64,000 nt of DNA, taken from NCBI RefSeq assembly GCF_011299555.1, contig NZ_CP049857.1:1116001-1180000 (forward strand), given 5' to 3'. Numbering within the stretch: the first letter of the stretch is position 1; every line of letters begins with the position of its first letter. The notes under the pieces are model-generated. The model worked only from the letters and a program-made list of their open reading frames with translations. It had not been told where the DNA came from and ran no database searches. A program made the position numbers and the translations under genes. Below are positions 1 to 64,000 of this stretch, one piece after another. This DNA comes from Dysgonomonas sp. HDW5A (lineage in GTDB: Bacteria > Bacteroidota > Bacteroidia > Bacteroidales > Dysgonomonadaceae).

Positions 1-313
1 CCGTGTAATTCTTTACAAACGATTGGTCTTTGTTTGTTTTTACTATCTGTTCTGCTGTAATCAATGCATTCGCTTCACTCTCGCTAAACATTACAGGGGG
101 TATGGCATACCCTTGCATGAGAGAGTAGCCTTTACCCTCTTCGGTAAGAATGGGAACTCCTGCTTCTTCCAAAGCTTTGATATCCCGATAAACGGTACGC
201 GTACTTATCCCAAACTTATCTGCAATGAATTTAGCCGTGATAATCTGACGCGATTGCAACAATATCAGTATGGCGGTTAAGCGCGATAGTCGGGAAGTAT
301 CTTGATGAATCAT
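1..313 (-). CDS. YafY/DeoR-type HTH regulator, N-terminal part (runs off the window)
   Basis: The reverse strand is open from an ATG at 313 to the window edge without a stop. The first ~60 residues form a winged helix-turn-helix of the HTH_11 type: a LTAILILLQSRQIITAKF helix pair followed by the recognition-helix sequence ISTRTVYRDIKAL. That last motif is typical of YafY/DeoR-like transcription factors that carry a WYL ligand-binding domain further on. The following EEAGVPILTEEGKGYSL wing fits the same family. Only about 104 codons are visible, so the WYL domain is assumed, not seen. It points away from the acetyltransferase at 330-851, which is on the same strand and lies 16 nt upstream of this start, so the two may be co-transcribed. 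Confidence 0.85.
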   Translation of the reverse strand, partial: MIHQDTSRLSRLTAILILLQSRQIITAKFIADKFGISTRTVYRDIKALEEAGVPILTEEGKGYSLMQGYAIPPVMFSESEANALITAEQIVKTNKDQSFVKNYT

Positions 314-329
314 TTCTAATTATTAAAAT

Positions 330-851
330 TTACACTACTGGAAAATAGCTGTATAAGGGATGAACCAACCCTGTGGGTTCATAAAATTCAGTAGTAAAAG
401 CCTTGAATCCCAGCTTTGCTAATAACTTAGCAGAAGATTCATTTTGAGGATGATGCCCTGAGAAAATATTCTGAGCCTTCGATACTTCTAAAGCATAGTT
501 AACGCTGAATCGGGCAGCTTCCGACGCATATCCTTTATTCCAAAAGGCAGGCAGTAATTGAAACCCGAGTTCGTAAATATCTGTTTCGTCGTGATAAGGC
601 TTCAAACCACAACACCCTATAAACTCTGAGGTTTCGAGATTGTAAAGTTTCCAGTACTGAACACCATACAATGCTTGATTTTGTATTTCTCGTGTCAATC
701 TTTCGGCTATCTGCTCAGGGGTGTATGTCCCTGTAGCAGAAAGTAACCTCATCACATCGGGGTGACTCCACAGAGAAGTTGCCACCTCAGTGTCACTTTT
801 GTTCCATACGGAAAAACCCAGTCGTTCGGTCTTAAAAATATACTGATCCAT
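330..851 (-). CDS. GNAT N-acetyltransferase, RimJ/RimL type
   Basis: 173-residue single-domain acetyltransferase (Acetyltransf_3). It opens with the family-typical FKTERLGFSVW beta strand. The acetyl-CoA pyrophosphate-binding motif A is visible as FWNKGYASEAA, and a NESSAKLLAKLGF stretch matches the motif B helix. Such proteins transfer an acetyl group from acetyl-CoA to an amine, classically ribosomal protein N-termini or small molecules; the substrate here cannot be read from sequence. It lies 16 nt upstream of the YafY-type regulator on the same strand, so that regulator may be expressed with it. Confidence 0.85.
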   Translation of the reverse strand: MDQYIFKTERLGFSVWNKSDTEVATSLWSHPDVMRLLSATGTYTPEQIAERLTREIQNQALYGVQYWKLYNLETSEFIGCCGLKPYHDETDIYELGFQLLPAFWNKGYASEAARFSVNYALEVSKAQNIFSGHHPQNESSAKLLAKLGFKAFTTEFYEPTGLVHPLYSYFPVV

Positions 852-1074
852 AAAGACTTACTTATCGAATTATTCTTTTTTACGAGCCTAAAAAAGTGAC
901 AACAATTACATATTATCTAATAATATCTGTAAACTATGTCACCACTCATTTTCAACACCTTACACTATAAAAGGTTACAAAGGTAACAAAAGTGACACTT
1001 TTTTCGATGTCTTTTATTATCTCTTTATATTTTAGGAGCTAATCCGGTGTTGTAGTAAAGATAAATAAACAGCA
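852..1074. promoter_or_regulatory. Intergenic region with two small palindromes
   Basis: Between the metallo-beta-lactamase stop and the acetyltransferase start lie two short inverted repeats. One is AAAAGTG-A-CACTTTT at 988-1002; the other is GTTAC-AAAG-GTAAC at 974-987. The AAAAGTGACA half of the first recurs at about 890. The first could act as a weak terminator for the upstream gene or as an operator; the GC content of the stem is low, so neither role is secure. Confidence 0.35.
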
Positions 1075-1818
1075 CTACTTTTCTAACAATTTCAAAGTAT
1101 GTTCTATCAAATCAGTTCCACCCATATTCCCATGCCCGGGAATGACTGTTTTGACTTTAGGAAACCTTTTTGCTATTTTCGTTATTGTTATTGGCCACGC
1201 TTTAATATCTGCATCTGCAATATTTCCTAAACTTTTGGAATTTATATCTTTGAGAACATCTCCTGCGAATAGAATATCTTCAGTAGGTAACCATACTTCA
1301 ATAACATCTATTGTATGGGCTCCCCCGAAATAATAACATTCTACAGGAATATTTTGAAAATTAATCGAAAGAGAATCTGTAAAGCTATACTGAGGCACGG
1401 ATAAGTTTTTCTCCTTAGCAATATTAATAGTGGCTTGACTGGCATAAGATTTTACATCTTGGCTGTGCAAATATCCTAATCCTCCCATACAGTCTTCGTG
1501 CCAATGAGTGGGAATAATTGCTGTTATTGTCGCATTCAGAGAATCATTTATCCAAGAGGTTAATTCTTCTGTTTGCTTATCATCCCAAGGTGTGTCAATC
1601 ATCAAAGCTTTTCCATCTTTAACCAATAATAATCCATTAGCTCCGACCTTACCCCAAGATTTTGTTTGCACGTATGATGTATGCAGATATACATTTTCTG
1701 ATAACTTAATGAGATCAATTTCATCAGAGACTCTTATGGTATCATGCTTACCTTGCCCTAAAATAGGGAGAGCCAGAAATTGTAGTATTACGATAACTTT
1801 TAAAATTCTTGCTTTCAT
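1075..1818 (-). CDS. Exported subclass-B1-like metallo-beta-lactamase fold hydrolase, Cys221 position is Asp
   Basis: 247 residues with a cleavable N-terminal signal (hydrophobic residues 5-20, then LGQG). The metallo-beta-lactamase fold aligns with subclass B1: the HWHEDC motif (His105, His107, Asp109), GGAHTID (His168), the LGNIADADIKAWP segment that carries the conserved B1 Asn, and GHG (His229). The residue equivalent to the B1 Zn2 ligand Cys221 is Asp187 (AGDVLK instead of GGCFIK). The conserved Lys three residues on is kept. It should be a periplasmic zinc hydrolase; whether it opens beta-lactams is uncertain because of this ligand change. Monocistronic as far as can be seen; the next gene upstream on this strand ends beyond 1975. 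Confidence 0.85.
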   Translation of the reverse strand: MKARILKVIVILQFLALPILGQGKHDTIRVSDEIDLIKLSENVYLHTSYVQTKSWGKVGANGLLLVKDGKALMIDTPWDDKQTEELTSWINDSLNATITAIIPTHWHEDCMGGLGYLHSQDVKSYASQATINIAKEKNLSVPQYSFTDSLSINFQNIPVECYYFGGAHTIDVIEVWLPTEDILFAGDVLKDINSKSLGNIADADIKAWPITITKIAKRFPKVKTVIPGHGNMGGTDLIEHTLKLLEK

Positions 1819-1974
1819 CTACTTTTTGTAATAAATCACTCCGGCTCCCTATACTCTACGATTTTACCCCTCACAAATGTGCCAAGTAATATCCCGAAAC
1901 AAGACCGAATTGTTACATGAATCGATTTGGCGAGTAAAGCCGCTATTTAGAAAAGACATTAATTCCTTAAAACA

Positions 1975-3024
1975 TTACTCACTCAGATATTTTTCGTATG
2001 CCTTTACCAAGGCTTCTTTTTTAGCAGGATCTTTTACAAATTCATAGATGGGTATCAGACCATTATTATTTCTAAAAGCTACCAATGTGAGATTATCATC
2101 GGTAATAGTATTCCATCCATCAAATATGATTCTTTCTCCCTGAAAGTTGGTAATATCCACCATCCAAGTATTAGGATTGGGTAGTGTACCATCAACGACT
2201 TCTACATAGAGATTCTCCTTTAATGGAGCATCACTTGTGGGTGCACTTCCCCATATCGTAGGCCCGTGCGAAAAATATCGGGGTATATTGTATAAAAACC
2301 ATGAATAGCTATTAGAGTGCTTGTCTTCAGCATAACGATACAGGTAATCCATTCTTTCCCCGACCTTTATACTACTCAAAATATGTGTTCCGTAAATCTT
2401 TATGATTTCTTCGGGCGATTTTGTTTCAAGATCGGCTTTAAACCCATCATTCAAATAGCGTGACTGGAACTGCTCCTTCCTATAGCTCGAATAGAAGAAA
2501 TATAAATGATAAACTACATGTACCTGAGAAATACCCAGATAATTATAGGATAAGTCGGGAAATGACGAATCACTTTTGAAAGGGGAATCGAATTTCTCTT
2601 TAAACAGGTTCTTATATTTAGAGATTTCATTACTGCTGAATCCTGCACTTTCCCCCAGAGTTTCGATACATTCTTGTCGAGTTCCACCAATAGACCATTC
2701 GGGTCCGCTCGAAGTACTTTTGAAAAAGGACACACCATCCCCATCTTTGTTATATGCTTCTAAATCCAGAACCTTATTTCGAACTGCCGAAGGGTGAGCA
2801 TATTTACCCGTAACATCGTATCCATATCCCAGCATAAAATAGGCATCATCCATACCCTTATTATTCCACTTAACGAGGCTCGACGAAGAAAGATCTTTAC
2901 CTGTTTTATACGGATTTTGTTTTTCACCTCCACCATTCGGATCCGGGTCTGGATCGGGGTCATTATCGGAACATGAGGCACATGCAAAAACGAAGATAAG
3001 CAGGATAGATAATAAATTTTTCAT
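1975..3024 (-). CDS. MACPF-domain lipoprotein, BSAP-like candidate antibacterial pore former
   Basis: 349 residues. The N-terminus is a lipoprotein signal with Cys18 in FACASC-SDND, followed by an acidic Asp-Pro repeat linker. The segment LGYGYDVTGKYAHPSAVR (residues 65-82) is characteristic of Bacteroidales MACPF proteins. The MACPF signature appears as YGTH at residues 211-214, followed by a Gly-containing strand (KVGERMDYLY). In Bacteroides, secreted MACPF proteins (BSAP-1 and relatives) kill related strains that carry a matching surface receptor. The C-terminal ~90 residues would be the receptor-recognition part by analogy. No adjacent immunity gene is obvious; in known cases resistance comes from a variant receptor. 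Function as a toxin is inference from the family. Confidence 0.85.
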   Translation of the reverse strand: MKNLLSILLIFVFACASCSDNDPDPDPDPNGGGEKQNPYKTGKDLSSSSLVKWNNKGMDDAYFMLGYGYDVTGKYAHPSAVRNKVLDLEAYNKDGDGVSFFKSTSSGPEWSIGGTRQECIETLGESAGFSSNEISKYKNLFKEKFDSPFKSDSSFPDLSYNYLGISQVHVVYHLYFFYSSYRKEQFQSRYLNDGFKADLETKSPEEIIKIYGTHILSSIKVGERMDYLYRYAEDKHSNSYSWFLYNIPRYFSHGPTIWGSAPTSDAPLKENLYVEVVDGTLPNPNTWMVDITNFQGERIIFDGWNTITDDNLTLVAFRNNNGLIPIYEFVKDPAKKEALVKAYEKYLSE

Positions 3025-3163
3025 ACTATTACTTTAATGTCAATATTCAAAAATACGCAATAGATCTGACAAACATTCAAAGTAAAACTGAAATTTGGTT
3101 AAAGCCTGCCTAATTTCCACATCACTGATAACACTTCTATATCATTCTTAAGTATTTAAATCC

Positions 3164-3976
3164 TTACTCCCAAAAGCCGAAGAAATGATGCACCGGACCA
3201 TGCCCTTTTCCAATCTCGTATTCGGCTCCTATCTCAATTGCTTTAGTCATATACTCTTTGGCTTTCGTTACAGCATCATTCAATGGTAATCCATGAGCTA
3301 AAAAGGCAGCAACAGCAGACGAAAACGTACAGCCTGTACCATGCGTATTGCGGGTTTGAATGCGTTTCGATTTCAGCTCTATTACCTCATCGGTTTCAGC
3401 ATTATAAAATACATCGACTAATTCATCTTCGGTCAAATGCCCTGCCTTCAGCAAAACCGAGACCGACCGATTGAAAGACAAATCTTTTACGACCAAAGGT
3501 AAATCGTGCTGACTTGTAATTTTTTGTCCGATCAAAATTTCCGCTTCGGGAATATTGGGTGTTATCACCCGAACATAGGGTATCAATTCGTTTTTAAGAG
3601 TCTCTATAGCTTCATCTTGCAACAGCTTATCACCCGAAGTTGCTACCATTACAGGATCCAGAACTATATTATTTACATTGTATTTAGAGAGAGTTTCTCT
3701 TACTGCCCGAATCAAGTCCGAGGAATGAAGCATACCTATCTTGATAGCATCGGCTCCGATATCATCCAATACAGATTTTATTTGTCCTGAAACAAATGAT
3801 ACGGGTATCGGGTGTACGTCAGTCACTCCAACCGTATTTTCATCTACTACTGCCGTAATAACTGTCATTCCATAGCACCCACATGCCGAGAAAGTTTTCA
3901 AATCAGCTTGAATACCTGCACCACCACTAGGATCACTACCGGCAATAGTTAGCGCACGTTTATATTGTTTCTTCAT
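3164..3976 (-). CDS. thiD: Hydroxymethylpyrimidine/phosphomethylpyrimidine kinase
   Basis: 270-residue ribokinase-fold enzyme that phosphorylates HMP and HMP-phosphate to HMP-pyrophosphate in thiamine synthesis and salvage. The N-terminal GSDPSGGAGIQADLKTF motif is diagnostic for ThiD. The C-terminal NTHGTGCTFSSAVAAF motif holds the anion hole and the catalytic Cys typical of HMP kinases. It is the last gene of the thiM-thiE-tenA-thiD operon, 28 nt after tenA, and should be under the same TPP riboswitch. Length is normal for the family. Confidence 0.96.
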   Translation of the reverse strand: MKKQYKRALTIAGSDPSGGAGIQADLKTFSACGCYGMTVITAVVDENTVGVTDVHPIPVSFVSGQIKSVLDDIGADAIKIGMLHSSDLIRAVRETLSKYNVNNIVLDPVMVATSGDKLLQDEAIETLKNELIPYVRVITPNIPEAEILIGQKITSQHDLPLVVKDLSFNRSVSVLLKAGHLTEDELVDVFYNAETDEVIELKSKRIQTRNTHGTGCTFSSAVAAFLAHGLPLNDAVTKAKEYMTKAIEIGAEYEIGKGHGPVHHFFGFWE

Positions 3977-4004
3977 TTGTTTATCTTATACCAATTAAAT
4001 GAAT

Positions 4005-4658
4005 TTATATTTGCCACTGTTCTTGTTTGTAAGCACTATCCCAAAACATCCATTCCATTTTGGAACACATTATAAATGCTTCTGTCATAGCCGAACGCTG
4101 ATCCGGTGTACAAGTTTCGGCTATTTCGTCACATATCGAAATTGCAGTTTTAACCGATTCTGTAAAGCCTTCGCCACCATAAGTATCTATCCAGCTTTGG
4201 TATGGATTATTTTCTTTGGTTTGATTAGCAAGAATATAGTCTCCTATCTCTTTATATATCCAAAAACATGGAAGTACTGCTGCCAAAGCAACTTCAATGG
4301 GAGAATTTGCTAATTGTTTCATCAGGTAAGAAGTATAAAGAAGACAGCTAGATGAAGCACTCACTTTTATTTTCTTATCTAATGCGCCTAGAAAGGATTC
4401 ATGCAATGCTTTTTCGACCTCAACACTCTCTCCCGCAAAATGAATAAAGGCTTCAATATGATCGGGCTTGCTTAGCTTTGATGCTATAGCAGTCAGTACT
4501 TTACCATAATCGGCAAGATAAAGTGCATCCTGCCGGATATAAAATATAAATTTATTGTTATCCAATGTGCCATCCATCAGTTCTTTTATAAATGGCAGTT
4601 CTTTTATTTTCGTGTAGACAGGCTCAATAGCCTTCCATGCTTCATCACTCCACTTCAT
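4005..4658 (-). CDS. tenA: Thiaminase II / aminopyrimidine aminohydrolase
   Basis: 217-residue all-helical TenA. The likely catalytic Cys is Cys105 in SASSSCLLYTS, matching the TenA_C class, and the C-terminal Glu202 in SKMEWMFWD matches the family's catalytic Glu. TenA hydrolyses degraded thiamine (formyl-aminopyrimidine products) to HMP, which ThiD then phosphorylates. Its ATG overlaps the thiE stop by 4 nt, which indicates translational coupling in the salvage operon. Confidence 0.95.
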   Translation of the reverse strand: MKWSDEAWKAIEPVYTKIKELPFIKELMDGTLDNNKFIFYIRQDALYLADYGKVLTAIASKLSKPDHIEAFIHFAGESVEVEKALHESFLGALDKKIKVSASSSCLLYTSYLMKQLANSPIEVALAAVLPCFWIYKEIGDYILANQTKENNPYQSWIDTYGGEGFTESVKTAISICDEIAETCTPDQRSAMTEAFIMCSKMEWMFWDSAYKQEQWQI

Positions 4659-5296
4659 ATATTTATCTTTGATTTTTGAATTATATTCATCAGTTGAAAA
4701 GCCGCTTGTTTCGGATCGCTTGCCGACATAATTGCCGACACCACCGAAATACCGTCAGCCCCGGCTTCGATAATATCTGCTGCATTTGCCTGATTGATTC
4801 CTCCGATACCGACAGCCGGATGCCTGCTTATCTTCACGATTTCCCGTATCCCCTCCAAGCCAAGAGCCGGAGCTGTATCGGTTTTGGTTGGCGTGCCGAA
4901 TACAGGAGAGATGCCGATATAGTCAACATCGAGTTCGTTTGCATCCACAGCATCCTGCAAACATTCGACAGATAAGCCGATAATTTTATCTTTCCCCAGT
5001 AATTTTCGGGCAATATCATAAGGCATATCACTTTGTCCGATATGTAGACCTTCGGCATCACAAGCAAGTGCAATATCCAGACGATCATTGATAATCAATG
5101 GAATACTATAGGGATGTAAACATTCTTTTAAGAGCATCGCTTGTTGATAAAACTCTAAAGTAGAGCAGTCTTTCTCTCTCAATTGTACCATTGTTACGCC
5201 TCCTTCTACAGCCTGTGCCACGACAGACTCTAATGAGCGTCCTAAAGAAAGCGATCGGTCGGTAACCAGATAAAGACTTAAGTCAAATGATTTCAT
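4655..5296 (-). CDS. thiE: Thiamine-phosphate synthase
   Basis: 213-residue TIM-barrel enzyme joining HMP-pyrophosphate and thiazole phosphate into thiamine phosphate. Visible family motifs are LYLVTDRS at the start, MVQLREKD, LIINDRLDIA, GLHIGQSDMP and the C-terminal phosphate-binding GIGGINQANA and ADGISVVSAI. It overlaps thiM by one nucleotide and tenA by four, so the genes are translationally coupled. Together with thiM and thiD it completes salvage from both precursors. Confidence 0.96.
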   Translation of the reverse strand: MKSFDLSLYLVTDRSLSLGRSLESVVAQAVEGGVTMVQLREKDCSTLEFYQQAMLLKECLHPYSIPLIINDRLDIALACDAEGLHIGQSDMPYDIARKLLGKDKIIGLSVECLQDAVDANELDVDYIGISPVFGTPTKTDTAPALGLEGIREIVKISRHPAVGIGGINQANAADIIEAGADGISVVSAIMSASDPKQAAFQLMNIIQKSKINI

Positions 5297-6090
5297 TACA
5301 GTCTTATTTTATTTCTAAGCATACTTCCGTTCATATTGAATAGTTCGTCTAAAAAATGAACCTGCATACTGCCATTTCCTTGCGATTGGGCTGCAGCCAT
5401 TTCTCCGGAGATACCCATTACAGCCATGCCGTGAGTTGCAGCCTGAAGCATGTCCGTATTAATAGCAGCAAATGCGGCAACAATGGCTGTGGCAGTACAC
5501 CCCATTCCTGTTACACGAGCCATTAATGTACTTCCGTTGGATACTGTTTCTGTTGTTTTTCCGTCGGTTATATAATCCGTTTGCCCACTTATAACAACTA
5601 CCGCACCTGTTTCGCCGGCCAATACTTTAGCAGAATCCAATGCCAAATCGGATGAATTGGTACTGTCTACCCCTTTGGTTTTCACATTATTGTTTACCAA
5701 AGCCATAATCTCCGAAGCATTCCCTCTGATTATCGAAGGCTTGCATTCTTCCAATATTTGCTGGCACACTTTTCTACGATATGAGGTAGCCCCTGCACCC
5801 ACCGGATCGAAGATGACAGGTATTTTCTTTTCTTGGGCAGTTTTTCCGGCAATAAGCATCGCTTTGACCCACTCGGCATCTAATGTTCCGATATTGAGAA
5901 CAAGAGCAGAAGCGATACCGGTCATTTCAGCCACTTCATCTACCGAATGCGCCATTACCGGAGATGCTCCGATAGATAAAAGAGCATTTGCAGTATTATT
6001 CATTACTACATAGTTGGTAATGTTATGAATAAGAGGTGATTTTTCTCTGACCAGACTTAAATCCCGTTCTAAATGTTGGATATTTATCAT
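5296..6090 (-). CDS. thiM: Hydroxyethylthiazole kinase
   Basis: 264 residues, first gene of the thiamine salvage operon. It phosphorylates the thiazole alcohol to thiazole phosphate. Family motifs are PLIHNITNYVVMNNTAN, ALVLNIGT, FDPVGAGATSYR, IIRGNASEI and the catalytic GMGCTATA Cys-containing anion hole. The start ATG at 6090 lies 23 nt after the riboswitch terminator hairpin, so expression should fall when thiamine pyrophosphate is abundant. No thiC or thiG lies in this cluster, so the locus itself encodes salvage only. Confidence 0.96.
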   Translation of the reverse strand: MINIQHLERDLSLVREKSPLIHNITNYVVMNNTANALLSIGASPVMAHSVDEVAEMTGIASALVLNIGTLDAEWVKAMLIAGKTAQEKKIPVIFDPVGAGATSYRRKVCQQILEECKPSIIRGNASEIMALVNNNVKTKGVDSTNSSDLALDSAKVLAGETGAVVVISGQTDYITDGKTTETVSNGSTLMARVTGMGCTATAIVAAFAAINTDMLQAATHGMAVMGISGEMAAAQSQGNGSMQVHFLDELFNMNGSMLRNKIRL

Positions 6091-6112
6091 AAATTTTAGA
6101 ATCTAAATAAAA

Positions 6113-6143
6113 AAAGCCGCTTCGTACAATACGAAACGGCTTT
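6113..6143 (-). terminator. Intrinsic terminator, expression platform of the TPP riboswitch
   Basis: On the minus strand a 14-bp stem (one G-U pair) with a UUG loop is followed directly by a U-rich run. It sits between the TPP aptamer and the thiM start. This is the layout of a riboswitch that attenuates transcription when ligand binds. Confidence 0.9.
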
Positions 6144-6180
6144 ATAAATAATATATCGATGATGATTATTCAAAAAGTCT

Positions 6181-6265
6181 ACCGTTTCCCTACGATGTCA
6201 ATTACAACATATCAGGTTCAAGGGTTTAATCTCAGCTCTTTCTTCGAAAGAACACCCCCAACAGT
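6181..6265 (-). promoter_or_regulatory. TPP riboswitch (THI box)
   Basis: On the minus strand the sequence carries the conserved aptamer blocks in order: GGGGGTG, CTGAGAT, ACCCTTGAACCTGAT and GTAGGGAAACGG. The outer helix P1 pairs ACTGTT (6265-6260) with AACGGT (6186-6181). It lies 5' of thiM and controls thiM-thiE-tenA-thiD through the terminator at 6113-6143. Confidence 0.96.
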
Positions 6266-6379
6266 GATGGCTACAAACTTATAAAAAATATCCGAACTGA
6301 GTAGATTTATATCCGAAATATAAATTCATTTAATAAATTGCACTTTTTTTGTAACGGTATAAAACAAACCTGAAAATAT

Positions 6380-6832
6380 ATGCTGACTTTAGATGAATTG
6401 GCGGAATTACTCATCAACTCGGAATGTGATTATGAAATAATCGAACATGACAAACCAATACTCAAAACCGATGATGCCAATGAGTATTTTGACAGCAGTA
6501 AAGCCGCTCCCGTTTTTATTGTTAAAACAGAAAAAGGATTTTATGCCCTCGTTGCAAGCAATCAATATAATCGTTTTGATTTTAAAAAGCTTGCACTAGA
6601 TTCAGGCTTTTCTAAGATCAAACTGGCTGATAAATCAGACGTATTGAAAGTTACAGGATATGAGGTCGGGACAGTTCCTTTAATCGGACACAATCTACCT
6701 TGCCTCTTCGACAGTAAATTGTTAGACTTCACCTATATCTATGGAGGTACGGGCGACAAATATCACACCCTTAAAATAGCCCCGCAAGACATTCTCAGAT
6801 TAAATAAGAATGTGTTGGAAATCGAGATATAA
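6380..6832 (+). CDS. YbaK/ProX-type aminoacyl-tRNA deacylase domain protein
   Basis: 150 residues forming a single YbaK/prolyl-tRNA-synthetase-associated domain. Supporting features are the PVFIVKTEKGFYALV strands with a conserved Lys, the LADKSDVLKVTGYEVGTVPLIG segment (the Gly-x-Pro loop of the family), and the DxGKYHT-like GGTGDKYHTLKI strand near the end. Family members clear mischarged tRNA or act as free-standing editing factors. The exact tRNA specificity cannot be told. It is divergent from the thi operon and shares the intergenic region with the riboswitch. Confidence 0.8.
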   Translation: MLTLDELAELLINSECDYEIIEHDKPILKTDDANEYFDSSKAAPVFIVKTEKGFYALVASNQYNRFDFKKLALDSGFSKIKLADKSDVLKVTGYEVGTVPLIGHNLPCLFDSKLLDFTYIYGGTGDKYHTLKIAPQDILRLNKNVLEIEI

Positions 6833-6851
6833 TAAATCAGGTCTTAACATC

Positions 6852-7286
6852 ATGGGAAATATCATAATAAGAAAGGCAGAGCAGGCAGATTTGGATGCGG
6901 TTTATGGGTTAGTTTGCGAATTAGAACAAACGGCATTGGATAAAGGTGCTTTTACGCACATTTATAACAGACAAATTTTCGATTGCCACCATTTGCTCAT
7001 AGTAGCTGAATTGAATCAGCTGGTAATTGGATTTTTATCTCTCCAAGTAAAGGAGCACCTTCATCATGCAGGGAAAATAGCAGAAATAATAGAGTTAATC
7101 ATTCATGAGCCATCTCGTAGCCTGAGAATCGGAGATACACTTTTTCAGGCGGCTAAAAAGTTTGCTAAAGAGAATGATTGTTCACAACTCGAACTTTGCA
7201 CAAATGTCCGGCGATTGAGAGCACATCAGTTTTATGAAAGAAAAGGCATGAATAAGTCCCACCATTGCTTTACAATATCTCTGTAA
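6852..7286 (+). CDS. GNAT N-acetyltransferase
   Basis: 144 residues when started at ATG 6852, which begins the recognisable MGNIIIRKAEQADLDAVYGL domain; a start further upstream at 6810 would overlap the previous gene. The acetyl-CoA-binding region is visible around the RSLRIGDTLFQAAKKFAKEN helix, and the C-terminus carries HQFYERKGMNKS, the usual motif B. The RSLRIG version departs from the common R-G-x-G-x-G/A loop. Substrate unknown. It starts 19 nt after the YbaK-like gene and probably shares its transcript. Confidence 0.82.
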   Translation: MGNIIIRKAEQADLDAVYGLVCELEQTALDKGAFTHIYNRQIFDCHHLLIVAELNQLVIGFLSLQVKEHLHHAGKIAEIIELIIHEPSRSLRIGDTLFQAAKKFAKENDCSQLELCTNVRRLRAHQFYERKGMNKSHHCFTISL

Positions 7287-7435
7287 AAGAAGTTAGAGAA
7301 ACCAAATTAATATTGATACGAAATGGATAGAATGAAAAAACTTATTAATACCTAAACCAGGAAAGATATTTCGACACAACTAATTTTCAAAAAAATTAGA
7401 AGCTTGCTCCCAATAATATCCAAAGACATAACAGG

Positions 7436-7993
7436 ATGGAAAGAGACAAAAAGATAAAAGACATTCAAACCTGGATAGAGATCTACAGTTTACCGTTGCT
7501 CAACAGAGCTGTCTATCTGGTGTCTGATGAACAAGATGCTAAAGACTTGGTACAAGATGTTTTCTTAGCAGCATTGGAATCGTATGATAGCTTTAAAGAA
7601 GAAAGTAACCCAAAAACATGGTTGATGGCTATCTTGAATAATAAGGTTGCCGACTTTTACCGAAAAAAATATCGAACTACCGGGCAGATTCGTTTAGACT
7701 ATTTTTTTGACGAATCAGGAGCTTGGAGGCGAGATGATGTACTAAATGGGTGGGTCGATAAAGAAACCTCATTGTTAAATGATGACGAGTTTAATGGTAC
7801 GTTGGAAAATTGCTTGGATAGTTTACCTTTAAAATGGAGAATACCTATAAAATTATATTATTTAGAAGAAAAAAAAACAGATATGGTTTGTCAGGAAACG
7901 GGGATTTCAACTACTAATTTATGGAAAATTCTCCAACGTGGTAGATTGCAATTGAGAGAGTGTTTAGAAATAAACTGGTTTAATACACTTTAA
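7436..7993 (+). CDS. ECF-type RNA polymerase sigma factor
   Basis: 185 residues with sigma region 2 (DEQDAKDLVQDVFLAALESY, then KTWLMAILNNKVADFYRKK) and a region 4 helix-turn-helix near the end (MVCQETGISTTNLWKILQRGRLQLRECL). It is followed 10 nt later by a small zinc-motif protein that looks like its anti-sigma factor, and then by DUF417 and MsrAB genes. It should redirect RNA polymerase to a stress regulon; the downstream genes suggest reactive chlorine or methionine oxidation as the cue, which is inference. Confidence 0.93.
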   Translation: MERDKKIKDIQTWIEIYSLPLLNRAVYLVSDEQDAKDLVQDVFLAALESYDSFKEESNPKTWLMAILNNKVADFYRKKYRTTGQIRLDYFFDESGAWRRDDVLNGWVDKETSLLNDDEFNGTLENCLDSLPLKWRIPIKLYYLEEKKTDMVCQETGISTTNLWKILQRGRLQLRECLEINWFNTL

Positions 7994-8003
7994 TTTTTGT
8001 ATT

Positions 8004-8279
8004 ATGTTTCGTAAAATAATTCATTGGTTAATTATGCCATGCTCTAAAGCTACCCAAGAAATTGAAAAGCAAGAAGGCGGATATAAAATGTCTTTGTTAC
8101 AAAGACTGAGACTAAAAGCCCATCTGGCTATCTGTAAATGGTGCTCTGCATATAGGAAAAAGGTTGTTTATTTAGATAAAAAATTAAGTACAATCATTCG
8201 AAAAGAACAAAATACACTTTTAAAAGATATTGATATACAAAATTTTAAAGATAATATAAAAGAAAAAATCAAAAAATGA
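8004..8279 (+). CDS. Small ZAS-like anti-sigma factor
   Basis: 91 residues with Cys13, then His40-x3-Cys44-x2-Cys47 (HLAICKWC), the zinc-associated anti-sigma pattern. There is no membrane helix, so it would be cytosolic. Position directly behind the ECF sigma gene supports the anti-sigma role. In redox-sensing ZAS proteins oxidation of the Cys pair releases sigma; this would suit the MsrAB gene in the same cluster. Partner assignment is by context. Confidence 0.75.
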   Translation: MFRKIIHWLIMPCSKATQEIEKQEGGYKMSLLQRLRLKAHLAICKWCSAYRKKVVYLDKKLSTIIRKEQNTLLKDIDIQNFKDNIKEKIKK

Positions 8280-8358
8280 ATCTCTTTTTGTCAGGATTTA
8301 AAAGAAACTGCGACTATGTATTAAAATAATCCGAATTTTAATATAAAAAATTACAGCA

Positions 8359-8796
8359 ATGAAATTAAATCGCACAAAAGACTATTCTCAAACAGGGTAT
8401 TATATTTCTTTGTTTGGCTCCGTAGTTATACTACTATGGATTGGCATATTCAAGTTTACTGCGACAGAAGCAAACGCAATAAAGCCACTGATTGAAAATC
8501 ATCCTCTTTCATTTTGGATGTACAATGTTTTTAGTGTAAAAACAGTTTCTAACATTGTCGGTACTACCGAACTCTTTGTAGCTGCACTACTTCTTTTGAC
8601 TTTAAAATTCAATAAATTGAAGGCATTTGCAGGCATTGGTCTATGTATCATTTTCTTAATGACACTCAGTTATTTATTCACAACTCCCGGTATTTGGAGA
8701 GTTGTAGATGGAGTCCCTATTACAGATTTCTTTATACTGAAAGACATCATGTATTTAGGATTTGGAGTCACACTTGTTCTATCATTAAAAAAGTAA
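8359..8796 (+). CDS. DUF417 (YkgB/RclC-like) inner-membrane protein
   Basis: 145 residues with about four hydrophobic segments. Family-typical sequence includes LLWIGIFKFTATEANAI, PLIENHPLSFW, and TPGIWRVVDGVP before a final membrane helix. In E. coli the homologue RclC belongs to the reactive-chlorine resistance rcl operon. Here it sits between an ECF sigma/anti-sigma pair and msrAB, 6 nt before the latter, supporting a role in oxidant tolerance. Biochemical activity is unknown. Confidence 0.85.
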   Translation: MKLNRTKDYSQTGYYISLFGSVVILLWIGIFKFTATEANAIKPLIENHPLSFWMYNVFSVKTVSNIVGTTELFVAALLLLTLKFNKLKAFAGIGLCIIFLMTLSYLFTTPGIWRVVDGVPITDFFILKDIMYLGFGVTLVLSLKK

Positions 8797-8802
8797 TTAG
8801 TT

Positions 8803-9894
8803 ATGAAAAAAATATTGATTATTGGGGGACTAGTTTTTACGAGTATTCTGCTCGTTAGCTTTAGCTGTACAGCTAAAGTGGATAGTAGTACAAAAAATAA
8901 AAACGAAAATATTATGAATGGTAAAGGGAATGAAATATATTTTGCGGGTGGATGCTTTTGGGGAACAGAACATTTTTTTAAGCAAGTAAGAGGAGTCACG
9001 TCAACTACAGTCGGTTATGCAAACGGAAGAACAGAAAATCCAAGTTATAAAAATGTAGTTACAGGAGAAACAGGCTTTGCTGAAACAGTAAAAATAACAT
9101 ATGACCCTCTAGTTGTAGACTTAGGTTTATTGATCGATTTGTATTTTAAGACAATTGATCCTACCAGCCTGAATAAGCAAGGCAATGACAGAGGTACTCA
9201 ATATAGAACAGGAATCTATTATACCGACAAAGAAGATGAAGATCTGATAAAGGAAAAAATTGATAAATTGGGAAAGCAAAACGAGAAAAAAATAGTAGTA
9301 GAAGTAAAACCTCTACAAAATTTTTATGATGCAGAATCTTACCATCAAGACTATTTGGATAAAAATCCGGGGGGCTATTGCCATATCCCATCACAATTAT
9401 TTGATGTAGCCCGTAAAGCAAATATAGAGGCAAAAAATATTTATGTAAAAAAAGATAAAGCTGAGTTAAAGAAAGAATTAACAGCATTGCAATATGAGGT
9501 TACGCAAAACAATGCGACAGAAAGACCTTTTAGCAATGAGTATAACGATGAGTTCAGAGAAGGTATATATGTTGATGTAACAACAGGAGAACCCTTATTT
9601 GCATCATCTGATAAGTTTGAGTCGGGATGCGGTTGGCCTAGTTTTTCTAAGCCTATCAGCTCTACACTAATAGAAGAGCGGTATGATAATTCTTTAAGAA
9701 TGGTTCGTACGGAAGTAAGAAGTAAAACAGGAGACGCACATCTGGGGCACGTTTTTAATGATGGTCCCAAGGATAAAGGTGGTTTGAGATATTGTATCAA
9801 CAGTGCTTCTCTAAAATTTATTCCTCTGGATGAAATGAAAGCCAAAGGCTATGAAAAATACATTCATCTGGTAGATAAGAAAAAAACTCATTAA
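8803..9894 (+). CDS. msrAB: Exported MsrA-MsrB fusion methionine sulfoxide reductase
   Basis: 363 residues with a lipoprotein-type signal (Cys22 in LVSFSC). Residues ~43-200 are MsrA with catalytic Cys51 in GGCFWG and a possible resolving Cys193 in GYCHIP. Residues ~222-357 are MsrB with catalytic Cys331 in RYCINS and a resolving-type Cys276 in SGCGWPSF. The two CxxC zinc sites of many MsrB proteins are absent. It would repair oxidised Met (S and R epimers) in envelope proteins and needs an electron donor not present here. Last gene of the ECF sigma cluster; a terminator follows. Confidence 0.95.
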
Positions 9895-9926
9895 AAAACA
9901 ACGACTTATCTTATTATAAAAAAATG

Positions 9927-9956
9927 AAAACTACAAGCTTTTAGACTTGTAGTTTT
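9927..9956 (+). terminator. Terminator after msrAB
   Basis: A perfect 11-bp stem (AAAACTACAAG with its complement) with an 8-nt loop ends in TTTT, 32 nt after the msrAB stop codon. Confidence 0.8.
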
Positions 9957-10052
9957 CTATTTGGACATAGATTTTTGGGCTTCTTCAAGGAAAACCTTCG
10001 CTTCTCCTTTACTAAAACAGTGACTATCTTGTTGATATGTAACCCTAAAGAT
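9957..10052 (-). pseudogene. Possible C-terminal gene remnant, unrecognised
   Basis: The minus strand is open for 31 codons ending in TAG, giving a peptide that ends CFSKGEAKVFLEEAQKSMSK. It has protein-like composition but no start codon in frame and no family I can name. It may be the tail of a decayed gene. The rest of the 9895-10224 interval shows only the terminator and AT-rich DNA. Confidence 0.25.
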
Positions 10053-10224
10053 TTACTTTCATTTGGTCTCGAATAAGTAATATAGCTAATAAAAAATACT
10101 TTTTATTTTCGATTAATATTGATAACTTATCATTTGCTGATACTAAACTTGAGATTAATAACAAAAAATATAATAAGACTAGCGAATATTCTTGCATTTC
10201 ATAAATGAATAAAATAATACAATT

Positions 10225-10605
10225 ATGAAACCAAATATCACGAAAATCAATATCGTTATCGATTGTGCCGATGCCGGAGCAGTGGCTAATTTTTATCATA
10301 AACTGCTCGTATGGGAATGGACTCACCTTCAAGCTAACTGATGGGCGGCAGTTGCATCACCGACAGGTTCAGTTATCGCTTTTCAGGAAGTGGAAGGATA
10401 TGAGCCTCTTGTCTGGCCTTGGCAGAAAGGTAAACAAGGTCAGATGTTTCATCTCGATTTTTATGTAGATAATCTGGAAGAGGCAGTACAATATGCGATT
10501 GAATGTGGTGCTAAAATTACAGATACTCAATACTTCTGGACTTCGAGAACCATGTTTGATATGTCTAGGCATCCGTTCTGTCTCGATAAGGATGTGCCGA
10601 AATAA
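10225..10605 (+). pseudogene. VOC/glyoxalase-family gene with an in-frame stop
   Basis: Translation from ATG 10225 gives a VOC-family protein (MKPNITKINIVIDCADAG, NFYHKLLVW, then PTGSVIAFQEVEGYEPLVWP and MFHLDFYVDNLEEAV). It reads through to a stop at 10605 in one frame except for a single TGA at codon 39 (10339-10341). One base change would restore the frame. The two halves are otherwise intact and of normal family length (~126 codons). Function of the intact form is unknown; VOC proteins include glyoxalases and antibiotic-binding proteins. A real stop or a sequencing error are both possible. Confidence 0.8.
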
Positions 10606-10680
10606 TCTTTAGAGTCTGTTTAAGATTTATAAAAAACAACATATCGAGTCTAATTTGGTACAATCACTTTTAGTACAGAC

Positions 10681-10710
10681 AAAAAAATAGCACTAATCAG
10701 ATTAGTGCTA
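10681..10710 (-). terminator. Terminator after hexokinase
   Basis: On the minus strand a 10-bp perfect stem (TAGCACTAAT with ATTAGTGCTA, 3-nt loop, 10710-10688) is followed by a seven-U run. It lies 22 nt after the hexokinase stop. Confidence 0.9.
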
Positions 10711-10732
10711 AAATCGAAATAACTATATAAGA

Positions 10733-11950
10733 TTACGATAATGCCGCAATAGCCGAACCTATTAAGTTAGCATTCTTAATACCGGCAATATACACTTCTA
10801 CGTAACCTAAATCCATTTCATCCAATAGATCTCTCAGCACTTTCGCAACTATTGTATGGAAGTCATTCTCGTTTACACGTTCCATCACGCTCCAAAAAAG
10901 GCTTCCTTCGGCAACTACACGTATAGTTTTGATAGAAGGATCGTGCATCACCTGAACAGCAATTAAGCCTGCCAGAGAAGCGGCAACCAATTTGGCCGAA
11001 CGTTCGTATATCCATCGAGCAACGGATACATGGCTCTTACGTTTGGGCGTAGAGCTGTTAATCAAATCGGTCAGGCTCTTTCCGTCAAACGATTCGTCAT
11101 AGTCATCATTCGGATAAACGGCTCTGAACACCTTACCCAAATACATACCGGATACTGCCTTCTCGAAACGTTGTGAGCCGGGAACTTCACCTTCGCCTCG
11201 GTCTACAATACTGTCGTACTCGGTGAGATACGAAGGGAAAAAGTTACCCGATTCAAGATTAACAGGAATCATATTCTGGCTATCAGGTTTGTTGAGCTTG
11301 GCTACTTTATTTTCACGAGCCAGGAATGCCATATTTGTACCCGTACCCACTATAAGTCCTATATAAGCGTCACACTTATCTTTACGTGAAAGTCCAGCCA
11401 ACAGACTAGCTACCGTATCGTTGATTACCTTTATGCTTTTAAACTGAACGTTGTTACGATCGTTTAAATAATCCAATAAGTCTTTGCCGATAGGTTTGCC
11501 TACCATCTTGTCTATATTTACACCTTTAGTCCAACGCAATAGTGTAGCGTCTCCATCGGTTTCGCATTTGGCAGGATACGAGAAACAATATCCGATAGCA
11601 GAATCATCTGGTAGTTCAATCTTGTTGATCAGGTTTGCTTGCTCGGCAAACAATTGTTCTTTGGTATAACCGGGGGTTTTCATCACCGAAAGGTCTTTTT
11701 CCCAACCGCTTTTAGGAGTTATGATAGTTTCGCCCCCTTGTATTTCGACTTTAGCAGTACGATAATTAGTTCCTCCCAAATCTAAAACGACAGATTTACC
11801 CTCTACTCCTTCTTTAGGTGGATATACGTAGGTAGGCAGACAGAGAATTTCGGTATTGTCGGTCTGTAATCCTTTTTCTACCTTATCTTTCAAATCTAAA
11901 GCAATTTCTTTCAATTGCGCTGTACTAAGTTCAAAAACATTTGTTTCCAT
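10733..11950 (-). CDS. Hexokinase, eukaryotic-type family
   Basis: 405 residues. The phosphate-1 motif is VVLDLGGTNYRTAKV, the catalytic Asp lies in KVINDTVASLLAGL, and a phosphate-2-like GLIVGTGTNMAF follows. FSYPAKCETDGDATLLRWTKG corresponds to the sugar-binding small-domain segment. This is the hexokinase_1/2 family, used by Bacteroides-type bacteria to phosphorylate glucose, mannose and related hexoses in the cytosol. Monocistronic, with its own terminator. No sign of damage. Confidence 0.93.
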   Translation of the reverse strand: METNVFELSTAQLKEIALDLKDKVEKGLQTDNTEILCLPTYVYPPKEGVEGKSVVLDLGGTNYRTAKVEIQGGETIITPKSGWEKDLSVMKTPGYTKEQLFAEQANLINKIELPDDSAIGYCFSYPAKCETDGDATLLRWTKGVNIDKMVGKPIGKDLLDYLNDRNNVQFKSIKVINDTVASLLAGLSRKDKCDAYIGLIVGTGTNMAFLARENKVAKLNKPDSQNMIPVNLESGNFFPSYLTEYDSIVDRGEGEVPGSQRFEKAVSGMYLGKVFRAVYPNDDYDESFDGKSLTDLINSSTPKRKSHVSVARWIYERSAKLVAASLAGLIAVQVMHDPSIKTIRVVAEGSLFWSVMERVNENDFHTIVAKVLRDLLDEMDLGYVEVYIAGIKNANLIGSAIAALS

Positions 11951-12231
11951 AGAGTAAAAGTCTGTTTAAATTTTGTAGAGGAAAAATAATACAAGGTTTT
12001 TGTATTTAATCAGCAGGTCATTTCTTTAAAGTGGCTATACTAAAGAGAAATGTATCCTTCAGATTTAACGAAAACCCAGTTACAATATATAGAAAAAGTT
12101 TTGTTACCGCAAGCACACAAGTGAAAACATGATTTGACAGCAACATAGAACAGTTTATTTTATTGGTTAAGAACAAGTTGCGAGTGGAGTATTATCTAAA
12201 GATTAGCAGTGCAACTCGGTTATTAGCTGAT
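11951..12231. other. Intergenic, no gene seen
   Basis: The 5' side of hexokinase. AT-rich without a convincing open frame or structured element. Confidence 0.5.
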
Positions 12232-12322
12232 ATAAATATAGAAAAGAAAAAGTCGCTATATAATAGCGACTTAGTTGTACATTATAGGTAATACCTATTA
12301 ATATTAATTAGTTATCATTTGC
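12232..12322 (+). repeat. Left copy of a 91-bp direct repeat matching the mnmE 3' end (candidate attachment site)
   Basis: Matches 29597-29687 without gaps, 83 of 91 positions by hand count, at a constant offset of 17,365. The right copy contains the last 8 nt of mnmE plus its terminator. Beyond the match, the left copy still shows an 18-nt block that agrees at 13 of 18 positions with the mnmE C-terminal coding end. It contains a hairpin (12250-12272, 10-bp stem) that on the minus strand is followed by U-rich sequence, so it can still work as a terminator. It fits an integration-site remnant. Confidence 0.75.
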
Positions 12323-12542
12323 AACGACACAACAAATACAACTTATATAATATCACTGCTTTAAATTTATGACGGTACAAGCTGATTTATAAGTTCCGTT
12401 TGCATTTTATTCTGTATCGGAAAGTTACGTATTTTTCACCAATTCTCTAAATTTTCATTGATTAGATGAAATATTATGTGGGAAGTGATGAATATATTAT
12501 CCAATATTTCAGCTATCAACAAATATTCAGATTTTAATTTTT

Positions 12543-12576
12543 ATTGGGTAGTACTACTCAATAAAAACTACCCAAT
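12543..12576. repeat. Short perfect inverted repeat
   Basis: ATTGGGTAGT and ACTACCCAAT form a perfect 10-bp stem with a 14-nt loop just inside the left repeat. The surrounding 12323-12615 interval holds no gene that I can support. A third partial copy, ACTACCC, follows at about 12580. Confidence 0.45.
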
Positions 12577-12615
12577 TAACTACCCTGAATCGAAATTGTT
12601 TTCTAACTGTGTTGA

Positions 12616-12726
12616 ATGTCATATATACCACCATATAGGATAACACCAAAGATTATCGACCTCGTTTCTAAGATAAGCGAAGCGGTGGGTAGCTTTTATG
12701 CTCGAGAGGAACTGCGACTACATCGT
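12616..12726 (+). pseudogene. N-terminal fragment of a Fic-family protein
   Basis: Begins MSYIPPYRITPKIIDLVSKI and continues SEAVGSFYAREELRLHRK. This is the characteristic N-terminal helix of large Fic/cell-filamentation proteins, normally followed by the ...NRIKTI..SLAIEGN region and then the HPFxxGNGR catalytic core. Here homology stops after about 37 residues and the frame runs into unrelated sequence, so the gene is truncated. The catalytic core is not present nearby. Confidence 0.7.
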
Positions 12727-12897
12727 AAGTATAGCTTCTCCATAAACTTTGCTTGCAACAGCATCCCTCAGACCGGTCTCTTTGGTATTACCATTAATAA
12801 TATAGTTATCCGGTTCATATATTATTTTTTGTAAATAAGAAAAAGCATCTTTATCCAATTCAATCGCCGTATAGGTATTCGGTTTCTTTTTTATAGT
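12724..12897 (-). pseudogene. Unrecognised gene fragment
   Basis: The minus strand is open for about 55 codons with protein-like content (includes AIELDKDAFSYLQKI and GLRDAVASKVYGEAIL) and ends in TAG, but no start codon precedes it in frame and its 5' side runs into the stop region of the NTF2-like gene. I do not recognise the family. It abuts the Fic fragment end to end, suggesting a rearrangement junction near 12725. Confidence 0.3.
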
Positions 12898-13262
12898 ATA
12901 TGAGTGAAAAGTTTATTTACAATAAGCCATTGGCCATCGACTTTCGACAATGATAGCAAATCGTAATAATTGAAACCCAGCATCGGTACATGAAGTTTTG
13001 CAACCGCATTATTTCCCAGTATTTCGATGCTGATGATCTCCATCTTGAAATTCTCGTTGTTTTCTTTAGGGCTTTTCCTATTGTTAACAATTTCCAAATA
13101 TTCATCAACGTGCTTAAAGTAGGCTTCGTTTGCAATATCTCCAAAAAGCAAAGCGTTTGGATGAAATATACTTTTTAATTTCGAAACATCGCCTTCAAAG
13201 ATTCCTTTAAAATAATTGTCTATTACAGCAATTATTTTTTGATTTTCTATACTATACTTCAT
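12891..13262 (-). CDS. NTF2-like (nuclear transport factor 2 fold) protein
   Basis: 123 residues from ATG 13262. The pattern KIIAVIDNYFKGIFEGDVSKLKSIFHPNALLFG followed by a mid-domain with KMEIISIEILGNNAVAKLHV and a final DGQWLIVNKLFTHIL strand matches the SnoaL/lumazine-binding-like NTF2 superfamily (small cone-shaped proteins, often accessory enzymes). The start is chosen because it overlaps the tautomerase stop by 4 nt (ATGA), the usual coupling. Substrate unknown. Confidence 0.75.
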   Translation of the reverse strand: MKYSIENQKIIAVIDNYFKGIFEGDVSKLKSIFHPNALLFGDIANEAYFKHVDEYLEIVNNRKSPKENNENFKMEIISIEILGNNAVAKLHVPMLGFNYYDLLSLSKVDGQWLIVNKLFTHIL

Positions 13263-13465
13263 ATTTTGCCTTTCTTTCTTAGTTCTGCGACTTGTTCTCC
13301 TGCAACACCCCAATCTTCAGTACTGATCTCCTGAATGATGACGTGGGTTAAATGCGCTTCCTTATTGAGCACATCTTGCAAGAGTTGAGTGACTCCTTTT
13401 ATTAACTGTTGTTTTTGTTCTTTTGTAACCCCATCGCGTGTTACCTGAATATTTACAATTGGCAT
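13259..13465 (-). CDS. 4-oxalocrotonate tautomerase-family protein
   Basis: 68 residues starting MPIVNIQVTRDG; processing of Met would leave the catalytic N-terminal Pro1 of this superfamily. The rest (TKEQKQQLIKGVTQLLQDVL, VIIQEISTEDWGVAG) matches the beta-alpha-beta fold. Start at 13465 is preferred over the ATG two codons upstream because only it puts Pro at position 1. Overlaps the NTF2-like gene by 4 nt. Tautomerases convert enol and keto forms of small acids; the substrate is unknown. Confidence 0.88.
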   Translation of the reverse strand: MPIVNIQVTRDGVTKEQKQQLIKGVTQLLQDVLNKEAHLTHVIIQEISTEDWGVAGEQVAELRKKGKI

Positions 13466-13520
13466 AATCATTTACTGTTTAATGTGAGTAATAAATATAA
13501 AGAATAAATTTGGTAAAACC

Positions 13521-13767
13521 TTACTTCTGTTTTTGCATTATACAGAAGACAGCGTGCATCAGCCATGTTGGTATTGAAATATTTACATCAATTGCCCGCT
13601 GTAAAAACTCAGGAGTCTTTGTCAACTCCGGTATCTTGTATGATAATATGTGCTCCTCTTTGGGATAACAGTTTTGCCTATTCGAGACCTAAGCCTCTGG
13701 CTGCTTCAGTAGTCAAGGCAAGCTGATTGTCTACGCTTCCAAATTCTTTTAATATAATTGCTTTCAT
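13521..13767 (-). pseudogene. Short-chain dehydrogenase remnant joined to an alcohol-dehydrogenase-like start
   Basis: From ATG 13767 the frame reads MKAIILKEFGSVDNQ, the usual start of a zinc-type alcohol dehydrogenase, and then runs without break into LTTEAARGLGLE-stop-AKLLSQRGAHIIIQDTGVDK, the Rossmann TGxxxGxG region of a short-chain dehydrogenase. A frame change is then needed to read PEFLQRAIDVNISIPTWLMHAV, a later SDR helix. The catalytic YxxxK region is missing. The result is a degraded chimera with an internal stop, a frameshift and deletions. It lies just upstream of the tautomerase. Confidence 0.75.
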
Positions 13768-13855
13768 CTTCTTAAAATAAATTATCTGACAAATATATAC
13801 TAATAAACGCCCGGTTTTCTTGTATATATATTCGTTATTTATGTACATTTACATC

Positions 13856-14686
13856 ATGATAAAAGATAAACTGCATGAACCGTTCGAAGTTCTATTCAAG
13901 AAAGTAGATGAATGCCCGATAGATGGACAAACCTTTAGCTTTTTTCGGCTTGTATATATTGTTTCGGGCAATGGGAAGCAACGAGTAAACAATAACCAAT
14001 CGAATTATAAAGCCGGAAGCCTATTTCTACTTACTCCCGATGATTACCATACATTCGATGTAGAATCGACTACCGAATTCCTACTTATCAGTTTTAATAA
14101 TATCTATATCCAGGATAACGGGCTTGATTCAACTTGCAAACAACGCATGGAATTTATACTACAAAATGCAAATCACAATCCCGGATGTATTTTATATAAT
14201 AAGTCTGATAAGTTATTGGTAAAAACTATTGCTGAGTCGATTATCCGGGAATATGTTAACCGTGACTTGTATAGCAAGGATTTAGTACAACAGTTAATAA
14301 ATACGTTGATTGTAATTGTTGCCAGAAATATAGCAGCATATCTTCCCGAAAAGATTAGTGAAAATACAGATGAGAAAGCGTTCGATATCCTTCAATATAT
14401 CCAGACGCATATAGCCTCTCCTTCAAAAATCAGAATGAATGAGATAAGCAGGCATTTTGGAATTTCAGAGTCGTATGTAGGGCGTTATTTTAAGAAACAT
14501 ACCAATGAGACTATGCAACAGTATGTAACCAATTACCGAACTAAGATGATCGAAAATCGTTTGTTGCATAGTGATATGCGGATTACGGAGATTGCTTTTG
14601 AGTTGGGTTTTACAGACGAGAGCCATTTATCTAAGTTCTTTAAAAAGCAAAAGGGTATGGCTCCAAGTGAGTTCAGAAAAAAATGA
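13856..14686 (+). CDS. AraC-family transcriptional regulator
   Basis: 276 residues from ATG 13856; an ATG at 13841 would also be possible. An N-terminal cupin-like sensor half (VYIVSGNGKQRVNNNQ, AGSLFLLTPDDYHTF) is followed by a C-terminal double helix-turn-helix (MNEISRHFGISESYVGRYFKKH; ITEIAFELGFTDESHLSKFF; GMAPSEFRKK). It is divergent from the SDR-tautomerase-NTF2 cluster and may have controlled it, a common arrangement for AraC regulators beside redox enzymes. Confidence 0.93.
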   Translation: MIKDKLHEPFEVLFKKVDECPIDGQTFSFFRLVYIVSGNGKQRVNNNQSNYKAGSLFLLTPDDYHTFDVESTTEFLLISFNNIYIQDNGLDSTCKQRMEFILQNANHNPGCILYNKSDKLLVKTIAESIIREYVNRDLYSKDLVQQLINTLIVIVARNIAAYLPEKISENTDEKAFDILQYIQTHIASPSKIRMNEISRHFGISESYVGRYFKKHTNETMQQYVTNYRTKMIENRLLHSDMRITEIAFELGFTDESHLSKFFKKQKGMAPSEFRKK

Positions 14687-14885
14687 GATTAGTAGATAGC
14701 ACCTTTTCTACTCTTAAAGCTGTCACTTCATTTTTTGCTTTTTGTACCAATCTTAGCTTTTTACTTGACCTTCGGTTTTCCGAGCCTATATCCCAAAGAA
14801 GCTTCTTATACAAGAATTTTATACATTCAGTGCTCGAATGTTGTATAAGGAATTGACCAATCCCAGTATTTGGGTATAAAAGAAG

Positions 14886-14938
14886 TTGTCAATAAATTTT
14901 ATTTTATATTTTTGCCTTCTAGTATGTTGTACAACATA
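14886..14938 (+). promoter_or_regulatory. Bacteroidetes-type promoter with an overlapping downstream palindrome
   Basis: A TATTTTTG -7 box (14907-14914; consensus TAnnTTTG) lies 18 nt after a TTG (14886-14888). Nine bases further on is a perfect 16-bp palindrome, TATGTTGTACAACATA (14923-14938), placed near the expected transcription start of the lipoprotein gene at 14972. A related half-site ATGTTGTATAAG is at about 14840. This looks like an operator. Confidence 0.6.
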
Positions 14939-14971
14939 AGTGAAATCTTTACTTACTTAAAAATTATTTAC

Positions 14972-15889
14972 ATGCAAAAATTATTGATCCTATTTGTGTT
15001 AATCGCCATTATGAGCAGCTGTTCCGGTGGTGATCCCTTATTCAAAATAGACAATCCTACGTCTAAAACGATTAAAATGGAAGTGGATGGAAGCCCTGTG
15101 GATATTACTCCCGGAAACTTTGTCGAAATTACGCTCAAAGGCGGCGAACACACATTCAAACTAATAGAAGGTACGGCTGCCGATGGAAAAAGTGTAGTCG
15201 TATATGTCTACCCTGAGAGTGAGGGGGGAATTATCAATCCTACTCTGAGTGATTATGTTACGGTACAGGCTTTATATGTTAAAGATGAAGCAAGTGTGAA
15301 AAACTTTGGAGTATCGAATAAAAAAATCATCGTAGACGCAAAAGAGTATATCGGTCCGTTTAAATTGTATAATGGCTTCGCGATTGGAAAAGGTATGGGC
15401 AGGTCTCTTTGGAAATACGACATCAATGAAGATCTACCCGATGTGGATAAGATATATGATGCAGGAAACGGAGGAAATTTTCAGACCAAAATATTTAGAG
15501 GAACCGATTTTGTCAACTTCTACAAGCAAGAGTTTGTACCTTACGATGGGCAACCTCGAGAGCTCACAGAAGAAGAGTTTGCTTTAATAGAGAAACCTCA
15601 GTTAGTTGCAGTCAACAGGCTTGATAGTATAGATTTAGAACGATTTAACGAACACCCTCAACTAAAAGAGGCTGCCGGAGCCTACTTGGAGGTTATTAAG
15701 AAGCGGGAAGCATCGCATTCTCAAAGCGAACGTCAAGACCTTCACAAAGAGAGCGTTCAACTTATTTCGAAAATAACGCAATATATCAACAGTTCTCTTC
15801 CCAAGAATCTTCACGAAGCTTATAACGATCTGATAAATTCGACCTCTTATAACGAAGAGATGGGAGTCAGGGTTAAAGACGTTTTCTGA
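14972..15889 (+). CDS. Lipoprotein of unknown function
   Basis: 305 residues from ATG 14972; the signal MQKLLILFVLIAIMSSC gives a lipidated Cys17. The next ~80 residues look like a beta-sandwich (KIDNPTSKTIKMEVDG, ITPGNFVEITLKGGEHTFKL) resembling small Ig-like or PEGA-like domains. The rest is mixed helix with an acidic C-terminal helical region. No known enzyme motif. It follows the AraC gene by 285 nt and has its own promoter and terminator, so it is probably a single-gene unit on the cell surface or periplasmic face. Confidence 0.7.
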   Translation: MQKLLILFVLIAIMSSCSGGDPLFKIDNPTSKTIKMEVDGSPVDITPGNFVEITLKGGEHTFKLIEGTAADGKSVVVYVYPESEGGIINPTLSDYVTVQALYVKDEASVKNFGVSNKKIIVDAKEYIGPFKLYNGFAIGKGMGRSLWKYDINEDLPDVDKIYDAGNGGNFQTKIFRGTDFVNFYKQEFVPYDGQPRELTEEEFALIEKPQLVAVNRLDSIDLERFNEHPQLKEAAGAYLEVIKKREASHSQSERQDLHKESVQLISKITQYINSSLPKNLHEAYNDLINSTSYNEEMGVRVKDVF

Positions 15890-15900
15890 TATTGTGCCAC

Positions 15901-15983
15901 AAGGAGTGTACAGCACACTCCTTGCCCCATATAAAAGATTAAAAGCATCCTCAAAAACTTTCGCAGGTTTGGGATGCTTTTTT
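15901..15983 (+). terminator. Tandem hairpins after the lipoprotein gene
   Basis: A first perfect hairpin (AAGGAGTGT with ACACTCCTT, 15901-15923) is followed by a second (AAAAGCATCC, 15941-15950, with GGATGCTTTT, 15972 on) that ends in a T-run. The second is a good intrinsic terminator. Confidence 0.8.
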
Positions 15984-16085
15984 ATTTATCTGCATGATGT
16001 ACTGTTCGCTGTGGAAATGGGAAATTAATTCCGGCTTCATTGAACGATCTATATACATTCTAATTAACATCAAAATACACGTTCC
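15982..16085 (-). pseudogene. Remnant of an MscS mechanosensitive channel C-terminus
   Basis: The minus strand reads SFNEAGINFPFPQRTVHHADK and then stop at 15982-15984. The FPFPQRTVH sequence is the hallmark end of small-conductance mechanosensitive channels. Upstream the frame is broken by a TAG after about 25 residues, and no channel core is present. Only the tail of a lost gene remains, directly beside the MFS gene. Confidence 0.75.
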
Positions 16086-16139
16086 TAAAGTCCCACTCCT
16101 TTTACCCAAAGCCGCACAACGATGTTTACAGAACTTGTA

Positions 16140-17324
16140 TCAAGTTTTTACAGATTTGATCCAAGAGATTAAAGCCAAAAGACCAAAAACAAGACCTAGC
16201 ATACAAACTCCCGTCCATCCATATTTCGAGAATACAAATGTTGAAGTTACCGAACCTATTGCACTCCCAATAGAGTAGAATATCATATACCCTGCTGTAA
16301 TTCTGCCACTGGCTTCCGGGTCAATTTTCAAGATTATGCTCTGATTTGTTACGTGGACAGCTTGTAGCCCCATATCAAAAATAATGATTCCAAAAATCAG
16401 GAATAGTAATGATTGATAAATAAATGCGGTAAATATCCACGATATAATCATAAGTATGAGAGCAATAAGCGATGTCCATTTGGCATAACCTCTGTCAGCC
16501 AAACTACCGGCTTTAGAAGCTCCGATAACACCCATTACACCGGCTAGTCCGAATAGACCAATAGTCATATGGGAAAAAGAAAATGGAGCTTGGCTTAGTG
16601 GTAAAACCATAGGAGTCCACAAGACTTGTCCTGCGGCAAATATAAATAGACCTACAAACGATCTCATTGTCAGTAGCCGATGTCTCCTGAACAAAGTAAA
16701 CATCGATAATAGCAATTTGGGATAAGATAAAGCGGCCCTTTTGTTTCGATTAGGCGGCGGCAAGACTAGAAAAAAGGTAAGACCCAGAATCAATGACAGT
16801 ATTGCGGAGAAGAGATACACAGATCTCCATCCCGTAAATTGAGTCAATGTACCCGCAACAGTTCTCGCCAATAAAAGACCGACAACGACTCCGCTCGTTA
16901 CAGCTCCCACTACCTGTCCCCGACTCTGGTGATCAGACATGCTTGCTGCGTAAGCTACCATGCTTTGTGTTACAACAGCCATGGTTCCGACTAAAAACAT
17001 TCCAGCCAGAAGAACAATAAAAGATGAAGCAAGGCTCACTACCATCAAAAATAATGCTAATAATATGAATTGATAAATAATCAACTTCCGGCTATCAGCC
17101 AAATCACCCAGAGGCACCAGCAAAAATAAACCTAAGCCATAACCTATTTGTGAAATTGTTACTACAATTCCGAGTTTTGCTTCATTTATGTTGAATGTTT
17201 CTCCTATAATATCCAGCAAAGGCTGAGCATAGTAGACGTTAGCAACTGAAAATCCACAGCCTACAGCCAATAATAATATAATGCCCGAGGATAAAATAGT
17301 TGTTTCTAATTTTATATTTTCCAT
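16140..17324 (-). CDS. MFS transporter (DHA1-like drug/metabolite efflux family)
   Basis: 394 residues with twelve hydrophobic segments. The N-terminal VANVYYAQPLLDIIGETF segment and the loop LVPLGDLADSRKL (the MFS D-R motif A) match the AraJ/YnfM-like DHA1 family. A central basic loop follows NRNKRAALSYPK. Exporters of this class expel sugars, arabinose-like compounds or drugs. Divergent from the HxlR regulator at 17410, with paired inverted repeats in between, so it is very likely the regulator's target. Confidence 0.88.
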   Translation of the reverse strand: MENIKLETTILSSGIILLLAVGCGFSVANVYYAQPLLDIIGETFNINEAKLGIVVTISQIGYGLGLFLLVPLGDLADSRKLIIYQFILLALFLMVVSLASSFIVLLAGMFLVGTMAVVTQSMVAYAASMSDHQSRGQVVGAVTSGVVVGLLLARTVAGTLTQFTGWRSVYLFSAILSLILGLTFFLVLPPPNRNKRAALSYPKLLLSMFTLFRRHRLLTMRSFVGLFIFAAGQVLWTPMVLPLSQAPFSFSHMTIGLFGLAGVMGVIGASKAGSLADRGYAKWTSLIALILMIISWIFTAFIYQSLLFLIFGIIIFDMGLQAVHVTNQSIILKIDPEASGRITAGYMIFYSIGSAIGSVTSTFVFSKYGWTGVCMLGLVFGLLALISWIKSVKT

Positions 17325-17344
17325 AATTTACAAGTACTTTTGTT

Positions 17345-17389
17345 TTGCAAGTACAATGTAAGCAATAACTTGTTAATTGCAAGTGCAAT
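17345..17389. promoter_or_regulatory. Operator repeats between MFS transporter and HxlR regulator
   Basis: ATTGCA-AG-TGCAAT (17376-17389) is a perfect inverted repeat. TTGCAAGTACAA (17345-17356) is a related site, and a third partial ACAAGTAC lies at about 17332. Spacing in the divergent promoter region suggests autoregulated control by the HxlR protein. Confidence 0.6.
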
Positions 17390-17409
17390 ATTCATTAAAA
17401 CAATGAGCT

Positions 17410-17829
17410 ATGGGTAAAATAAATAAAAGATCAAATTGTCCAATCGGTATTTCGTTAGACTTAATTGGAGACAGATGGACATTATTAATAGTAAGGGATA
17501 TAATTATAAGAGGAAAACGATCTTATGGAGAGTTCCTTAAATCGGATGAAAATATTTCAACCAATATTCTAGCCAGTAGGTTACAATTCTTAGAAGTTAA
17601 CAATCTGGTCACTAAAAAAATAGCTGCAGATAACAAATCAAAATTTATTTATTCGCCTACCGATAAGATGATTGCCTTATTTCCCACACTGTGTGAGTTA
17701 ATGCTTTGGGGTAACAAATACGACTCCGATTCTTACACAGAGCCGTCCAATTTATTGCAAGAGTTGAAAGACGACAAGAAAAAGGTAATAGAAAAATACA
17801 TACTATTAGCTCAGAAAAGTAAACAATAA
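17410..17829 (+). CDS. HxlR-family transcriptional regulator
   Basis: 139 residues. The hallmark core is CPIGISLDLIGDRWTLLIVRDI followed by GKRSYGEFLKSDENISTNILASRLQFLEVNNLVTKK, a MarR-like winged helix. The Cys in the first motif is the position that senses electrophiles or disulfide stress in several HxlR proteins. It is transcribed away from the MFS transporter and probably represses it until a toxic compound is bound. Confidence 0.93.
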   Translation: MGKINKRSNCPIGISLDLIGDRWTLLIVRDIIIRGKRSYGEFLKSDENISTNILASRLQFLEVNNLVTKKIAADNKSKFIYSPTDKMIALFPTLCELMLWGNKYDSDSYTEPSNLLQELKDDKKKVIEKYILLAQKSKQ

Positions 17830-17909
17830 CATAAGATTGACAAAAGTATTATTGAAAGCTTTCTCAGGTAGGAATATCTCATTTGTTTTCTCTGATTCAG
17901 AATTTGTTT

Positions 17910-18581
17910 TTAATAAATGAACTTGTTACATTTTATCGCTGTTACAATAAAAAAAGGACGCTCCACTCTTTGTCCATCTTTGCTGATGGCATCTTCGGCT
18001 AATAAGATTGATTGGACATTACAAAAGCCTGATTTATTAAGAAATAACTCAATATCTTCTATCTCGTAAAAAACAAATCCTTTTTTGGTAAATGGTAACA
18101 TTTCCCCAAAAGATTTACTGATAAAGGTGATAGCGATTTTCCCTCCATCCTGTAAGACACGATATATCTCATCAATATATTTCTGAGGATTATCCCAAAA
18201 GTAAAGAGTATTAACAGAAAAGCAATAATCAAAGGATGAATCGGTAAAGCATAAAATATCTGATTCAGTTATATGTTTAAAAGCAACCTTACCTAATTTC
18301 ACTAATTCATAGTTATTCAAAGTAGCCTCATCTACCATAGCCTTAGAAATATCAATCCCCTCATACATTAACAGACACTCTTTTTCAAAGATATAAGATA
18401 AATGCATTCCATTACCAAATCCTATTTCCAATACTTTAGTGTTAGGTAGAATTTCTAAAATATCTATTGTTTTAAATATCATATTGCTATTTGACTGAAA
18501 CATACTTTCGCCTACTTGACGTGCTTCTGCTCCAACAGGGCATCGGAGTTGTTTATACAAATCTTCGTTATCATATTTCAT
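17910..18581 (-). CDS. Class I SAM-dependent methyltransferase
   Basis: 223 residues with the SAM-binding motif I VLEIGFGNGMHLSYI, a following acidic residue in GIDISKAMVDEA, motif II-like SFDYCFSVNTLYFW and post-motif EIYRVLQDGGKIAITFI. This is the Methyltransf_11 type that modifies small molecules, lipids or quinones. No partner gene tells the substrate. Its N-terminus LRCPVGAEARQVGESM is distinctive of a subgroup of uncharacterised methyltransferases. Confidence 0.87.
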   Translation of the reverse strand: MKYDNEDLYKQLRCPVGAEARQVGESMFQSNSNMIFKTIDILEILPNTKVLEIGFGNGMHLSYIFEKECLLMYEGIDISKAMVDEATLNNYELVKLGKVAFKHITESDILCFTDSSFDYCFSVNTLYFWDNPQKYIDEIYRVLQDGGKIAITFISKSFGEMLPFTKKGFVFYEIEDIELFLNKSGFCNVQSILLAEDAISKDGQRVERPFFIVTAIKCNKFIY

Positions 18582-18834
18582 TTTAGTCTTACATTTCGGT
18601 AGATTTCCAGATTTCGATTTATACTCAAAAAAGAATCGAATAACTACTCCATCTTTGTATTGTTATTATTACTTATAAAATTATCTGAAGATTCAGAGTA
18701 CCGCAATACCTAATAATGGGGATTTTAGGATGAATTCTAATTACTTATAGCTATCTGTATAGGCTTGCAAGTTTTTTTTTCTATATCTTTGTGCATTAAA
18801 AGTCCATTACTTAAATATGGACAGTTGATTTAGA
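18582..18834. other. Intergenic, no gene seen
   Basis: AT-rich. A TATCTTTG box at 18784-18791 resembles a promoter on the plus strand but has a poor upstream element and no gene after it. Confidence 0.4.
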
Positions 18835-18864
18835 AACCCTATTTCTGACAACTAAAATAGGGTT
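18835..18864 (-). terminator. Terminator-like hairpin after the AhpD-like gene
   Basis: AACCCTATTT pairs with AAATAGGGTT (10 bp, 10-nt loop) 33 nt after the gene's stop on the minus strand. Confidence 0.6.
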
Positions 18865-18897
18865 CTCAATTTATCTTTTATAATCTTTTACTATTGT

Positions 18898-19446
18898 TTA
18901 GAGAGTGCAATCATCTTCCATATGGGTCGCTACACCAATTCTGTTCCAGACATTGATTACAATAATAGCCGTCATTATTTGTGCTACATAGTTTTCTGAA
19001 AACAGAGCCATAGCTTTATTATATGTTTCATCGGAAAGCCCATTGTAGATAAGTGTTATTTCTTCAGTCATCTGCAGTATAACCAGTTCCTCTTCGGAAT
19101 AAAAATGAGGAACGGTTTTCCATAATGGAAGCATATAAATTCTTGCTTCGGATTCTCCAGACTTCAAGGCTTCTTGGGAATGATTATTCAAGCAGTATCC
19201 ACAGTTATTCAATTGTGATGCCCTGATTTTAATCAGCTCTTTGTGGGTTGTAGATAAATCACTTTCTTCCAGATATTTTTCAAATCTGCTCATGATACCA
19301 TATACTTTAGGCTCTACATCTTTAATCCTTATTCTCATTTCTTTTTGATTTAAATTATTACGGTCTGATTTATTTGTAATTTCCTCTGCATAAACAACAG
19401 AAATTACTAATAGAGAAAGACTTAAAATTATTACTCTCTTCATCAT
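18898..19446 (-). CDS. Exported carboxymuconolactone decarboxylase/AhpD-like protein
   Basis: 182 residues. The CxxC active motif appears in RASQLNNCGYCLNNHSQEALKSGE, the signature of the AhpD/CMD peroxidase-associated family. The N-terminus is a clear cleavable signal (MMKRVIILSLSLLVISVVYAEE), which is unusual since most of this family are cytosolic. A predicted envelope location would make it an exported thiol oxidoreductase. It follows a Crp/Fnr-type regulator by 69 nt, a pairing often seen in Bacteroidetes. Confidence 0.85.
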   Translation of the reverse strand: MMKRVIILSLSLLVISVVYAEEITNKSDRNNLNQKEMRIRIKDVEPKVYGIMSRFEKYLEESDLSTTHKELIKIRASQLNNCGYCLNNHSQEALKSGESEARIYMLPLWKTVPHFYSEEELVILQMTEEITLIYNGLSDETYNKAMALFSENYVAQIMTAIIVINVWNRIGVATHMEDDCTL

Positions 19447-19515
19447 CTTAAATTCTTATTTATTAAATAATAAAGCAAAGCTATGAGTAAAAGAATACAA
19501 GAATCTTAATCCAGT

Positions 19516-20091
19516 TTAAGAAATGATGCGTTTGCGAATTACGCTCAAATATTCGGGAGTGAAGTTGAGATAAGAGGCAATCATGTAGTCAGGAATACGC
19601 TCTATAAATTCGGGAAAGTTTTCTGAAAAGTGTAAGTATGCCTCCTCTTTAGTAAACTCGAAATTATATCTGATTTTCGTTAGAAAGGCTGTTCGTTCTC
19701 TTTCCAGTATCTGTCTAAAATACGTCTCAAAATTGTGAATTCGATTGTATAGTTCTAACTCTTTTGCTCTTGTTAAGGAGAGAATCTCACTGCTTTCTAC
19801 AGCATCAATATAGAGGGTAGAGGGTAATTTCCGTTCCAGGCTTTCGTAGTCTGCTATCCACCAGTTTTCGATTGCAAATTGCAATATCTGTTCTATTCCT
19901 TTATCATTAATAAAATAGGAACGGAGACAACCTTTAGAGACAAAATATTTAGAAGTGGCTACCTTACCTGTTTGATGTAGTATTTCTTTCTTTTCAAGTC
20001 TAATAGGTTCGAAACTATCTGTTAGAATATCAATCTCTGATTGGCTGAGTGTTACAAATCTATTGATATGAGAAATAAAACTATTTATCAT
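19516..20091 (-). CDS. Crp/Fnr-family transcriptional regulator
   Basis: 191 residues from ATG 20091; an upstream ATG at 20136 would add an atypical extension. The N-terminal half is a cyclic-nucleotide-binding-type jelly roll (EILHQTGKVATSKYFVSKGCLRSYFINDKG, FAIENWWIADYES). The C-terminal half is a shortened HTH (RIPDYMIASYLNFTPEYLSVIRKRI). This short subgroup is common in Bacteroidetes and usually does not keep the cAMP contacts. It probably controls the exported AhpD-like gene directly downstream. Confidence 0.88.
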   Translation of the reverse strand: MINSFISHINRFVTLSQSEIDILTDSFEPIRLEKKEILHQTGKVATSKYFVSKGCLRSYFINDKGIEQILQFAIENWWIADYESLERKLPSTLYIDAVESSEILSLTRAKELELYNRIHNFETYFRQILERERTAFLTKIRYNFEFTKEEAYLHFSENFPEFIERIPDYMIASYLNFTPEYLSVIRKRIIS

Positions 20092-20404
20092 AAAGCATAT
20101 ATTTTCAGAAAGATATGCATTTTTATATTTTCTCAATGATTTGTTTCTCTATATTTTCTAATTTACGAAAAAGAACTTCTATCACTCTTATACCTAATAG
20201 TTAAATAAATAATTATTTATTTACCAACCCAAAGTGGATAATTCAAATATTATTAAAGCACAAAAGAGAAAAGAAACTTTTGATTAAGAAAAGGATAATA
20301 ATTGACAACTCAAAAGAAAAACATATTGACCCTTAGTCATATTTAGACTACCTTACGCATAAATTTTATTGAAGAGTAAAAGATTATCGAATTGACTATT
20401 AATC
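20092..20404. other. Intergenic between two Crp-type genes, no gene seen
   Basis: AT-rich divergent region of about 310 nt. It should hold promoters for both genes but no operator-like palindrome was identified with confidence. Confidence 0.5.
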
Positions 20405-20791
20405 ATGAAAAAAGAAAATCTGCTTAATTTATTACGAACAGAATTTTTAGAAAGTATAGACAACTATTCGGAAATAAAAAGTTTCGCGAAAGGAGACTTT
20501 CTTTTTCGGCAGGAAAATATATGCAAAAATTTATTTTGGATAAAAAAGGGCATTTGCCGAAGATACTATTTACACAATGGAAAAGAAATTACTACTGAAT
20601 TTTTATTTGCAGACGATTTCATTGTTTCGTCAAAAAGTTTTGTGCTTTCCAAACCCACCGATGAGTTTGCTGAAACCTTGACCAATATTGAAGCCTTGGT
20701 TATCAGTCAGGACAATTTCAACAAACTGAAAACCGAATACCCTGAGCTTGCCAATATTGATTACAAAAAAATATCGGAAAGAAGAGTCTAA
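20405..20791 (+). pseudogene. Truncated Crp/Fnr-type regulator (sensor domain only)
   Basis: About 120 residues keep the jelly-roll sensor domain (SFAKGDFLFRQENICKNLFWIKKGICRRYY, EITTEFLFADDFIVS). After NFNKLKTEYPELANI the sequence leaves the family and the frame ends at 20791. The helix-turn-helix is missing, so it cannot bind DNA. It overlaps the next mosaic frame from 20748, and the change of homology near 20775 marks a recombination joint. Confidence 0.75.
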
Positions 20792-21167
20792 TTTGATTGA
20801 TGTTTTGAAAGAATACAATGTTGTTGTGCATCGTCCCGATGATGTCATTCCGCAAGTCGGTGAGCCTTTGGGTTTGGAACGTTTGGTTTTTACATTGGAG
20901 AATCCTAAACAACATAATCTCACCAAACTTTTAAATTCGGTAAAGAAATATTCTAACGAGTTTATCAAAGTCTTTCCACAGGACACTCCCGAAGAAAAAC
21001 GGTTATTCGAACTTATAAAAGCTGCTTATGTGAATGGTCGTTACGATCCTGATTTTGTAGTTACAAAAGAGGATATTGATGCACTCGTTCCGAAAGTGGA
21101 GTTATTGAGGGATATAACAAAGAGGATTTGTGAGGAGAAGATAGGGGAGTATGGGGAAAGGGAGTGA
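20775..21167 (+). pseudogene. Mosaic frame: amidinotransferase fragment joined to a HEPN C-terminus
   Basis: One open frame (nominal ATG at 20748) contains two unrelated pieces. The first, NLIDVLKEYNVVVHRPDDVIPQ to GEPLGLER, resembles an internal part of an amidinotransferase/arginine-deiminase fold enzyme. The second, NPKQHNLTKLLNSVKKYS through FPQDTPEEKRLFELIKAAYV to ITKRICEEKIGE, matches the C-terminal helices of HEPN-domain proteins. Neither piece has its catalytic region. Both assignments are by pattern recognition. The frame is probably not a functional gene, although a 139-codon product could still be made. Confidence 0.6.
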
Positions 21168-21318
21168 GAGATAATACCTGCAACTTAGAGTATTTTCCTT
21201 TAACGGAAAAGGGTGATTTGTCCCGATGTGTTTTATTTATAGAGTAATATTTTTCTTTGAAATTTTTTATTAACTTTAAAACGAAAATAGAATAAAAACA
21301 GACTAACTTAACATCAAA

Positions 21319-21351
21319 ATGAAGCTAAAATATCTCTTATTTGTGATTATG
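21319..21351 (+). pseudogene. 5' fragment of an IS-split lipoprotein gene
   Basis: ATG 21319 encodes MKLKYLLFVIM and then meets the left end of the insertion sequence. Joined to the sequence after the element at 24133 it continues SLLWLFPSCSDED, rebuilding a textbook lipoprotein signal peptide with the lipidated Cys. These eleven codons are therefore the true start of the gene at 24133-24960. Confidence 0.85.
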
Positions 21352-21395
21352 TGGAAAAAACGGATAAAATGACCCCTTAAAAACGGAGGAAAGTG
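21352..21395 (+). repeat. IS21 left inverted repeat
   Basis: Outer end of the element; begins TGGAAAAAACGG and contains ACCCCTTAAAAACGGAGG, shared with the right end. A further related binding block follows at about 21440-21471. Confidence 0.9.
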
Positions 21396-21570
21396 AGCAG
21401 CGAAAAACGGGTGAAATTGACCACCCTAAAACGCTTGAAAATGACCCCTTAAAGCCAGAGGAAAGTGACCCCTGTGATTGTGTTCTTAAAATAGTTTTAA
21501 AGTTCTTGTTATTGATGGGCTTTGATTTAGTTAGTTTGATGTTCAGACTAACTAAAAGCGATCTAATATT

Positions 21571-23115
21571 ATGCCCAACAAATTTATAACAATGACCAAA
21601 TTAAGAACGATTATCCGTTTGTATGAGGACCATATGGGTCTTAAAACTATTGCCGTAATGGCTCGCACCTCCCGCAATACTGTTAAGAAGTATATCCATA
21701 AATGGAACTCTTTAAAGATTAGTTTTGATGATTTTGTGTCTAAGAGTGATACGGAACTTCACGCGTTATTTTGTATTACAGATGCTCCCGGTATGCCTAA
21801 CCCACGTCGGGATACACTGGAGTCTCTTCTTCCGAGCATCAGTAAGGACCTTGGTCGTAAAGGGATGACTACGATGCAGCAATGGCAAAAGTATATCAAA
21901 GAACACCCCGATGGGTATGGCTTAACTCAGTTTCGCATCTCAGTTCAACGTTATCGAATGATTAATAACCCCTCTATGCGTATGGAACATAAAGCAGGGG
22001 ATAAAATGTTTGTAGATTATACAGGAGATAAGCTTTGGATTTATCCTCATGGTGAATCCCCTCGTGAGGTGGATGTATTTGTGGCAATCTTGGGTTGTAG
22101 CTTGTTGACTTATGTGGAAGCAGTATCAGGGCAGAGCAAAGAAGATTTTATCTCTGCCTGTGAGAACAGTTTTTATTTTTATGGAGGTGTTCCTCAAGCT
22201 GTTGTTCCTGACAATCTAAAAGCTGCTGTAACCAAAGCTTCTCGCCATGAATCTATCTTGAATGAAGAGTTTGAGCGTTTTGCTGAACATTATGGAGTCA
22301 CAGTGTTCCCCGCTCGTGTTCGTAAACCCCGAGACAAAGCTCCTGTGGAGAATGCCGTTAAACTAACCTATAAGGATATTTACACTCGCACCAGTCATCT
22401 TCATTGCCCTGATCTAAAGAGTTTAAATGCAGCTATCCTGTCTGCTTTAGACCTGCATAACAATAATCTGTTGACTAATCGGAACTACTCTCGTCGTTCC
22501 TATTTTGAAGAGATTGAAAAAGAATCCTTAGGACCATTGAATCCAATCCGCTATCAGATTAAAAAACACGCGATGGCTACCGTAGGTAAAGATGGTTATA
22601 TCCGCTTGAGTGAGGATATCCATTATTACAGTGTACCTCACACGTATATCGGTAAAAGGCTTAAGCTCTCTTACTCAGCGGATGATGTGCATATCTTTGA
22701 CGGCTATAGCCTTGTGGCATCTCATACCCGCAGTCGTTTGCAGTTTAAGCATACCACCAATACAGATCATCTGCATCCCAAACATAAAGCCGTATTGGAA
22801 TGGTCCCCTGAAGTATTTATCAAAGAAGCAGCCGACATCCATGAGGATGTGGAGCGTTACATCCGTAAAGTGATGGAAAAGAAACGCTATGTGGATCAGG
22901 CTAACAAGAGTTGTTCGGGTATCCTTTTATTGGCCAGGAAGGTCGGAGCGGCTCGTTTGACGGCAGCCTGCCGATTGGCTGAGAGTTATGACAGATACAG
23001 TTATAACGAGATCCAGGATATCCTTAAAACTAAATCTGAGTTTGTAGAAGTACCTGAAGAAACAGTGGATATACCCGAACATGAAAATATCAGAGGCAAA
23101 GATTATTATAAATAG
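21571..23115 (+). CDS. istA: IS21-family transposase
   Basis: 514 residues. An N-terminal helix-turn-helix (IRLYEDHMGLKTIAVMARTSRNTVKKY) is followed by a retroviral-integrase DDE core: first Asp in MFVDYTGDKLWI, second in QAVVPDNLKAAV, and the Glu in PRDKAPVENAVKLTY. The C-terminal beta-barrel (YSVPHTYIGKRLKLSYSADDVHI) is IstA-typical. It inserts the element with the help of IstB. The reading frame is complete. Confidence 0.95.
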   Translation: MPNKFITMTKLRTIIRLYEDHMGLKTIAVMARTSRNTVKKYIHKWNSLKISFDDFVSKSDTELHALFCITDAPGMPNPRRDTLESLLPSISKDLGRKGMTTMQQWQKYIKEHPDGYGLTQFRISVQRYRMINNPSMRMEHKAGDKMFVDYTGDKLWIYPHGESPREVDVFVAILGCSLLTYVEAVSGQSKEDFISACENSFYFYGGVPQAVVPDNLKAAVTKASRHESILNEEFERFAEHYGVTVFPARVRKPRDKAPVENAVKLTYKDIYTRTSHLHCPDLKSLNAAILSALDLHNNNLLTNRNYSRRSYFEEIEKESLGPLNPIRYQIKKHAMATVGKDGYIRLSEDIHYYSVPHTYIGKRLKLSYSADDVHIFDGYSLVASHTRSRLQFKHTTNTDHLHPKHKAVLEWSPEVFIKEAADIHEDVERYIRKVMEKKRYVDQANKSCSGILLLARKVGAARLTAACRLAESYDRYSYNEIQDILKTKSEFVEVPEETVDIPEHENIRGKDYYK

Positions 23116-23141
23116 ACAAACAAATTAATTATTAAAAAACA

Positions 23142-23897
23142 ATGAACAACATGAACAATCAAACATTAGAGAAACTGCGTCAGATGCGTTTCTTAGGGAT
23201 GCACGATGCTTTTAAAACTTCTTTAGAGAACACTTTAAAAGAGCAGATGACACAAGATCAATTTATCTTCCATTTGGTATCCAGTGAATGGGATAATCGT
23301 CGCAATCGTGCCATCAAAAGAGCAACCAAGCTGGCAGCGTTTCGGTACACTGCTTTCTTGGAAGAGATTGATTATAGCTTCGAAAGAGGCTTGGATCGTA
23401 ATCAGGTAGAACGCTTGGCGGGCTTGGATTTTATCAAAGACAACAAGAATATCTTTATTACAGGACCCACCGGGACAGGAAAAAGCTATCTGGCTACTGC
23501 ACTAGGAAACAAAGCCTGCCAAGATGGATATAAGGTCTTTTATGCCAATACCGCTAAATTGATGAGCAGCTTAAAGATAGCCAAAGTAAAAGGGACTATA
23601 CTAAATGAATTTAAACGTATCGAAAGGGTGGATCTTCTAATCCTTGATGATTTTGCAATGCAAGCCTTTGACTCTCAGTCCAGAGGTATAATGATGGATA
23701 TTATAGAGGATCGGCATCAGAAAAAATCAACAATGATAACCTCACAAGTACCTGTTAAAGATTGGTATGATGCCATAGGAGAAAAAACTGTAGCAGATGC
23801 CATACTCGATCGCCTGGTACATGACTCACTAAGAGTAGAATTAATTGGAGAATCAATCAGAAAAAGAAAATCGAAGAATGAAAATAGCTATCTATAA
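23142..23897 (+). CDS. istB: IS21-family ATP-binding helper
   Basis: 251-residue AAA+ ATPase. Walker A is GPTGTGKSYLA, Walker B is LLILDDFAM, and the N-terminal LRQMRFLGMHDAFKTSL region is IstB-specific. It starts 26 nt after istA in the same operon and promotes target selection by the IstA transposase. About 190 nt between its stop and the right inverted repeat contain no gene. Confidence 0.95.
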   Translation: MNNMNNQTLEKLRQMRFLGMHDAFKTSLENTLKEQMTQDQFIFHLVSSEWDNRRNRAIKRATKLAAFRYTAFLEEIDYSFERGLDRNQVERLAGLDFIKDNKNIFITGPTGTGKSYLATALGNKACQDGYKVFYANTAKLMSSLKIAKVKGTILNEFKRIERVDLLILDDFAMQAFDSQSRGIMMDIIEDRHQKKSTMITSQVPVKDWYDAIGEKTVADAILDRLVHDSLRVELIGESIRKRKSKNENSYL

Positions 23898-24083
23898 TTA
23901 AAACAGTAGTAGGTCCTATCTAAATATAGAGACTTATTACTAAGTTTGTAAAAACTTAAGTGGACCTAAAAACAGGAAAACTAAGAAAAGAAAGAAAAGT
24001 TTAACTCGGGCAAAATCTGCAACTTCAAGACCCTGAAACCGACGATAACTTTTGACTGTTTTGAACACATAACTTTAGGGGGG

Positions 24084-24127
24084 CACTTTCCTCCGTTTTT
24101 AAGGGGTCTATTTTACCGTTTTTTCCA
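24084..24127 (-). repeat. IS21 right inverted repeat
   Basis: Reverse complement begins TGGAAAAAACGG and matches the left end at 40 of 44 positions; it is followed by the TTATG target duplication. Confidence 0.9.
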
Positions 24128-24129
24128 TT

Positions 24130-24960
24130 ATGTCTCTTTTGTGGTTATTCCCATCATGTAGTGATGAAGATACAAAAATAAACCCTGAAGATAAAATACC
24201 CGAACTTATCCGGAAAGATATTAATTCTCGTTTTACAAAAGCCGAGATAAAATACTATTCGTTCGACTCTAACGATTTATTATATATTAATTTAATTGAC
24301 GAAAACAATAATTCTGCTGAGTTACGCTATAAAAATAATGAATTTGACGCTGAACATAGAAGAATACCCGATTTGAAAGATTTACCTCTAGTGGTACAAA
24401 CAACTTTTAATAGTCTATCAATACAGGGCATAAGCGATTTGAAGATATATAAGACACGACGGTCTTATTTAAAGCACGATTTATATACTTTTTGTTTTCT
24501 GCAAACGACAAACAAAGTGATAAATTTGCAATATAGTATCTTTATTAATGAAGATGGAATGGTATTATACACAATCAATCATACAACAAACGATAATGTA
24601 ATGCTTTTTCCTAATTATCTAACAGAATTTGATTATGTCCAAAAAAACTACAAACAAGCTGATGTACGCTGTCAGTTAAATACTTCGGGATATTATACCT
24701 TGATTATTAAACATGATGGCTATACAAAATTTGTCGCATTCGATAGAAACAATAGTACTAATGTTGTTTTTTGGAAAGAAACTAGATACGAAGTTCCGCT
24801 CGATTATCCTATTCCTGAGAATGTTTTAGCTAAACTAAAAGACATAGATCCTGACTTTATTTATACTAGTGTGACTATAATTGAAACATCAGAGGGTAAT
24901 GCGTACAGTTTTGTTGATAAAAGTAAAGAGAATCAACCGGGCTACATTATTAGTCAATAA
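24130..24960 (+). pseudogene. PepSY-like lipoprotein, 5' end displaced by IS21
   Basis: 276 codons remain, opening with MSLLWLFPSC from an ATG contributed by the target duplication. The mature part has about three repeats of a PepSY-like/BLIP-like beta domain (IPELIRKDINSRFTKAEIKYY; a middle copy; then FDYVQKNYKQADVRCQ), a family of secreted Bacteroidales lipoproteins. The charged n-region of the signal peptide (MKLK) lies on the other side of the element at 21319. The remnant keeps Cys and part of the hydrophobic core, so export is likely lost or poor, but some residual product is possible if transcription reads out of the IS. Confidence 0.8.
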
Positions 24961-25020
24961 AGTATAAGTTCTCTTGAATAAAGAAGAATCATTCAATAAG
25001 CTATCAGCACTAATAGGATA

Positions 25021-25779
25021 TCATGCTAGTGCTGATAGCTTATAGTTTTTTTCTAGCTTAATCTTATATTTCCCCTGATTAAAAGTTAGTTTCTTTTTTA
25101 TTGTTTGCATCTCTATATCTGCTAGCGAGTTCTTAAAAACGATTTTTAGAAAAACAGCGATATCTTCCTGCTTATTTCCTCTGACAAGTTGAAAACGATT
25201 CCAAATATTCCAACCAAAATGGAAAAGGTCGCCATTGCTCAATCCTTTTATTGTAACAGATTTAGGAACTATAACTTTCATCCCATTCATATAGTCAGTA
25301 ACAGCCTGACAAATAATAGCTATATTTTCATCAGATGTATATGGAGCAAAGGTTTCTTGGGTGTATTGGATTGCTGTTTCAAGTAATTGTTCTTTTCGCT
25401 GTTGCTCTTCAAGGTTGTGCTTTTCTCTTATTACATCAAGTTCATTGATAAGAGGTGTTTCATTTTCGATAGGTTCTTCTAGCTCTGGCTCAATGGTGGG
25501 TTCGATATCTTCAACCGTATCAGATTCGGGTATTATATCCTGGTTTTCTATTACTTGCTGTTGTCTTTTGAATAGTGGAGGGATAACTTTCTGAATAACT
25601 TCAAGATAAGAAATAAAAAAGACTAGCCCGATTATAAATATAATAATGAATACAAGGTTTGCCCCGAAATCATCAAAACCTAACCCTATAAAGAGATAGC
25701 GAAATATCAATGCAGATGCAGCTATCCCCATGCTTCCGCATATGATAAGCAATATATTTTCAGGGTCTTTGTAATTCAT
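25021..25779 (-). CDS. Unknown two-helix membrane protein, last gene of the Doc/Fic operon
   Basis: 252 residues. Two membrane helices near the N-terminus (ILLIICGSMGIAASALIFRYLF and LVFIIIFIIGLVFFISYL), a highly acidic linker rich in Glu-Pro (residues ~80-115), and a cytosolic C-terminal domain containing SVTIKGLSNGDLFHFGWNIWNRF. I do not recognise a function; similar proteins occur in Bacteroidetes mobile elements. It is 10 nt downstream of the HEAT-like gene and thus probably co-expressed with it and the Doc/Fic gene. Confidence 0.65.
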   Translation of the reverse strand: MNYKDPENILLIICGSMGIAASALIFRYLFIGLGFDDFGANLVFIIIFIIGLVFFISYLEVIQKVIPPLFKRQQQVIENQDIIPESDTVEDIEPTIEPELEEPIENETPLINELDVIREKHNLEEQQRKEQLLETAIQYTQETFAPYTSDENIAIICQAVTDYMNGMKVIVPKSVTIKGLSNGDLFHFGWNIWNRFQLVRGNKQEDIAVFLKIVFKNSLADIEMQTIKKKLTFNQGKYKIKLEKNYKLSALA

Positions 25780-25789
25780 TTTATCAAAA

Positions 25790-26323
25790 TTAGATTTTTT
25801 GTAAACTCTTTCCTTTTGACATGGCTTGCAAGATATTTTTACGAGTAGCTCGTATAGCAGGGCATAGATCGCCTTCCATCATTTCGAGCATTGTTTTCAA
25901 CTCTTGCATCAATTCAGGAATAGGGCGACATAATTCGTAAGCTATTTTCATACACAGAGACTGTACTCCGGGTAATTCTTTTACTGAGATCATTCGTTCT
26001 AAACAAAAATCCAGAAAATCAACTCGGGGTGGATTGGCTAGTGGTTGTTTATAAAGCAAGTTGAGTATCACTCTTCGTTTTCCTCCGTGCTTACAGGCTA
26101 ATACTTCATCAATCAATTCGTCTTGCTTATTGTATAACCACTTATTGTCCTCTGACGAAAAGTGAGTGAGTATCCATGTTGCATGATACCCAATAGCTTC
26201 ATCTTCGCCAATAACTAAATTATATAACTCTTGCTTTCGGCTATCGCTATCATGAGTCAGACGAAGTATCTCATGGATATCATTCATTCCGATACGCTCA
26301 GAAAGTTTTGCTTTGAAATACAT
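25790..26323 (-). CDS. HEAT-repeat-like protein of unknown function
   Basis: 177 residues, almost all helical, with short repeating helix pairs (HATWILTHFSSEDNKWLY, KRRVILNLLYKQPL, SLCMKIAYELCRP, IPELMQELKTMLEMM) resembling HEAT/ARM repeats. A start at M13 (26287) is also possible. It lies 2 nt after the Doc/Fic gene and before the membrane protein, so it probably acts with them. HEAT-type proteins usually bind other proteins or nucleic acids; no catalytic motif is visible. Confidence 0.65.
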   Translation of the reverse strand: MYFKAKLSERIGMNDIHEILRLTHDSDSRKQELYNLVIGEDEAIGYHATWILTHFSSEDNKWLYNKQDELIDEVLACKHGGKRRVILNLLYKQPLANPPRVDFLDFCLERMISVKELPGVQSLCMKIAYELCRPIPELMQELKTMLEMMEGDLCPAIRATRKNILQAMSKGKSLQKI

Positions 26324-26325
26324 TC

Positions 26326-26892
26326 TTAGTTATTCTTATTAATCAGATTAACAACAACTTTCACCATAATATCTTTTTCTTCTGTTCTACTTTCGGCAAT
26401 CATAAGAGTAAGTGCTACAAGTGTATTGTTTTCGATAAGCCTAGTGTTGTCACTTCTATATAAAATACCGTTTTGCTCTAAGAACCATAGAAATAGAAAT
26501 GCGGCAATCCGTTTATTTCCATCACTGAACGAATGATTCTTGGTAACCAAGTACAATAACATAGCTGCTTTCTCTTCTATACTCGGATATAACTCCTCTC
26601 CTCCAAAGGTTTGGTATATTGTACTAATCGAACTTTTGAATGATTGGTCTTTTTCGTTACCGAATAAGCCACCACTACCGAACTTATCTCGAAGTACATA
26701 GATTGCCTCCATCGCATTATTATAATCAGCTTTGAATGGCTCTTCTGTAGTAGTTCTTTCGATTTCAAGTTTTTGGTAATCGTATCTGTCTAAAGTATCA
26801 AGTGCATAAGTGTAATCTGTTATGATACGTAACAACCCAACTCTTTCATTCTCTGATAGACTATCGCCAATTTTTAGTTTTTCTTTATCCAT
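26326..26892 (-). CDS. Fic/Doc-family protein (RhuM-associated type)
   Basis: 188 residues from ATG 26892. The Fic core motif is NHSFSDGNKRIAAFLFLW (His120 to Arg128), the Doc-like form H-x-F-x-D-x-N-K-R without the second Gly-Arg of true AMPylators. The preceding IYQTFGGEELYPSIEEKAAMLLYLVTKN is characteristic. Doc kinases phosphorylate EF-Tu; other relatives add AMP. No [ST]xxxE[GN] inhibitory helix is visible within the protein, so any antitoxin would have to be encoded beside it: the upstream 154-residue gene is the candidate by position. Role is inference. Confidence 0.8.
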   Translation of the reverse strand: MDKEKLKIGDSLSENERVGLLRIITDYTYALDTLDRYDYQKLEIERTTTEEPFKADYNNAMEAIYVLRDKFGSGGLFGNEKDQSFKSSISTIYQTFGGEELYPSIEEKAAMLLYLVTKNHSFSDGNKRIAAFLFLWFLEQNGILYRSDNTRLIENNTLVALTLMIAESRTEEKDIMVKVVVNLINKNN

Positions 26893-26897
26893 CATGT

Positions 26898-27362
26898 TTA
26901 GTATTGTTCGTTTACATTCATTAAAATAACTTCAGGTTCACTTTCTGGAGTCAATATCACTTCTTTATTCAGGATTGTTGACAAATCAGTCATATATTTT
27001 AATACATGCTCATGGTCTTTAAGTGAATTAATTTCTCTTGGATCTATATCATTTTCAATTTCAGACTCAGAGAAAAAATGACAATTTATTTGAATTTTAT
27101 CAATAAATATTTTTGCAGTAGAGCAAAGATCATGTTCCCTATCGAAATATTCTTTTATTACATCATAATTGATTTGATTCTCTTCTATTCCAGTTTTGCC
27201 ATTATACCAATTGACTATATAATGCTGATTTACATACTTAACCCATTTTATCCAATCTTCTTTGTTGGTATTTAGAATATATAAATCTCTCCACGATCCA
27301 TCCCAATAATAAATCTGATCTTTTAACTCATCCCATTTTTTATCTAAATTTCCCATAATCAT
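26898..27362 (-). CDS. Unknown small acidic protein, first gene of the Doc/Fic operon
   Basis: 154 residues (152 from M3 at 27356). Strongly aromatic opening (KDQIYYWDGSWRDLYILNT, DWIKWVKYVNQHYIVNWYNG) and acidic C-terminus. This resembles the style of small immunity or antitoxin proteins, but I cannot assign a family. Stop and the next start are separated by 5 nt, so it is translated with the Doc/Fic protein. The gene starts 32 nt after the integrase stop region, on the same strand, so the integrase promoter could also drive it. Confidence 0.6.
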   Translation of the reverse strand: MIMGNLDKKWDELKDQIYYWDGSWRDLYILNTNKEDWIKWVKYVNQHYIVNWYNGKTGIEENQINYDVIKEYFDREHDLCSTAKIFIDKIQINCHFFSESEIENDIDPREINSLKDHEHVLKYMTDLSTILNKEVILTPESEPEVILMNVNEQY

Positions 27363-27393
27363 AGTATTATGTATTTACGCCTTGAACGCAAAA

Positions 27394-28494
27394 TTATTTC
27401 AAACTTATTTTATTAGCAGATTCTCTTTTCTTCGCATTCACCAAATCAGCGTATATCTGTGTTGTAGACACGTTTTTATGTGTTAGCATCTTGCTTACAG
27501 TATAGATATCAGTACCCAAAGCAACCTGCAAGGTAGCAAAAGTATGGCGAAAACAATGGAATGTGATGTGCTTTGTTATCCCTGCATTGGCTACCCAATC
27601 TTTCAGAGGTTGTTGTGTCATGGACTTTGTCAATCCCTTGAATACTTTACCTTTGCCTCTTTCGCCACATAGTTCCAATGCTTCATCACTAATGGGTAAA
27701 GTAGTTTCGGTTTCCGTCTTTTCGGTTCTTAGTCGCATACAATAACCACCATCGGAAGCAGGAAGTATTTCTTTCCAATCCAACTTTAGCACATCACTTA
27801 TCCGTAAGCCTGTCATACACGAAAATATAGATGCCGATTTCAATATTGGGAAGTCGCAAGGTGTATTGGCTAATGCCTTTAATTCGTCTAAAGTCAGATA
27901 TTCTTTCTTTACATCTGTGGTGTCGATTGAGTCCAGATATTCATTGAGATTCTCTCTGAAAAACTTTTCTCTATATGCTATTTTCAGTAAAGCTCTGAAT
28001 GTAGAAAAATACCCTGACGCTGAATTTTGTGATATGCGAAGGTCTTTGTGCTTCAATTGTTTTGCATCCATCAGATAATCCCGAAAGCGGTTGCAGAGAT
28101 CAACGTTTATATCTCCGAAGGTACATTTACCTTTGACAAAATTGGAAAAGTGCTGATAGACTTTCATCCATTTCTGGTCTTTCTTTTCGGCTTTCAGTTT
28201 GTAATAAGTGAGAAAGTCGGCTTTCTTTTTATTCTTATCCAGAAAACCATATTCCTCATTAATTATTGCCTGTACTCTCATGCTGCGGATGACTTCGGCT
28301 TTCATCAGCATTTCATTATTGTACTCCTTCTCAATTTCGTTGCGTGGTCGTCCATAAATATAGATGCCTAAATATTCCCTTCGTATCATCTTCATCGAAT
28401 GAGGGTCACGAATGGCAGGGTAATAGTCGAGATACAGACTTTTTCTTCCTGCTGTAATATCACGCTGCCGAAGTGCTACTTTGCTTACTCCCAT
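27394..28494 (-). CDS. Tyrosine recombinase/integrase of an integrative element
   Basis: 366 residues. An N-terminal arm-binding domain (residues ~1-90), SAM-like core-binding domain (~93-190) and catalytic domain. The catalytic residues are visible: Arg231 in TGLRISDV, His313 and Arg316 in HCFRHTFA, His339 in LTHKN, and Tyr348 in TTQIYADL. This is the Bacteroidetes integrase type (phage_int_SAM_5). It starts 2 nt after the multi-HTH gene and points away from mnmE, whose 3' end is the putative target. Confidence 0.95.
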   Translation of the reverse strand: MGVSKVALRQRDITAGRKSLYLDYYPAIRDPHSMKMIRREYLGIYIYGRPRNEIEKEYNNEMLMKAEVIRSMRVQAIINEEYGFLDKNKKKADFLTYYKLKAEKKDQKWMKVYQHFSNFVKGKCTFGDINVDLCNRFRDYLMDAKQLKHKDLRISQNSASGYFSTFRALLKIAYREKFFRENLNEYLDSIDTTDVKKEYLTLDELKALANTPCDFPILKSASIFSCMTGLRISDVLKLDWKEILPASDGGYCMRLRTEKTETETTLPISDEALELCGERGKGKVFKGLTKSMTQQPLKDWVANAGITKHITFHCFRHTFATLQVALGTDIYTVSKMLTHKNVSTTQIYADLVNAKKRESANKISLK

Positions 28495-28496
28495 AG

Positions 28497-29423
28497 TTAC
28501 AGTGTTATTTGAGGTTGAAACAATTTATCTAAGTCAGGCTTTGATATTTTTACATATCGTCCTTCTTTTACTTTAGGTATATTATGATACTTCACATAAT
28601 GGTAGAGAGCATCACGAGTGAGGCTATACTTTTGCATGGCTTCTTCTGTGGTATAATATTCGGCTTCTTTGGGTTGCTCGTAACCTTTGGCTATGTCGAA
28701 GTCATTCTTTGAATACAGCACTTTGCGACCTTCTTTCTTTCGGGGAATATTCTGCTCAGATACAAAACTGTATATGGCTGCCGTTGAGAGATTATACTTC
28801 TCTTGAATCTCTTCTACTGAGTACCATTCTTTAATATCCTGACTTTCGTTAAAACCTTTCTTTTCAAAATATTTATCGATATGCTCTTTACTGAAATATG
28901 ATTTACCTCTGATTAATGTTTTAGGTATATTGTTTTCTCGGGCAATCTTGTAGAGCCATGATTCTTTGATATTGAATTTATCTTTAATCTCGGCTACTGT
29001 ATATAATTCGGTTAATGGTTTTGGCTCAACAGTAGGTCTGGCTTTAGATTCATATTCTTCTACATTATCAAACATTTCATCAATATCGGATCTACGGATA
29101 AATGTTTTGCCATTTGTTTGTACAGCTTTAAGAGTTCCATCGTGTAAATAGCGATAAATAGTAGTTCGACCAGCACTTAATAAAAATGCAGTTTCAGAAA
29201 CAGAGAGATATTCTTTATCTTTTATTTTTTCATACTTATCACTTAGTTTTTCTATTTCCTGCATGGTAGAGTAGTTTATACCTACCATCTTGAACTGTCT
29301 CTTACCTTGCTTGTACGCTTTGGAGTTACATTTATGCGAACAATAACGTGTAGTCGTTTTTTGTGCTGTGAAAGTTTTCCCACAGCACTCGCATTTCTTT
29401 TTTATTTGCATTTTACTACTCAT
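28497..29423 (-). CDS. Zinc-finger protein with four excisionase-type HTH repeats
   Basis: 308 residues from ATG 29423, chosen because AGGAGAAAT precedes it. Residues 11-32 hold a Cys-rich ribbon (CECCGKTF...YCSHKC). Four tandem helix-turn-helix units of the HTH_17/excisionase type follow at about 72-118, 140-186, 200-246 and 256-302, each with a Y-x-[ST]-x-E-x...Y[K/H/R]... -IP-...-G-[KR]...S/R-K..[IL][DN] pattern. Single-HTH excisionases are usual; four copies in one polypeptide are not. Position between the integrase and the repeat at 29597 supports a role in directing excision or integration. Confidence 0.85.
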   Translation of the reverse strand: MSSKMQIKKKCECCGKTFTAQKTTTRYCSHKCNSKAYKQGKRQFKMVGINYSTMQEIEKLSDKYEKIKDKEYLSVSETAFLLSAGRTTIYRYLHDGTLKAVQTNGKTFIRRSDIDEMFDNVEEYESKARPTVEPKPLTELYTVAEIKDKFNIKESWLYKIARENNIPKTLIRGKSYFSKEHIDKYFEKKGFNESQDIKEWYSVEEIQEKYNLSTAAIYSFVSEQNIPRKKEGRKVLYSKNDFDIAKGYEQPKEAEYYTTEEAMQKYSLTRDALYHYVKYHNIPKVKEGRYVKISKPDLDKLFQPQITL

Positions 29424-29596
29424 AATTTCTCCTTTATTTCTCCCTGTTTTTGTTCCATGATGTTTCACTGTGTTTCATGGAGTTCCAATCATGTATTATC
29501 TATGAACAAAAATTATGCCTATTTTGTATTTTGACAAAAACGGTACAACTGTGACACAAAAGATGTCACATCATTCATTAATATTGATCTCCAAAG

Positions 29597-29687
29597 ATAA
29601 AAATAGAAAAGAAAAAGTCGCTATAAAATAGCGACTTAGTTATACATTATAAGCAATATCTATTAATGTTGATTAGTTATCATTTGC
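29597..29687 (+). repeat. Right copy of the 91-bp direct repeat at the mnmE 3' end
   Basis: Partner of 12232-12322. It covers the last 8 nt of mnmE (stop at 29680-29682) and the downstream sequence including the mnmE terminator. The exact-match blocks include ATTAGTTATCATTTGC at the gene end and a 23-nt run across the left side of the hairpin. Confidence 0.75.
29606..29637 (-). terminator. Terminator of mnmE
   Basis: On the minus strand AAGTCGCTAT pairs with ATAGCGACTT (10 bp, 3-nt loop, 29637-29615) and is followed by TTTCTTTTC. An equivalent structure is kept in the left repeat at 12250-12272. Confidence 0.85.
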
Positions 29688-31074
29688 CGATACAGAACTT
29701 ACTAAATATATTTCCCAAAATATCATCAGTAGAAATTTGACCTGTTATCTCTCCTAAATAATGCATACACTCACGAATATCCTGAGCCAGAAAATCACTG
29801 GATAAACCGGATTCCATTCCATCCGAAACACGAGTAATTGCAGCCAAAGCATTTTTCAGAGCTTCATAATGGCGCATATTGGTAACAATAACATCCTGCT
29901 CTCCAAATTCAGGAATATTAGCTGCTTCCACTAAAATATCCTGTAGATTTTCTGTACCCTGATGATACTTTGCCGAAATAAAAATTCGATCGGGAATCAA
30001 GTCGCTTAACAATTGCTCCTTATGCTCCTTACGGGCAGCAGGAATTATATCGACTTTATTAAATACCAAGATTAGCTTCTTATCTTCCGTTAGTGGTAAT
30101 ATTTTTTTAGATAAAGCAATAGTACGGTCATCTTCTGTTTCAGCATCAATAACCCAAAGAACTATATTTGCCTGCTCTAACTTCTTAAAAGTACGCTCTA
30201 TACCGAGACTTTCTACAACATCATCTGTATCACGAATACCTGCTGTATCGATTAACCGGAATATAAGCCCATCAATATTTATAGTATCTTCGATTACATC
30301 ACGGGTTGTACCATGAATATCCGAAACAATCGCCTTTTCTTCTCTTAGCAATAGATTAAGTAATGTAGACTTTCCTGCATTCGTCTCCCCTATTATTGCT
30401 ACAGGAATACCCGTTTTTACTACATTCCCTAAAGAAAACGAATCAGCCAATTTTGCTATCACTTCATGAATATGGCTTGCTAATTTTTTTAAATTATCCC
30501 GGTTTGCAAACTCAACATCTTCCTCTGAGAAGTCTAACTCTAATTCTATCAAAGAGGCAAAATTGAGTAAATCAGTACGGAGTTCGACCAGTTTATTACT
30601 GAAACCTCCTCGCATTTGATTCAATGCCAATCGGTGAGTAGCAGCAGAAGTTGAAGCGATAAGATCGGCAACAGATTCAGCCTGTGACAAATCCATCTTT
30701 CCATTCAAAAATGCTCTTTGAGTAAACTCACCTGCACCGGCCAAACGAGCACCTTTCTCTAATAGCAACTGCAAAATCCCCTGTTGTATATATATAGATC
30801 CATGGCATGAGATCTCTACACTATCTTCTCCTGTAAAAGAACTTGGATTATGAAAGACACTAACCAACACCTCATCCAAGGTCGTATTATCTTTCACAAT
30901 AGAACCAAAATGAATTGTATTGGCTTTCTGATCTACTAATTTCTTACCTGATGGAGAACGGTAAACCGCATCAACCAATCCAATACACCCTTTACCCGAT
31001 AAACGAATAACGGCAATCCCTCCTACCCCTGCAGGAGTAGAAATAGCTACAATAATATCCGACTGTTGCATCAT
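29680..31074 (-). CDS. mnmE: tRNA modification GTPase
   Basis: 464 residues. N-terminal tetrahydrofolate-binding domain (TPAGVGGIAVIRLSG; CHGSIYIQQGILQLLL), central helical domain, and an inserted Ras-like G domain with GETNAGKSTLLN, DTAGIRDT and NKVD. The C-terminus ends FCIGK, whose Cys is required for catalysis in the family. With MnmG it modifies U34 of several tRNAs. The reading frame is intact up to the terminal K-stop, so the putative insertion next to it restored the gene end. Confidence 0.97.
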   Translation of the reverse strand: MMQQSDIIVAISTPAGVGGIAVIRLSGKGCIGLVDAVYRSPSGKKLVDQKANTIHFGSIVKDNTTLDEVLVSVFHNPSSFTGEDSVEISCHGSIYIQQGILQLLLEKGARLAGAGEFTQRAFLNGKMDLSQAESVADLIASTSAATHRLALNQMRGGFSNKLVELRTDLLNFASLIELELDFSEEDVEFANRDNLKKLASHIHEVIAKLADSFSLGNVVKTGIPVAIIGETNAGKSTLLNLLLREEKAIVSDIHGTTRDVIEDTINIDGLIFRLIDTAGIRDTDDVVESLGIERTFKKLEQANIVLWVIDAETEDDRTIALSKKILPLTEDKKLILVFNKVDIIPAARKEHKEQLLSDLIPDRIFISAKYHQGTENLQDILVEAANIPEFGEQDVIVTNMRHYEALKNALAAITRVSDGMESGLSSDFLAQDIRECMHYLGEITGQISTDDILGNIFSKFCIGK

Positions 31075-31567
31075 AAGTTTAATCTTTATCAGTTAGTACA
31101 ATATTCATTTTAACAGCCCCCATTTTAAAACCCCTACTCTAGAATACAATAATATCTCATCTAAGATTTAGATATAACAATACACCCTCTAAAACCACAA
31201 AAAACTAATTGAAAACAAATTAACAGACCACCAACAAAACCCATACAAATAGAATAAATCTAAATTCGAAGGAGAGTTATAATAAAATCACATCAATTTG
31301 CCGGCACTGAAAAATTCCGACTGCATACCAAAGATAAGAATATTCTTGAAATCTAAGGACAGGTCAACTACTCAATATAGAATATCTCTCCCTGAAGAAA
31401 AAAAATCAATAAAACAGGACACAAGAAAGGGATGAATAATATTCATCCCTTTTCCCTCACGTAACCAAATAATCTAATTACCTAAAATTTTCCTGAACCT
31501 AAAAATATCTTAGTTTTCGGGAATGATAGTTTACGAAAAGGATATCACCCCAAACTGATTTTCAACT
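31075..31567. other. Intergenic, only a terminator seen
   Basis: 493 nt between mnmE and the neopullulanase gene. Apart from the hairpin at 31426-31452 it is AT-rich with no supported gene or RNA. Confidence 0.6.
31426..31452 (-). terminator. Terminator after the neopullulanase gene
   Basis: A perfect 12-bp stem (AAAGGGATGAAT with its complement) and 3-nt loop, followed on the minus strand by a short U-rich stretch. The hairpin is flanked by T on both sides and could work in both directions. Confidence 0.75.
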
Positions 31568-33424
<1,857 letters not shown>

Positions 33425-33426
33425 TT

Positions 33427-33441
33427 AAGATCCAGATCCTT
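33427..33441 (-). promoter_or_regulatory. Leader stem-loop of the neopullulanase gene
   Basis: A small hairpin (AAGGATC...GATCTT on the minus strand) 14 nt upstream of the start codon, preceded by an A-run. It is one of five similarly placed leader hairpins in the window. Confidence 0.5.
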
Positions 33442-33577
33442 TTAATACTTTGATTAACAACAAACCAAAGTAGCCTGATTTTTAGTTTAATAAACACACA
33501 GAATATCTGATGTTAGCAAAACTAGATAATAAATAACAAACTTTTATTCAGGATTTTATTTTTCACAACAAAAAATA

Positions 33578-33593
33578 TTGCAAACGATTGCAA
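33578..33593. promoter_or_regulatory. LacI-family operator
   Basis: TTGCAAACGATTGCAA is a near-perfect palindrome around a central CG and matches the LacI/CcpA-type operator pattern TTGnAAnCGnTTnCAA. It lies 165 nt upstream of the neopullulanase start and 74 nt upstream of the AraC gene. LacI-type control of maltodextrin genes is known in several Bacteroidetes; no LacI gene is in this window. Confidence 0.7.
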
Positions 33594-33666
33594 GAACCAA
33601 CCTCTTTTAATTGAAAATGTAAAAAGATGATATGTCTGAAACGAAAAACTCACTATATTTATACGC

Positions 33667-34575
33667 ATGAAAATATTTGAAAACATTAATGATTTCTACA
33701 TAAGGAAGCAAGCCGACTTTTCGTTTCAAAACAAAGGAACATCACCCAAATATGGACATTTCAATGTTTTTGAGAGAAAAAATGGCACAGGAAATTCGGG
33801 GTACAGCAGACGCGATTTCTACAAAGTTTCTTTAATTATAGGCGAAGTAAAACTATTCTATGCAGATAAATGGGTTTTAATAGACCGCCCTGCACTTCTG
33901 TTTTCCAACCCCCTGATACCATATGCCTGGGAAACTGTCAGCGAAAGGCAAGAGGGATTCTATTGCCTTTTCACAGAAGAATTTATACAGCCATCCGAAC
34001 GAAACGACAGTCTGGCAGATTCTCCTTTATTTAGAATAGGAGATAATAAAATATTTTTCCTCGATGATAAGAAAGTGGAAGAGATATCTGTCATATATCG
34101 GAAAATGATAGAAGAAATAAACACCGAGTATATTCATAAGTACGATATCTTACGCAATTATCTTCATTTGATTATCCATGAGGCAATGAAGATGCAGGTT
34201 CCTGACAAGAATACCTTTCAGAACAGTGCATCGGAACGAATATCCGGTTTATTCTTAGAACTTCTCGAAAGACAATTTCCCATAGATATACCCGAACACA
34301 CCCTTAAAATGAGATCGGCAAATGATTTTGCCCGTCAGCTTTCGGTACATGTAAATCACCTGAACCGTACTATCAAAGAAGTTACAGGAAAAACAACGTC
34401 AGAGCATATTTCTGAACGGATTACAAAAGAGGCTCACGCTCTTTTAAACCATACCGATATGACGGTAGCTGAAATTGCTTTTGGCCTTGGATTCGAGCAC
34501 CCCAGCTATTTCAATAATTTCTTTAAGAAAAACTCCGGAGTATCTCCCGGATCGATACGCAGCAACAATAAATAA
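33667..34575 (+). CDS. AraC-family transcriptional regulator
   Basis: 302 residues. The N-terminal half is a cupin-like effector domain (KVSLIIGEVKLFYADKWVLIDRPALLFSNPLIPYAWE). The C-terminal half has two helix-turn-helix motifs (SANDFARQLSVHVNHLNRTIKEVTG; TVAEIAFGLGFEHPSYFNNFFKKNSGVSPGSI). It is followed 96 nt later by an aldo/keto reductase on the same strand, a regulator-target pair often seen for this AraC subgroup. Confidence 0.93.
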   Translation: MKIFENINDFYIRKQADFSFQNKGTSPKYGHFNVFERKNGTGNSGYSRRDFYKVSLIIGEVKLFYADKWVLIDRPALLFSNPLIPYAWETVSERQEGFYCLFTEEFIQPSERNDSLADSPLFRIGDNKIFFLDDKKVEEISVIYRKMIEEINTEYIHKYDILRNYLHLIIHEAMKMQVPDKNTFQNSASERISGLFLELLERQFPIDIPEHTLKMRSANDFARQLSVHVNHLNRTIKEVTGKTTSEHISERITKEAHALLNHTDMTVAEIAFGLGFEHPSYFNNFFKKNSGVSPGSIRSNNK

Positions 34576-34671
34576 TCGCTATTGTTTGAATTTTATAATA
34601 TCTTCTTTGAATTTCGTAGCAACGGACCAATGGTCTATATGTACTTTTGTCATATCAAAAAACAAAAGATT

Positions 34672-35664
34672 ATGAAATACAGAAAACTTGCGAAAACGAA
34701 TGAACAATTATCCTCTTTAGGATTGGGTTGCATGGGCATGAGCTATGCTTATGGTCCTACAAATGAATCGGAAAGCTTAGCTACTTTACATAAAGCATTA
34801 GATCTGGGCATTAATTTTTGGGATACTGCCGATGTGTACGGAGCAGGAGCAAACGAAGAGCTTATCTCGAAAATATTAGCAGAAAACAGAGATAAAGTAT
34901 TTATAGCTACCAAATTTGGATTTAGATACGATAAAGAAGCCGGACTAGGAGCAGCAGGTGTTGACTGTTCTCCGAAATGGATGAAACAAGCTGTTGAGAA
35001 GAGTTTGAAACGATTAAAGATCGATACAATAGACCTTTATTATGCTCATCGAATAGATGCAAGTATTCCTGTTGAAGAAACGGTTGGTGCAATGGCAGAT
35101 TTGGTACAAGAAGGCAAGGTTCGCTACTTAGGACTAAGCGAAGCTTCAGCCGAATCTATACGCAAGGCAAATGCAGTACACCCCATTTCAGCTCTGCAAT
35201 ATGAATATTCGGTATTAACGCGTGATCCTGAACGTGAAATATTGCCGACTGCTCGTGAACTGGGAATTTCACTTATCCCCTACTCTCCATTATCAAGAGG
35301 ATTAATCACAAACAGATTGGATGTTTCGAAGATGGATGCAGGAGACGACTTCCGCAAACACCTACCTAGATATCAGGGCAAGCATCTCGAAAACAACAAT
35401 AAGCTCGCTGCCGCATTTGCAGAGTTTGCACAGCAAAAAGACATCACAGCTTCGCAACTGGCCTTAGCTTGGGTACTGGCTCAAGGAGAAGATATTATAC
35501 CGATTCCGGGAACAAAAAGAGTTAAATATCTGGAAGAAAATGCCAAAGCTGTAGACGTTGTACTTTCGCCAACCGACCTGAAAGCAATCGAAGATATATT
35601 AGCTAAATATCCCGAAGTAGGCGACCGATATACCAGTGAACAATTGAAATACACAAACCATTAA
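34672..35664 (+). CDS. Aldo/keto reductase
   Basis: 330 residues from ATG 34672, where the family begins ([24 protein letters not shown]). The catalytic tetrad is Asp in [10 protein letters not shown], Tyr in VYGAG, Lys in FIATKFGF and His in YYAHRIDA. The NADPH pocket follows in [15 protein letters not shown]. It reduces aldehydes or ketones, exact substrate unknown. A longer frame begins upstream at 34582, but lacks homology. A terminator follows. Confidence 0.93.
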
Positions 35665-35712
35665 AGTTCAATCTCTTTTGAAGGACTTGTAACTTTAGCA
35701 GGTAATTACAAT

Positions 35713-35744
35713 AAAAGCACGTAACTGTTCAGTTACGTGCTTTT
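35713..35744. terminator. Bidirectional terminator
   Basis: A perfect 14-bp stem (AAAAGCACGTAACT) with a GTTC loop between the aldo/keto reductase (plus) and the GyrI-like gene (minus), with A/T flanks on both sides. Confidence 0.92.
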
Positions 35745-35769
35745 GTTTATCTTGTCAGTTTCTTTGAAT

Positions 35770-36327
35770 TCATTCTTTCACGATTTCTTTTCTATAGACT
35801 GTCTTCTTATTCGGCACATCGTATATTTCCATAATAGATCCCTTATCACTGATTGCATGTTCTTTAATATATTTATCTATCTGAGGATAAACTTTCATCA
35901 AACCGATCATTATTGATATATGCCCTTTAAACGGAAATTCTGCTGTAATATAATTTCCCTTGGGATATGTGCGTACTTTATATTTAGTTGCTAATTTCGC
36001 GATTTGAGTACTATCCAGACCTTCAACAATGCAGCCGACCTCAGAACGAAGCTTGCTTTTTTCCACTTGCTGCGGATCGTCAAGAAAAACACCAAACCCT
36101 TTAGTTGTAGCAATCCCCTCATTATTGAGTAAAGCATAATATACTTTATCTGTAAATTTTCCACTTTGGGCATAATCCCCTACAACCTCTTCATAGACCA
36201 ATACTTCTCCGCCTTGTACCTCTTCTTTCACTACCACTTTACTTAGTCCGCCATAATAGATATAGGCTACTACAACTATTGCAATAAGTAGTGCAATTAC
36301 AATCAATACAATTTTCAATATTTTCAT
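35770..36327 (-). CDS. Membrane-anchored GyrI-like small-molecule-binding domain protein
   Basis: 185 residues: one N-terminal membrane helix (VLIVIALLIAIVVVAYIYY), then a GyrI/SOUL-like domain recognised by YEEVVGDYAQSGKFTDKVYYAL, TTKGFGVFLDDP, and VGCIVEGLDS. Such domains bind amphipathic molecules in regulators; here there is no DNA-binding part, so a binding or hydrolase-type role at the membrane is possible. Function unknown. Confidence 0.75.
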   Translation of the reverse strand: MKILKIVLIVIALLIAIVVVAYIYYGGLSKVVVKEEVQGGEVLVYEEVVGDYAQSGKFTDKVYYALLNNEGIATTKGFGVFLDDPQQVEKSKLRSEVGCIVEGLDSTQIAKLATKYKVRTYPKGNYITAEFPFKGHISIMIGLMKVYPQIDKYIKEHAISDKGSIMEIYDVPNKKTVYRKEIVKE

Positions 36328-36357
36328 AGTAATTTGTTATAAATCAAAAACACATCG

Positions 36358-36550
36358 TCATCCTATCTCTTTTCGCATAAAGCATACCCTGAAAGGTAAG
36401 TGATCGAAGTCTTTAAACCCGCTTTCGGCAAACCCTTGATCCGCATACCAGTTTTTGAGTTTTGCATTTGAATCAATCAAAGAAATCGAAACTGCTTTTG
36501 AACCCAGTTTTTTAATTTTAGAAGTTGCAAAATTCCATATAAATTATCTT
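36358..36550 (-). pseudogene. C-terminal remnant of a GNAT acetyltransferase
   Basis: The minus strand has an open frame without start that reads ATSKIKKLGSKAVSISLIDS, NAKLKNWYADQGFAESG and DHLPFRVCFMRKEIG before a stop at 36358-36360. This is a typical end of GNAT acetyltransferases (motif B with NWY..GF). A stop codon closes it immediately on the 5' side. The gene has lost its first half. It sits next to the intact acetyltransferase at 36595. Confidence 0.7.
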
Positions 36551-36594
36551 TTGATGTAATTTGTATAAAGTCCATTAGTGTCAATTATTCGTTA

Positions 36595-37026
36595 TCACTT
36601 AAATTCAAATCGGTAGACATTTGTATCTCTCTGCTCGAAACCTAGCTTTTTATACAAGGCATTAGCGGCAACACGGTAGGGGCTTGAGGTTAAATCAAGC
36701 TTACTAACTTCCAACTGTGTATTGGCGTATTCAAGGGCAAACTCAATCATTTTTTCACCAATCCTCTGACCTCTCCTACTAACATCCACCACAACATCTT
36801 CAAGACTGGCTTTAAGCCCTGTCGGTATTTTATACAAGACTAAAGAGAATGTTCCGACTATTTGATCTCCCTGTTTTGCCACAAAAAGAAATATATTAGG
36901 CAAATCTATTATTTCTTGAAGATATTCTCCTGATAAAGGCTTACAATCGGGAGCCAACTGAACCATTAATTGTCCTAAAGACTCTACAACATCATCCGAT
37001 ACTCGGGTTAATCGTTCTATTTTCAT
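36595..37026 (-). CDS. GNAT N-acetyltransferase
   Basis: 143 residues. Central strand ASLEDVVVDVSRRGQRIGEKMIEFALEYA contains the acetyl-CoA-binding motif A (R-R-G-Q-R-I-G), and the end has NALYKKLGFEQRDTNVYRF, motif B. Single-domain enzyme with unknown acceptor. It follows the RBBP9-like gene at 37132-37698 on the same strand, with a dispersed repeat in the gap. Confidence 0.88.
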   Translation of the reverse strand: MKIERLTRVSDDVVESLGQLMVQLAPDCKPLSGEYLQEIIDLPNIFLFVAKQGDQIVGTFSLVLYKIPTGLKASLEDVVVDVSRRGQRIGEKMIEFALEYANTQLEVSKLDLTSSPYRVAANALYKKLGFEQRDTNVYRFEFK

Positions 37027-37039
37027 ATCTAATATTCAA

Positions 37040-37135
37040 TTTAAGTTCGCAGAACTATTTATTGCTTTGGCAAGCAAAACAGCGACAGGTTGTTATACTT
37101 TTAAAATGTATCATTAAATATTTTCTTTTACTTAT
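37040..37135. repeat. Dispersed two-block repeat, copy 1
   Basis: Block 1 (37040-37071) matches 51933-51964 at 31 of 32 positions; block 2 (37109-37135) is identical over 27 nt to 52034-52060. The 37-nt middle is unrelated to the other copy. Block 2 overlaps the stop codon of the hydrolase gene at 37132. Confidence 0.8.
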
Positions 37136-37698
37136 ATTGAAAAATCAAGCATTTTATTTAACTCAACCTCAACTAAGCGAAAATCAAGATATCCATCCCT
37201 ATCAAGGAAATGCTTTCCCTCATCCAGAAGATAGAAATCTGCTTCTAACCGAGATGCCATCTGCTCGGTATATTCGTAAGGAACAATATCATCATCCTTT
37301 GCTGCAATGACAACCCTTTTACACACAAGTCTCTTGACAGCATCACAATCCAACTTGCCCTGCACAAACTCTTGAAGTTGGGGCAAAGGTGTTGAATCGA
37401 TAAAACCCGAAACGAGAATAACGCCTTTTATTTTTTGATTATTCTCTATAATAAATTTGAGGGAAGCTACGCAACCCAAACTATGACCTATAAAAATAGT
37501 ATTTTCATTGATTCCTGTAGTATAATCTCTCAAATGATTCATCCATTTATCCAATTCGGGATTCATAGAATCGGGCATATCTAAAATAGACACTTCGACA
37601 TCAGCAGAATTAAATTGTTCTTTAATCCAAGGAAACCAATGAGATTGAGCCGAAGCTGTGTACCCATGCACTATATATATCTGTGTCTTTTTACTCAT
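37132..37698 (-). CDS. RBBP9/YdeN-type serine hydrolase
   Basis: 188-residue alpha/beta hydrolase. The nucleophile is Ser73 in FIGHSLGCVAS, the acid Asp is in AAKDDDIVPYEY, and the His in DEGKHFLDRDG. The opening YIVHGYTASAQSHWFPWIK is typical for the RBBP9/YdeN family of small serine hydrolases. Substrate unknown. It begins 16 nt after sanA, suggesting an operon nucleoside phosphorylase-sanA-hydrolase. Confidence 0.9.
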   Translation of the reverse strand: MSKKTQIYIVHGYTASAQSHWFPWIKEQFNSADVEVSILDMPDSMNPELDKWMNHLRDYTTGINENTIFIGHSLGCVASLKFIIENNQKIKGVILVSGFIDSTPLPQLQEFVQGKLDCDAVKRLVCKRVVIAAKDDDIVPYEYTEQMASRLEADFYLLDEGKHFLDRDGYLDFRLVEVELNKMLDFSI

Positions 37699-37714
37699 AT
37701 TACTTTCCTAATGT

Positions 37715-38377
37715 TTATTTTATTTCGACCGGCTTACCTAAAAACTTAGGCTGTTTATCCAACAGAATGTCAACGAAGACTTTCACGCGGGCAAATTTTT
37801 CCCTAACGATTGTTTTATATGATACACGTCCCAAGGCAACATCTTTGGCATTATAACCATAGGCGGTAAACCCATAATATTGTGCAAGGAACACAGCTCT
37901 TTCGTTATGAAATTTTTGAGATACAACTATAAATGAGTCCTGCCCGAATATGGCATTCATCCGAACAACCGAATCTAATGTACGAAATCCTGCATAATCA
38001 AGATATATTATACTATCGGGAACACCCAATGCCAGAAGTGCGTCACGCATATCCTCAGGCTCGCTATAGCCTTCACGCCCGTTATCGCCACTCATCACAA
38101 AAGCCTCAACCTTGCCTGCCTCATATAGCTCATAAGCGGCTTGGATACGATTGTCGAAATATGGATTTGGCAAACCACCACGTATGTATTTAGATGCCCC
38201 TAATACTAATGCAACCTTTTGTGGAGGAATACTATCCACATTATTATACAACCAAGGTTTTGTATCATGAGGAATCTTCCAGTTTGCAAATAACAATACA
38301 GCTACTATAACAAAAAGAGCAGCAGTTAAAAAAACGGCTACTCTTTTAATTCTATTTTTCAATTTCCGTTTATCCAT
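37715..38377 (-). CDS. SanA/YdcF-like DUF218 membrane protein
   Basis: 220 residues with one N-terminal membrane helix (VAVFLTAALFVIVAVLLFANW) and a DUF218 domain: ALVLGASKYIRGG, FDNRIQAAYELYEAG, FVMSGDNGREGYSEPEDMRDAL, and VSQKFHNERAVFLA. E. coli SanA affects outer membrane permeability to vancomycin at high temperature. It overlaps the nucleoside phosphorylase gene by 1 nt and is thus translated with it. Confidence 0.9.
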   Translation of the reverse strand: MDKRKLKNRIKRVAVFLTAALFVIVAVLLFANWKIPHDTKPWLYNNVDSIPPQKVALVLGASKYIRGGLPNPYFDNRIQAAYELYEAGKVEAFVMSGDNGREGYSEPEDMRDALLALGVPDSIIYLDYAGFRTLDSVVRMNAIFGQDSFIVVSQKFHNERAVFLAQYYGFTAYGYNAKDVALGRVSYKTIVREKFARVKVFVDILLDKQPKFLGKPVEIK

Positions 38378-39243
38378 TAAATTCGATCAAGTACCGTTTT
38401 TATTAAATCTTCTATTGATCCTTTGTAATTAGAGTTCGACTCTCCTGCTAAACGGTTGGCTATAATTGTACAAACCGTCATAGCTCTATGTCCCATCAAA
38501 CGACCCAGACCGGCAAGAGGAGCACTCTCCATTTCGTAGTTGGTTATAACATCCGACCCAAATTTAAAGCTTTCAATACGACTATTCAGATCGGGATTTG
38601 CCAAGGGTATACGCACAGTACGACCTTGAGGTCCATAAAAACCGATTGCAGAAATGGTAACTCCTTTGATCATATCATGCCCTATTTGCTGTACCAATCC
38701 TTCGTCTGCTTTGACAACATAAGGGGCACAATGCAGAGGAGACCAGTTTACATGTTTCTTGAAAGCCTCTTCGAAATCAAGTTCTGCTACAGAGTTTCGT
38801 CCTTCGTAATAGTTTAAAACTCCGTCGAAACCTATTGATTTTTCAGAAACTACATACGAACCGATAGGACAATGGGGTTGTAATCCTCCGGATGTACCCA
38901 CACGTACCATAGTCAGCTGTTTAAAGTCTTTCTTTACTTCACGCGTCTTGAAATCAACATTTGCCAATGCATCCAGTTCAGTAATTACGATATCGATATT
39001 ATCGGGACCTATACCATGAGACAAAGCCGTAATGCGCTTTCCTTTATATGTTCCCGTAATGGTATGAAACTCGCGACTTTGTACTTCACATTCTATGCTA
39101 TCAAAAAAAGAAGCTGTAAGTGTAACCCTGCCAGGATCGCCCATCATGATGATCTTATCGGCAAGTTGTTTGGGTTTTATATGCAAATGGAATACACTGC
39201 CATCATTATTGATGATTAATTCCGATTCTGGTATTATACTCAT
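38377..39243 (-). CDS. Nucleoside phosphorylase (uridine phosphorylase-like)
   Basis: 288 residues of the PNP_UDP family. The phosphate-binding opening is IMMGDPGRVTLTA; RVGTSGGLQ is the central phosphate-site motif, and NYEMESAPLAGLG carries the ribose-contact Glu-Met-Glu. It splits nucleosides to base and ribose-1-phosphate for salvage. The specificity (uridine or purine) is not settled by what can be seen. Confidence 0.9.
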   Translation of the reverse strand: MSIIPESELIINNDGSVFHLHIKPKQLADKIIMMGDPGRVTLTASFFDSIECEVQSREFHTITGTYKGKRITALSHGIGPDNIDIVITELDALANVDFKTREVKKDFKQLTMVRVGTSGGLQPHCPIGSYVVSEKSIGFDGVLNYYEGRNSVAELDFEEAFKKHVNWSPLHCAPYVVKADEGLVQQIGHDMIKGVTISAIGFYGPQGRTVRIPLANPDLNSRIESFKFGSDVITNYEMESAPLAGLGRLMGHRAMTVCTIIANRLAGESNSNYKGSIEDLIKTVLDRI

Positions 39244-39860
39244 GTCTATTACTTTTTATACGTTTAAATACAAATATACAGATTTAGATGGATGTAAAAG
39301 CCTTTTCTATAAACATTCTGATGATTCGATATTTGTTTTTATCACCTTACTAAAGAATGAATACTGGTCAAACACAACCGAATATTTTTTGATATTTGCA
39401 TCTTCACTATCGCAAATATTACCGCCTTCAAGAACCTCCTTACATAAACGATCTTATAGGCATATAATGCTTCTTATCAAACATTTTGAATGTATTATTT
39501 TCAATATAAACAAATTGTACATTTTGGAATTAATTTACAATTTGACTAAAAAAAGCCAAGTCTGTTTTTTACTATTTGCCTAATTTAATTATACGTTTTG
39601 GTAAAACTGAACGAAAAAAATCATACTTAATTTGCAGTGTATAATTCGAATGGCTAATCGTCAAAGAATTGAGATTGAGATTGCATCCTTATCATTTTGA
39701 AATGAAAGAGGATTTTTGATCAGAGGGTTTGCTTAAGGAAAAGCTATCATTGCCGTCTGGTCCAACTCATTAGAATCAAGCAAACTCATTTTAAATATCA
39801 TATATATATCTACATCTTTCGATGTGGATCTAAGTCTAACTTAAATAAATATAAATTACG
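39244..39860. other. Long intergenic region, no gene seen
   Basis: 617 nt, strongly AT-rich. It contains a small hairpin (ACATC-TTTC-GATGT, 39811-39824) shortly before the next gene. An open frame of ~160 codons exists inside 39095-39583 but its composition (many Phe/Ile/Ser and no domain) and antisense overlap with the phosphorylase argue against a gene. Confidence 0.55.
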
Positions 39861-40601
39861 ATGAAAATATTCTTAGCTCTAACACTAGTATTTACCACTT
39901 ATTTACAAGCCTACACACAAGTTGGCATTAACACCGAAGATCCAACTGAGATGTTAGATATTAATGGAAATATACGGCTTCGCAGGTCGGTAAACCTTGA
40001 TTCGATATCGGATCCTTCTGATTATACAAACATCCTAAGGATGAATTCAAGCGGAGTTTTCGGATATACAAAAGAGAAAAAGGCCCTGGGTGGGTATACA
40101 TTTTACGATGTATACTCTCAAGAAATGCCTGCTCCTGTTACCAGCATGCTTGCCAATGGCTCTGTTCCACTAAATGTATCTATTAAGGCTCAGGTTCCGC
40201 CTAATTCTTCAGCTATCTTTTTCATTGATTATAATATTCCTATCAGTGCTGATAAAAATAAAAATGAACCTATTGAGTCTTTTTCCTTAAATTATTTAGG
40301 TATTGCGCTATTCAAAACAGGTGATATTGAACTTGAGGAAGGATCTCGTAAATTTACAGTCTTTAGACCGGCAAATACAACTACTTCCGCCATCGGAATG
40401 CCCGTGTTGGGAAAATCGGTTCAAAAAGTCAAAAACACAACAGACAATACAATGTATATAGACTATTATTTGCATGGTTATATCGAAGGTAACACTTCAA
40501 ATAACCCCGTTCGTTTTGGGATGTATTCGGCTACAGGCAGCAACTTTAATTGGGGAAGAGGGTTGATGACCATCATGGCTTATGTAAAAGACATTGAATA
40601 A
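39861..40601 (+). CDS. Secreted protein with GINT..P..LDINGNIRL repeat-type stalk motif
   Basis: 246 residues with a signal peptide (MKIFLALTLVFTTYLQAYTQ). The mature start VGINTEDPTEMLDINGNIRLR is the motif found at the head of many Bacteroidetes cell-surface and tail-fibre-like proteins. The remainder appears as a beta-rich globular domain (FIDYNIPISADK, LNYLGIALF, YIDYYLHGYIEG) with no known name. Expected outside the cell or on the surface. Function unknown; it stands alone upstream of a bidirectional terminator. Confidence 0.7.
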   Translation: MKIFLALTLVFTTYLQAYTQVGINTEDPTEMLDINGNIRLRRSVNLDSISDPSDYTNILRMNSSGVFGYTKEKKALGGYTFYDVYSQEMPAPVTSMLANGSVPLNVSIKAQVPPNSSAIFFIDYNIPISADKNKNEPIESFSLNYLGIALFKTGDIELEEGSRKFTVFRPANTTTSAIGMPVLGKSVQKVKNTTDNTMYIDYYLHGYIEGNTSNNPVRFGMYSATGSNFNWGRGLMTIMAYVKDIE

Positions 40602-40790
40602 TGCATAAAAGCCAATATTTAGAACCCGTCTTAAATATCGCCAAAATCGTTTATTACTGAGTATTACCACTATTCTTGAGAACATGGTAAGTTCACCTAA
40701 ACATTCCCCGCTTATTACCAGCATGCTCTGCCGACTAAATCTGATAGTAATAAGTGAAAAATTAAAATAATGAAGCTGGAATGGCCTCTA

Positions 40791-40832
40791 TAGAAAAGTC
40801 CCGAAAGAATATTTTCCTTCGGGACTTTTCTA
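40791..40832. terminator. Bidirectional terminator between the secreted protein and susD
   Basis: A 15-bp perfect stem (TAGAAAAGTCCCGAA with its complement) and 12-nt loop, with U-rich flanks on both strands. Confidence 0.92.
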
Positions 40833-40855
40833 TAAAATGAATATTTTTTACTGCA

Positions 40856-42472
40856 TTATTTATCCCACCATACTCTGGAAGTCATTTTATCTCCACCCAC
40901 AAGATTGGCTACAGCTGCCTGATAGTTAGCTGCATTGATATTAGCCTCTGATGTTGCATAAGTAAACCTACGAGGAATAGTCCCATTAGTAGCATTACCA
41001 TAATAATCGACTTGTTTCAACACCGGATAACCTGATCGTCTCCAGTTAGCCCAAGACTCGTATTCATCGACAAAAGTTACCACCCAATACTGCGTATTGA
41101 TTTGATTCAGTGCATCTGCATCATTATATGGATTATTTGCCAAATAACGGGAAATCTGATCCGAAGTGATTCCTCTCACTCCATAATCGGCAAATTGCTC
41201 CATAGCAGCTTTAACCCCTGCCTCGTAATAATCCTTTGCACTACCACTGATCCAGCCACGATAAGCTGCTTCTGCCATTAATAATAAATTCTCTGCATGA
41301 GTTATTACAAATGTGGGAGCATCCAAACGTGCATATGTATAGCGGTTAACAACCGAATACTTAGTCATCCCCGAACGGGTTACAATTACTTCTCCGGGAT
41401 GGTCAGGGTCTGGTGCCGTATCATCACCCGGCCAGTTTGGAGCTTTAGATATATCTGTAAGACTGTTTTTGCCTAATTGATCATATCCATTTGGCATACC
41501 CAACTGTATTACTGCAGTAGTATCTCCATACTCAAACTTAGGATCAAGAGCTCCGTATTTAGGATTTTCACATACGGTTGCAATATAAGTCAGACGCGGA
41601 TCTTTACTATTTCTCAAATGATCAATAAAAGTTTGGCTTACACGAGATGCATCGGGATCAAGATAACACAAAACTTTTCCACTAGCATCGGCTGCATCAT
41701 CAGTTGTTGCATCATGTTTTATAATTGCATTGTCGGCATTACTGGTATACAACCCTCCGTCTACAGCCTTCTTTACCCACTTTTGAGCTTCGGCAGGATC
41801 TACTTTCGACAAACGCATACCCAATCTCAACATAAGTGAATAAGCCGTTTTCTTCCAACGATCAACATCTCCCTGATACATTATATCAGCCGATTTTATA
41901 TTGTTGGGTTTTGTAGCATCCAAAGTTTGTGCTGCTTCATCCAACTCCTTCAACATATCGGCATAGATACTTTGCTGAGTATCGTATTTAGGATATTTAA
42001 TTCCTGAGATATATCCTTGTCCCGCTTCGGAATAAGGCACATCACCATACATATCGGTCATTCGGTGCATCAGAATAACTCTCACGATACGTGTCATCTG
42101 AAATTCGTTAACTCGGGTTGCATCGTCTTTCCATGCAAAATAGGTCTCCATCAATGTTTTTATACCCGAATCATACGAATCGAAATAGGCTGCATTATAG
42201 CCCGAATTATAGGTGTATTTATCTCCGGCCCAATATCCTTGAGTTGATGACAGATGCTGCATCATAGTACTGCAGTATATCAAATTGTTACGCCATGCAG
42301 CCCAGTCTCTTCCGGCAACAAATACTTGCGCACCCGTAAACATCATTTCGAACTTCATCTTATCGCCTGTCACGTGCTGAGGGTCGTTGTTTACATCACC
42401 AAAGTCTCCACAACTTGATGAACCGAACAACAAACTTACAGCCGCCAATATATATACTATTTTATTTTTCAT
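40856..42472 (-). CDS. SusD/RagB-family outer-membrane lipoprotein
   Basis: 538 residues. Lipoprotein signal ending LFGSSSC. The SusD-like 2 family is seen from its TPR-like helical core (ADMLKELDEAAQTL; DVDRWKKTAYSLMLRLGMRLS) and the loop NAENLLLMAEAAYRGW. It is the surface glycan- or peptide-capturing partner of the SusC-type porin directly upstream on the same strand (139 nt gap). The leader hairpin at 42498-42510 precedes it. Substrate is unknown since no hydrolase or sensor sits in the locus. Confidence 0.93.
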   Translation of the reverse strand: MKNKIVYILAAVSLLFGSSSCGDFGDVNNDPQHVTGDKMKFEMMFTGAQVFVAGRDWAAWRNNLIYCSTMMQHLSSTQGYWAGDKYTYNSGYNAAYFDSYDSGIKTLMETYFAWKDDATRVNEFQMTRIVRVILMHRMTDMYGDVPYSEAGQGYISGIKYPKYDTQQSIYADMLKELDEAAQTLDATKPNNIKSADIMYQGDVDRWKKTAYSLMLRLGMRLSKVDPAEAQKWVKKAVDGGLYTSNADNAIIKHDATTDDAADASGKVLCYLDPDASRVSQTFIDHLRNSKDPRLTYIATVCENPKYGALDPKFEYGDTTAVIQLGMPNGYDQLGKNSLTDISKAPNWPGDDTAPDPDHPGEVIVTRSGMTKYSVVNRYTYARLDAPTFVITHAENLLLMAEAAYRGWISGSAKDYYEAGVKAAMEQFADYGVRGITSDQISRYLANNPYNDADALNQINTQYWVVTFVDEYESWANWRRSGYPVLKQVDYYGNATNGTIPRRFTYATSEANINAANYQAAVANLVGGDKMTSRVWWDK

Positions 42473-42497
42473 ATTGTTCTTATTTAAAACTGTTTTG

Positions 42498-42510
42498 AGG
42501 TCTCAGACCT
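42498..42510 (-). promoter_or_regulatory. Leader stem-loop of susD
   Basis: AGGTCT-C-AGACCT hairpin, 25 nt before the start, within a 22-nt block identical to 56068-56089 (ahead of the sigma-54 regulator). May influence translation of susD relative to susC. Confidence 0.6.
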
Positions 42511-42611
42511 TTTTAATGTTTTGGTAAGTAACATACTATAGTTTGGCATGATTCTTAAATCTATCATTAAGCTTTAGTATTAACTTACTTAAAACCTGCT
42601 CTTCGGATTTC

Positions 42612-45600
42612 TTAGAATTTTACATTCACATTGAAACCAATGCTTCTTGTTGGTGGATAACCATTCAATTCCAGTCCTTGTCCGTTTGTATTATTGTAAG
42701 CAGATTCAGGATCAATATTAGGAGTATGTTTCAACAATGTCCAGATATTACGTCCCACTAACGACAGACTCAAAGCCTTTACAAATGAACCGCGAATAAA
42801 TGATTGAGGAACACGATATCCAATAGACAACTCTCTCAATTTGATAAAGCTTGCATCATACACAAATTCCTCATCGATTGCATTTTCGGATGAAATACGC
42901 CTCCAATACAATTGAGCATCTACCGCTGTTGTATTAGGAGTCCATACAGGATTATCGCTTGTACCTGTATTTACAACACCTTTACCAACATAACCGCCTT
43001 CACGTCCACCTAAAGTTTCCTTTTGCAAACCTGTTGAATATAGATTTAGGTTTGTTCCCGAAAATATCTTAGCACCAAATTTATAGTCAAATAACAGAGA
43101 CAAAGAAAAATCTTTATACGTAAAGTCATTACGGAATCCTCCGGTTACTTTATAAATACCATTACCTAACACTTCTTGTTTATCGGTACGTATAGGATAT
43201 CCGTCTTTATCATAAATCCGGTCACCATTTTCATTTGTTTTATATTTATATCCAACAATTTGACCATAAGGATCACCTACAATATTCATAATTACAGCAT
43301 TCCCGTTACGTGCTTGAGCTCCATCAATAGATAGAGACTCTACACCTCCCAGATACAATATTTTACTGTTGTTATTGGCAATATTAAACGAAGTATTCCA
43401 CATAAAATCTTTCGTTTTTACAGGCACGGCATAAACCATTGCTTCGATACCTTTATTTTGAATCTCACCGATATTCATTACAGCACCGTAATAGCCTGAT
43501 GTATAACTGGTAGTTACAGTAGTAATGTCATCAGTCGTTTTCTTTTTGTAAACTGCCATATCGAAACCTAAACGATTATTCAAAAATTGAACATTCAATC
43601 CTGCTTCCCATTCCTGTATTTTAACAGGTCTCAAGTCCGCATTAGGAATATTTCTGTTTGTTACTTTTCCGACTGACTGACCTTGAATCTTGAAAGTTTC
43701 CAATGAATAGGTCAGGTAATTTTGATAAGGAATAGTTCCATTCGAAGATTCCGCATAAGATGCTCTTAGTTTACCTGAGTAAACCCAATCGGGCATTTTA
43801 AATGCTTCACTAAACATAAAGCTGGTACTTACCGATGGGTAGAAATAATGGTTATTATTCGGATTAAGAGTCGAGAACCAGTCATTACGACCTGTAAAAT
43901 TCAAGAACAAATAATCTTTGAACCCAAAATCAGCAGTTCCATATACCGAGTTTACACGATATTCTGAATAGGTTTGTGTATAAGGTCTGTTTGCTACGTT
44001 ATTGGCTGAATAAAAATAAGGAATAATAAATGGTCCTATCATACCATCTGTTCCGTATGATTTATTAACGGTTCTCTGCATATTCCCTCCGAATGTTGCA
44101 TTGATAGTAAACGTCTCATCCACTTTTTTATTGAAACCGATCAAGTAGTTACCATTCAACTCGTAATAATTTCTTTCCCACTCTTCGATCTTTCCACCGG
44201 GGTCAGCACCCGACCCTGTTGGAATTATCAATTGATAGTCCATTACATATCCGTCACGAGTCACCTGTCCTTGAGCGTATAACCAATCGGTTATGTCGTA
44301 TTTAAGAGTTGCTCCTGTAGTAAAACGATTCCTACGAGTTGAATTACTTCGTTCACGTGTCAAGAAATAAGGGTTATTAAAGTAAACATTATTACCTGGA
44401 AGTAATTCGGCACGATCGGCATCAACTGCAGGTTTTAACCACCTTACGTCATACGAATTAGCCAGATAAAGTAAAGTAGCATTTACGTTAGCATTACCAT
44501 CCGAAAGATTAGCTCTGTTTCTGACCTTTTCGAAAATATAATTGGCAGTAACCGTAAGATGCACCTTAGGAGTAATATTATAAGTGGTATTCATATTGAT
44601 CCCTTGTTGTTTCAATCCCGAATTAGGAATAACCGAGGCATCTGTAATGTTTGAAAAACCAATACGATATACAATCTTATCTCCGCCTTTTCCACTTAAA
44701 GCTACCGAAGTTTGATTGGTAATACCTGTATTATAAAAATGTTTCCAATTATCTACCGGATTATAAGCATATTCATCACCTAGGAAATTTACGGCTTTAC
44801 CACCATCCATTTTTTCTCCCCAACTCGAAGAATAGGACTCTATAGCGGCACTCTGAGACAAAGGTCTGCTATTTTGTGTTCCCTGCCCATATACCTTTTG
44901 AAATTCACGATGGTCGTAAATAGTATTAAAGGTTAAGTTGTTATTCACTTCAACACCTATACCTTCGGTTGCTTTTGATCCCGATTTTGTAGTAATAAGT
45001 ATTGCTCCATTACCTCCCCGATAACCGTAAAGAGCCGAAGCGGCAGCCCCTTTCAGAACCTGAATATCTGCAATATCATCGGCATTGATATTTGATAGTC
45101 CATCGCCCATTTCGGCACCACCCCATGTTCCGGCATTACCCTGAGTACTGTTATCAAAAGGGATTCCGTCTATCACATACAAAGGCTGATTATTTCCTGT
45201 CAATGAAGCATTACCACGAATCACAACACGGCTACTTCCACCGGGGCCTGTAGAATTATTCGATACGCTTACACCGGCAATCTTTCCGGTTAATGCATTT
45301 CCTAAATTTATATCCCGAGATTCTGTAAAGTCCGACCCCGAAACTTGTGTAGTTGAGTATCCAATAGATCGGGCTTGTCTTCTGATCCCAAGGGCTGTTA
45401 CGACAACTTCACCCAGAACCTGAGTATCTTCGTTCAAAGTAACATCTATAGTAGATTTACCTTTTACCGATACTTCCTGAGGCGTAAACCCTAAATAACT
45501 AAATACAAGAGTAGCATTTTGATCAGGGACATTGATAGAATACTTTCCATCCAAATCAGAGATTGTTCCGGTAGTAGAACCTTTGACCGTAACAGTTACA

Positions 45601-45818
45601 CCCGACAATGGCTCACCTGTTTTATCAATTATTCGTCCCTGTACTTTATTTGTTTGTTGCTGATCACTAACTGTACTTCCATCAAGTAGGTTGAGTGAAT
45701 TAGGAGCTGCAGATAAAAAATCACCAGAGCAACAAATAGATAATGCTATAGTTGCCAATGCAGTCCGTTGAAAATATTTCCCCAAAGAGATATGGGGCAA
45801 CTGGAATTTGTGTTTCAT
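42612..45818 (-). CDS. SusC/RagA-family TonB-dependent outer-membrane transporter
   Basis: 1068 residues. Signal peptide ending FLSAA, carboxypeptidase-D-like (CarboxypepD_reg) domain at ~57-135 (VQGRIIDKTGEPLSGVTV), plug with VLGEVVVTALGIRRQARSIG, KIAGVSVSNNS and the SusC hallmark LYVIDGIPFDN, then a 22-strand barrel ending GFNVNVKF. It imports the ligand captured by SusD using TonB energy. It is first in the susC-susD unit; the 542-nt upstream region is shared with divergent rlmH. Confidence 0.96.
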   Translation of the reverse strand: MKHKFQLPHISLGKYFQRTALATIALSICCSGDFLSAAPNSLNLLDGSTVSDQQQTNKVQGRIIDKTGEPLSGVTVTVKGSTTGTISDLDGKYSINVPDQNATLVFSYLGFTPQEVSVKGKSTIDVTLNEDTQVLGEVVVTALGIRRQARSIGYSTTQVSGSDFTESRDINLGNALTGKIAGVSVSNNSTGPGGSSRVVIRGNASLTGNNQPLYVIDGIPFDNSTQGNAGTWGGAEMGDGLSNINADDIADIQVLKGAAASALYGYRGGNGAILITTKSGSKATEGIGVEVNNNLTFNTIYDHREFQKVYGQGTQNSRPLSQSAAIESYSSSWGEKMDGGKAVNFLGDEYAYNPVDNWKHFYNTGITNQTSVALSGKGGDKIVYRIGFSNITDASVIPNSGLKQQGINMNTTYNITPKVHLTVTANYIFEKVRNRANLSDGNANVNATLLYLANSYDVRWLKPAVDADRAELLPGNNVYFNNPYFLTRERSNSTRRNRFTTGATLKYDITDWLYAQGQVTRDGYVMDYQLIIPTGSGADPGGKIEEWERNYYELNGNYLIGFNKKVDETFTINATFGGNMQRTVNKSYGTDGMIGPFIIPYFYSANNVANRPYTQTYSEYRVNSVYGTADFGFKDYLFLNFTGRNDWFSTLNPNNNHYFYPSVSTSFMFSEAFKMPDWVYSGKLRASYAESSNGTIPYQNYLTYSLETFKIQGQSVGKVTNRNIPNADLRPVKIQEWEAGLNVQFLNNRLGFDMAVYKKKTTDDITTVTTSYTSGYYGAVMNIGEIQNKGIEAMVYAVPVKTKDFMWNTSFNIANNNSKILYLGGVESLSIDGAQARNGNAVIMNIVGDPYGQIVGYKYKTNENGDRIYDKDGYPIRTDKQEVLGNGIYKVTGGFRNDFTYKDFSLSLLFDYKFGAKIFSGTNLNLYSTGLQKETLGGREGGYVGKGVVNTGTSDNPVWTPNTTAVDAQLYWRRISSENAIDEEFVYDASFIKLRELSIGYRVPQSFIRGSFVKALSLSLVGRNIWTLLKHTPNIDPESAYNNTNGQGLELNGYPPTRSIGFNVNVKF

Positions 45819-46360
45819 AAAATGAAGAGTTTAAAAGTTTTTCACGCAATTGTTTTCAAAACATCTCACATGTTCAAAAAAAACATACTACTAACTACAA
45901 CATGAAGAGATATTTCCGTTTAGCAGAAGTTACTTTAAGAAGTGTTTATCATGATTTCAATTATATTAAGAATTACATATATGATCTACATCTACCCTCT
46001 ACTAGGAAAGTCATATATATGGTCAACAGATGCAAATAAAAGAATTTCCCCCTTATTAATCGAACATTTTAATATAAATACGTCAATAAAACGCCAATGA
46101 TCAAAAAATCAACAACTTACACCCAAAATGCTAATAAACAATAAAATACATAAGTCAAAAGAAAATAATTAGAAAAAAGAGAGTAATATTACAAAAAAGA
46201 AATATTGACATTATGTCAATATAATTAAAAGATTAAGGAAATAATGGTGCGTTAAAATAGCCTATCATATTATTCATATGTAATCAGATAAAAAATCTAT
46301 TCTTTTATGTCCAATGGGTATAAAGAAAAAACTTACTTTTGTTCTTTAATTCTTTAGAAT
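45819..46360. other. Divergent regulatory region upstream of susC and rlmH
   Basis: 542 nt without a gene. Contains the 21-bp palindrome at 46202-46222 and AT-rich stretches that should hold both promoters. Confidence 0.5.
46202..46222. promoter_or_regulatory. 21-bp perfect palindrome
   Basis: ATATTGACAT-T-ATGTCAATAT: a perfect 10-bp inverted repeat around one base. Size and symmetry suit a dimeric regulator's operator. It is 139 nt ahead of rlmH and 384 nt ahead of susC. Confidence 0.6.
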
Positions 46361-46834
46361 ATGAAAATAAGTCTTCTTGTTATAGGAAAAACCGATGCCG
46401 GATATTTTGTGGATGCCATCCGTGAATACGAGAACCGCCTGGGCCATTATATACCATTTGAAATGCTAGTAATACCAGACATAAAGAACACAAAGAGTCT
46501 AACTGAAAGTCAACAAAAAGAGAAGGAAGGCGAACTGATTCTAAAACATCTTCAAGCCGGAGACTACCTCGTATTATTGGATGAACGAGGTAAAGAATTT
46601 TCTTCACTACAATTCGCAACCTATATCGAAAAAAAGACACATACCGTAGCCAAAAGACTTGTATTTATCATTGGAGGTCCTTATGGTTTTGCCGAAACAA
46701 TATACGATAAAGCTTCTGAAAAAATCTCCTTATCAAAAATGACTTTTTCTCATCAAATGATCCGCCTTATTTTTATAGAACAGCTCTACAGGGCAATGAC
46801 CATACTAAATAACGAACCTTATCACCACGAATAA
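46361..46834 (+). CDS. rlmH: 23S rRNA (pseudouridine1915-N3)-methyltransferase
   Basis: 157-residue SPOUT methyltransferase. Conserved motifs include LVIGKTDAGYFVDAI, YLVLLDERGKEFSS, FIIGGPYGF, and the C-terminal SKMTFSHQMIRLIFIEQLYRA followed by NNEPYHHE, the RlmH signature. It methylates helix 69 of 23S rRNA in the assembled ribosome. Confidence 0.97.
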   Translation: MKISLLVIGKTDAGYFVDAIREYENRLGHYIPFEMLVIPDIKNTKSLTESQQKEKEGELILKHLQAGDYLVLLDERGKEFSSLQFATYIEKKTHTVAKRLVFIIGGPYGFAETIYDKASEKISLSKMTFSHQMIRLIFIEQLYRAMTILNNEPYHHE

Positions 46835-47217
46835 ACCTAAATCACACGCCTCCTCAAAATGTTAATTATTTTAGCTTATGGGGATTTATTTTATTATTTG
46901 TTCAGGATTAATTATAAAATACCTTACCTTTGCCATTCATTTAAGTTATTAAGAATCTTATGTGGAGCCATCTCTCCAGACAATATATATTTTTGTTATT
47001 TAGATCTCTGATTATTAAGCGAGTCTACAAACTCGGGCACCTGAATATAGATACAATCCAACCCAAGTCGAACTTTCATTATTATTCTTATTGAATGGAA
47101 TGCTTGAGGAAATATAAAAACACAAATATGGTTGAGCAATCCGAATCTCGACCCTTACTACCGGAGCATAAAAGAAATCTATTACATTATATAATCCCTA
47201 AACTATCAAATTTTATC
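46835..47217. promoter_or_regulatory. Leader and promoter region of the TonB receptor gene
   Basis: 383 nt without a gene. A TACCTTTG box (46925-46932) with TTTG at 46897-46900 resembles a Bacteroidetes promoter with a long spacer, leaving a leader of nearly 290 nt. The TTTAAGTT after it resembles the start of the dispersed repeat. Confidence 0.45.
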
Positions 47218-49872
47218 ATGAGGAGAAAACTATTTTTTCTGCTTTTCGCTATTTTATTTGGTTCGATATCAGCCTTTTCACAAAATGTGATAAAAGGTAT
47301 AGTAATCGACAAAGACACCAAAGAGGCCTTAATTGGCGTATCTGTTTATTCGGAAGAAAGCAAGGTTGGAACTTCTACTGATCTTGACGGAACTTTCAGT
47401 CTGCATGTATCATCAATAAAAGGTAAAGTTACATTTACTTATGTAGGGTACAGTCCGTTAAAACTAGACGCGAAAGCCGATTTAGGTACAATCGAATTAG
47501 AAAGTAATGCTATAGGTCTTAAAGACGTGGTAGTAACATCATCTGTTGCTATCAGACGTAAAACTCCCGTAGCAATTTCGGTGATTGAACCTGAAATGCT
47601 TGAGACAAAACTTAGTTCTCAGGAGTTTCCCGAAATCCTGAAATCAACACCGGGTGTATATGCCACAAAACAGGGTGGAGGTTATGGTGATTCACGTATC
47701 AACTTACGTGGTTTTGAATCTGCCAACATCGCAGTAATGGTGAATGGTGTTCCTGTTAATGACATGGAATGGGGAGGTGTTTACTGGTCTAACTGGGCAG
47801 GACTTCAAGACGTAACACGCTCACTACAAGTACAACGTGGTCTTGGAGCATCTAAAGTTTCTGCTCCATCGGTAGGAGGAACAATTAATATTGTAACCAA
47901 ATCAACCGATTCTGAAAAAGGAGGAGCTGTACTATACAGTATGGGTAATGACGGATACAATAAAATTGCATTTAATGTATCAACAGGTCTTAGTAAAAAC
48001 GGATGGGCGATGAGTTTCCTAGGTTCTAAAACTTGGGGAGACGGATATATTTTAGGTACTGAATTCGAAGGCTATAGCTGGTTTCTTAATATATCAAAAA
48101 TAATAAACGAGAATCACCAGTTGTCTTTTACAGCTTTCGGTGCACCTCAATGGCACAACCAACGTTATAATGGTGACAAAATGTTGATTACTGAATGGCA
48201 ACAACAAAAGGATAAATATAAATTTAATCCAACTTATGGTTTTGATGCTCAAGGTCAACGCGTAGAAGCAAACCGCAACCGCTACCATAAACCTCAGATT
48301 TCATTGAACCATTTCTGGACTATCAATGATAAATCGAGTTTATCTTCTGTCGTATACATGTCTATCGGAGACGGTGCAGGACGTGCTTGGAGAGGTAATT
48401 CTTCGGTATACTCGAACCTATATGGAACAACGACTGCAACGGGAATGCTAAATACAAAATACCGTGATCCCAGAACCGGATACATGGATTATGGTAAATT
48501 GCAACAAGAAAATTCCGATGACCCTAATGGTTCTCAGGCAGTACTTACCGAATCGCGCAACAACCATATATGGACAGGTTTAATCTCTACATATACAACC
48601 AAACTGACCAATGAAATTGATGTGTATGGAGGAGTAGACCTTCGTTATTATGCAGGATTACATGACGGAAAAATTGTAGATCTTATGGGAGGACAATTTT
48701 TCATAGATCCGTCTCGCGCTAAAATAAATGAAGCAAACAGACCCGGACTTACAAGTTCATTCATTAATGAAAAGCTACAAGTCGGAGACATTGTATATCG
48801 CGATAATACCGGATATGTTGTTCAAGAAGGTGTATTTTCTCAAGCAGAATACAATAAAGATAAATTAAGTGTATTTATTTCAGGATCTATTTCGAACAGT
48901 ACTTACTGGAAAATTGATAGATTTTACTACAGTAAAGAAAACCAAAAGTCGGATGTAAAGAGCTTTCTTGGTTTTAATATCAAAGGCGGAGCCAATTACA
49001 ACTTAACTGAAGAACATAACGTATTCTTCAATACAGGTTATCTATCTCGTGCGCCATTTATGAGTGGTGGTTATTTCACTTCTATACATACTAGTAATGC
49101 AGTAAATAAAAATGCAATTAATGAAAAATTATTTTCAGCAGAATTAGGCTACGGATATCGTTCCAGATTTTTCACTGCTAACCTGAATGTATACTACACC
49201 AAATGGATGGACAGAACAACAGTAAGAACATTTGGTAACGACCAGAATGCATTTGTGAACCTTAGCGGACTTGATGCACGCCACCAAGGGATAGAACTAG
49301 ACTTCGTTCTAAAACCAACACATAATCTGGAGATCACAGGTATGGTATCTTTAGGTGACTGGATATGGGATAGCAGAACTCAAGGATTTGTATATGACTC
49401 TTACGGTCAACCAAGTGATGGGAATAATCCTGTTGCCCCAGAAGATCAAAAGCCTATTACTATCGATATGAAAGGTGTTAAAGTAGGTAACTCGGCACAA
49501 ACAACATTTGCAACAGGTGCCAGCTACCGATTATTAGACGGTCTTACGGTAGGTGCTGATTTCACTTTTTATGCTAATAACTATGCTGACTACGCTATCG
49601 AGGTACCAGATATTGGCGGAACTTATAAATACAATACTCCTTACAAAGTTCCTAATGCCGGACTGTTAGACCTAAGAGCTAACTATAGATTTAAAATCGG
49701 TCCATTTGATGCCAATTTGATGGGTAATGTAAACAATGCCTTAGATCAGGTATATATCTCCGACTCAAGAGACTTGAATCCTAGAACCGAAGGCGCTCAC
49801 GACTGGAAACAGGTTGCTGTTATGTATGGTTTCGGAAGAACATATACTACAACATTGAAAGTGAAATTTTAA
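47218..49872 (+). CDS. TonB-dependent receptor with carboxypeptidase-like domain
   Basis: 884 residues from ATG 47218, where a normal signal peptide begins (MRRKLFFLLFAILFGSISAFSQ); upstream ATGs at 47095 give a non-signal extension. N-terminal CarboxypepD_reg domain (VIKGIVIDKDTKEALIGVSV), plug (PEILKSTPGVYATKQGGGYGDSRI, NIAVMVNGVPVNDMEWGGVYWSNW) and barrel ending TYTTTLKVKF. Lacks the SusC-specific IDG.P motif and differs in length, so it is a non-SusC importer. It forms an operon with the lipoprotein 19 nt downstream. Confidence 0.93.
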   Translation: MRRKLFFLLFAILFGSISAFSQNVIKGIVIDKDTKEALIGVSVYSEESKVGTSTDLDGTFSLHVSSIKGKVTFTYVGYSPLKLDAKADLGTIELESNAIGLKDVVVTSSVAIRRKTPVAISVIEPEMLETKLSSQEFPEILKSTPGVYATKQGGGYGDSRINLRGFESANIAVMVNGVPVNDMEWGGVYWSNWAGLQDVTRSLQVQRGLGASKVSAPSVGGTINIVTKSTDSEKGGAVLYSMGNDGYNKIAFNVSTGLSKNGWAMSFLGSKTWGDGYILGTEFEGYSWFLNISKIINENHQLSFTAFGAPQWHNQRYNGDKMLITEWQQQKDKYKFNPTYGFDAQGQRVEANRNRYHKPQISLNHFWTINDKSSLSSVVYMSIGDGAGRAWRGNSSVYSNLYGTTTATGMLNTKYRDPRTGYMDYGKLQQENSDDPNGSQAVLTESRNNHIWTGLISTYTTKLTNEIDVYGGVDLRYYAGLHDGKIVDLMGGQFFIDPSRAKINEANRPGLTSSFINEKLQVGDIVYRDNTGYVVQEGVFSQAEYNKDKLSVFISGSISNSTYWKIDRFYYSKENQKSDVKSFLGFNIKGGANYNLTEEHNVFFNTGYLSRAPFMSGGYFTSIHTSNAVNKNAINEKLFSAELGYGYRSRFFTANLNVYYTKWMDRTTVRTFGNDQNAFVNLSGLDARHQGIELDFVLKPTHNLEITGMVSLGDWIWDSRTQGFVYDSYGQPSDGNNPVAPEDQKPITIDMKGVKVGNSAQTTFATGASYRLLDGLTVGADFTFYANNYADYAIEVPDIGGTYKYNTPYKVPNAGLLDLRANYRFKIGPFDANLMGNVNNALDQVYISDSRDLNPRTEGAHDWKQVAVMYGFGRTYTTTLKVKF

Positions 49873-49891
49873 TTCGAAATAGAATATAAAA

Positions 49892-51817
49892 ATGAAGAAA
49901 TATATATTATTACTCGCAACAATACTCACAGCAACATTCTCGGGTTGTGATTATAACGAACGTAACTTCGATGGTTTTGAGGATTTATCAAAACCTCAGA
50001 ATGTCGCGACTTACGAATATACTTTTGCAGAGTCAGACATACCTACTATTGTAAAAGCATTAAATGCCAATAAAAATGCACAGGACTCGGCTACTGCAAA
50101 AATTCTAAATGCAGACAAAATGTTTTCTGCGTCTGCGGAAGCCAGTACACTCATTCCATACTTCTTGACAACAAAATATTATGCAGCAGACGTTAAGTCA
50201 TCTGCAAAGGTTACTTATAAGTACAAGGAAGGACGTAACGAAACTGTAACCAACCTATCTACAGCTCCCTATACTCTTACGGAAAATGATTACAAATTAA
50301 TCTGGGGCGAGAATGTAATAACAGCTCTTACCCCGGAGAAATCTCCGGAGAAATCTATACCTACAATTCTCACTAAAAATATTGCTTCTCCTACCGAAGG
50401 AATGTTTAAGAACGTAGAGTATTATTACTCAAAAGAGGAGCCTGTTAGCACTACTGTGGAAAACAAAATTATTGAAGCAGATTTTGATGCTTATCCTGCC
50501 GGCTCGGGTATATTAGTTGCCATAGACGGATGGATCAACAAAGATCTAAAAGGTAATATCGGCTGGCAAAATATCGCTTACTCAAATAATAATTATGCCC
50601 AGATATCATCTTATAATTCAAAAACGGTGAATGATGTAAGATTAATTACTAAAGTAATTGATTTAACAAAAACAACCAACCCTAAATTTTCATTTGATAT
50701 TGTAGTTGGTAAATTTTCCGCTAATTGCTTATCAATCGAATTATCTGAAAATTTTGATGGTAAAGAAGCCAACATTACAACTGCAACATGGAAAGATGTA
50801 ACTTCCAGCTTTACAATACCTCAACCGGCCAGTGGATATACTAAATGGGCTAGTGCAGGTACATTGGATTTGAAAGCATATAAAGGCAAAAAAATCTATA
50901 TATCATTCAAATACTCAGGAGACGATACTTCAACTCCAAAGAAAACTACAACTTATCAAATTGATAATGTAAAGGCTTTTGATGAAATCATAGGTAAGGA
51001 TGTAAAAAACAAAGAATTGCAATATGCGGCATACGAATACAAAAGTTCGAAATGGCAACTTGCATCTTCTGTTATATCTCTTCAACCGTCCGATTATGAT
51101 GCAATGGGCCTTAAGTTCTTAACTACAGCTCAAGCGCCTAATTACCTTCCTGCATATCTAAAACTTAAGTTCCCTTTTGCACAAGAAGGAAATACCAAAA
51201 CAATAGTATATAAAACATCTGCAACATCATGCTATGCTGATGAATACGTATATACAGCAGGAAAATGGGCTCCTAATACTTTCATCATAGAAAAAACCGA
51301 ACAATTTGTATTCTCAAATAAAGGTTGGGTATTTGATCCTACTTTACATGTAGTAATGCAAAAAGGGAAAGCAGATACAGACGATTACATGATGATTGTA
51401 AACTATGTGAAAGCTCATCAGGCAATAGATAATCCTGCGCTAATTAGCAGCTATGGAGACTCTGAATACTATTATGGCTTCAGTGCAAACTATGGTAATA
51501 TCACTTATCGTGATAAAGACAGGTCTCTGGATACAACATATCCTAAATCGGGAACTGCTGCCGAGAAAGCTGCATTCATGGATCAACGAACTATAGAGGC
51601 TATAAAGATATTTTTAACCCTAAAGTATCCGAATGCTCAGACTCAAGTAAACGGTATTGACCAAATGGCAGAAGTTACAGGACTAGTCTATTCTAATCCG
51701 GTAAGTAACAATACCAATGAAAACTGGACATATACCATGCAATGTGTTGGTAATAAAGAATGGAAATACATACAAAGAGAGTCGGAATACGGCACAATAG
51801 AAAAAGCCGGAGAATAA
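49892..51817 (+). CDS. Surface lipoprotein with choice-of-anchor-J-like domain, partner of the TonB receptor
   Basis: 641 residues. Lipoprotein signal ending TATFSGC with a DYNERNFDGF start. The section around residues ~190-365 (EADFDAYPAGSG...W.NIAYSNNNYAQISSYN, then ASAGTLDLKAYKGKKIYISFKYSG and TTYQIDNVKAF) matches the cleaved-adhesin/choice-of-anchor J beta-sandwich. The flanks are low-similarity beta-rich domains. It probably captures the cargo of the receptor encoded upstream. No catalytic motif is visible. Confidence 0.75.
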   Translation: MKKYILLLATILTATFSGCDYNERNFDGFEDLSKPQNVATYEYTFAESDIPTIVKALNANKNAQDSATAKILNADKMFSASAEASTLIPYFLTTKYYAADVKSSAKVTYKYKEGRNETVTNLSTAPYTLTENDYKLIWGENVITALTPEKSPEKSIPTILTKNIASPTEGMFKNVEYYYSKEEPVSTTVENKIIEADFDAYPAGSGILVAIDGWINKDLKGNIGWQNIAYSNNNYAQISSYNSKTVNDVRLITKVIDLTKTTNPKFSFDIVVGKFSANCLSIELSENFDGKEANITTATWKDVTSSFTIPQPASGYTKWASAGTLDLKAYKGKKIYISFKYSGDDTSTPKKTTTYQIDNVKAFDEIIGKDVKNKELQYAAYEYKSSKWQLASSVISLQPSDYDAMGLKFLTTAQAPNYLPAYLKLKFPFAQEGNTKTIVYKTSATSCYADEYVYTAGKWAPNTFIIEKTEQFVFSNKGWVFDPTLHVVMQKGKADTDDYMMIVNYVKAHQAIDNPALISSYGDSEYYYGFSANYGNITYRDKDRSLDTTYPKSGTAAEKAAFMDQRTIEAIKIFLTLKYPNAQTQVNGIDQMAEVTGLVYSNPVSNNTNENWTYTMQCVGNKEWKYIQRESEYGTIEKAGE

Positions 51818-51846
51818 AATAACTCCAAACTATATAATTATATAAT

Positions 51847-51877
51847 AAAGAGCTTGCCTATAATGGGCAAGCTCTTT
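51847..51877 (+). terminator. Terminator after the TonB receptor operon
   Basis: AAAGAGCTTGCC pairs with GGCAAGCTCTTT (12 bp, 7-nt loop), ending in a T-run, 30 nt after the stop. Confidence 0.92.
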
Positions 51878-51932
51878 TGTTTTTCGTCTTTTATTCGTAT
51901 ACATCAGGAAAATTATATTCCTTTGCAAATCA

Positions 51933-52060
51933 TTTAAGTTCGCAGAACTATTTGTTGCTTTGGCTGTAGGAGTGAACCTGTGTGTTCACCTATTTAAGAC
52001 AGACACACAGGTCTGCCCCTACCAACAATAATATATCATTAAATATTTTCTTTTACTTAT
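51933..52060. repeat. Dispersed two-block repeat, copy 2, interrupted by a REP-like hairpin
   Basis: Block 1 at 51933-51964, block 2 at 52034-52060 (see the copy at 37040). The middle is replaced by a hairpin-forming sequence at 51966-52022. Block 2 ends 8 nt before the methyltransferase start and so forms its leader. Confidence 0.8.
51966..52022. repeat. REP-like palindromic element
   Basis: GTAGGAGTGAACCTGTGTG at the left end faces CACACAGGTCTGCCCCTAC at the right end, a long imperfect inverted repeat with ACCTGTGTGT as its core. Elements of this style (small hairpins with GTAGGGG and CTGTGTG arms) recur in genomes of this group. It lies inside copy 2 of the dispersed repeat and not in copy 1. 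Confidence 0.7.
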
Positions 52061-52068
52061 CCTCAACT

Positions 52069-52860
52069 ATGGAACGAATCAGCAGTCTACAAAATAGTCG
52101 TATAAAAAATATAGTAAAGCTAAGCAAGGCAAAAGAACGAAAAGCCCAGAACCTTTTCATACTCGAAGGAGCCAGAGAACTTATGCTTGCTTTATCCGCA
52201 GGATATACTATTGATTCGGTTTTTATATGTCCTGAACTTTTTGAGAAAACCGATTATCCTAGAGTACTTGATACATTATCAGACAACATCAAATACGAGG
52301 TATCTCAACAAGTTTTCGAGAAGATTGCTTATCGCGAAGGTTCGGATGGTTTAATAACCCTCGCAAAACCTAAGAAACATACATTGGATGATCTTAATCT
52401 GAACAACAATCCATTTATCATTATACTGGAAGCCGTAGAAAAACCCGGAAATCTCGGTGCTATACTTCGCAGTGCCGATGCTGCCAAAGTAGATGCAGTT
52501 ATCATTTGTGACCCATTAACGGACATTTACAACCCGAATGCAATCAGATCAAGTGTTGGATGTATCTTTACCGTACCCACTGCTGTTTGCTCTTCGGAAG
52601 AAGCCAGAATGTGGCTAAAAGAAAATAAGATTAAATCTTATGCGGCCGAGTTGAAAGCTTCGAATTGGTATCATGAGGAAGATTACACACAGCCTTCAGC
52701 CATTGTTATGGGAACTGAAGCAGATGGATTAACCTCATTTTGGCTGGATAATGCAGATCGAAGAATAAAAATACCGATGCGTGGCAAAATAGACTCTTTG
52801 AATGTATCAGTATCAACTGCTGTTATTACATTTGAGGCCATGCGACAACGAGGTTTCTGA
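52069..52860 (+). CDS. TrmH/SpoU-family RNA 2'-O-methyltransferase
   Basis: 263 residues from ATG 52069; a longer frame upstream reads through the REP-like element and should not be translated. N-terminal substrate-binding region (ISSLQNSRIKNIVKLSKAKER, FILEGARELMLA), then the SPOUT knot: LEAVEKPGNLGAILRSADAA (motif 1), AIVMGTEADGL (motif 2) and IPMRGKIDSLNVSVSTAVITFE (motif 3). It probably methylates rRNA or tRNA; the exact site is unknown. Confidence 0.93.
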   Translation: MERISSLQNSRIKNIVKLSKAKERKAQNLFILEGARELMLALSAGYTIDSVFICPELFEKTDYPRVLDTLSDNIKYEVSQQVFEKIAYREGSDGLITLAKPKKHTLDDLNLNNNPFIIILEAVEKPGNLGAILRSADAAKVDAVIICDPLTDIYNPNAIRSSVGCIFTVPTAVCSSEEARMWLKENKIKSYAAELKASNWYHEEDYTQPSAIVMGTEADGLTSFWLDNADRRIKIPMRGKIDSLNVSVSTAVITFEAMRQRGF

Positions 52861-52924
52861 TCTATTTATAAAGATAGAGAAATCTCGAAGAATAAATACT
52901 CCTCACTCCCTATAGGACAAAAAG

Positions 52925-52958
52925 AAGAGGAAAGCAACATTTATGAAGCTTTCCTCTT
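52925..52958. terminator. Bidirectional terminator between the methyltransferase and secG
   Basis: AAGAGGAAAGC pairs with GCTTTCCTCTT (11 bp, 12-nt loop), between converging genes. Confidence 0.88.
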
Positions 52959-52985
52959 TATATTTTCAGAACTCTGAGTGCTTAA

Positions 52986-53348
52986 TTAATTAGCTGGCTC
53001 AGGAGTTGTAGATTCTGGTGCTTGTGGCAACTGAGGCACAGCAGTTGGCTGTGGCGATTGCATATCCGGTGCTTCTGTATTATCAACCGGAGCTGTTATT
53101 TGAAGAGGCTGTCTGTCTTGAGCATTGCTAGTTATCACTTTAGTACTGATCATACTTAAAACAATAACAGTTCCTGCCAAAACCCATGTTGTTTTTTCCA
53201 AAACATCAGCTGTTTTAGGAGCTCCCATAAATTGGTTCGATGAAGAAAAGTTTGAAGACAAACCTCCACCTTTTGATTTTTGAACTAAAACAACCAAGAC
53301 CAAAACAATAGACACTATAATGGTCGCAATAGAAAGAACAATTTCCAT
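52986..53348 (-). CDS. secG: Protein translocase subunit SecG
   Basis: 120 residues, two membrane helices (IVLSIATIIVSIVLVLVVLVQ and LAGTVIVLSMISTKVI) with the SecG motif KSKGGGLSSNFSSSNQFMG between them. A Pro/Gln-rich tail is common in Bacteroidetes. Part of the SecYEG channel. It follows the TPR gene by 9 nt and lptE and the sigma-54 regulator upstream, one transcript. Confidence 0.95.
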   Translation of the reverse strand: MEIVLSIATIIVSIVLVLVVLVQKSKGGGLSSNFSSSNQFMGAPKTADVLEKTTWVLAGTVIVLSMISTKVITSNAQDRQPLQITAPVDNTEAPDMQSPQPTAVPQLPQAPESTTPEPAN

Positions 53349-53357
53349 ATCTTTTAT

Positions 53358-54251
53358 TTATTTTTTATTCGAATTTTTTATTACTTTTTCCAAGAATGAT
53401 AATTGGTCTGCAAAGTAAATATTTTTTTCGGGATAATTCAAGCTCAAACGCTTAATAATTTCATATGCCCGATTATATTTCTTTTGTTTAATATAAATAT
53501 TAGCAAGAGTTTGCGTAAAAAAGAAATCATCGTCTAATTCTTCTTCGGTTTCTTCCTGTAAAGGAACATCATCACCATCATATAAATTCTCCTGAACCGA
53601 TGGATCAAAGGTTATTCTTAAGTTTTCTTTATCCTGAGCTTTAGTTATAAAGTTATCGATTATGCTTTGATGCTTCATCTGCACCGTATCTTCAATCGGC
53701 TCCAAACCTTCTCCGGTTTCCAGTTCATTTTCGACCTCTACTGAAATAACTTCCTGAGAATCTCCATAATGAATATTGATATCCTCTATCGAAAATGAAG
53801 GAATACTATCTAAATTCACATTGGTATCAGGTTCCGTATTTTCCGAAGATTCGAGATAAGAAAAGTAATCTAAAGAAGCCATGCTCGAATTTACAATAGC
53901 GTGCTCCAATTCGCGTTGCATATCGGTGTTATCAAGCGTTTCAAAGAAAGCACTGATCAGTGCTTCTGTTCTGCTCTCCGGTAAGCTATGACCTGATTGC
54001 TTTTGAAACTCTTTATACTCGGCACTCATTACGTAATAGAACAACGCCTTTCTGTCCATAACGAAAGGTGCTAATCTATTCAGTTCTGACTGGAAATTAT
54101 CTGATTCATTCAGATATAAGCACTTAATATAGGTGTATAGTCCGGCCTGAAAAAACGGATATTTTTTTGTAAGAAGTTGCAACTTAAGAAGCATCGACCC
54201 GTCGGGCTCCTTTTTCAACTCCACCAATTCGTAAAAATCCTTTATATTCAT
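53358..54251 (-). CDS. TPR-like protein of unknown function
   Basis: 297 residues, acidic in the middle, with a TPR-like C-terminus (ANIYIKQKKYNRAYEIIKRLSLNYPEKNIYFADQL). The N-terminal half is helical with no recognised domain. The gene is conserved by position in Bacteroidales beside lptE and secG, which implies an envelope or export role, but nothing direct is known. Spacing to neighbours is 9 and 26 nt. Confidence 0.75.
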   Translation of the reverse strand: MNIKDFYELVELKKEPDGSMLLKLQLLTKKYPFFQAGLYTYIKCLYLNESDNFQSELNRLAPFVMDRKALFYYVMSAEYKEFQKQSGHSLPESRTEALISAFFETLDNTDMQRELEHAIVNSSMASLDYFSYLESSENTEPDTNVNLDSIPSFSIEDINIHYGDSQEVISVEVENELETGEGLEPIEDTVQMKHQSIIDNFITKAQDKENLRITFDPSVQENLYDGDDVPLQEETEEELDDDFFFTQTLANIYIKQKKYNRAYEIIKRLSLNYPEKNIYFADQLSFLEKVIKNSNKK

Positions 54252-54277
54252 AGCCTTTTCTTATTTCAGGTTCTAAA

Positions 54278-54784
54278 TTACCAATTTGCCATTGTAGCAT
54301 TAAATATCTGGTCTACAATCTCCTTATTCAATTCTTCTACCAATTGAGCCTGTATATTATCCAACATTTCGCTACTGTTGAAGTTCTGATAGGCAGAGAA
54401 TGTCTCCTCTTTATCTTCCTGCGGATTTACATTATTACGAAAACGCATTCTCACTGTCATTGTCAAGCGGGTTTGTGAGGCAAACTGCCCCTCCTGAACA
54501 GCTAAAGCCATAAGATCATAGCCTATTATTTCACCCTCTATTTCTAAATCTGCTCTACCATTATTAACCAATTGCAACTTTGTATTCCGAAGAAATACAT
54601 CCCGCATATGCTCACTGAACATTTGCGATAATGGCGGATAAACCAATCTGGCCTGATTCTGAAAATCCTGAATCTGAATTGTTTTTACTTTACTATAATC
54701 TATCGAAGCTCCATTGAACTGATACGACATACGACATGAAACAGCAATAAACAATATAACTAAACAAGAAATAAGTTTTCTCAT
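54278..54784 (-). CDS. lptE: LptE-like lipoprotein for LPS assembly
   Basis: 168 residues. Lipoprotein signal with Cys17 (LFIAVSC), then YQFNGASIDYSKVKTIQIQDF and a final VDQIFNATMANW, matching the LptE (DUF4136-related/LptE-type) family of Bacteroidetes in layout: an alpha/beta sandwich that plugs LptD. It overlaps the sigma-54 regulator gene by 4 nt. Assignment by pattern and neighbours. Confidence 0.8.
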   Translation of the reverse strand: MRKLISCLVILFIAVSCRMSYQFNGASIDYSKVKTIQIQDFQNQARLVYPPLSQMFSEHMRDVFLRNTKLQLVNNGRADLEIEGEIIGYDLMALAVQEGQFASQTRLTMTVRMRFRNNVNPQEDKEETFSAYQNFNSSEMLDNIQAQLVEELNKEIVDQIFNATMANW

Positions 54785-56055
54785 AAATTTTCTAGATTGT
54801 ATTCTTTAATTTTCCGATATAATGTGCGTTCTGATATTTTAAGATCCTGAGCTGCGTATTTTCGCTTTCCACTATGTCGTTCCAAAGCTTTCTTGATCAT
54901 ATCTTTTTCTACATCCTGAAGTGATACTGCTTCCTCCTCATAATCATTCGAATCTATATCTTCGGCATCCTTTGATATTGGAAGCGATGAAACAGAAGGA
55001 GCATCATTGTATTTGACCGGAACCGTTATATTCGTATTACTATCTTTATCAATTACAGTAAATGCCGATGATGACGGAATTACAGAATCATTATTCAAAT
55101 GTGGTGCATCTTTACCCGAAATTAAATCGTGTACGACTTTTTTCAGCTCATTCATATCCTTTCTCATATCGAAAAGCACCTGATAAAGAATCTCCCTCTC
55201 GCTATTAAATAGCTTCTGATCGGTGGCACCGGCATTGATTGTTCCTATCGGAACTATACCAACCTCATTTGCGGGTAAATATAGTTTCAATATATCCGAA
55301 TTAATCTCTCTTACCTGCTCGATAATAGAAATCTGTTCTGTAATATTTTTCAATTGGCGGATGTTTCCCGGCCATCTGTAATTTTTGAGAACCTCTCGTG
55401 CATCATTAGTTAATGCAATAGAAGGCATTTGATATTTTTCGGCACATTCACTCGCAAATTTCCGAAATAATAATGGAATATCATCCTTGCGCTCGCGTAA
55501 TGCAGGTACACGGATAGGCACAGTATTTAGCCTGTAATACAAATCTTCGCGAAAGCGTCCGTTTGCAGTAGCAGTGACCATATCCAGATTGGTTGCAGCA
55601 ACTACTCTTACATCCGTTTTTTCGACTTTCGAAGAACCTACTTTCATATATTCCCCACTCTCTAAAACACGCAATAAACGAGCCTGCGTCGACAGAGGTA
55701 ACTCCCCTACTTCATCCAGAAAAAGTGTTCCGCCGTTGGCAACTTCAAAGTACCCTTTACGTTCTCCTGTAGCTCCAGTAAAAGATCCTTTCTCATGCCC
55801 GAAAAGCTCTGAATCGATAGTTCCCTCGGGAATCGACCCACAGTTAACAGCAATATAGGTACCATGCTTACGTCGGCTGAATTGGTGGATTATCTGAGGA
55901 AAGCTTTCTTTTCCGACTCCACTTTCACCTGTTACCAGCACAGACATATCTGTTGGAGCAACTTGTAAGGCTATATCAATAGCCCGGTTGAGATCGGGAC
56001 TATTTCCTATAATACCAAATCGTTGCTTTACCTGTTGTATATCGGGTTTTGCCAT
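54781..56055 (-). CDS. Sigma-54-dependent transcriptional activator without a sensor domain
   Basis: 424 residues. AAA+ core with Walker A GESGVGKE (43-50), sigma-54 loop GSFTGA (90-95, Ser replacing Ala of GAFTGA), Walker B LFLDE (111-115). The C-terminus has a Fis-type HTH (GKRKYAAQDLKISERTLYRKIKEYN). The AAA+ domain begins at residue ~12, so there is no receiver or sensing domain. It is the first gene before lptE with ATG overlap, an unusual fusion of regulator and LPS export. A leader hairpin precedes it. Confidence 0.92.
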   Translation of the reverse strand: MAKPDIQQVKQRFGIIGNSPDLNRAIDIALQVAPTDMSVLVTGESGVGKESFPQIIHQFSRRKHGTYIAVNCGSIPEGTIDSELFGHEKGSFTGATGERKGYFEVANGGTLFLDEVGELPLSTQARLLRVLESGEYMKVGSSKVEKTDVRVVAATNLDMVTATANGRFREDLYYRLNTVPIRVPALRERKDDIPLLFRKFASECAEKYQMPSIALTNDAREVLKNYRWPGNIRQLKNITEQISIIEQVREINSDILKLYLPANEVGIVPIGTINAGATDQKLFNSEREILYQVLFDMRKDMNELKKVVHDLISGKDAPHLNNDSVIPSSSAFTVIDKDSNTNITVPVKYNDAPSVSSLPISKDAEDIDSNDYEEEAVSLQDVEKDMIKKALERHSGKRKYAAQDLKISERTLYRKIKEYNLENL

Positions 56056-56071
56056 ATTTTCGTATAATTTG

Positions 56072-56084
56072 AGGTCTCAGACCT
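56072..56084 (-). promoter_or_regulatory. Leader stem-loop of the sigma-54 regulator gene
   Basis: AGGTCT-C-AGACCT, 16 nt before the start. It lies in a 22-nt block identical to the block before susD. Confidence 0.6.
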
Positions 56085-56135
56085 TTTTAGTACTTTGGTT
56101 AGTATAACAGAAACAGATCGTTAGACTGTCGAAAT

Positions 56136-56159
56136 ATCATTAAATACTATCAATTACTT
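56136..56159. repeat. Block-2-like dispersed motif
   Basis: ATCATTAAATACTATCAATT...; similar to the second block of the two-block repeat (37109 and 52034), without block 1. A further copy is at 60352-60375. These are about 80-110 nt before the sigma-54 regulator and nrnA starts. Confidence 0.5.
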
Positions 56160-56250
56160 CATTAGCCAGCTATACTGACAAATTTACATATTTAATTCGA
56201 TCTCGTACAAACGAACCATTAAAAAGAATTTGATGTTCGTGTCATAAAAC

Positions 56251-57087
56251 TTATTCACCCTCCTTAGCCAGAGCATAAGTTTTATCTTTCAAGAAATTCC
56301 CGAGTTCTTCTAAGTCGGTATGCTTTGCAATCTCATCCGGCATAATCGGTTCCCCGAAAACAACACGAATTGTTTTTCCTTTTTTATTATATACTTCATG
56401 TCCTAAACGAAGACTTCTCAATCGCCAGTCAACTAAGTCTAGAAAATTGAAAAACCATGAGTTCTTTCCACTAAAGTACATGGGTATAACTGGTACTTTT
56501 GAGCCTTTTATTAATTTTATAACCGAAGGCTGCCATTCTCTATCGCGAACGATCATTTTCCCTTTCCGTATCTTGGTTTTAGATACTGCTCCGGCGGGGA
56601 AGAAACCTAGCGGATGACCTTCTTTCAGGTGGGTAATACATTGTTTTACACCATCAAGGCTCGATTTACTTGCCAGCTTTCCACTCTGGTAGGGATTAAC
56701 GGCAATAAAGTGCATCGACATAGTATCTATCATTCCCAAGATGAAATTAACCATCATTTTATAATCGGGGCGAATAGAACCTACCACGTCAATAGCTGTA
56801 ATACCATCAATATGACCGTATGCGTGATTAGATACAGTTATAAAAGCCTGATTGTCGAATTGCTTCAAAACCTCAGAGTTTTCAACTACAATATTCACAC
56901 CTACATCTTTTAGGAGATGGTTGCAAAACTCAACCCCTTCATATTGCTTGGATGTATCATAGACCCGATTGACCTTATTTAAGCCCGTCAAACTCATTAC
57001 GAGCTTGATAAGGGTATTGCCAAAACGCCCTCTGAATATAGGATGCATGCTCCGAATTTCGTCTGCACTTATTAGTTTCTCTTTCAT
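56251..57087 (-). CDS. PlsC-like acyltransferase
   Basis: 278 residues. The acyltransferase core shows SNHAYGHIDGIT (a H-x5-D variant of the H-x4-D catalytic motif) and FFPAGAVSK (FPEG-like motif), then VIPMYFSGKNSW. Relatives in Bacteroidetes make glycine or ornithine lipids or phosphatidic acid. It lacks a membrane signal at the start and probably sits on the inner membrane. A leader hairpin lies 17 nt upstream. Which acyl acceptor is used is not determined. Confidence 0.82.
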   Translation of the reverse strand: MKEKLISADEIRSMHPIFRGRFGNTLIKLVMSLTGLNKVNRVYDTSKQYEGVEFCNHLLKDVGVNIVVENSEVLKQFDNQAFITVSNHAYGHIDGITAIDVVGSIRPDYKMMVNFILGMIDTMSMHFIAVNPYQSGKLASKSSLDGVKQCITHLKEGHPLGFFPAGAVSKTKIRKGKMIVRDREWQPSVIKLIKGSKVPVIPMYFSGKNSWFFNFLDLVDWRLRSLRLGHEVYNKKGKTIRVVFGEPIMPDEIAKHTDLEELGNFLKDKTYALAKEGE

Positions 57088-57104
57088 CTGATCTTATTTA
57101 GCCT

Positions 57105-57119
57105 AAGGTCCACGACCTT
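57105..57119 (-). promoter_or_regulatory. Leader stem-loop of the acyltransferase gene
   Basis: AAGGTC-CAC-GACCTT hairpin, 17 nt before the start. Stem sequence differs from the others but position is the same. Confidence 0.55.
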
Positions 57120-57227
57120 GTATTACTGTGGCAAATATAAATATAAATCCTGTTCCTTTCAGACAGAAAAATCGACCTGCATCATTTTGTAATGACACAA
57201 GCCGATTCTATTTCGTTTTTTAAAATT

Positions 57228-58613
57228 CTATTTCGCCAGTGATTTTATAATTTCAATAATCTCAGCCCCTGCGATTTCGGCATCTTCCATAGTAGAAGCT
57301 TCCGAATAGATACGGATAATAGGTTCTGTATTTGATTTTCGCAAATGTACCCATTTGTCCGGAAAGTCTATTTTCACCCCATCGATATCGGTTACATCAT
57401 ACGATGAGAATTTTTCTTTAACCGCTTTCAATATAGCATCTACATCTATCTCAGGAGTTAACTCGATCTTTTGTTTTGCAATATAGTATTCCGGATAAGT
57501 TGCTCGCAACTCACTTACAGTTTTCTTTTCGTGTGCCAAATGTGACAGGAACAATGCAATACCTACCAAAGAGTCACGTCCGTAGTGGCTGGCAGGATAT
57601 ATTATTCCTCCATTGCCTTCGCCTCCAATTACAGCATGGGTTGCTTTCATTTTTGCAGTCACGTTTACCTCTCCTACTGCAGCGGCATTGTACTGCATAC
57701 CGTAACGATTGGTTACATCACGCAATGCACGACTCGAACTTAAATTCGAAACGGTATTACCGGGAGTGTGTTTCAACACATAATCGGCTACAGCTACCAA
57801 TGTATATTCTTCTCCAAACATCTCACCCTTTTCGTCTACGAGCGCTAAACGGTCAACATCGGGATCTACCACGATACCAACATCCGCTTTTCCTGACTTC
57901 ATCAAATCTGAAATTTCAGTCAGATTTTCGGCTAAAGGCTCGGGGTTATGAGCAAAATTGCCTGTAGGCTCACAGTTAAGTTCTATTATATGATTTACAC
58001 CTAAGGCCTTAAGCAACTTAGGCACAACAATTCCTCCTACTGAGTTTACACAATCTATTGCCACTTTAAAATTGGCAGCTTTAATAGCGGCAACATCAAC
58101 CAACTTAAGGTCGAGTACTGCTTTGATATGTGCATCTGAATAATCTTTATTGGTTACTTTTCCGAGATTATCAACATCTGCGAAAATAAATTCTTCAGCC
58201 TCTGCTATTCGAAGTACTTCAGCTCCTTCTTCTGCATTCAAAAACTCTCCGTCTTGGTTAAGCAATTTCAAAGCATTCCATTGACGAGGGTTATGACTTG
58301 CAGTAAGAATGATTCCGCCACAAGCACCTTCCATTGCAGTAGCCAATTCGGTTGTCGGAGTTGTCGCCAACCCTATATTTACAACGTCAAAACCTATTCC
58401 CATAAGAGCTCCAACTACAACTTGTTCCATCATAGCTCCGGAAATGCGGGCATCACGTCCAACAACTATTTTATTACTTTTAGATGTTGTATTTTTCTTA
58501 ATGAAAGTGGCATAAGCCGATACAAATTTAACAGCATCAAGTGGATTCAGTCCTTCGCCCGCAAGTCCACCGATAGTACCTCTGATACCTGAGATTGATT
58601 TTATTAATGCCAT
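57228..58613 (-). CDS. glmM: Phosphoglucosamine mutase/phosphohexomutase family
   Basis: 461 residues. Active-site phosphoserine loop ILTASHNPRQWN, metal-binding loop DPDVDRLAL, sugar loop GGEGNGGIIYP, and C-terminal phosphate site RKSNTEPIIRIYSEA. Domain order is complete. The likely reaction is GlcN-6-P to GlcN-1-P for cell wall and LPS precursors. The family is shared with phosphomannomutase; the GEGNGG loop fits GlmM. Confidence 0.92.
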   Translation of the reverse strand: MALIKSISGIRGTIGGLAGEGLNPLDAVKFVSAYATFIKKNTTSKSNKIVVGRDARISGAMMEQVVVGALMGIGFDVVNIGLATTPTTELATAMEGACGGIILTASHNPRQWNALKLLNQDGEFLNAEEGAEVLRIAEAEEFIFADVDNLGKVTNKDYSDAHIKAVLDLKLVDVAAIKAANFKVAIDCVNSVGGIVVPKLLKALGVNHIIELNCEPTGNFAHNPEPLAENLTEISDLMKSGKADVGIVVDPDVDRLALVDEKGEMFGEEYTLVAVADYVLKHTPGNTVSNLSSSRALRDVTNRYGMQYNAAAVGEVNVTAKMKATHAVIGGEGNGGIIYPASHYGRDSLVGIALFLSHLAHEKKTVSELRATYPEYYIAKQKIELTPEIDVDAILKAVKEKFSSYDVTDIDGVKIDFPDKWVHLRKSNTEPIIRIYSEASTMEDAEIAGAEIIEIIKSLAK

Positions 58614-58636
58614 AGCAATAAATACTTTATAGATTA

Positions 58637-59215
58637 TTAGTTAATAATTCGTGTATAATGTAATTCGGGGTAATACGCAGGTGTAAATGTATTCAATTGG
58701 TAATTAGAGCCACTTGCAAAAGGTACTATCAAACTGACTCTTGCATTTTCTCCCACATACTGCAAAGGAGCAGTTATACCTGTAGACAGTGAAAAATAAT
58801 CAAGAGTTGCGTCATTAGAGTTACTATAAGTAGCAACAATACCATATGTAAATGAAATTGGCTGAGAAGAATTAGCATCCAAATTACCACGAAGTGTATC
58901 TGAGGGCAAAAAAATGGTATTCGCAAGTCGGACATTCACTTCCGAGCGTTTCGAAACACTGGCTCTCTTTCCATTACCTGAATCAATTACATTTATATAA
59001 ACACCTGTTAATGGATCTCTAAAGTATTCATTTTCTTTAAAAACGCCACTGGCAGGATATTGATTCAAAACAACAATATTATGTTCATTGATAAAACGGC
59101 TAATATTTTTACGCTCATTCTTCAATTTATCTGCATATGTTTCACTACTGCTACATGCAGCAAAGACAACGCATAAAACGATAATAAAACAAATCAGTCC
59201 TAATACTTTTCTCAT
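58637..59215 (-). CDS. DUF4827 lipoprotein
   Basis: 192 residues. Lipoprotein signal ending FAAC followed by SSSETYADKLKNERKNISRFI. DUF4827 domain of the FKBP-like type (VYINVIDSG, then GIVATYSNSN). Conserved in Bacteroidales beside NrnA; likely an envelope-associated peptidyl-prolyl-type or chaperone protein, not proven. It overlaps nrnA by 4 nt. Confidence 0.85.
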   Translation of the reverse strand: MRKVLGLICFIIVLCVVFAACSSSETYADKLKNERKNISRFINEHNIVVLNQYPASGVFKENEYFRDPLTGVYINVIDSGNGKRASVSKRSEVNVRLANTIFLPSDTLRGNLDANSSQPISFTYGIVATYSNSNDATLDYFSLSTGITAPLQYVGENARVSLIVPFASGSNYQLNTFTPAYYPELHYTRIIN

Positions 59216-60264
59216 TTTTTCTCTAGATTATTTTTATTATTTATCAATAAATCGGCATATTCTGGAAGAGTATTTTCAAAAAGTGCCATTGCCTCCACTA
59301 ATGAACCATAGAATTCACCACCCGAAGCATTCAGATGACCTCCTCCATTGAAACATTGTGCAGAAAATGTATTACAGGGAAAATCGCCTTGCGAACGAAG
59401 TGATATTTTTATCATACCATCGTCTTCTCTCATAAATACGGCAAAGGTTACGCCTCTTATATTCAGAGGTAAATTAGCAAAGCCTTCGGTATCTCCTTTC
59501 TGCGAGTTGAATCTCTTCTGATCGTCATTATCCAACCAGATCAAACCGGCTCCGTACTCTTCATATATTTTCATACGCTCCGACAGCATGTGACCCATCA
59601 TACGATATCGGTCAGCCGTATAACTATGGTATACTTTAGAGTATATATAATCTTTGTCTATGCCTTTATTTAAAAGCTGAGCAATGATATAATATATTTG
59701 CGAATCGTTTGAGTTATATGTAAATGCACCTGTATCGGTCATCATTCCCATATAGATGGCCTCTGCCGAGTCTTTACTCATCATTTCAAAATCTCCCATG
59801 CGGCAGATCAATCTGAAAACAAGTTCGCTCGTAGACGATATTTCGGGATGAGAAATACAAACATCACTAAAATCCGATGGGTATGGGTGATGATCAATCA
59901 ACACCTTTTTCGCTTTAGATTCTTCAACCGCCAGTCCGACATTCTTAATGCGGCTCAAGACATTAAAGTCTAAACAGAAAATAAGATCAGTTTCACTGAT
60001 TAGCTTTTCTGCAAAGTCGGGATATTTCTCATAAATAAGAATATCTTTCGAACCCTTTAACCATTTTAGAAAATACGGAAACTCATTAGGTACGATTATA
60101 GTAGCATCCAGACCCTGATCGATCAGATAATGATATAATCCTAAAGAAGAACCAATAGCATCGCCGTCGGGAGAAACATGAGTCACAATAACAGCTTTGT
60201 CCGCTTTATCAATTAGGTCAGCTACTTTAGTTATCTTATCCTGATCTATTATTTTTGTAAACAT
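59212..60264 (-). CDS. nrnA: DHH-type oligoribonuclease/pAp phosphatase
   Basis: 350 residues. DHH motifs HVSPDGDAIGSS and LIDHHPYPSDF, then ICRMGDFEM..., MGMMTDTGAF; the C-terminal DHHA1 domain ends NGGGHLNASGGEF. It degrades short RNA oligonucleotides and 3'-phosphoadenosine-5'-phosphate in the cytosol. Forms an operon with the DUF4827 gene. A hairpin lies 22 nt before its start. Confidence 0.93.
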   Translation of the reverse strand: MFTKIIDQDKITKVADLIDKADKAVIVTHVSPDGDAIGSSLGLYHYLIDQGLDATIIVPNEFPYFLKWLKGSKDILIYEKYPDFAEKLISETDLIFCLDFNVLSRIKNVGLAVEESKAKKVLIDHHPYPSDFSDVCISHPEISSTSELVFRLICRMGDFEMMSKDSAEAIYMGMMTDTGAFTYNSNDSQIYYIIAQLLNKGIDKDYIYSKVYHSYTADRYRMMGHMLSERMKIYEEYGAGLIWLDNDDQKRFNSQKGDTEGFANLPLNIRGVTFAVFMREDDGMIKISLRSQGDFPCNTFSAQCFNGGGHLNASGGEFYGSLVEAMALFENTLPEYADLLINNKNNLEKK

Positions 60265-60286
60265 TCTAAGTAAAATAAATATATTA

Positions 60287-60299
60287 AGCTCTGTGAGCT
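60287..60299 (-). promoter_or_regulatory. Leader stem-loop of nrnA
   Basis: AGCTC-TGT-GAGCT hairpin 22 nt before the start, next to an A-run on its 5' side in the message. Confidence 0.5.
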
Positions 60300-60471
60300 A
60301 TTTTTTGCCGGGGTAAACAAAAGTCGAAAAGAGTGTTATCCATAGAAAACAATCATTAAATACTTTCAGTTACTTTAAATAGACAATTGTAACAAACAGT
60401 GTTTACTACAATCATTTAATAGCAAATCGGTCATATGACCTTAGTTAAAATACAATCGTACAAAAATACTA

Positions 60472-60544
60472 AAAAAATATCCGTAAAACCCCATTACCTC
60501 AACATCGTAATAGAGAATTCGCAATTTTTCACATTCTAAGACAA
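60472..60544. repeat. Decayed duplicate of the comEC 3' end
   Basis: Aligns with 61487-61560 (the last codons of comEC) at about 64 of 74 positions with one 1-nt gap by hand count. Translated on the minus strand it reads CEKLRILYYDVE before a frame change and no longer contains a gene. Confidence 0.75.
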
Positions 60545-60623
60545 TTGCATCTACTTAAATTATTTATAGCCAGATACTACTTTATTCTAAGGAAATCAAT
60601 CATTTTTTAATCTTGCAATAATA

Positions 60624-60654
60624 TTGATACTTTGGCTTTTTTATTATATGTTTG
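60624..60654 (+). promoter_or_regulatory. Promoter of the crystallin-like gene
   Basis: TATGTTTG (60647-60654; consensus TAnnTTTG) with TTG 20 nt upstream (60624-60626). The gene starts 39 nt later. Confidence 0.6.
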
Positions 60655-60693
60655 TAGTTCATTGTATTTTTAACAAACTATTAACAAACTATT

Positions 60694-61422
60694 ATGAAGA
60701 AAAAAAAACTACTATTTTTTTATGTATTAAGTCTGCTATTTACAGTTTCATGTTCAAATGAAGATCTAGATTTAGGGAAAAATGAGTCAAAGGATATTGA
60801 TAAGAACGGATCAATTGAGTTTATCTATAAAGGTAAATTATATTCTTCAACATACTTTTCAACCCAAGACTCTCTAATTATCCTAAATGACAAGATTGCG
60901 AATGAAGTGTATCGCAACTTAGGATTAAATCCAGCCTTAGCAGTTGTTATTAATGAGGATGGGGTTCTAACTTATTATGACAGTTATGATGAAATCCCCT
61001 CTTATACCTCAACACAAACTAATCTAAGAAGCACTTATGTTCCAACTTCTTTTACTGTAGATCTTTTTGAAGACTCAAGTTATAATGGAAAAAGAATAAG
61101 CTTTACGATTGACAAAAATAATACAAAAGTTTATATTCCTTCCCTAAGAGCATATGGTATGAATGATAAAATATCATCATTAAAATATAGACTTGCTCGC
61201 ACTTACTCGACAGAACCACCTAGATATCCATTCCCCTTCAACATTCAATTTACCTTGTTTGAGCACGATAACTATGAAGGTAAATCTATCACTTTTGCAT
61301 CTACAAAATTATACACAAGTGACACAGATCGTGAGGATACAGTTAGACGCCTTAAAGAAGTCTCTTTTGGTTCTGGCAAAAACTGGAATGATGTGGCTAG
61401 TTCGGTAATAATTGGACAATAA
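60694..61422 (+). CDS. Beta-gamma crystallin-like lipoprotein
   Basis: 242 residues. Lipoprotein signal with Cys20 (LFTVSC-SNED). Two beta-gamma crystallin motifs fill the second half: residues ~120-166 (LFEDSSYNGKRISF ... NDKISSLK) and ~184-242 (LFEHDNYEGKSITF ... NDVASSV). Both retain the Ca2+-binding [ND][ND]xx[ST]S loop. Probably a surface Ca2+-binding stability domain. The 100 residues before them are a beta-rich linker (VINEDGVLTYYDSYDEI). It is placed between a partial copy of comEC's end and comEC itself. Confidence 0.85.
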   Translation: MKKKKLLFFYVLSLLFTVSCSNEDLDLGKNESKDIDKNGSIEFIYKGKLYSSTYFSTQDSLIILNDKIANEVYRNLGLNPALAVVINEDGVLTYYDSYDEIPSYTSTQTNLRSTYVPTSFTVDLFEDSSYNGKRISFTIDKNNTKVYIPSLRAYGMNDKISSLKYRLARTYSTEPPRYPFPFNIQFTLFEHDNYEGKSITFASTKLYTSDTDREDTVRRLKEVSFGSGKNWNDVASSVIIGQ

Positions 61423-61436
61423 AATACATATTATAT

Positions 61437-61477
61437 TATAAATAAAGCCAAGCAGTAAATGTTTGGCTTTATTTATA
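61437..61477. terminator. Terminator between the crystallin-like gene and comEC
   Basis: A 15-bp perfect stem (TATAAATAAAGCCAA with its complement). Its right arm overlaps the comEC stop codon at 61469-61471. Confidence 0.85.
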
Positions 61478-63439
61478 ATTCTCATTAAAAAATATCCGTA
61501 AAACTCCATTATCCGATACATCGTAATAAGGAATTCGTAATTTTTCACATTCTAACACAAATCTTTGGAGAGTTTTCTTTGACAAAGAACCGTCAAGAAT
61601 AACTTTATCTATTTCAAACACCTGATTAAGAGAATATAATGACAATGAATTATTCTCAACTAAATGAAGATAATCAACTTTCATTTTTTGATTAGGAGAT
61701 CTCCCTTTCCATGTATCGTTTGTTACTATCAGGTATTTTGATCCCTTTAACCAGATAAGCGTATTGTTTTTCACTTCGGTTATTTCCTCCTTATGATATC
61801 CTATTTGATATATAACTTGTGTTGACTCCGGTCTGTTATAAACCACCAATGTATCTTTATTTTTGATAATCGTACGGAAATTCACACCTATAAAAACAAA
61901 AATACAGACCAATGATACAATCAGAACCTTGGGCTTCTTTTTTAAAAGAAAGGACATAAGTGATATAATAATTAACCATAGCAGAACCAAACCTACCGTA
62001 GACGGTTTTAGATTCTGTAGCGAAGCGTATGGTAAATTCTCGAAAAATGAAGAAGTGGAAGTTGCTGCTTTTACCAATATTTTAAATAAGCCAATCGGCA
62101 AATACTGAAGATATGTAGCAACGGCAGGTAGAAAAACTCCTACCCCCTGTAAGAAAACGATAACAATTGCATCGTACAGAGCCAATGTTATCAGTGGAAT
62201 AATAATCAAATTAGTTATGAAAAAATAAACAGGAAACGTACCGAAGTAATATAAGCACAGCGGAAATATACCTATCTGCACGGATAAGGATACATTGAAT
62301 ATATCACGGAAATATCTTACATACCTATTTTTTACAGGCATTGCATCCGACAAAACAGGCATAAGAAGGAGCATAGATAATACGGCAAGAAAACTCAACT
62401 GGAAACCCATATCAAACAACCACAGAGGATTCCAGACAAGCATAAGAAAAGCCGTCATAAATAAAGTATTATAAGAATAGCTCTTGCTTCCGAACAATGC
62501 AGCAACACAGAGGGCAGTAAGCATAAGACAAGCCCGAAGTGCCGAAGGCGGAAAACCGATGACAAACACATAGATCCAGAGTAAAAGAATAATAATGATT
62601 TGCTTTATCCAATTGTATTTTGAGTGACGGTGTACAAAACTCAACAAAGAAGAAATAACTACAAAAATAATTCCCACGTGCATTCCACTGACTGCCAGAA
62701 TATGTGCGACACCCGTAGTCCTAAAAGACTCTACAGTCTCATCAGACAAGGCATCTGTATATCCTAATGTGAGAGCCGAAAGCATACCATATTCTTCCGT
62801 AGTCAGACCTAACGATTTATATAATTGAAGTATATATTGCCTACTTTGTGCTGCCTTAATAAATAAATCGGAATTGGACACTTGTTCTTTCTGCCACCTG
62901 TCTGATCTGACGAATGTCATCCCCGAATAGCCTTTATTATACATATAACGGGCGTAGTCAAATTCATCGGGATTACCTCTATTTTTGAAAGCTTGTATTT
63001 GAGAAAAGAAAGTAAAGGTATCTCCCTCTTTTAAATCTTCTAAATTATCCTCTTTCGAAAAATAACAAACAATCTGCTTATTGAAATCTTTTAGTTTAAC
63101 CTTGTAAGTATACGAGCTTGGTTTTTCCTGAGGTATATCGACAACAGTGGCTGTATAGGTTTCACTGACATCAGGAAATGTAAAGGCTGACATTTGCTGC
63201 CTGAGCATAGTCGAAACAATTCCTACACCTAACAACATAAAACAAACGCCATACCCAAATCGGAATTGGTGACCTAATATTTTAGACTTTGGAACAAAAT
63301 ACGAAAAGAGTATAATACCGAGTCCTAAGACAATCGGAATTATACTCCATTTTCCTATATGGTAATAATATTGAATTACAATACCTAAAAGAAGAGGTAA
63401 CAACAGTCTAAAAAACGGAGCTTTCGTAATTTTCTCCAT
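61469..63439 (-). CDS. comEC: ComEC/Rec2-family competence channel protein
   Basis: 656 residues with an N-terminal membrane part and DUF4131-type domain (residues ~30-200), then the Competence domain with the hallmark SGMHVGIIFVVISSLL, PSALRACLMLTALCVAAL and WLFDMGFQLSFLAVLS. The C-terminal ~130 residues form a beta-rich soluble region but lack the HxHxDH metallo-beta-lactamase motif found in Firmicute ComEC. Possibly a DNA-uptake channel. The 3' end is duplicated at 60472. It is 21 nt downstream of rpe on the same strand. Confidence 0.92.
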   Translation of the reverse strand: MEKITKAPFFRLLLPLLLGIVIQYYYHIGKWSIIPIVLGLGIILFSYFVPKSKILGHQFRFGYGVCFMLLGVGIVSTMLRQQMSAFTFPDVSETYTATVVDIPQEKPSSYTYKVKLKDFNKQIVCYFSKEDNLEDLKEGDTFTFFSQIQAFKNRGNPDEFDYARYMYNKGYSGMTFVRSDRWQKEQVSNSDLFIKAAQSRQYILQLYKSLGLTTEEYGMLSALTLGYTDALSDETVESFRTTGVAHILAVSGMHVGIIFVVISSLLSFVHRHSKYNWIKQIIIILLLWIYVFVIGFPPSALRACLMLTALCVAALFGSKSYSYNTLFMTAFLMLVWNPLWLFDMGFQLSFLAVLSMLLLMPVLSDAMPVKNRYVRYFRDIFNVSLSVQIGIFPLCLYYFGTFPVYFFITNLIIIPLITLALYDAIVIVFLQGVGVFLPAVATYLQYLPIGLFKILVKAATSTSSFFENLPYASLQNLKPSTVGLVLLWLIIISLMSFLLKKKPKVLIVSLVCIFVFIGVNFRTIIKNKDTLVVYNRPESTQVIYQIGYHKEEITEVKNNTLIWLKGSKYLIVTNDTWKGRSPNQKMKVDYLHLVENNSLSLYSLNQVFEIDKVILDGSLSKKTLQRFVLECEKLRIPYYDVSDNGVLRIFFNENYK

Positions 63440-63460
63440 ACCTCAACTTATTGATGCACC

Positions 63461-64000
63461 TTATAAATTTTTCAATTCATGGATCATCTGAGTAGGATTC
63501 GGTGCCGAAAAGACTGCATTACCTGCGACAAGAACATCGGCTCCTGCATCGAGTAAGCGTTTACCTGTTTCAAGATTCACACCTCCGTCTACTTCTATGA
63601 GAGTAGAGAGATTGCGCTCTTGTATCATTTTTTTTAAACGCGATACCTTAGATAAGGATCGTTCAATAAACCTTTGTCCTCCAAATCCCGGATTAACAGA
63701 CATGATCAGAACCATATCTAAATCCTCGAGAATATCTTCCAGAAATTCAACCGGTGTATGTGGATTTAGCGTTACTCCCGCTTTCATCCCTGCATCATGG
63801 ATAGCTCCTACTGTACGGTGAAGGTGTGTACACGCTTCATAATGCACAGTCATCATATAAGCATTTATATCTTTTACCTGCTGAATAAATTTTTCGGGTT
63901 GCACAATCATCAAATGCACATCCAGAGGTTTCTTGGCTATTTCTTTAACACGTTCCAATACCGGAAAACCAAAAGATATGTTAGGAACAAACACTCCATC
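63461..64000 (-). CDS. rpe: Ribulose-phosphate 3-epimerase, partial
   Basis: About 180 codons to the window edge without start. Begins inside the family's DGVFVPNISFG metal-loop segment and contains LDVHLMIVQPEKF, VHYEACTHLHRT, VLIMSVNPGFGGQRF and LIEVDGGVNLETGKRL, the characteristic rpe motifs. Interconverts ribulose-5-P and xylulose-5-P in the pentose-phosphate pathway. The 5' end lies beyond position 64000. Confidence 0.95.
   Translation of the reverse strand, partial: DGVFVPNISFGFPVLERVKEIAKKPLDVHLMIVQPEKFIQQVKDINAYMMTVHYEACTHLHRTVGAIHDAGMKAGVTLNPHTPVEFLEDILEDLDMVLIMSVNPGFGGQRFIERSLSKVSRLKKMIQERNLSTLIEVDGGVNLETGKRLLDAGADVLVAGNAVFSAPNPTQMIHELKNL

Follow-up and report, generated by a model that had tools for sequence, protein, structure and literature searches.

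The window analysed here is a 64,000-nt stretch of the Dysgonomonas sp. HDW5A genome (G000:C1:1116001-1180000), a genome assembled as a single contig of 4,298,355 bases. Two of its minus-strand genes concern us: comEC (61469-63439), an ORF encoding a 656 amino acid protein with Pfam matches to Competence (E 1.1e-56) and DUF4131, and nrnA (59212-60264), the gene that follows comEC in relatives, which encodes a 350 amino acid DHH/DHHA1 protein. Between them, on the plus strand and convergent with comEC, lies a gene (60694-61422) for a 242 amino acid lipoprotein with a beta-gamma-crystallin-like C-terminal part. The sequence TATGTTTG (60647-60654, plus strand) may be the promoter of this gene, as it fits TAnnTTTG, a Flavobacterium -7 consensus (PMC9723704). 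A hairpin between the convergent genes (61435-61479), with arms that are 95% complementary and folds scoring z -7.4 on the plus strand and -5.8 on the minus strand, is a possible bidirectional terminator, although it is missing from the output of the terminator scan.

Two copies of the comEC 3′ end

The lipoprotein gene is flanked by two copies of the comEC 3′ end, both on the minus strand. The inner copy (61487-61560, 74 nt) is in frame and forms the working end of comEC, whilst the outer copy (60472-60544, 73 nt), on the nrnA side, has lost the frame through one deleted base. The initial annotation put the match between 60472-60544 and the end of comEC at about 64 of 74 positions; we count 65 identical columns out of 74, the remainder being eight substitutions and the single-base deletion, with a local alignment score of 101 against best scores of 26 and 28 for the same 74-mer elsewhere on the two strands of the window. 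Searching the whole genome with a 160-nt comEC-end query returned these two sites at E <0.1, followed by two others at E 0.17 and 0.32. The repeat stops 18 nt short of the end of the current comEC stop codon, and those 18 nt (61469-61486, minus strand) encode a new tail, N E N Y K plus stop, recognised from the sequence and from comparison with congeners. Set by the repeats, the limits of the inserted DNA are 60545-61486 (942 nt).

Comparison with relatives identifies which copy is native. In the five congeners (G001-G005) comEC ends in ...RIFF-stop, or ...RIFFY-stop in the case of G002, and a single comEC end lies directly before nrnA in all five, as had been predicted should the comEC-nrnA intervals of relatives be compared. 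Past the shared segment, the DNA reads TAGTATTTTTGC in four congeners and TACTAATTTTGC in G002. The outer copy in the window is followed by TAGTATTTTTGTACGATTGTATTTTAACTAAGG, which is of the same kind as the congener native spacer, whereas the inner copy runs into DNA dissimilar to that spacer and adds NENYK and a stop; no continuation of the inner copy into native spacer was seen. Since native downstream sequence lies behind the outer copy only, the outer copy is the original comEC end in its native place, and the insert sits between that place and the current comEC end. The inner copy differs from the G001 sequence at two positions and from the outer copy at nine.

The wider sample is in keeping with this. 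ComEC was matched in 60 of 61 genomes (our own included), and junctions were counted at 30 loci among these 60, of which 29 come from relatives. In 28 of the 29, comEC and nrnA are adjacent, share a strand and are separated by about 33-122 nt; at the remaining locus (L014, genome G019) another gene, lpxA-like by our reading, adjoins comEC. The closest named relatives by comEC, Dysgonomonas alginatilytica DSM 100214 (L034) and Dysgonomonas sp. HGC4 (L035), are 74-75% identical. When 101 family genomes were searched with the 160-nt comEC-end DNA, a search that is insensitive beyond the genus, G000 alone gave a second strong match (E 3.7e-19); below 1e-4 there was one other match, in G069, where the query had hit the genome's own comEC end ahead of nrnA. 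The single end in five of five congeners, together with adjacency in 28 of 29 relatives, establishes that the insertion is real and makes it look lineage-specific, which bears out the original proposal that the intervening 1 kb or so was inserted with duplication of the gene end.

Whether the duplication reaches further upstream than the 73 nt was assessed at four lengths, with p = 0.034, 0.164, 0.010 and 0.004 against L034, p = 0.052-0.28 against L035 and p = 0.43-0.82 against the inner sequence.

The inserted lipoprotein gene

The cargo is probably a beta-gamma-crystallin-type lipoprotein, a reading for which the individual signals are weak but consistent. A cysteine at position 20, within what we read as a lipobox, is invariant in 13 family members. 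The protein matches Pfam Inhibitor_I36 (E 1.8e-5, 25 bits against a cut-off of 21.1) and, over a short stretch, a clostrillin profile (E 1.1e-5); no NCBIfam match exceeds that database's cut-offs. A fold search with a structural model (pLDDT 73.6) returned crystallins as 18 of the best 19 hits, with a best E of 1.7e-3, none below 0.001, and low TM-scores. The C-terminal part thus resembles, in both profile and fold, the superfamily that includes clostrillin, spherulin 3a, the lens crystallins and Pfam I36, but unlike those proteins the cargo is a lipoprotein with an additional N-terminal module. It also contains the stretches NDKISS and NDVASS, of a type associated with calcium binding, and a calcium-dependent or adhesive role at the cell surface may be envisaged. 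A narrow literature search found nothing on beta-gamma-crystallin lipoproteins in Bacteroidetes.

Members of the cargo family share a common N-terminal module of roughly 100 residues followed by varied C-termini. There are four matches in the genome itself, and 11 of the 101 family genomes have one or more; the cargo is 30-38% identical to its own paralogues and at most 37% identical to proteins from other family genomes. In the order sample, three of 393 genomes match, our own included, the others at 25-29%. Three congener homologues are not beside comEC. Across L036-L042 and L073-L078 the C-termini appear exchangeable, most being crystallin-like and that of L076 lectin-like by our reading.

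Searched as DNA against the six genus genomes, the insert found no long match other than itself, and no donor of the cargo was found in its own genome, the 101 family genomes or the order sample of 393. The cargo protein was likewise unmatched in 50,697 phage and 72,556 plasmid records, and none of 30 viral stretches with a short pattern match encodes a relative of it. We infer an outside origin for the cargo. No gene-end repeat comparable to that of comEC was seen at the three paralogues or the three congener homologues, in flanks reaching 1.5 kb on either side at most, and less at L038. At L038 itself a 21-nt AT-rich direct repeat (86%) lies on both sides of the lipoprotein gene, at 93-113 and 1299-1319, probably by chance.

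A probable second signal in the comEC end

Synonymous positions are unusually conserved in the final 25 native codons of comEC. In the six genus genomes (G000-G005), 239 of 305 same-residue codon pairs are identical (78%), whereas 602 comEC windows not overlapping these codons have a mean of 45% (sd 6%, maximum 62.5%) and an nrnA control has a mean of 47% (maximum 58%). No other stretch of comEC is as strongly conserved at synonymous sites in the genus, and the conservation continues into a box that fits TAnnTTTG behind the comEC stop in all five congeners and in the window. Outside the genus the rise is only mild, with 55% for the comEC end against 41% in six genomes from other genera, a point against the explanation favoured below. 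Conservation beyond the protein that runs into TAnnTTTG behind the stop points to a function at the level of nucleotides, and on the strength of these synonymous sites the comEC-end segment probably carries a second signal in the genus. In Flavobacterium, sigma-A promoters have TAnnTTTG as their -7 box (PMC9723704). Given this correspondence, the nrnA promoter is the simplest candidate, although this is a guess. In the window, the native TAG stop and its -7-like box TATTTTTG (60461-60468) occupy 60461-60471 on the minus strand, on the nrnA side of the outer copy, where they may still serve as promoter sequence. A narrow literature search for such an overlap gave no match.

Differences between the inner and outer copies fall at two of 49 congener-invariant columns but at seven of 25 variable columns (p=0.006); with a 6-nt stretch round the deletion excluded, the counts are one and four and the bias is weaker (p=0.024). 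Compared with the congener majority, the outer copy departs at two of 49 invariant and nine of 25 variable columns, and the coding inner copy at none of 49 and five of 25, a similar bias. Two readings fit these counts alike: selection acting on the outer copy as DNA, or a start of the two copies as two functional alleles, one from donor and one from recipient. The initial annotation had the outer copy decaying. This is right in that the frame is broken, but the differences avoid congener-invariant columns, the nrnA promoter-like box is kept and the copy is the original end with its original spacer.

The same insertion could nonetheless have left an outer copy that is functionless and decaying, with the nrnA promoter elsewhere, for instance within the longer spacer. 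Loss of the frame, changes at nine of 74 columns and the presence of an extra dispersed repeat in the nrnA leader would all be in keeping with this; however, differences at invariant columns are few and the segment's synonymous sites are strongly conserved across the genus, both of which argue the other way, and we regard this reading as rather unlikely, though the best placed of the alternatives.

The extra repeat in question (60284-60378, minus strand) is a copy of a dispersed element of ~96 bp, TTAAGTA...TATTTAATG...hairpin...ACTTAA, and is apparently not part of the insertion event. The window also has copies at 37041-37136 and 56068-56161 (minus strand). Those near 42493 and at 51932-52060 are diverged or interrupted; the last is broken by other palindromic sequence (GTAGGGGCAGACC...) that may be a second small mobile repeat. 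L034 and L035, whose comEC-nrnA spacers are shorter, show no copy of the element there. By a model built from 18 copies, the E-values of which are rough, G000, G001 and G004 each have at least 150 copies, G005 has 124 and G003 has 65; none was found in G002, a genome that is 62% complete. With stricter filters it was present in nine of 61 genomes (our own included) from three genera. Its terminal hairpin is small, with two-sided changes in one of four pairs. That the repeat is a fixed gene leader was rejected: among 38 copies, a gene start follows 14 in the sense orientation and nine in antisense, 10 lie behind a convergent gene and three behind a same-strand gene, these categories overlapping. 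The element looks REP- or MITE-like, and Rfam at gathering thresholds has no match in the window, the repeat included.

Origin of the insertion

Overall, the explanation that we favour, at a probability of roughly 60%, is an insertion accompanied by a duplication that split two jobs of the comEC end. Beforehand, the last 73-74 nt of the gene would have specified the C-terminus of ComEC and, at the nucleotide level, a signal that most likely belongs to the nrnA promoter region. In the lineage of this genome, 942 nt that include one complete lipoprotein gene were then inserted between comEC and nrnA, and the 73-74 nt at the end of comEC were duplicated with them. Since then ComEC has ended in the inner copy, extended by five codons and a stop codon that the insert supplied, whilst the outer copy, with the native stop and spacer behind it, would still feed nrnA, its frame lost but its conserved nucleotides mostly kept. 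On our preferred view the insertion was retained because the dual-use segment was duplicated and both jobs were preserved. As a first guess, the segment may have arrived by illegitimate or short-homology recombination of incoming DNA. The initial annotation inferred a recombination that used the comEC end, for which neither a donor nor a nearby recombinase was found.

A gene-end repeat that flanks an insert, with the native end distal, is also a feature of integration by tyrosine recombinases, and it is present here. Integration at the 3′ ends of protein-coding genes is exemplified by SGI1 at trmE/mnmE and by phage 21/e14 at icd. PAISt is reported to be integrated at the bacA 3′ end (PMC4057263). 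Like these islands and prophages, the comEC insert has a duplicated gene end round it, a new end on the gene body and the native end distal; unlike them, it is 0.9 kb long with a single cargo gene, has no recombinase that we could find nearby and leaves the native stop unrestored. The window itself offers a comparison at the mnmE 3′ end, where a 102-nt repeat (87%; 12232-12333 and 29597-29698) bounds a 17-kb island with a tyrosine recombinase/integrase at 27394-28494. The initial annotation had likened the two cases in style. The mnmE case, however, is of the classical integrase kind, and the comEC case departs from it in two features, the recombinase and the restored stop.

Could the comEC insert be the remnant of a tyrosine recombinase element, the inner and outer copies being attL and attR, that supplied comEC with a substitute end before losing its integrase? 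The layout fits gene-end integration, with a new end beside the gene body, the native end distal and an imperfect repeat, and the mnmE repeat with its integrase occurs in the same window. Against this, a Pfam scan found no recombinase among the eight main ORFs of 54781-63994, in agreement with the earlier statement that the locus has no integrase; in place of the native stop, the inner copy reads into NENYK-stop; a strict comEC-end pattern is unmatched in viral contigs, a weak negative; and the family-wide comEC-end search, with its low sensitivity outside the genus, gave no second strong match outside G000. We consider such an origin improbable.

The favoured history has a parallel in homology-facilitated illegitimate recombination, in which foreign genes are added beside a conserved stretch and the old sequence can stay displaced downstream (PMC3240628, PMC5361080). 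The comEC locus resembles this in that a gene was added beside a conserved stretch and old sequence was displaced downstream; it differs from the process so described in that anchor and donor were not found and in that the repeat ends sharply and seems to survive as promoter sequence rather than as a gene.

That the insert is ancestral and was lost from relatives through recombination between the repeats is highly improbable. Direct repeats of 73 nt can in principle lose the DNA between them, but this would have to have happened in each of the five congeners and in the 28 of 29 relatives where the two genes adjoin; and the divergence between the copies is about 12% of columns, yet comEC of the window and of G001 agree at only 44% of fourfold sites.

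The divergence from G001 (dS estimates of 1.4 and 2.0) also bears on the age of the insertion. If the outer copy has been neutral, the age of the event is a small fraction of the time since the split from G001; if it has been constrained, the event could be older.

At its simplest, then, the locus is a case of gene gain of an ordinary kind, neatly resolved at the junction: a small, polarised example in which the native copy is identified and for which there is a testable reason why the gene end was duplicated. It also led us to a high-copy dispersed repeat of the genus that is without an Rfam match in the window. More tentatively, and with somewhat less than even confidence, we propose that the comEC 3′ end is in dual use throughout the genus, as coding sequence and as nrnA promoter, such that insertions are normally barred, and that this insert survived by duplicating the whole segment, leaving the outer copy as a pure promoter under selection. 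If this is true, a duplicated gene end round an insert would often be there because selection on overlapping signals preserved it, and would not be the mark of an integrase; should the dual-use reading hold more widely, a duplicated gene end need not imply an integrase.
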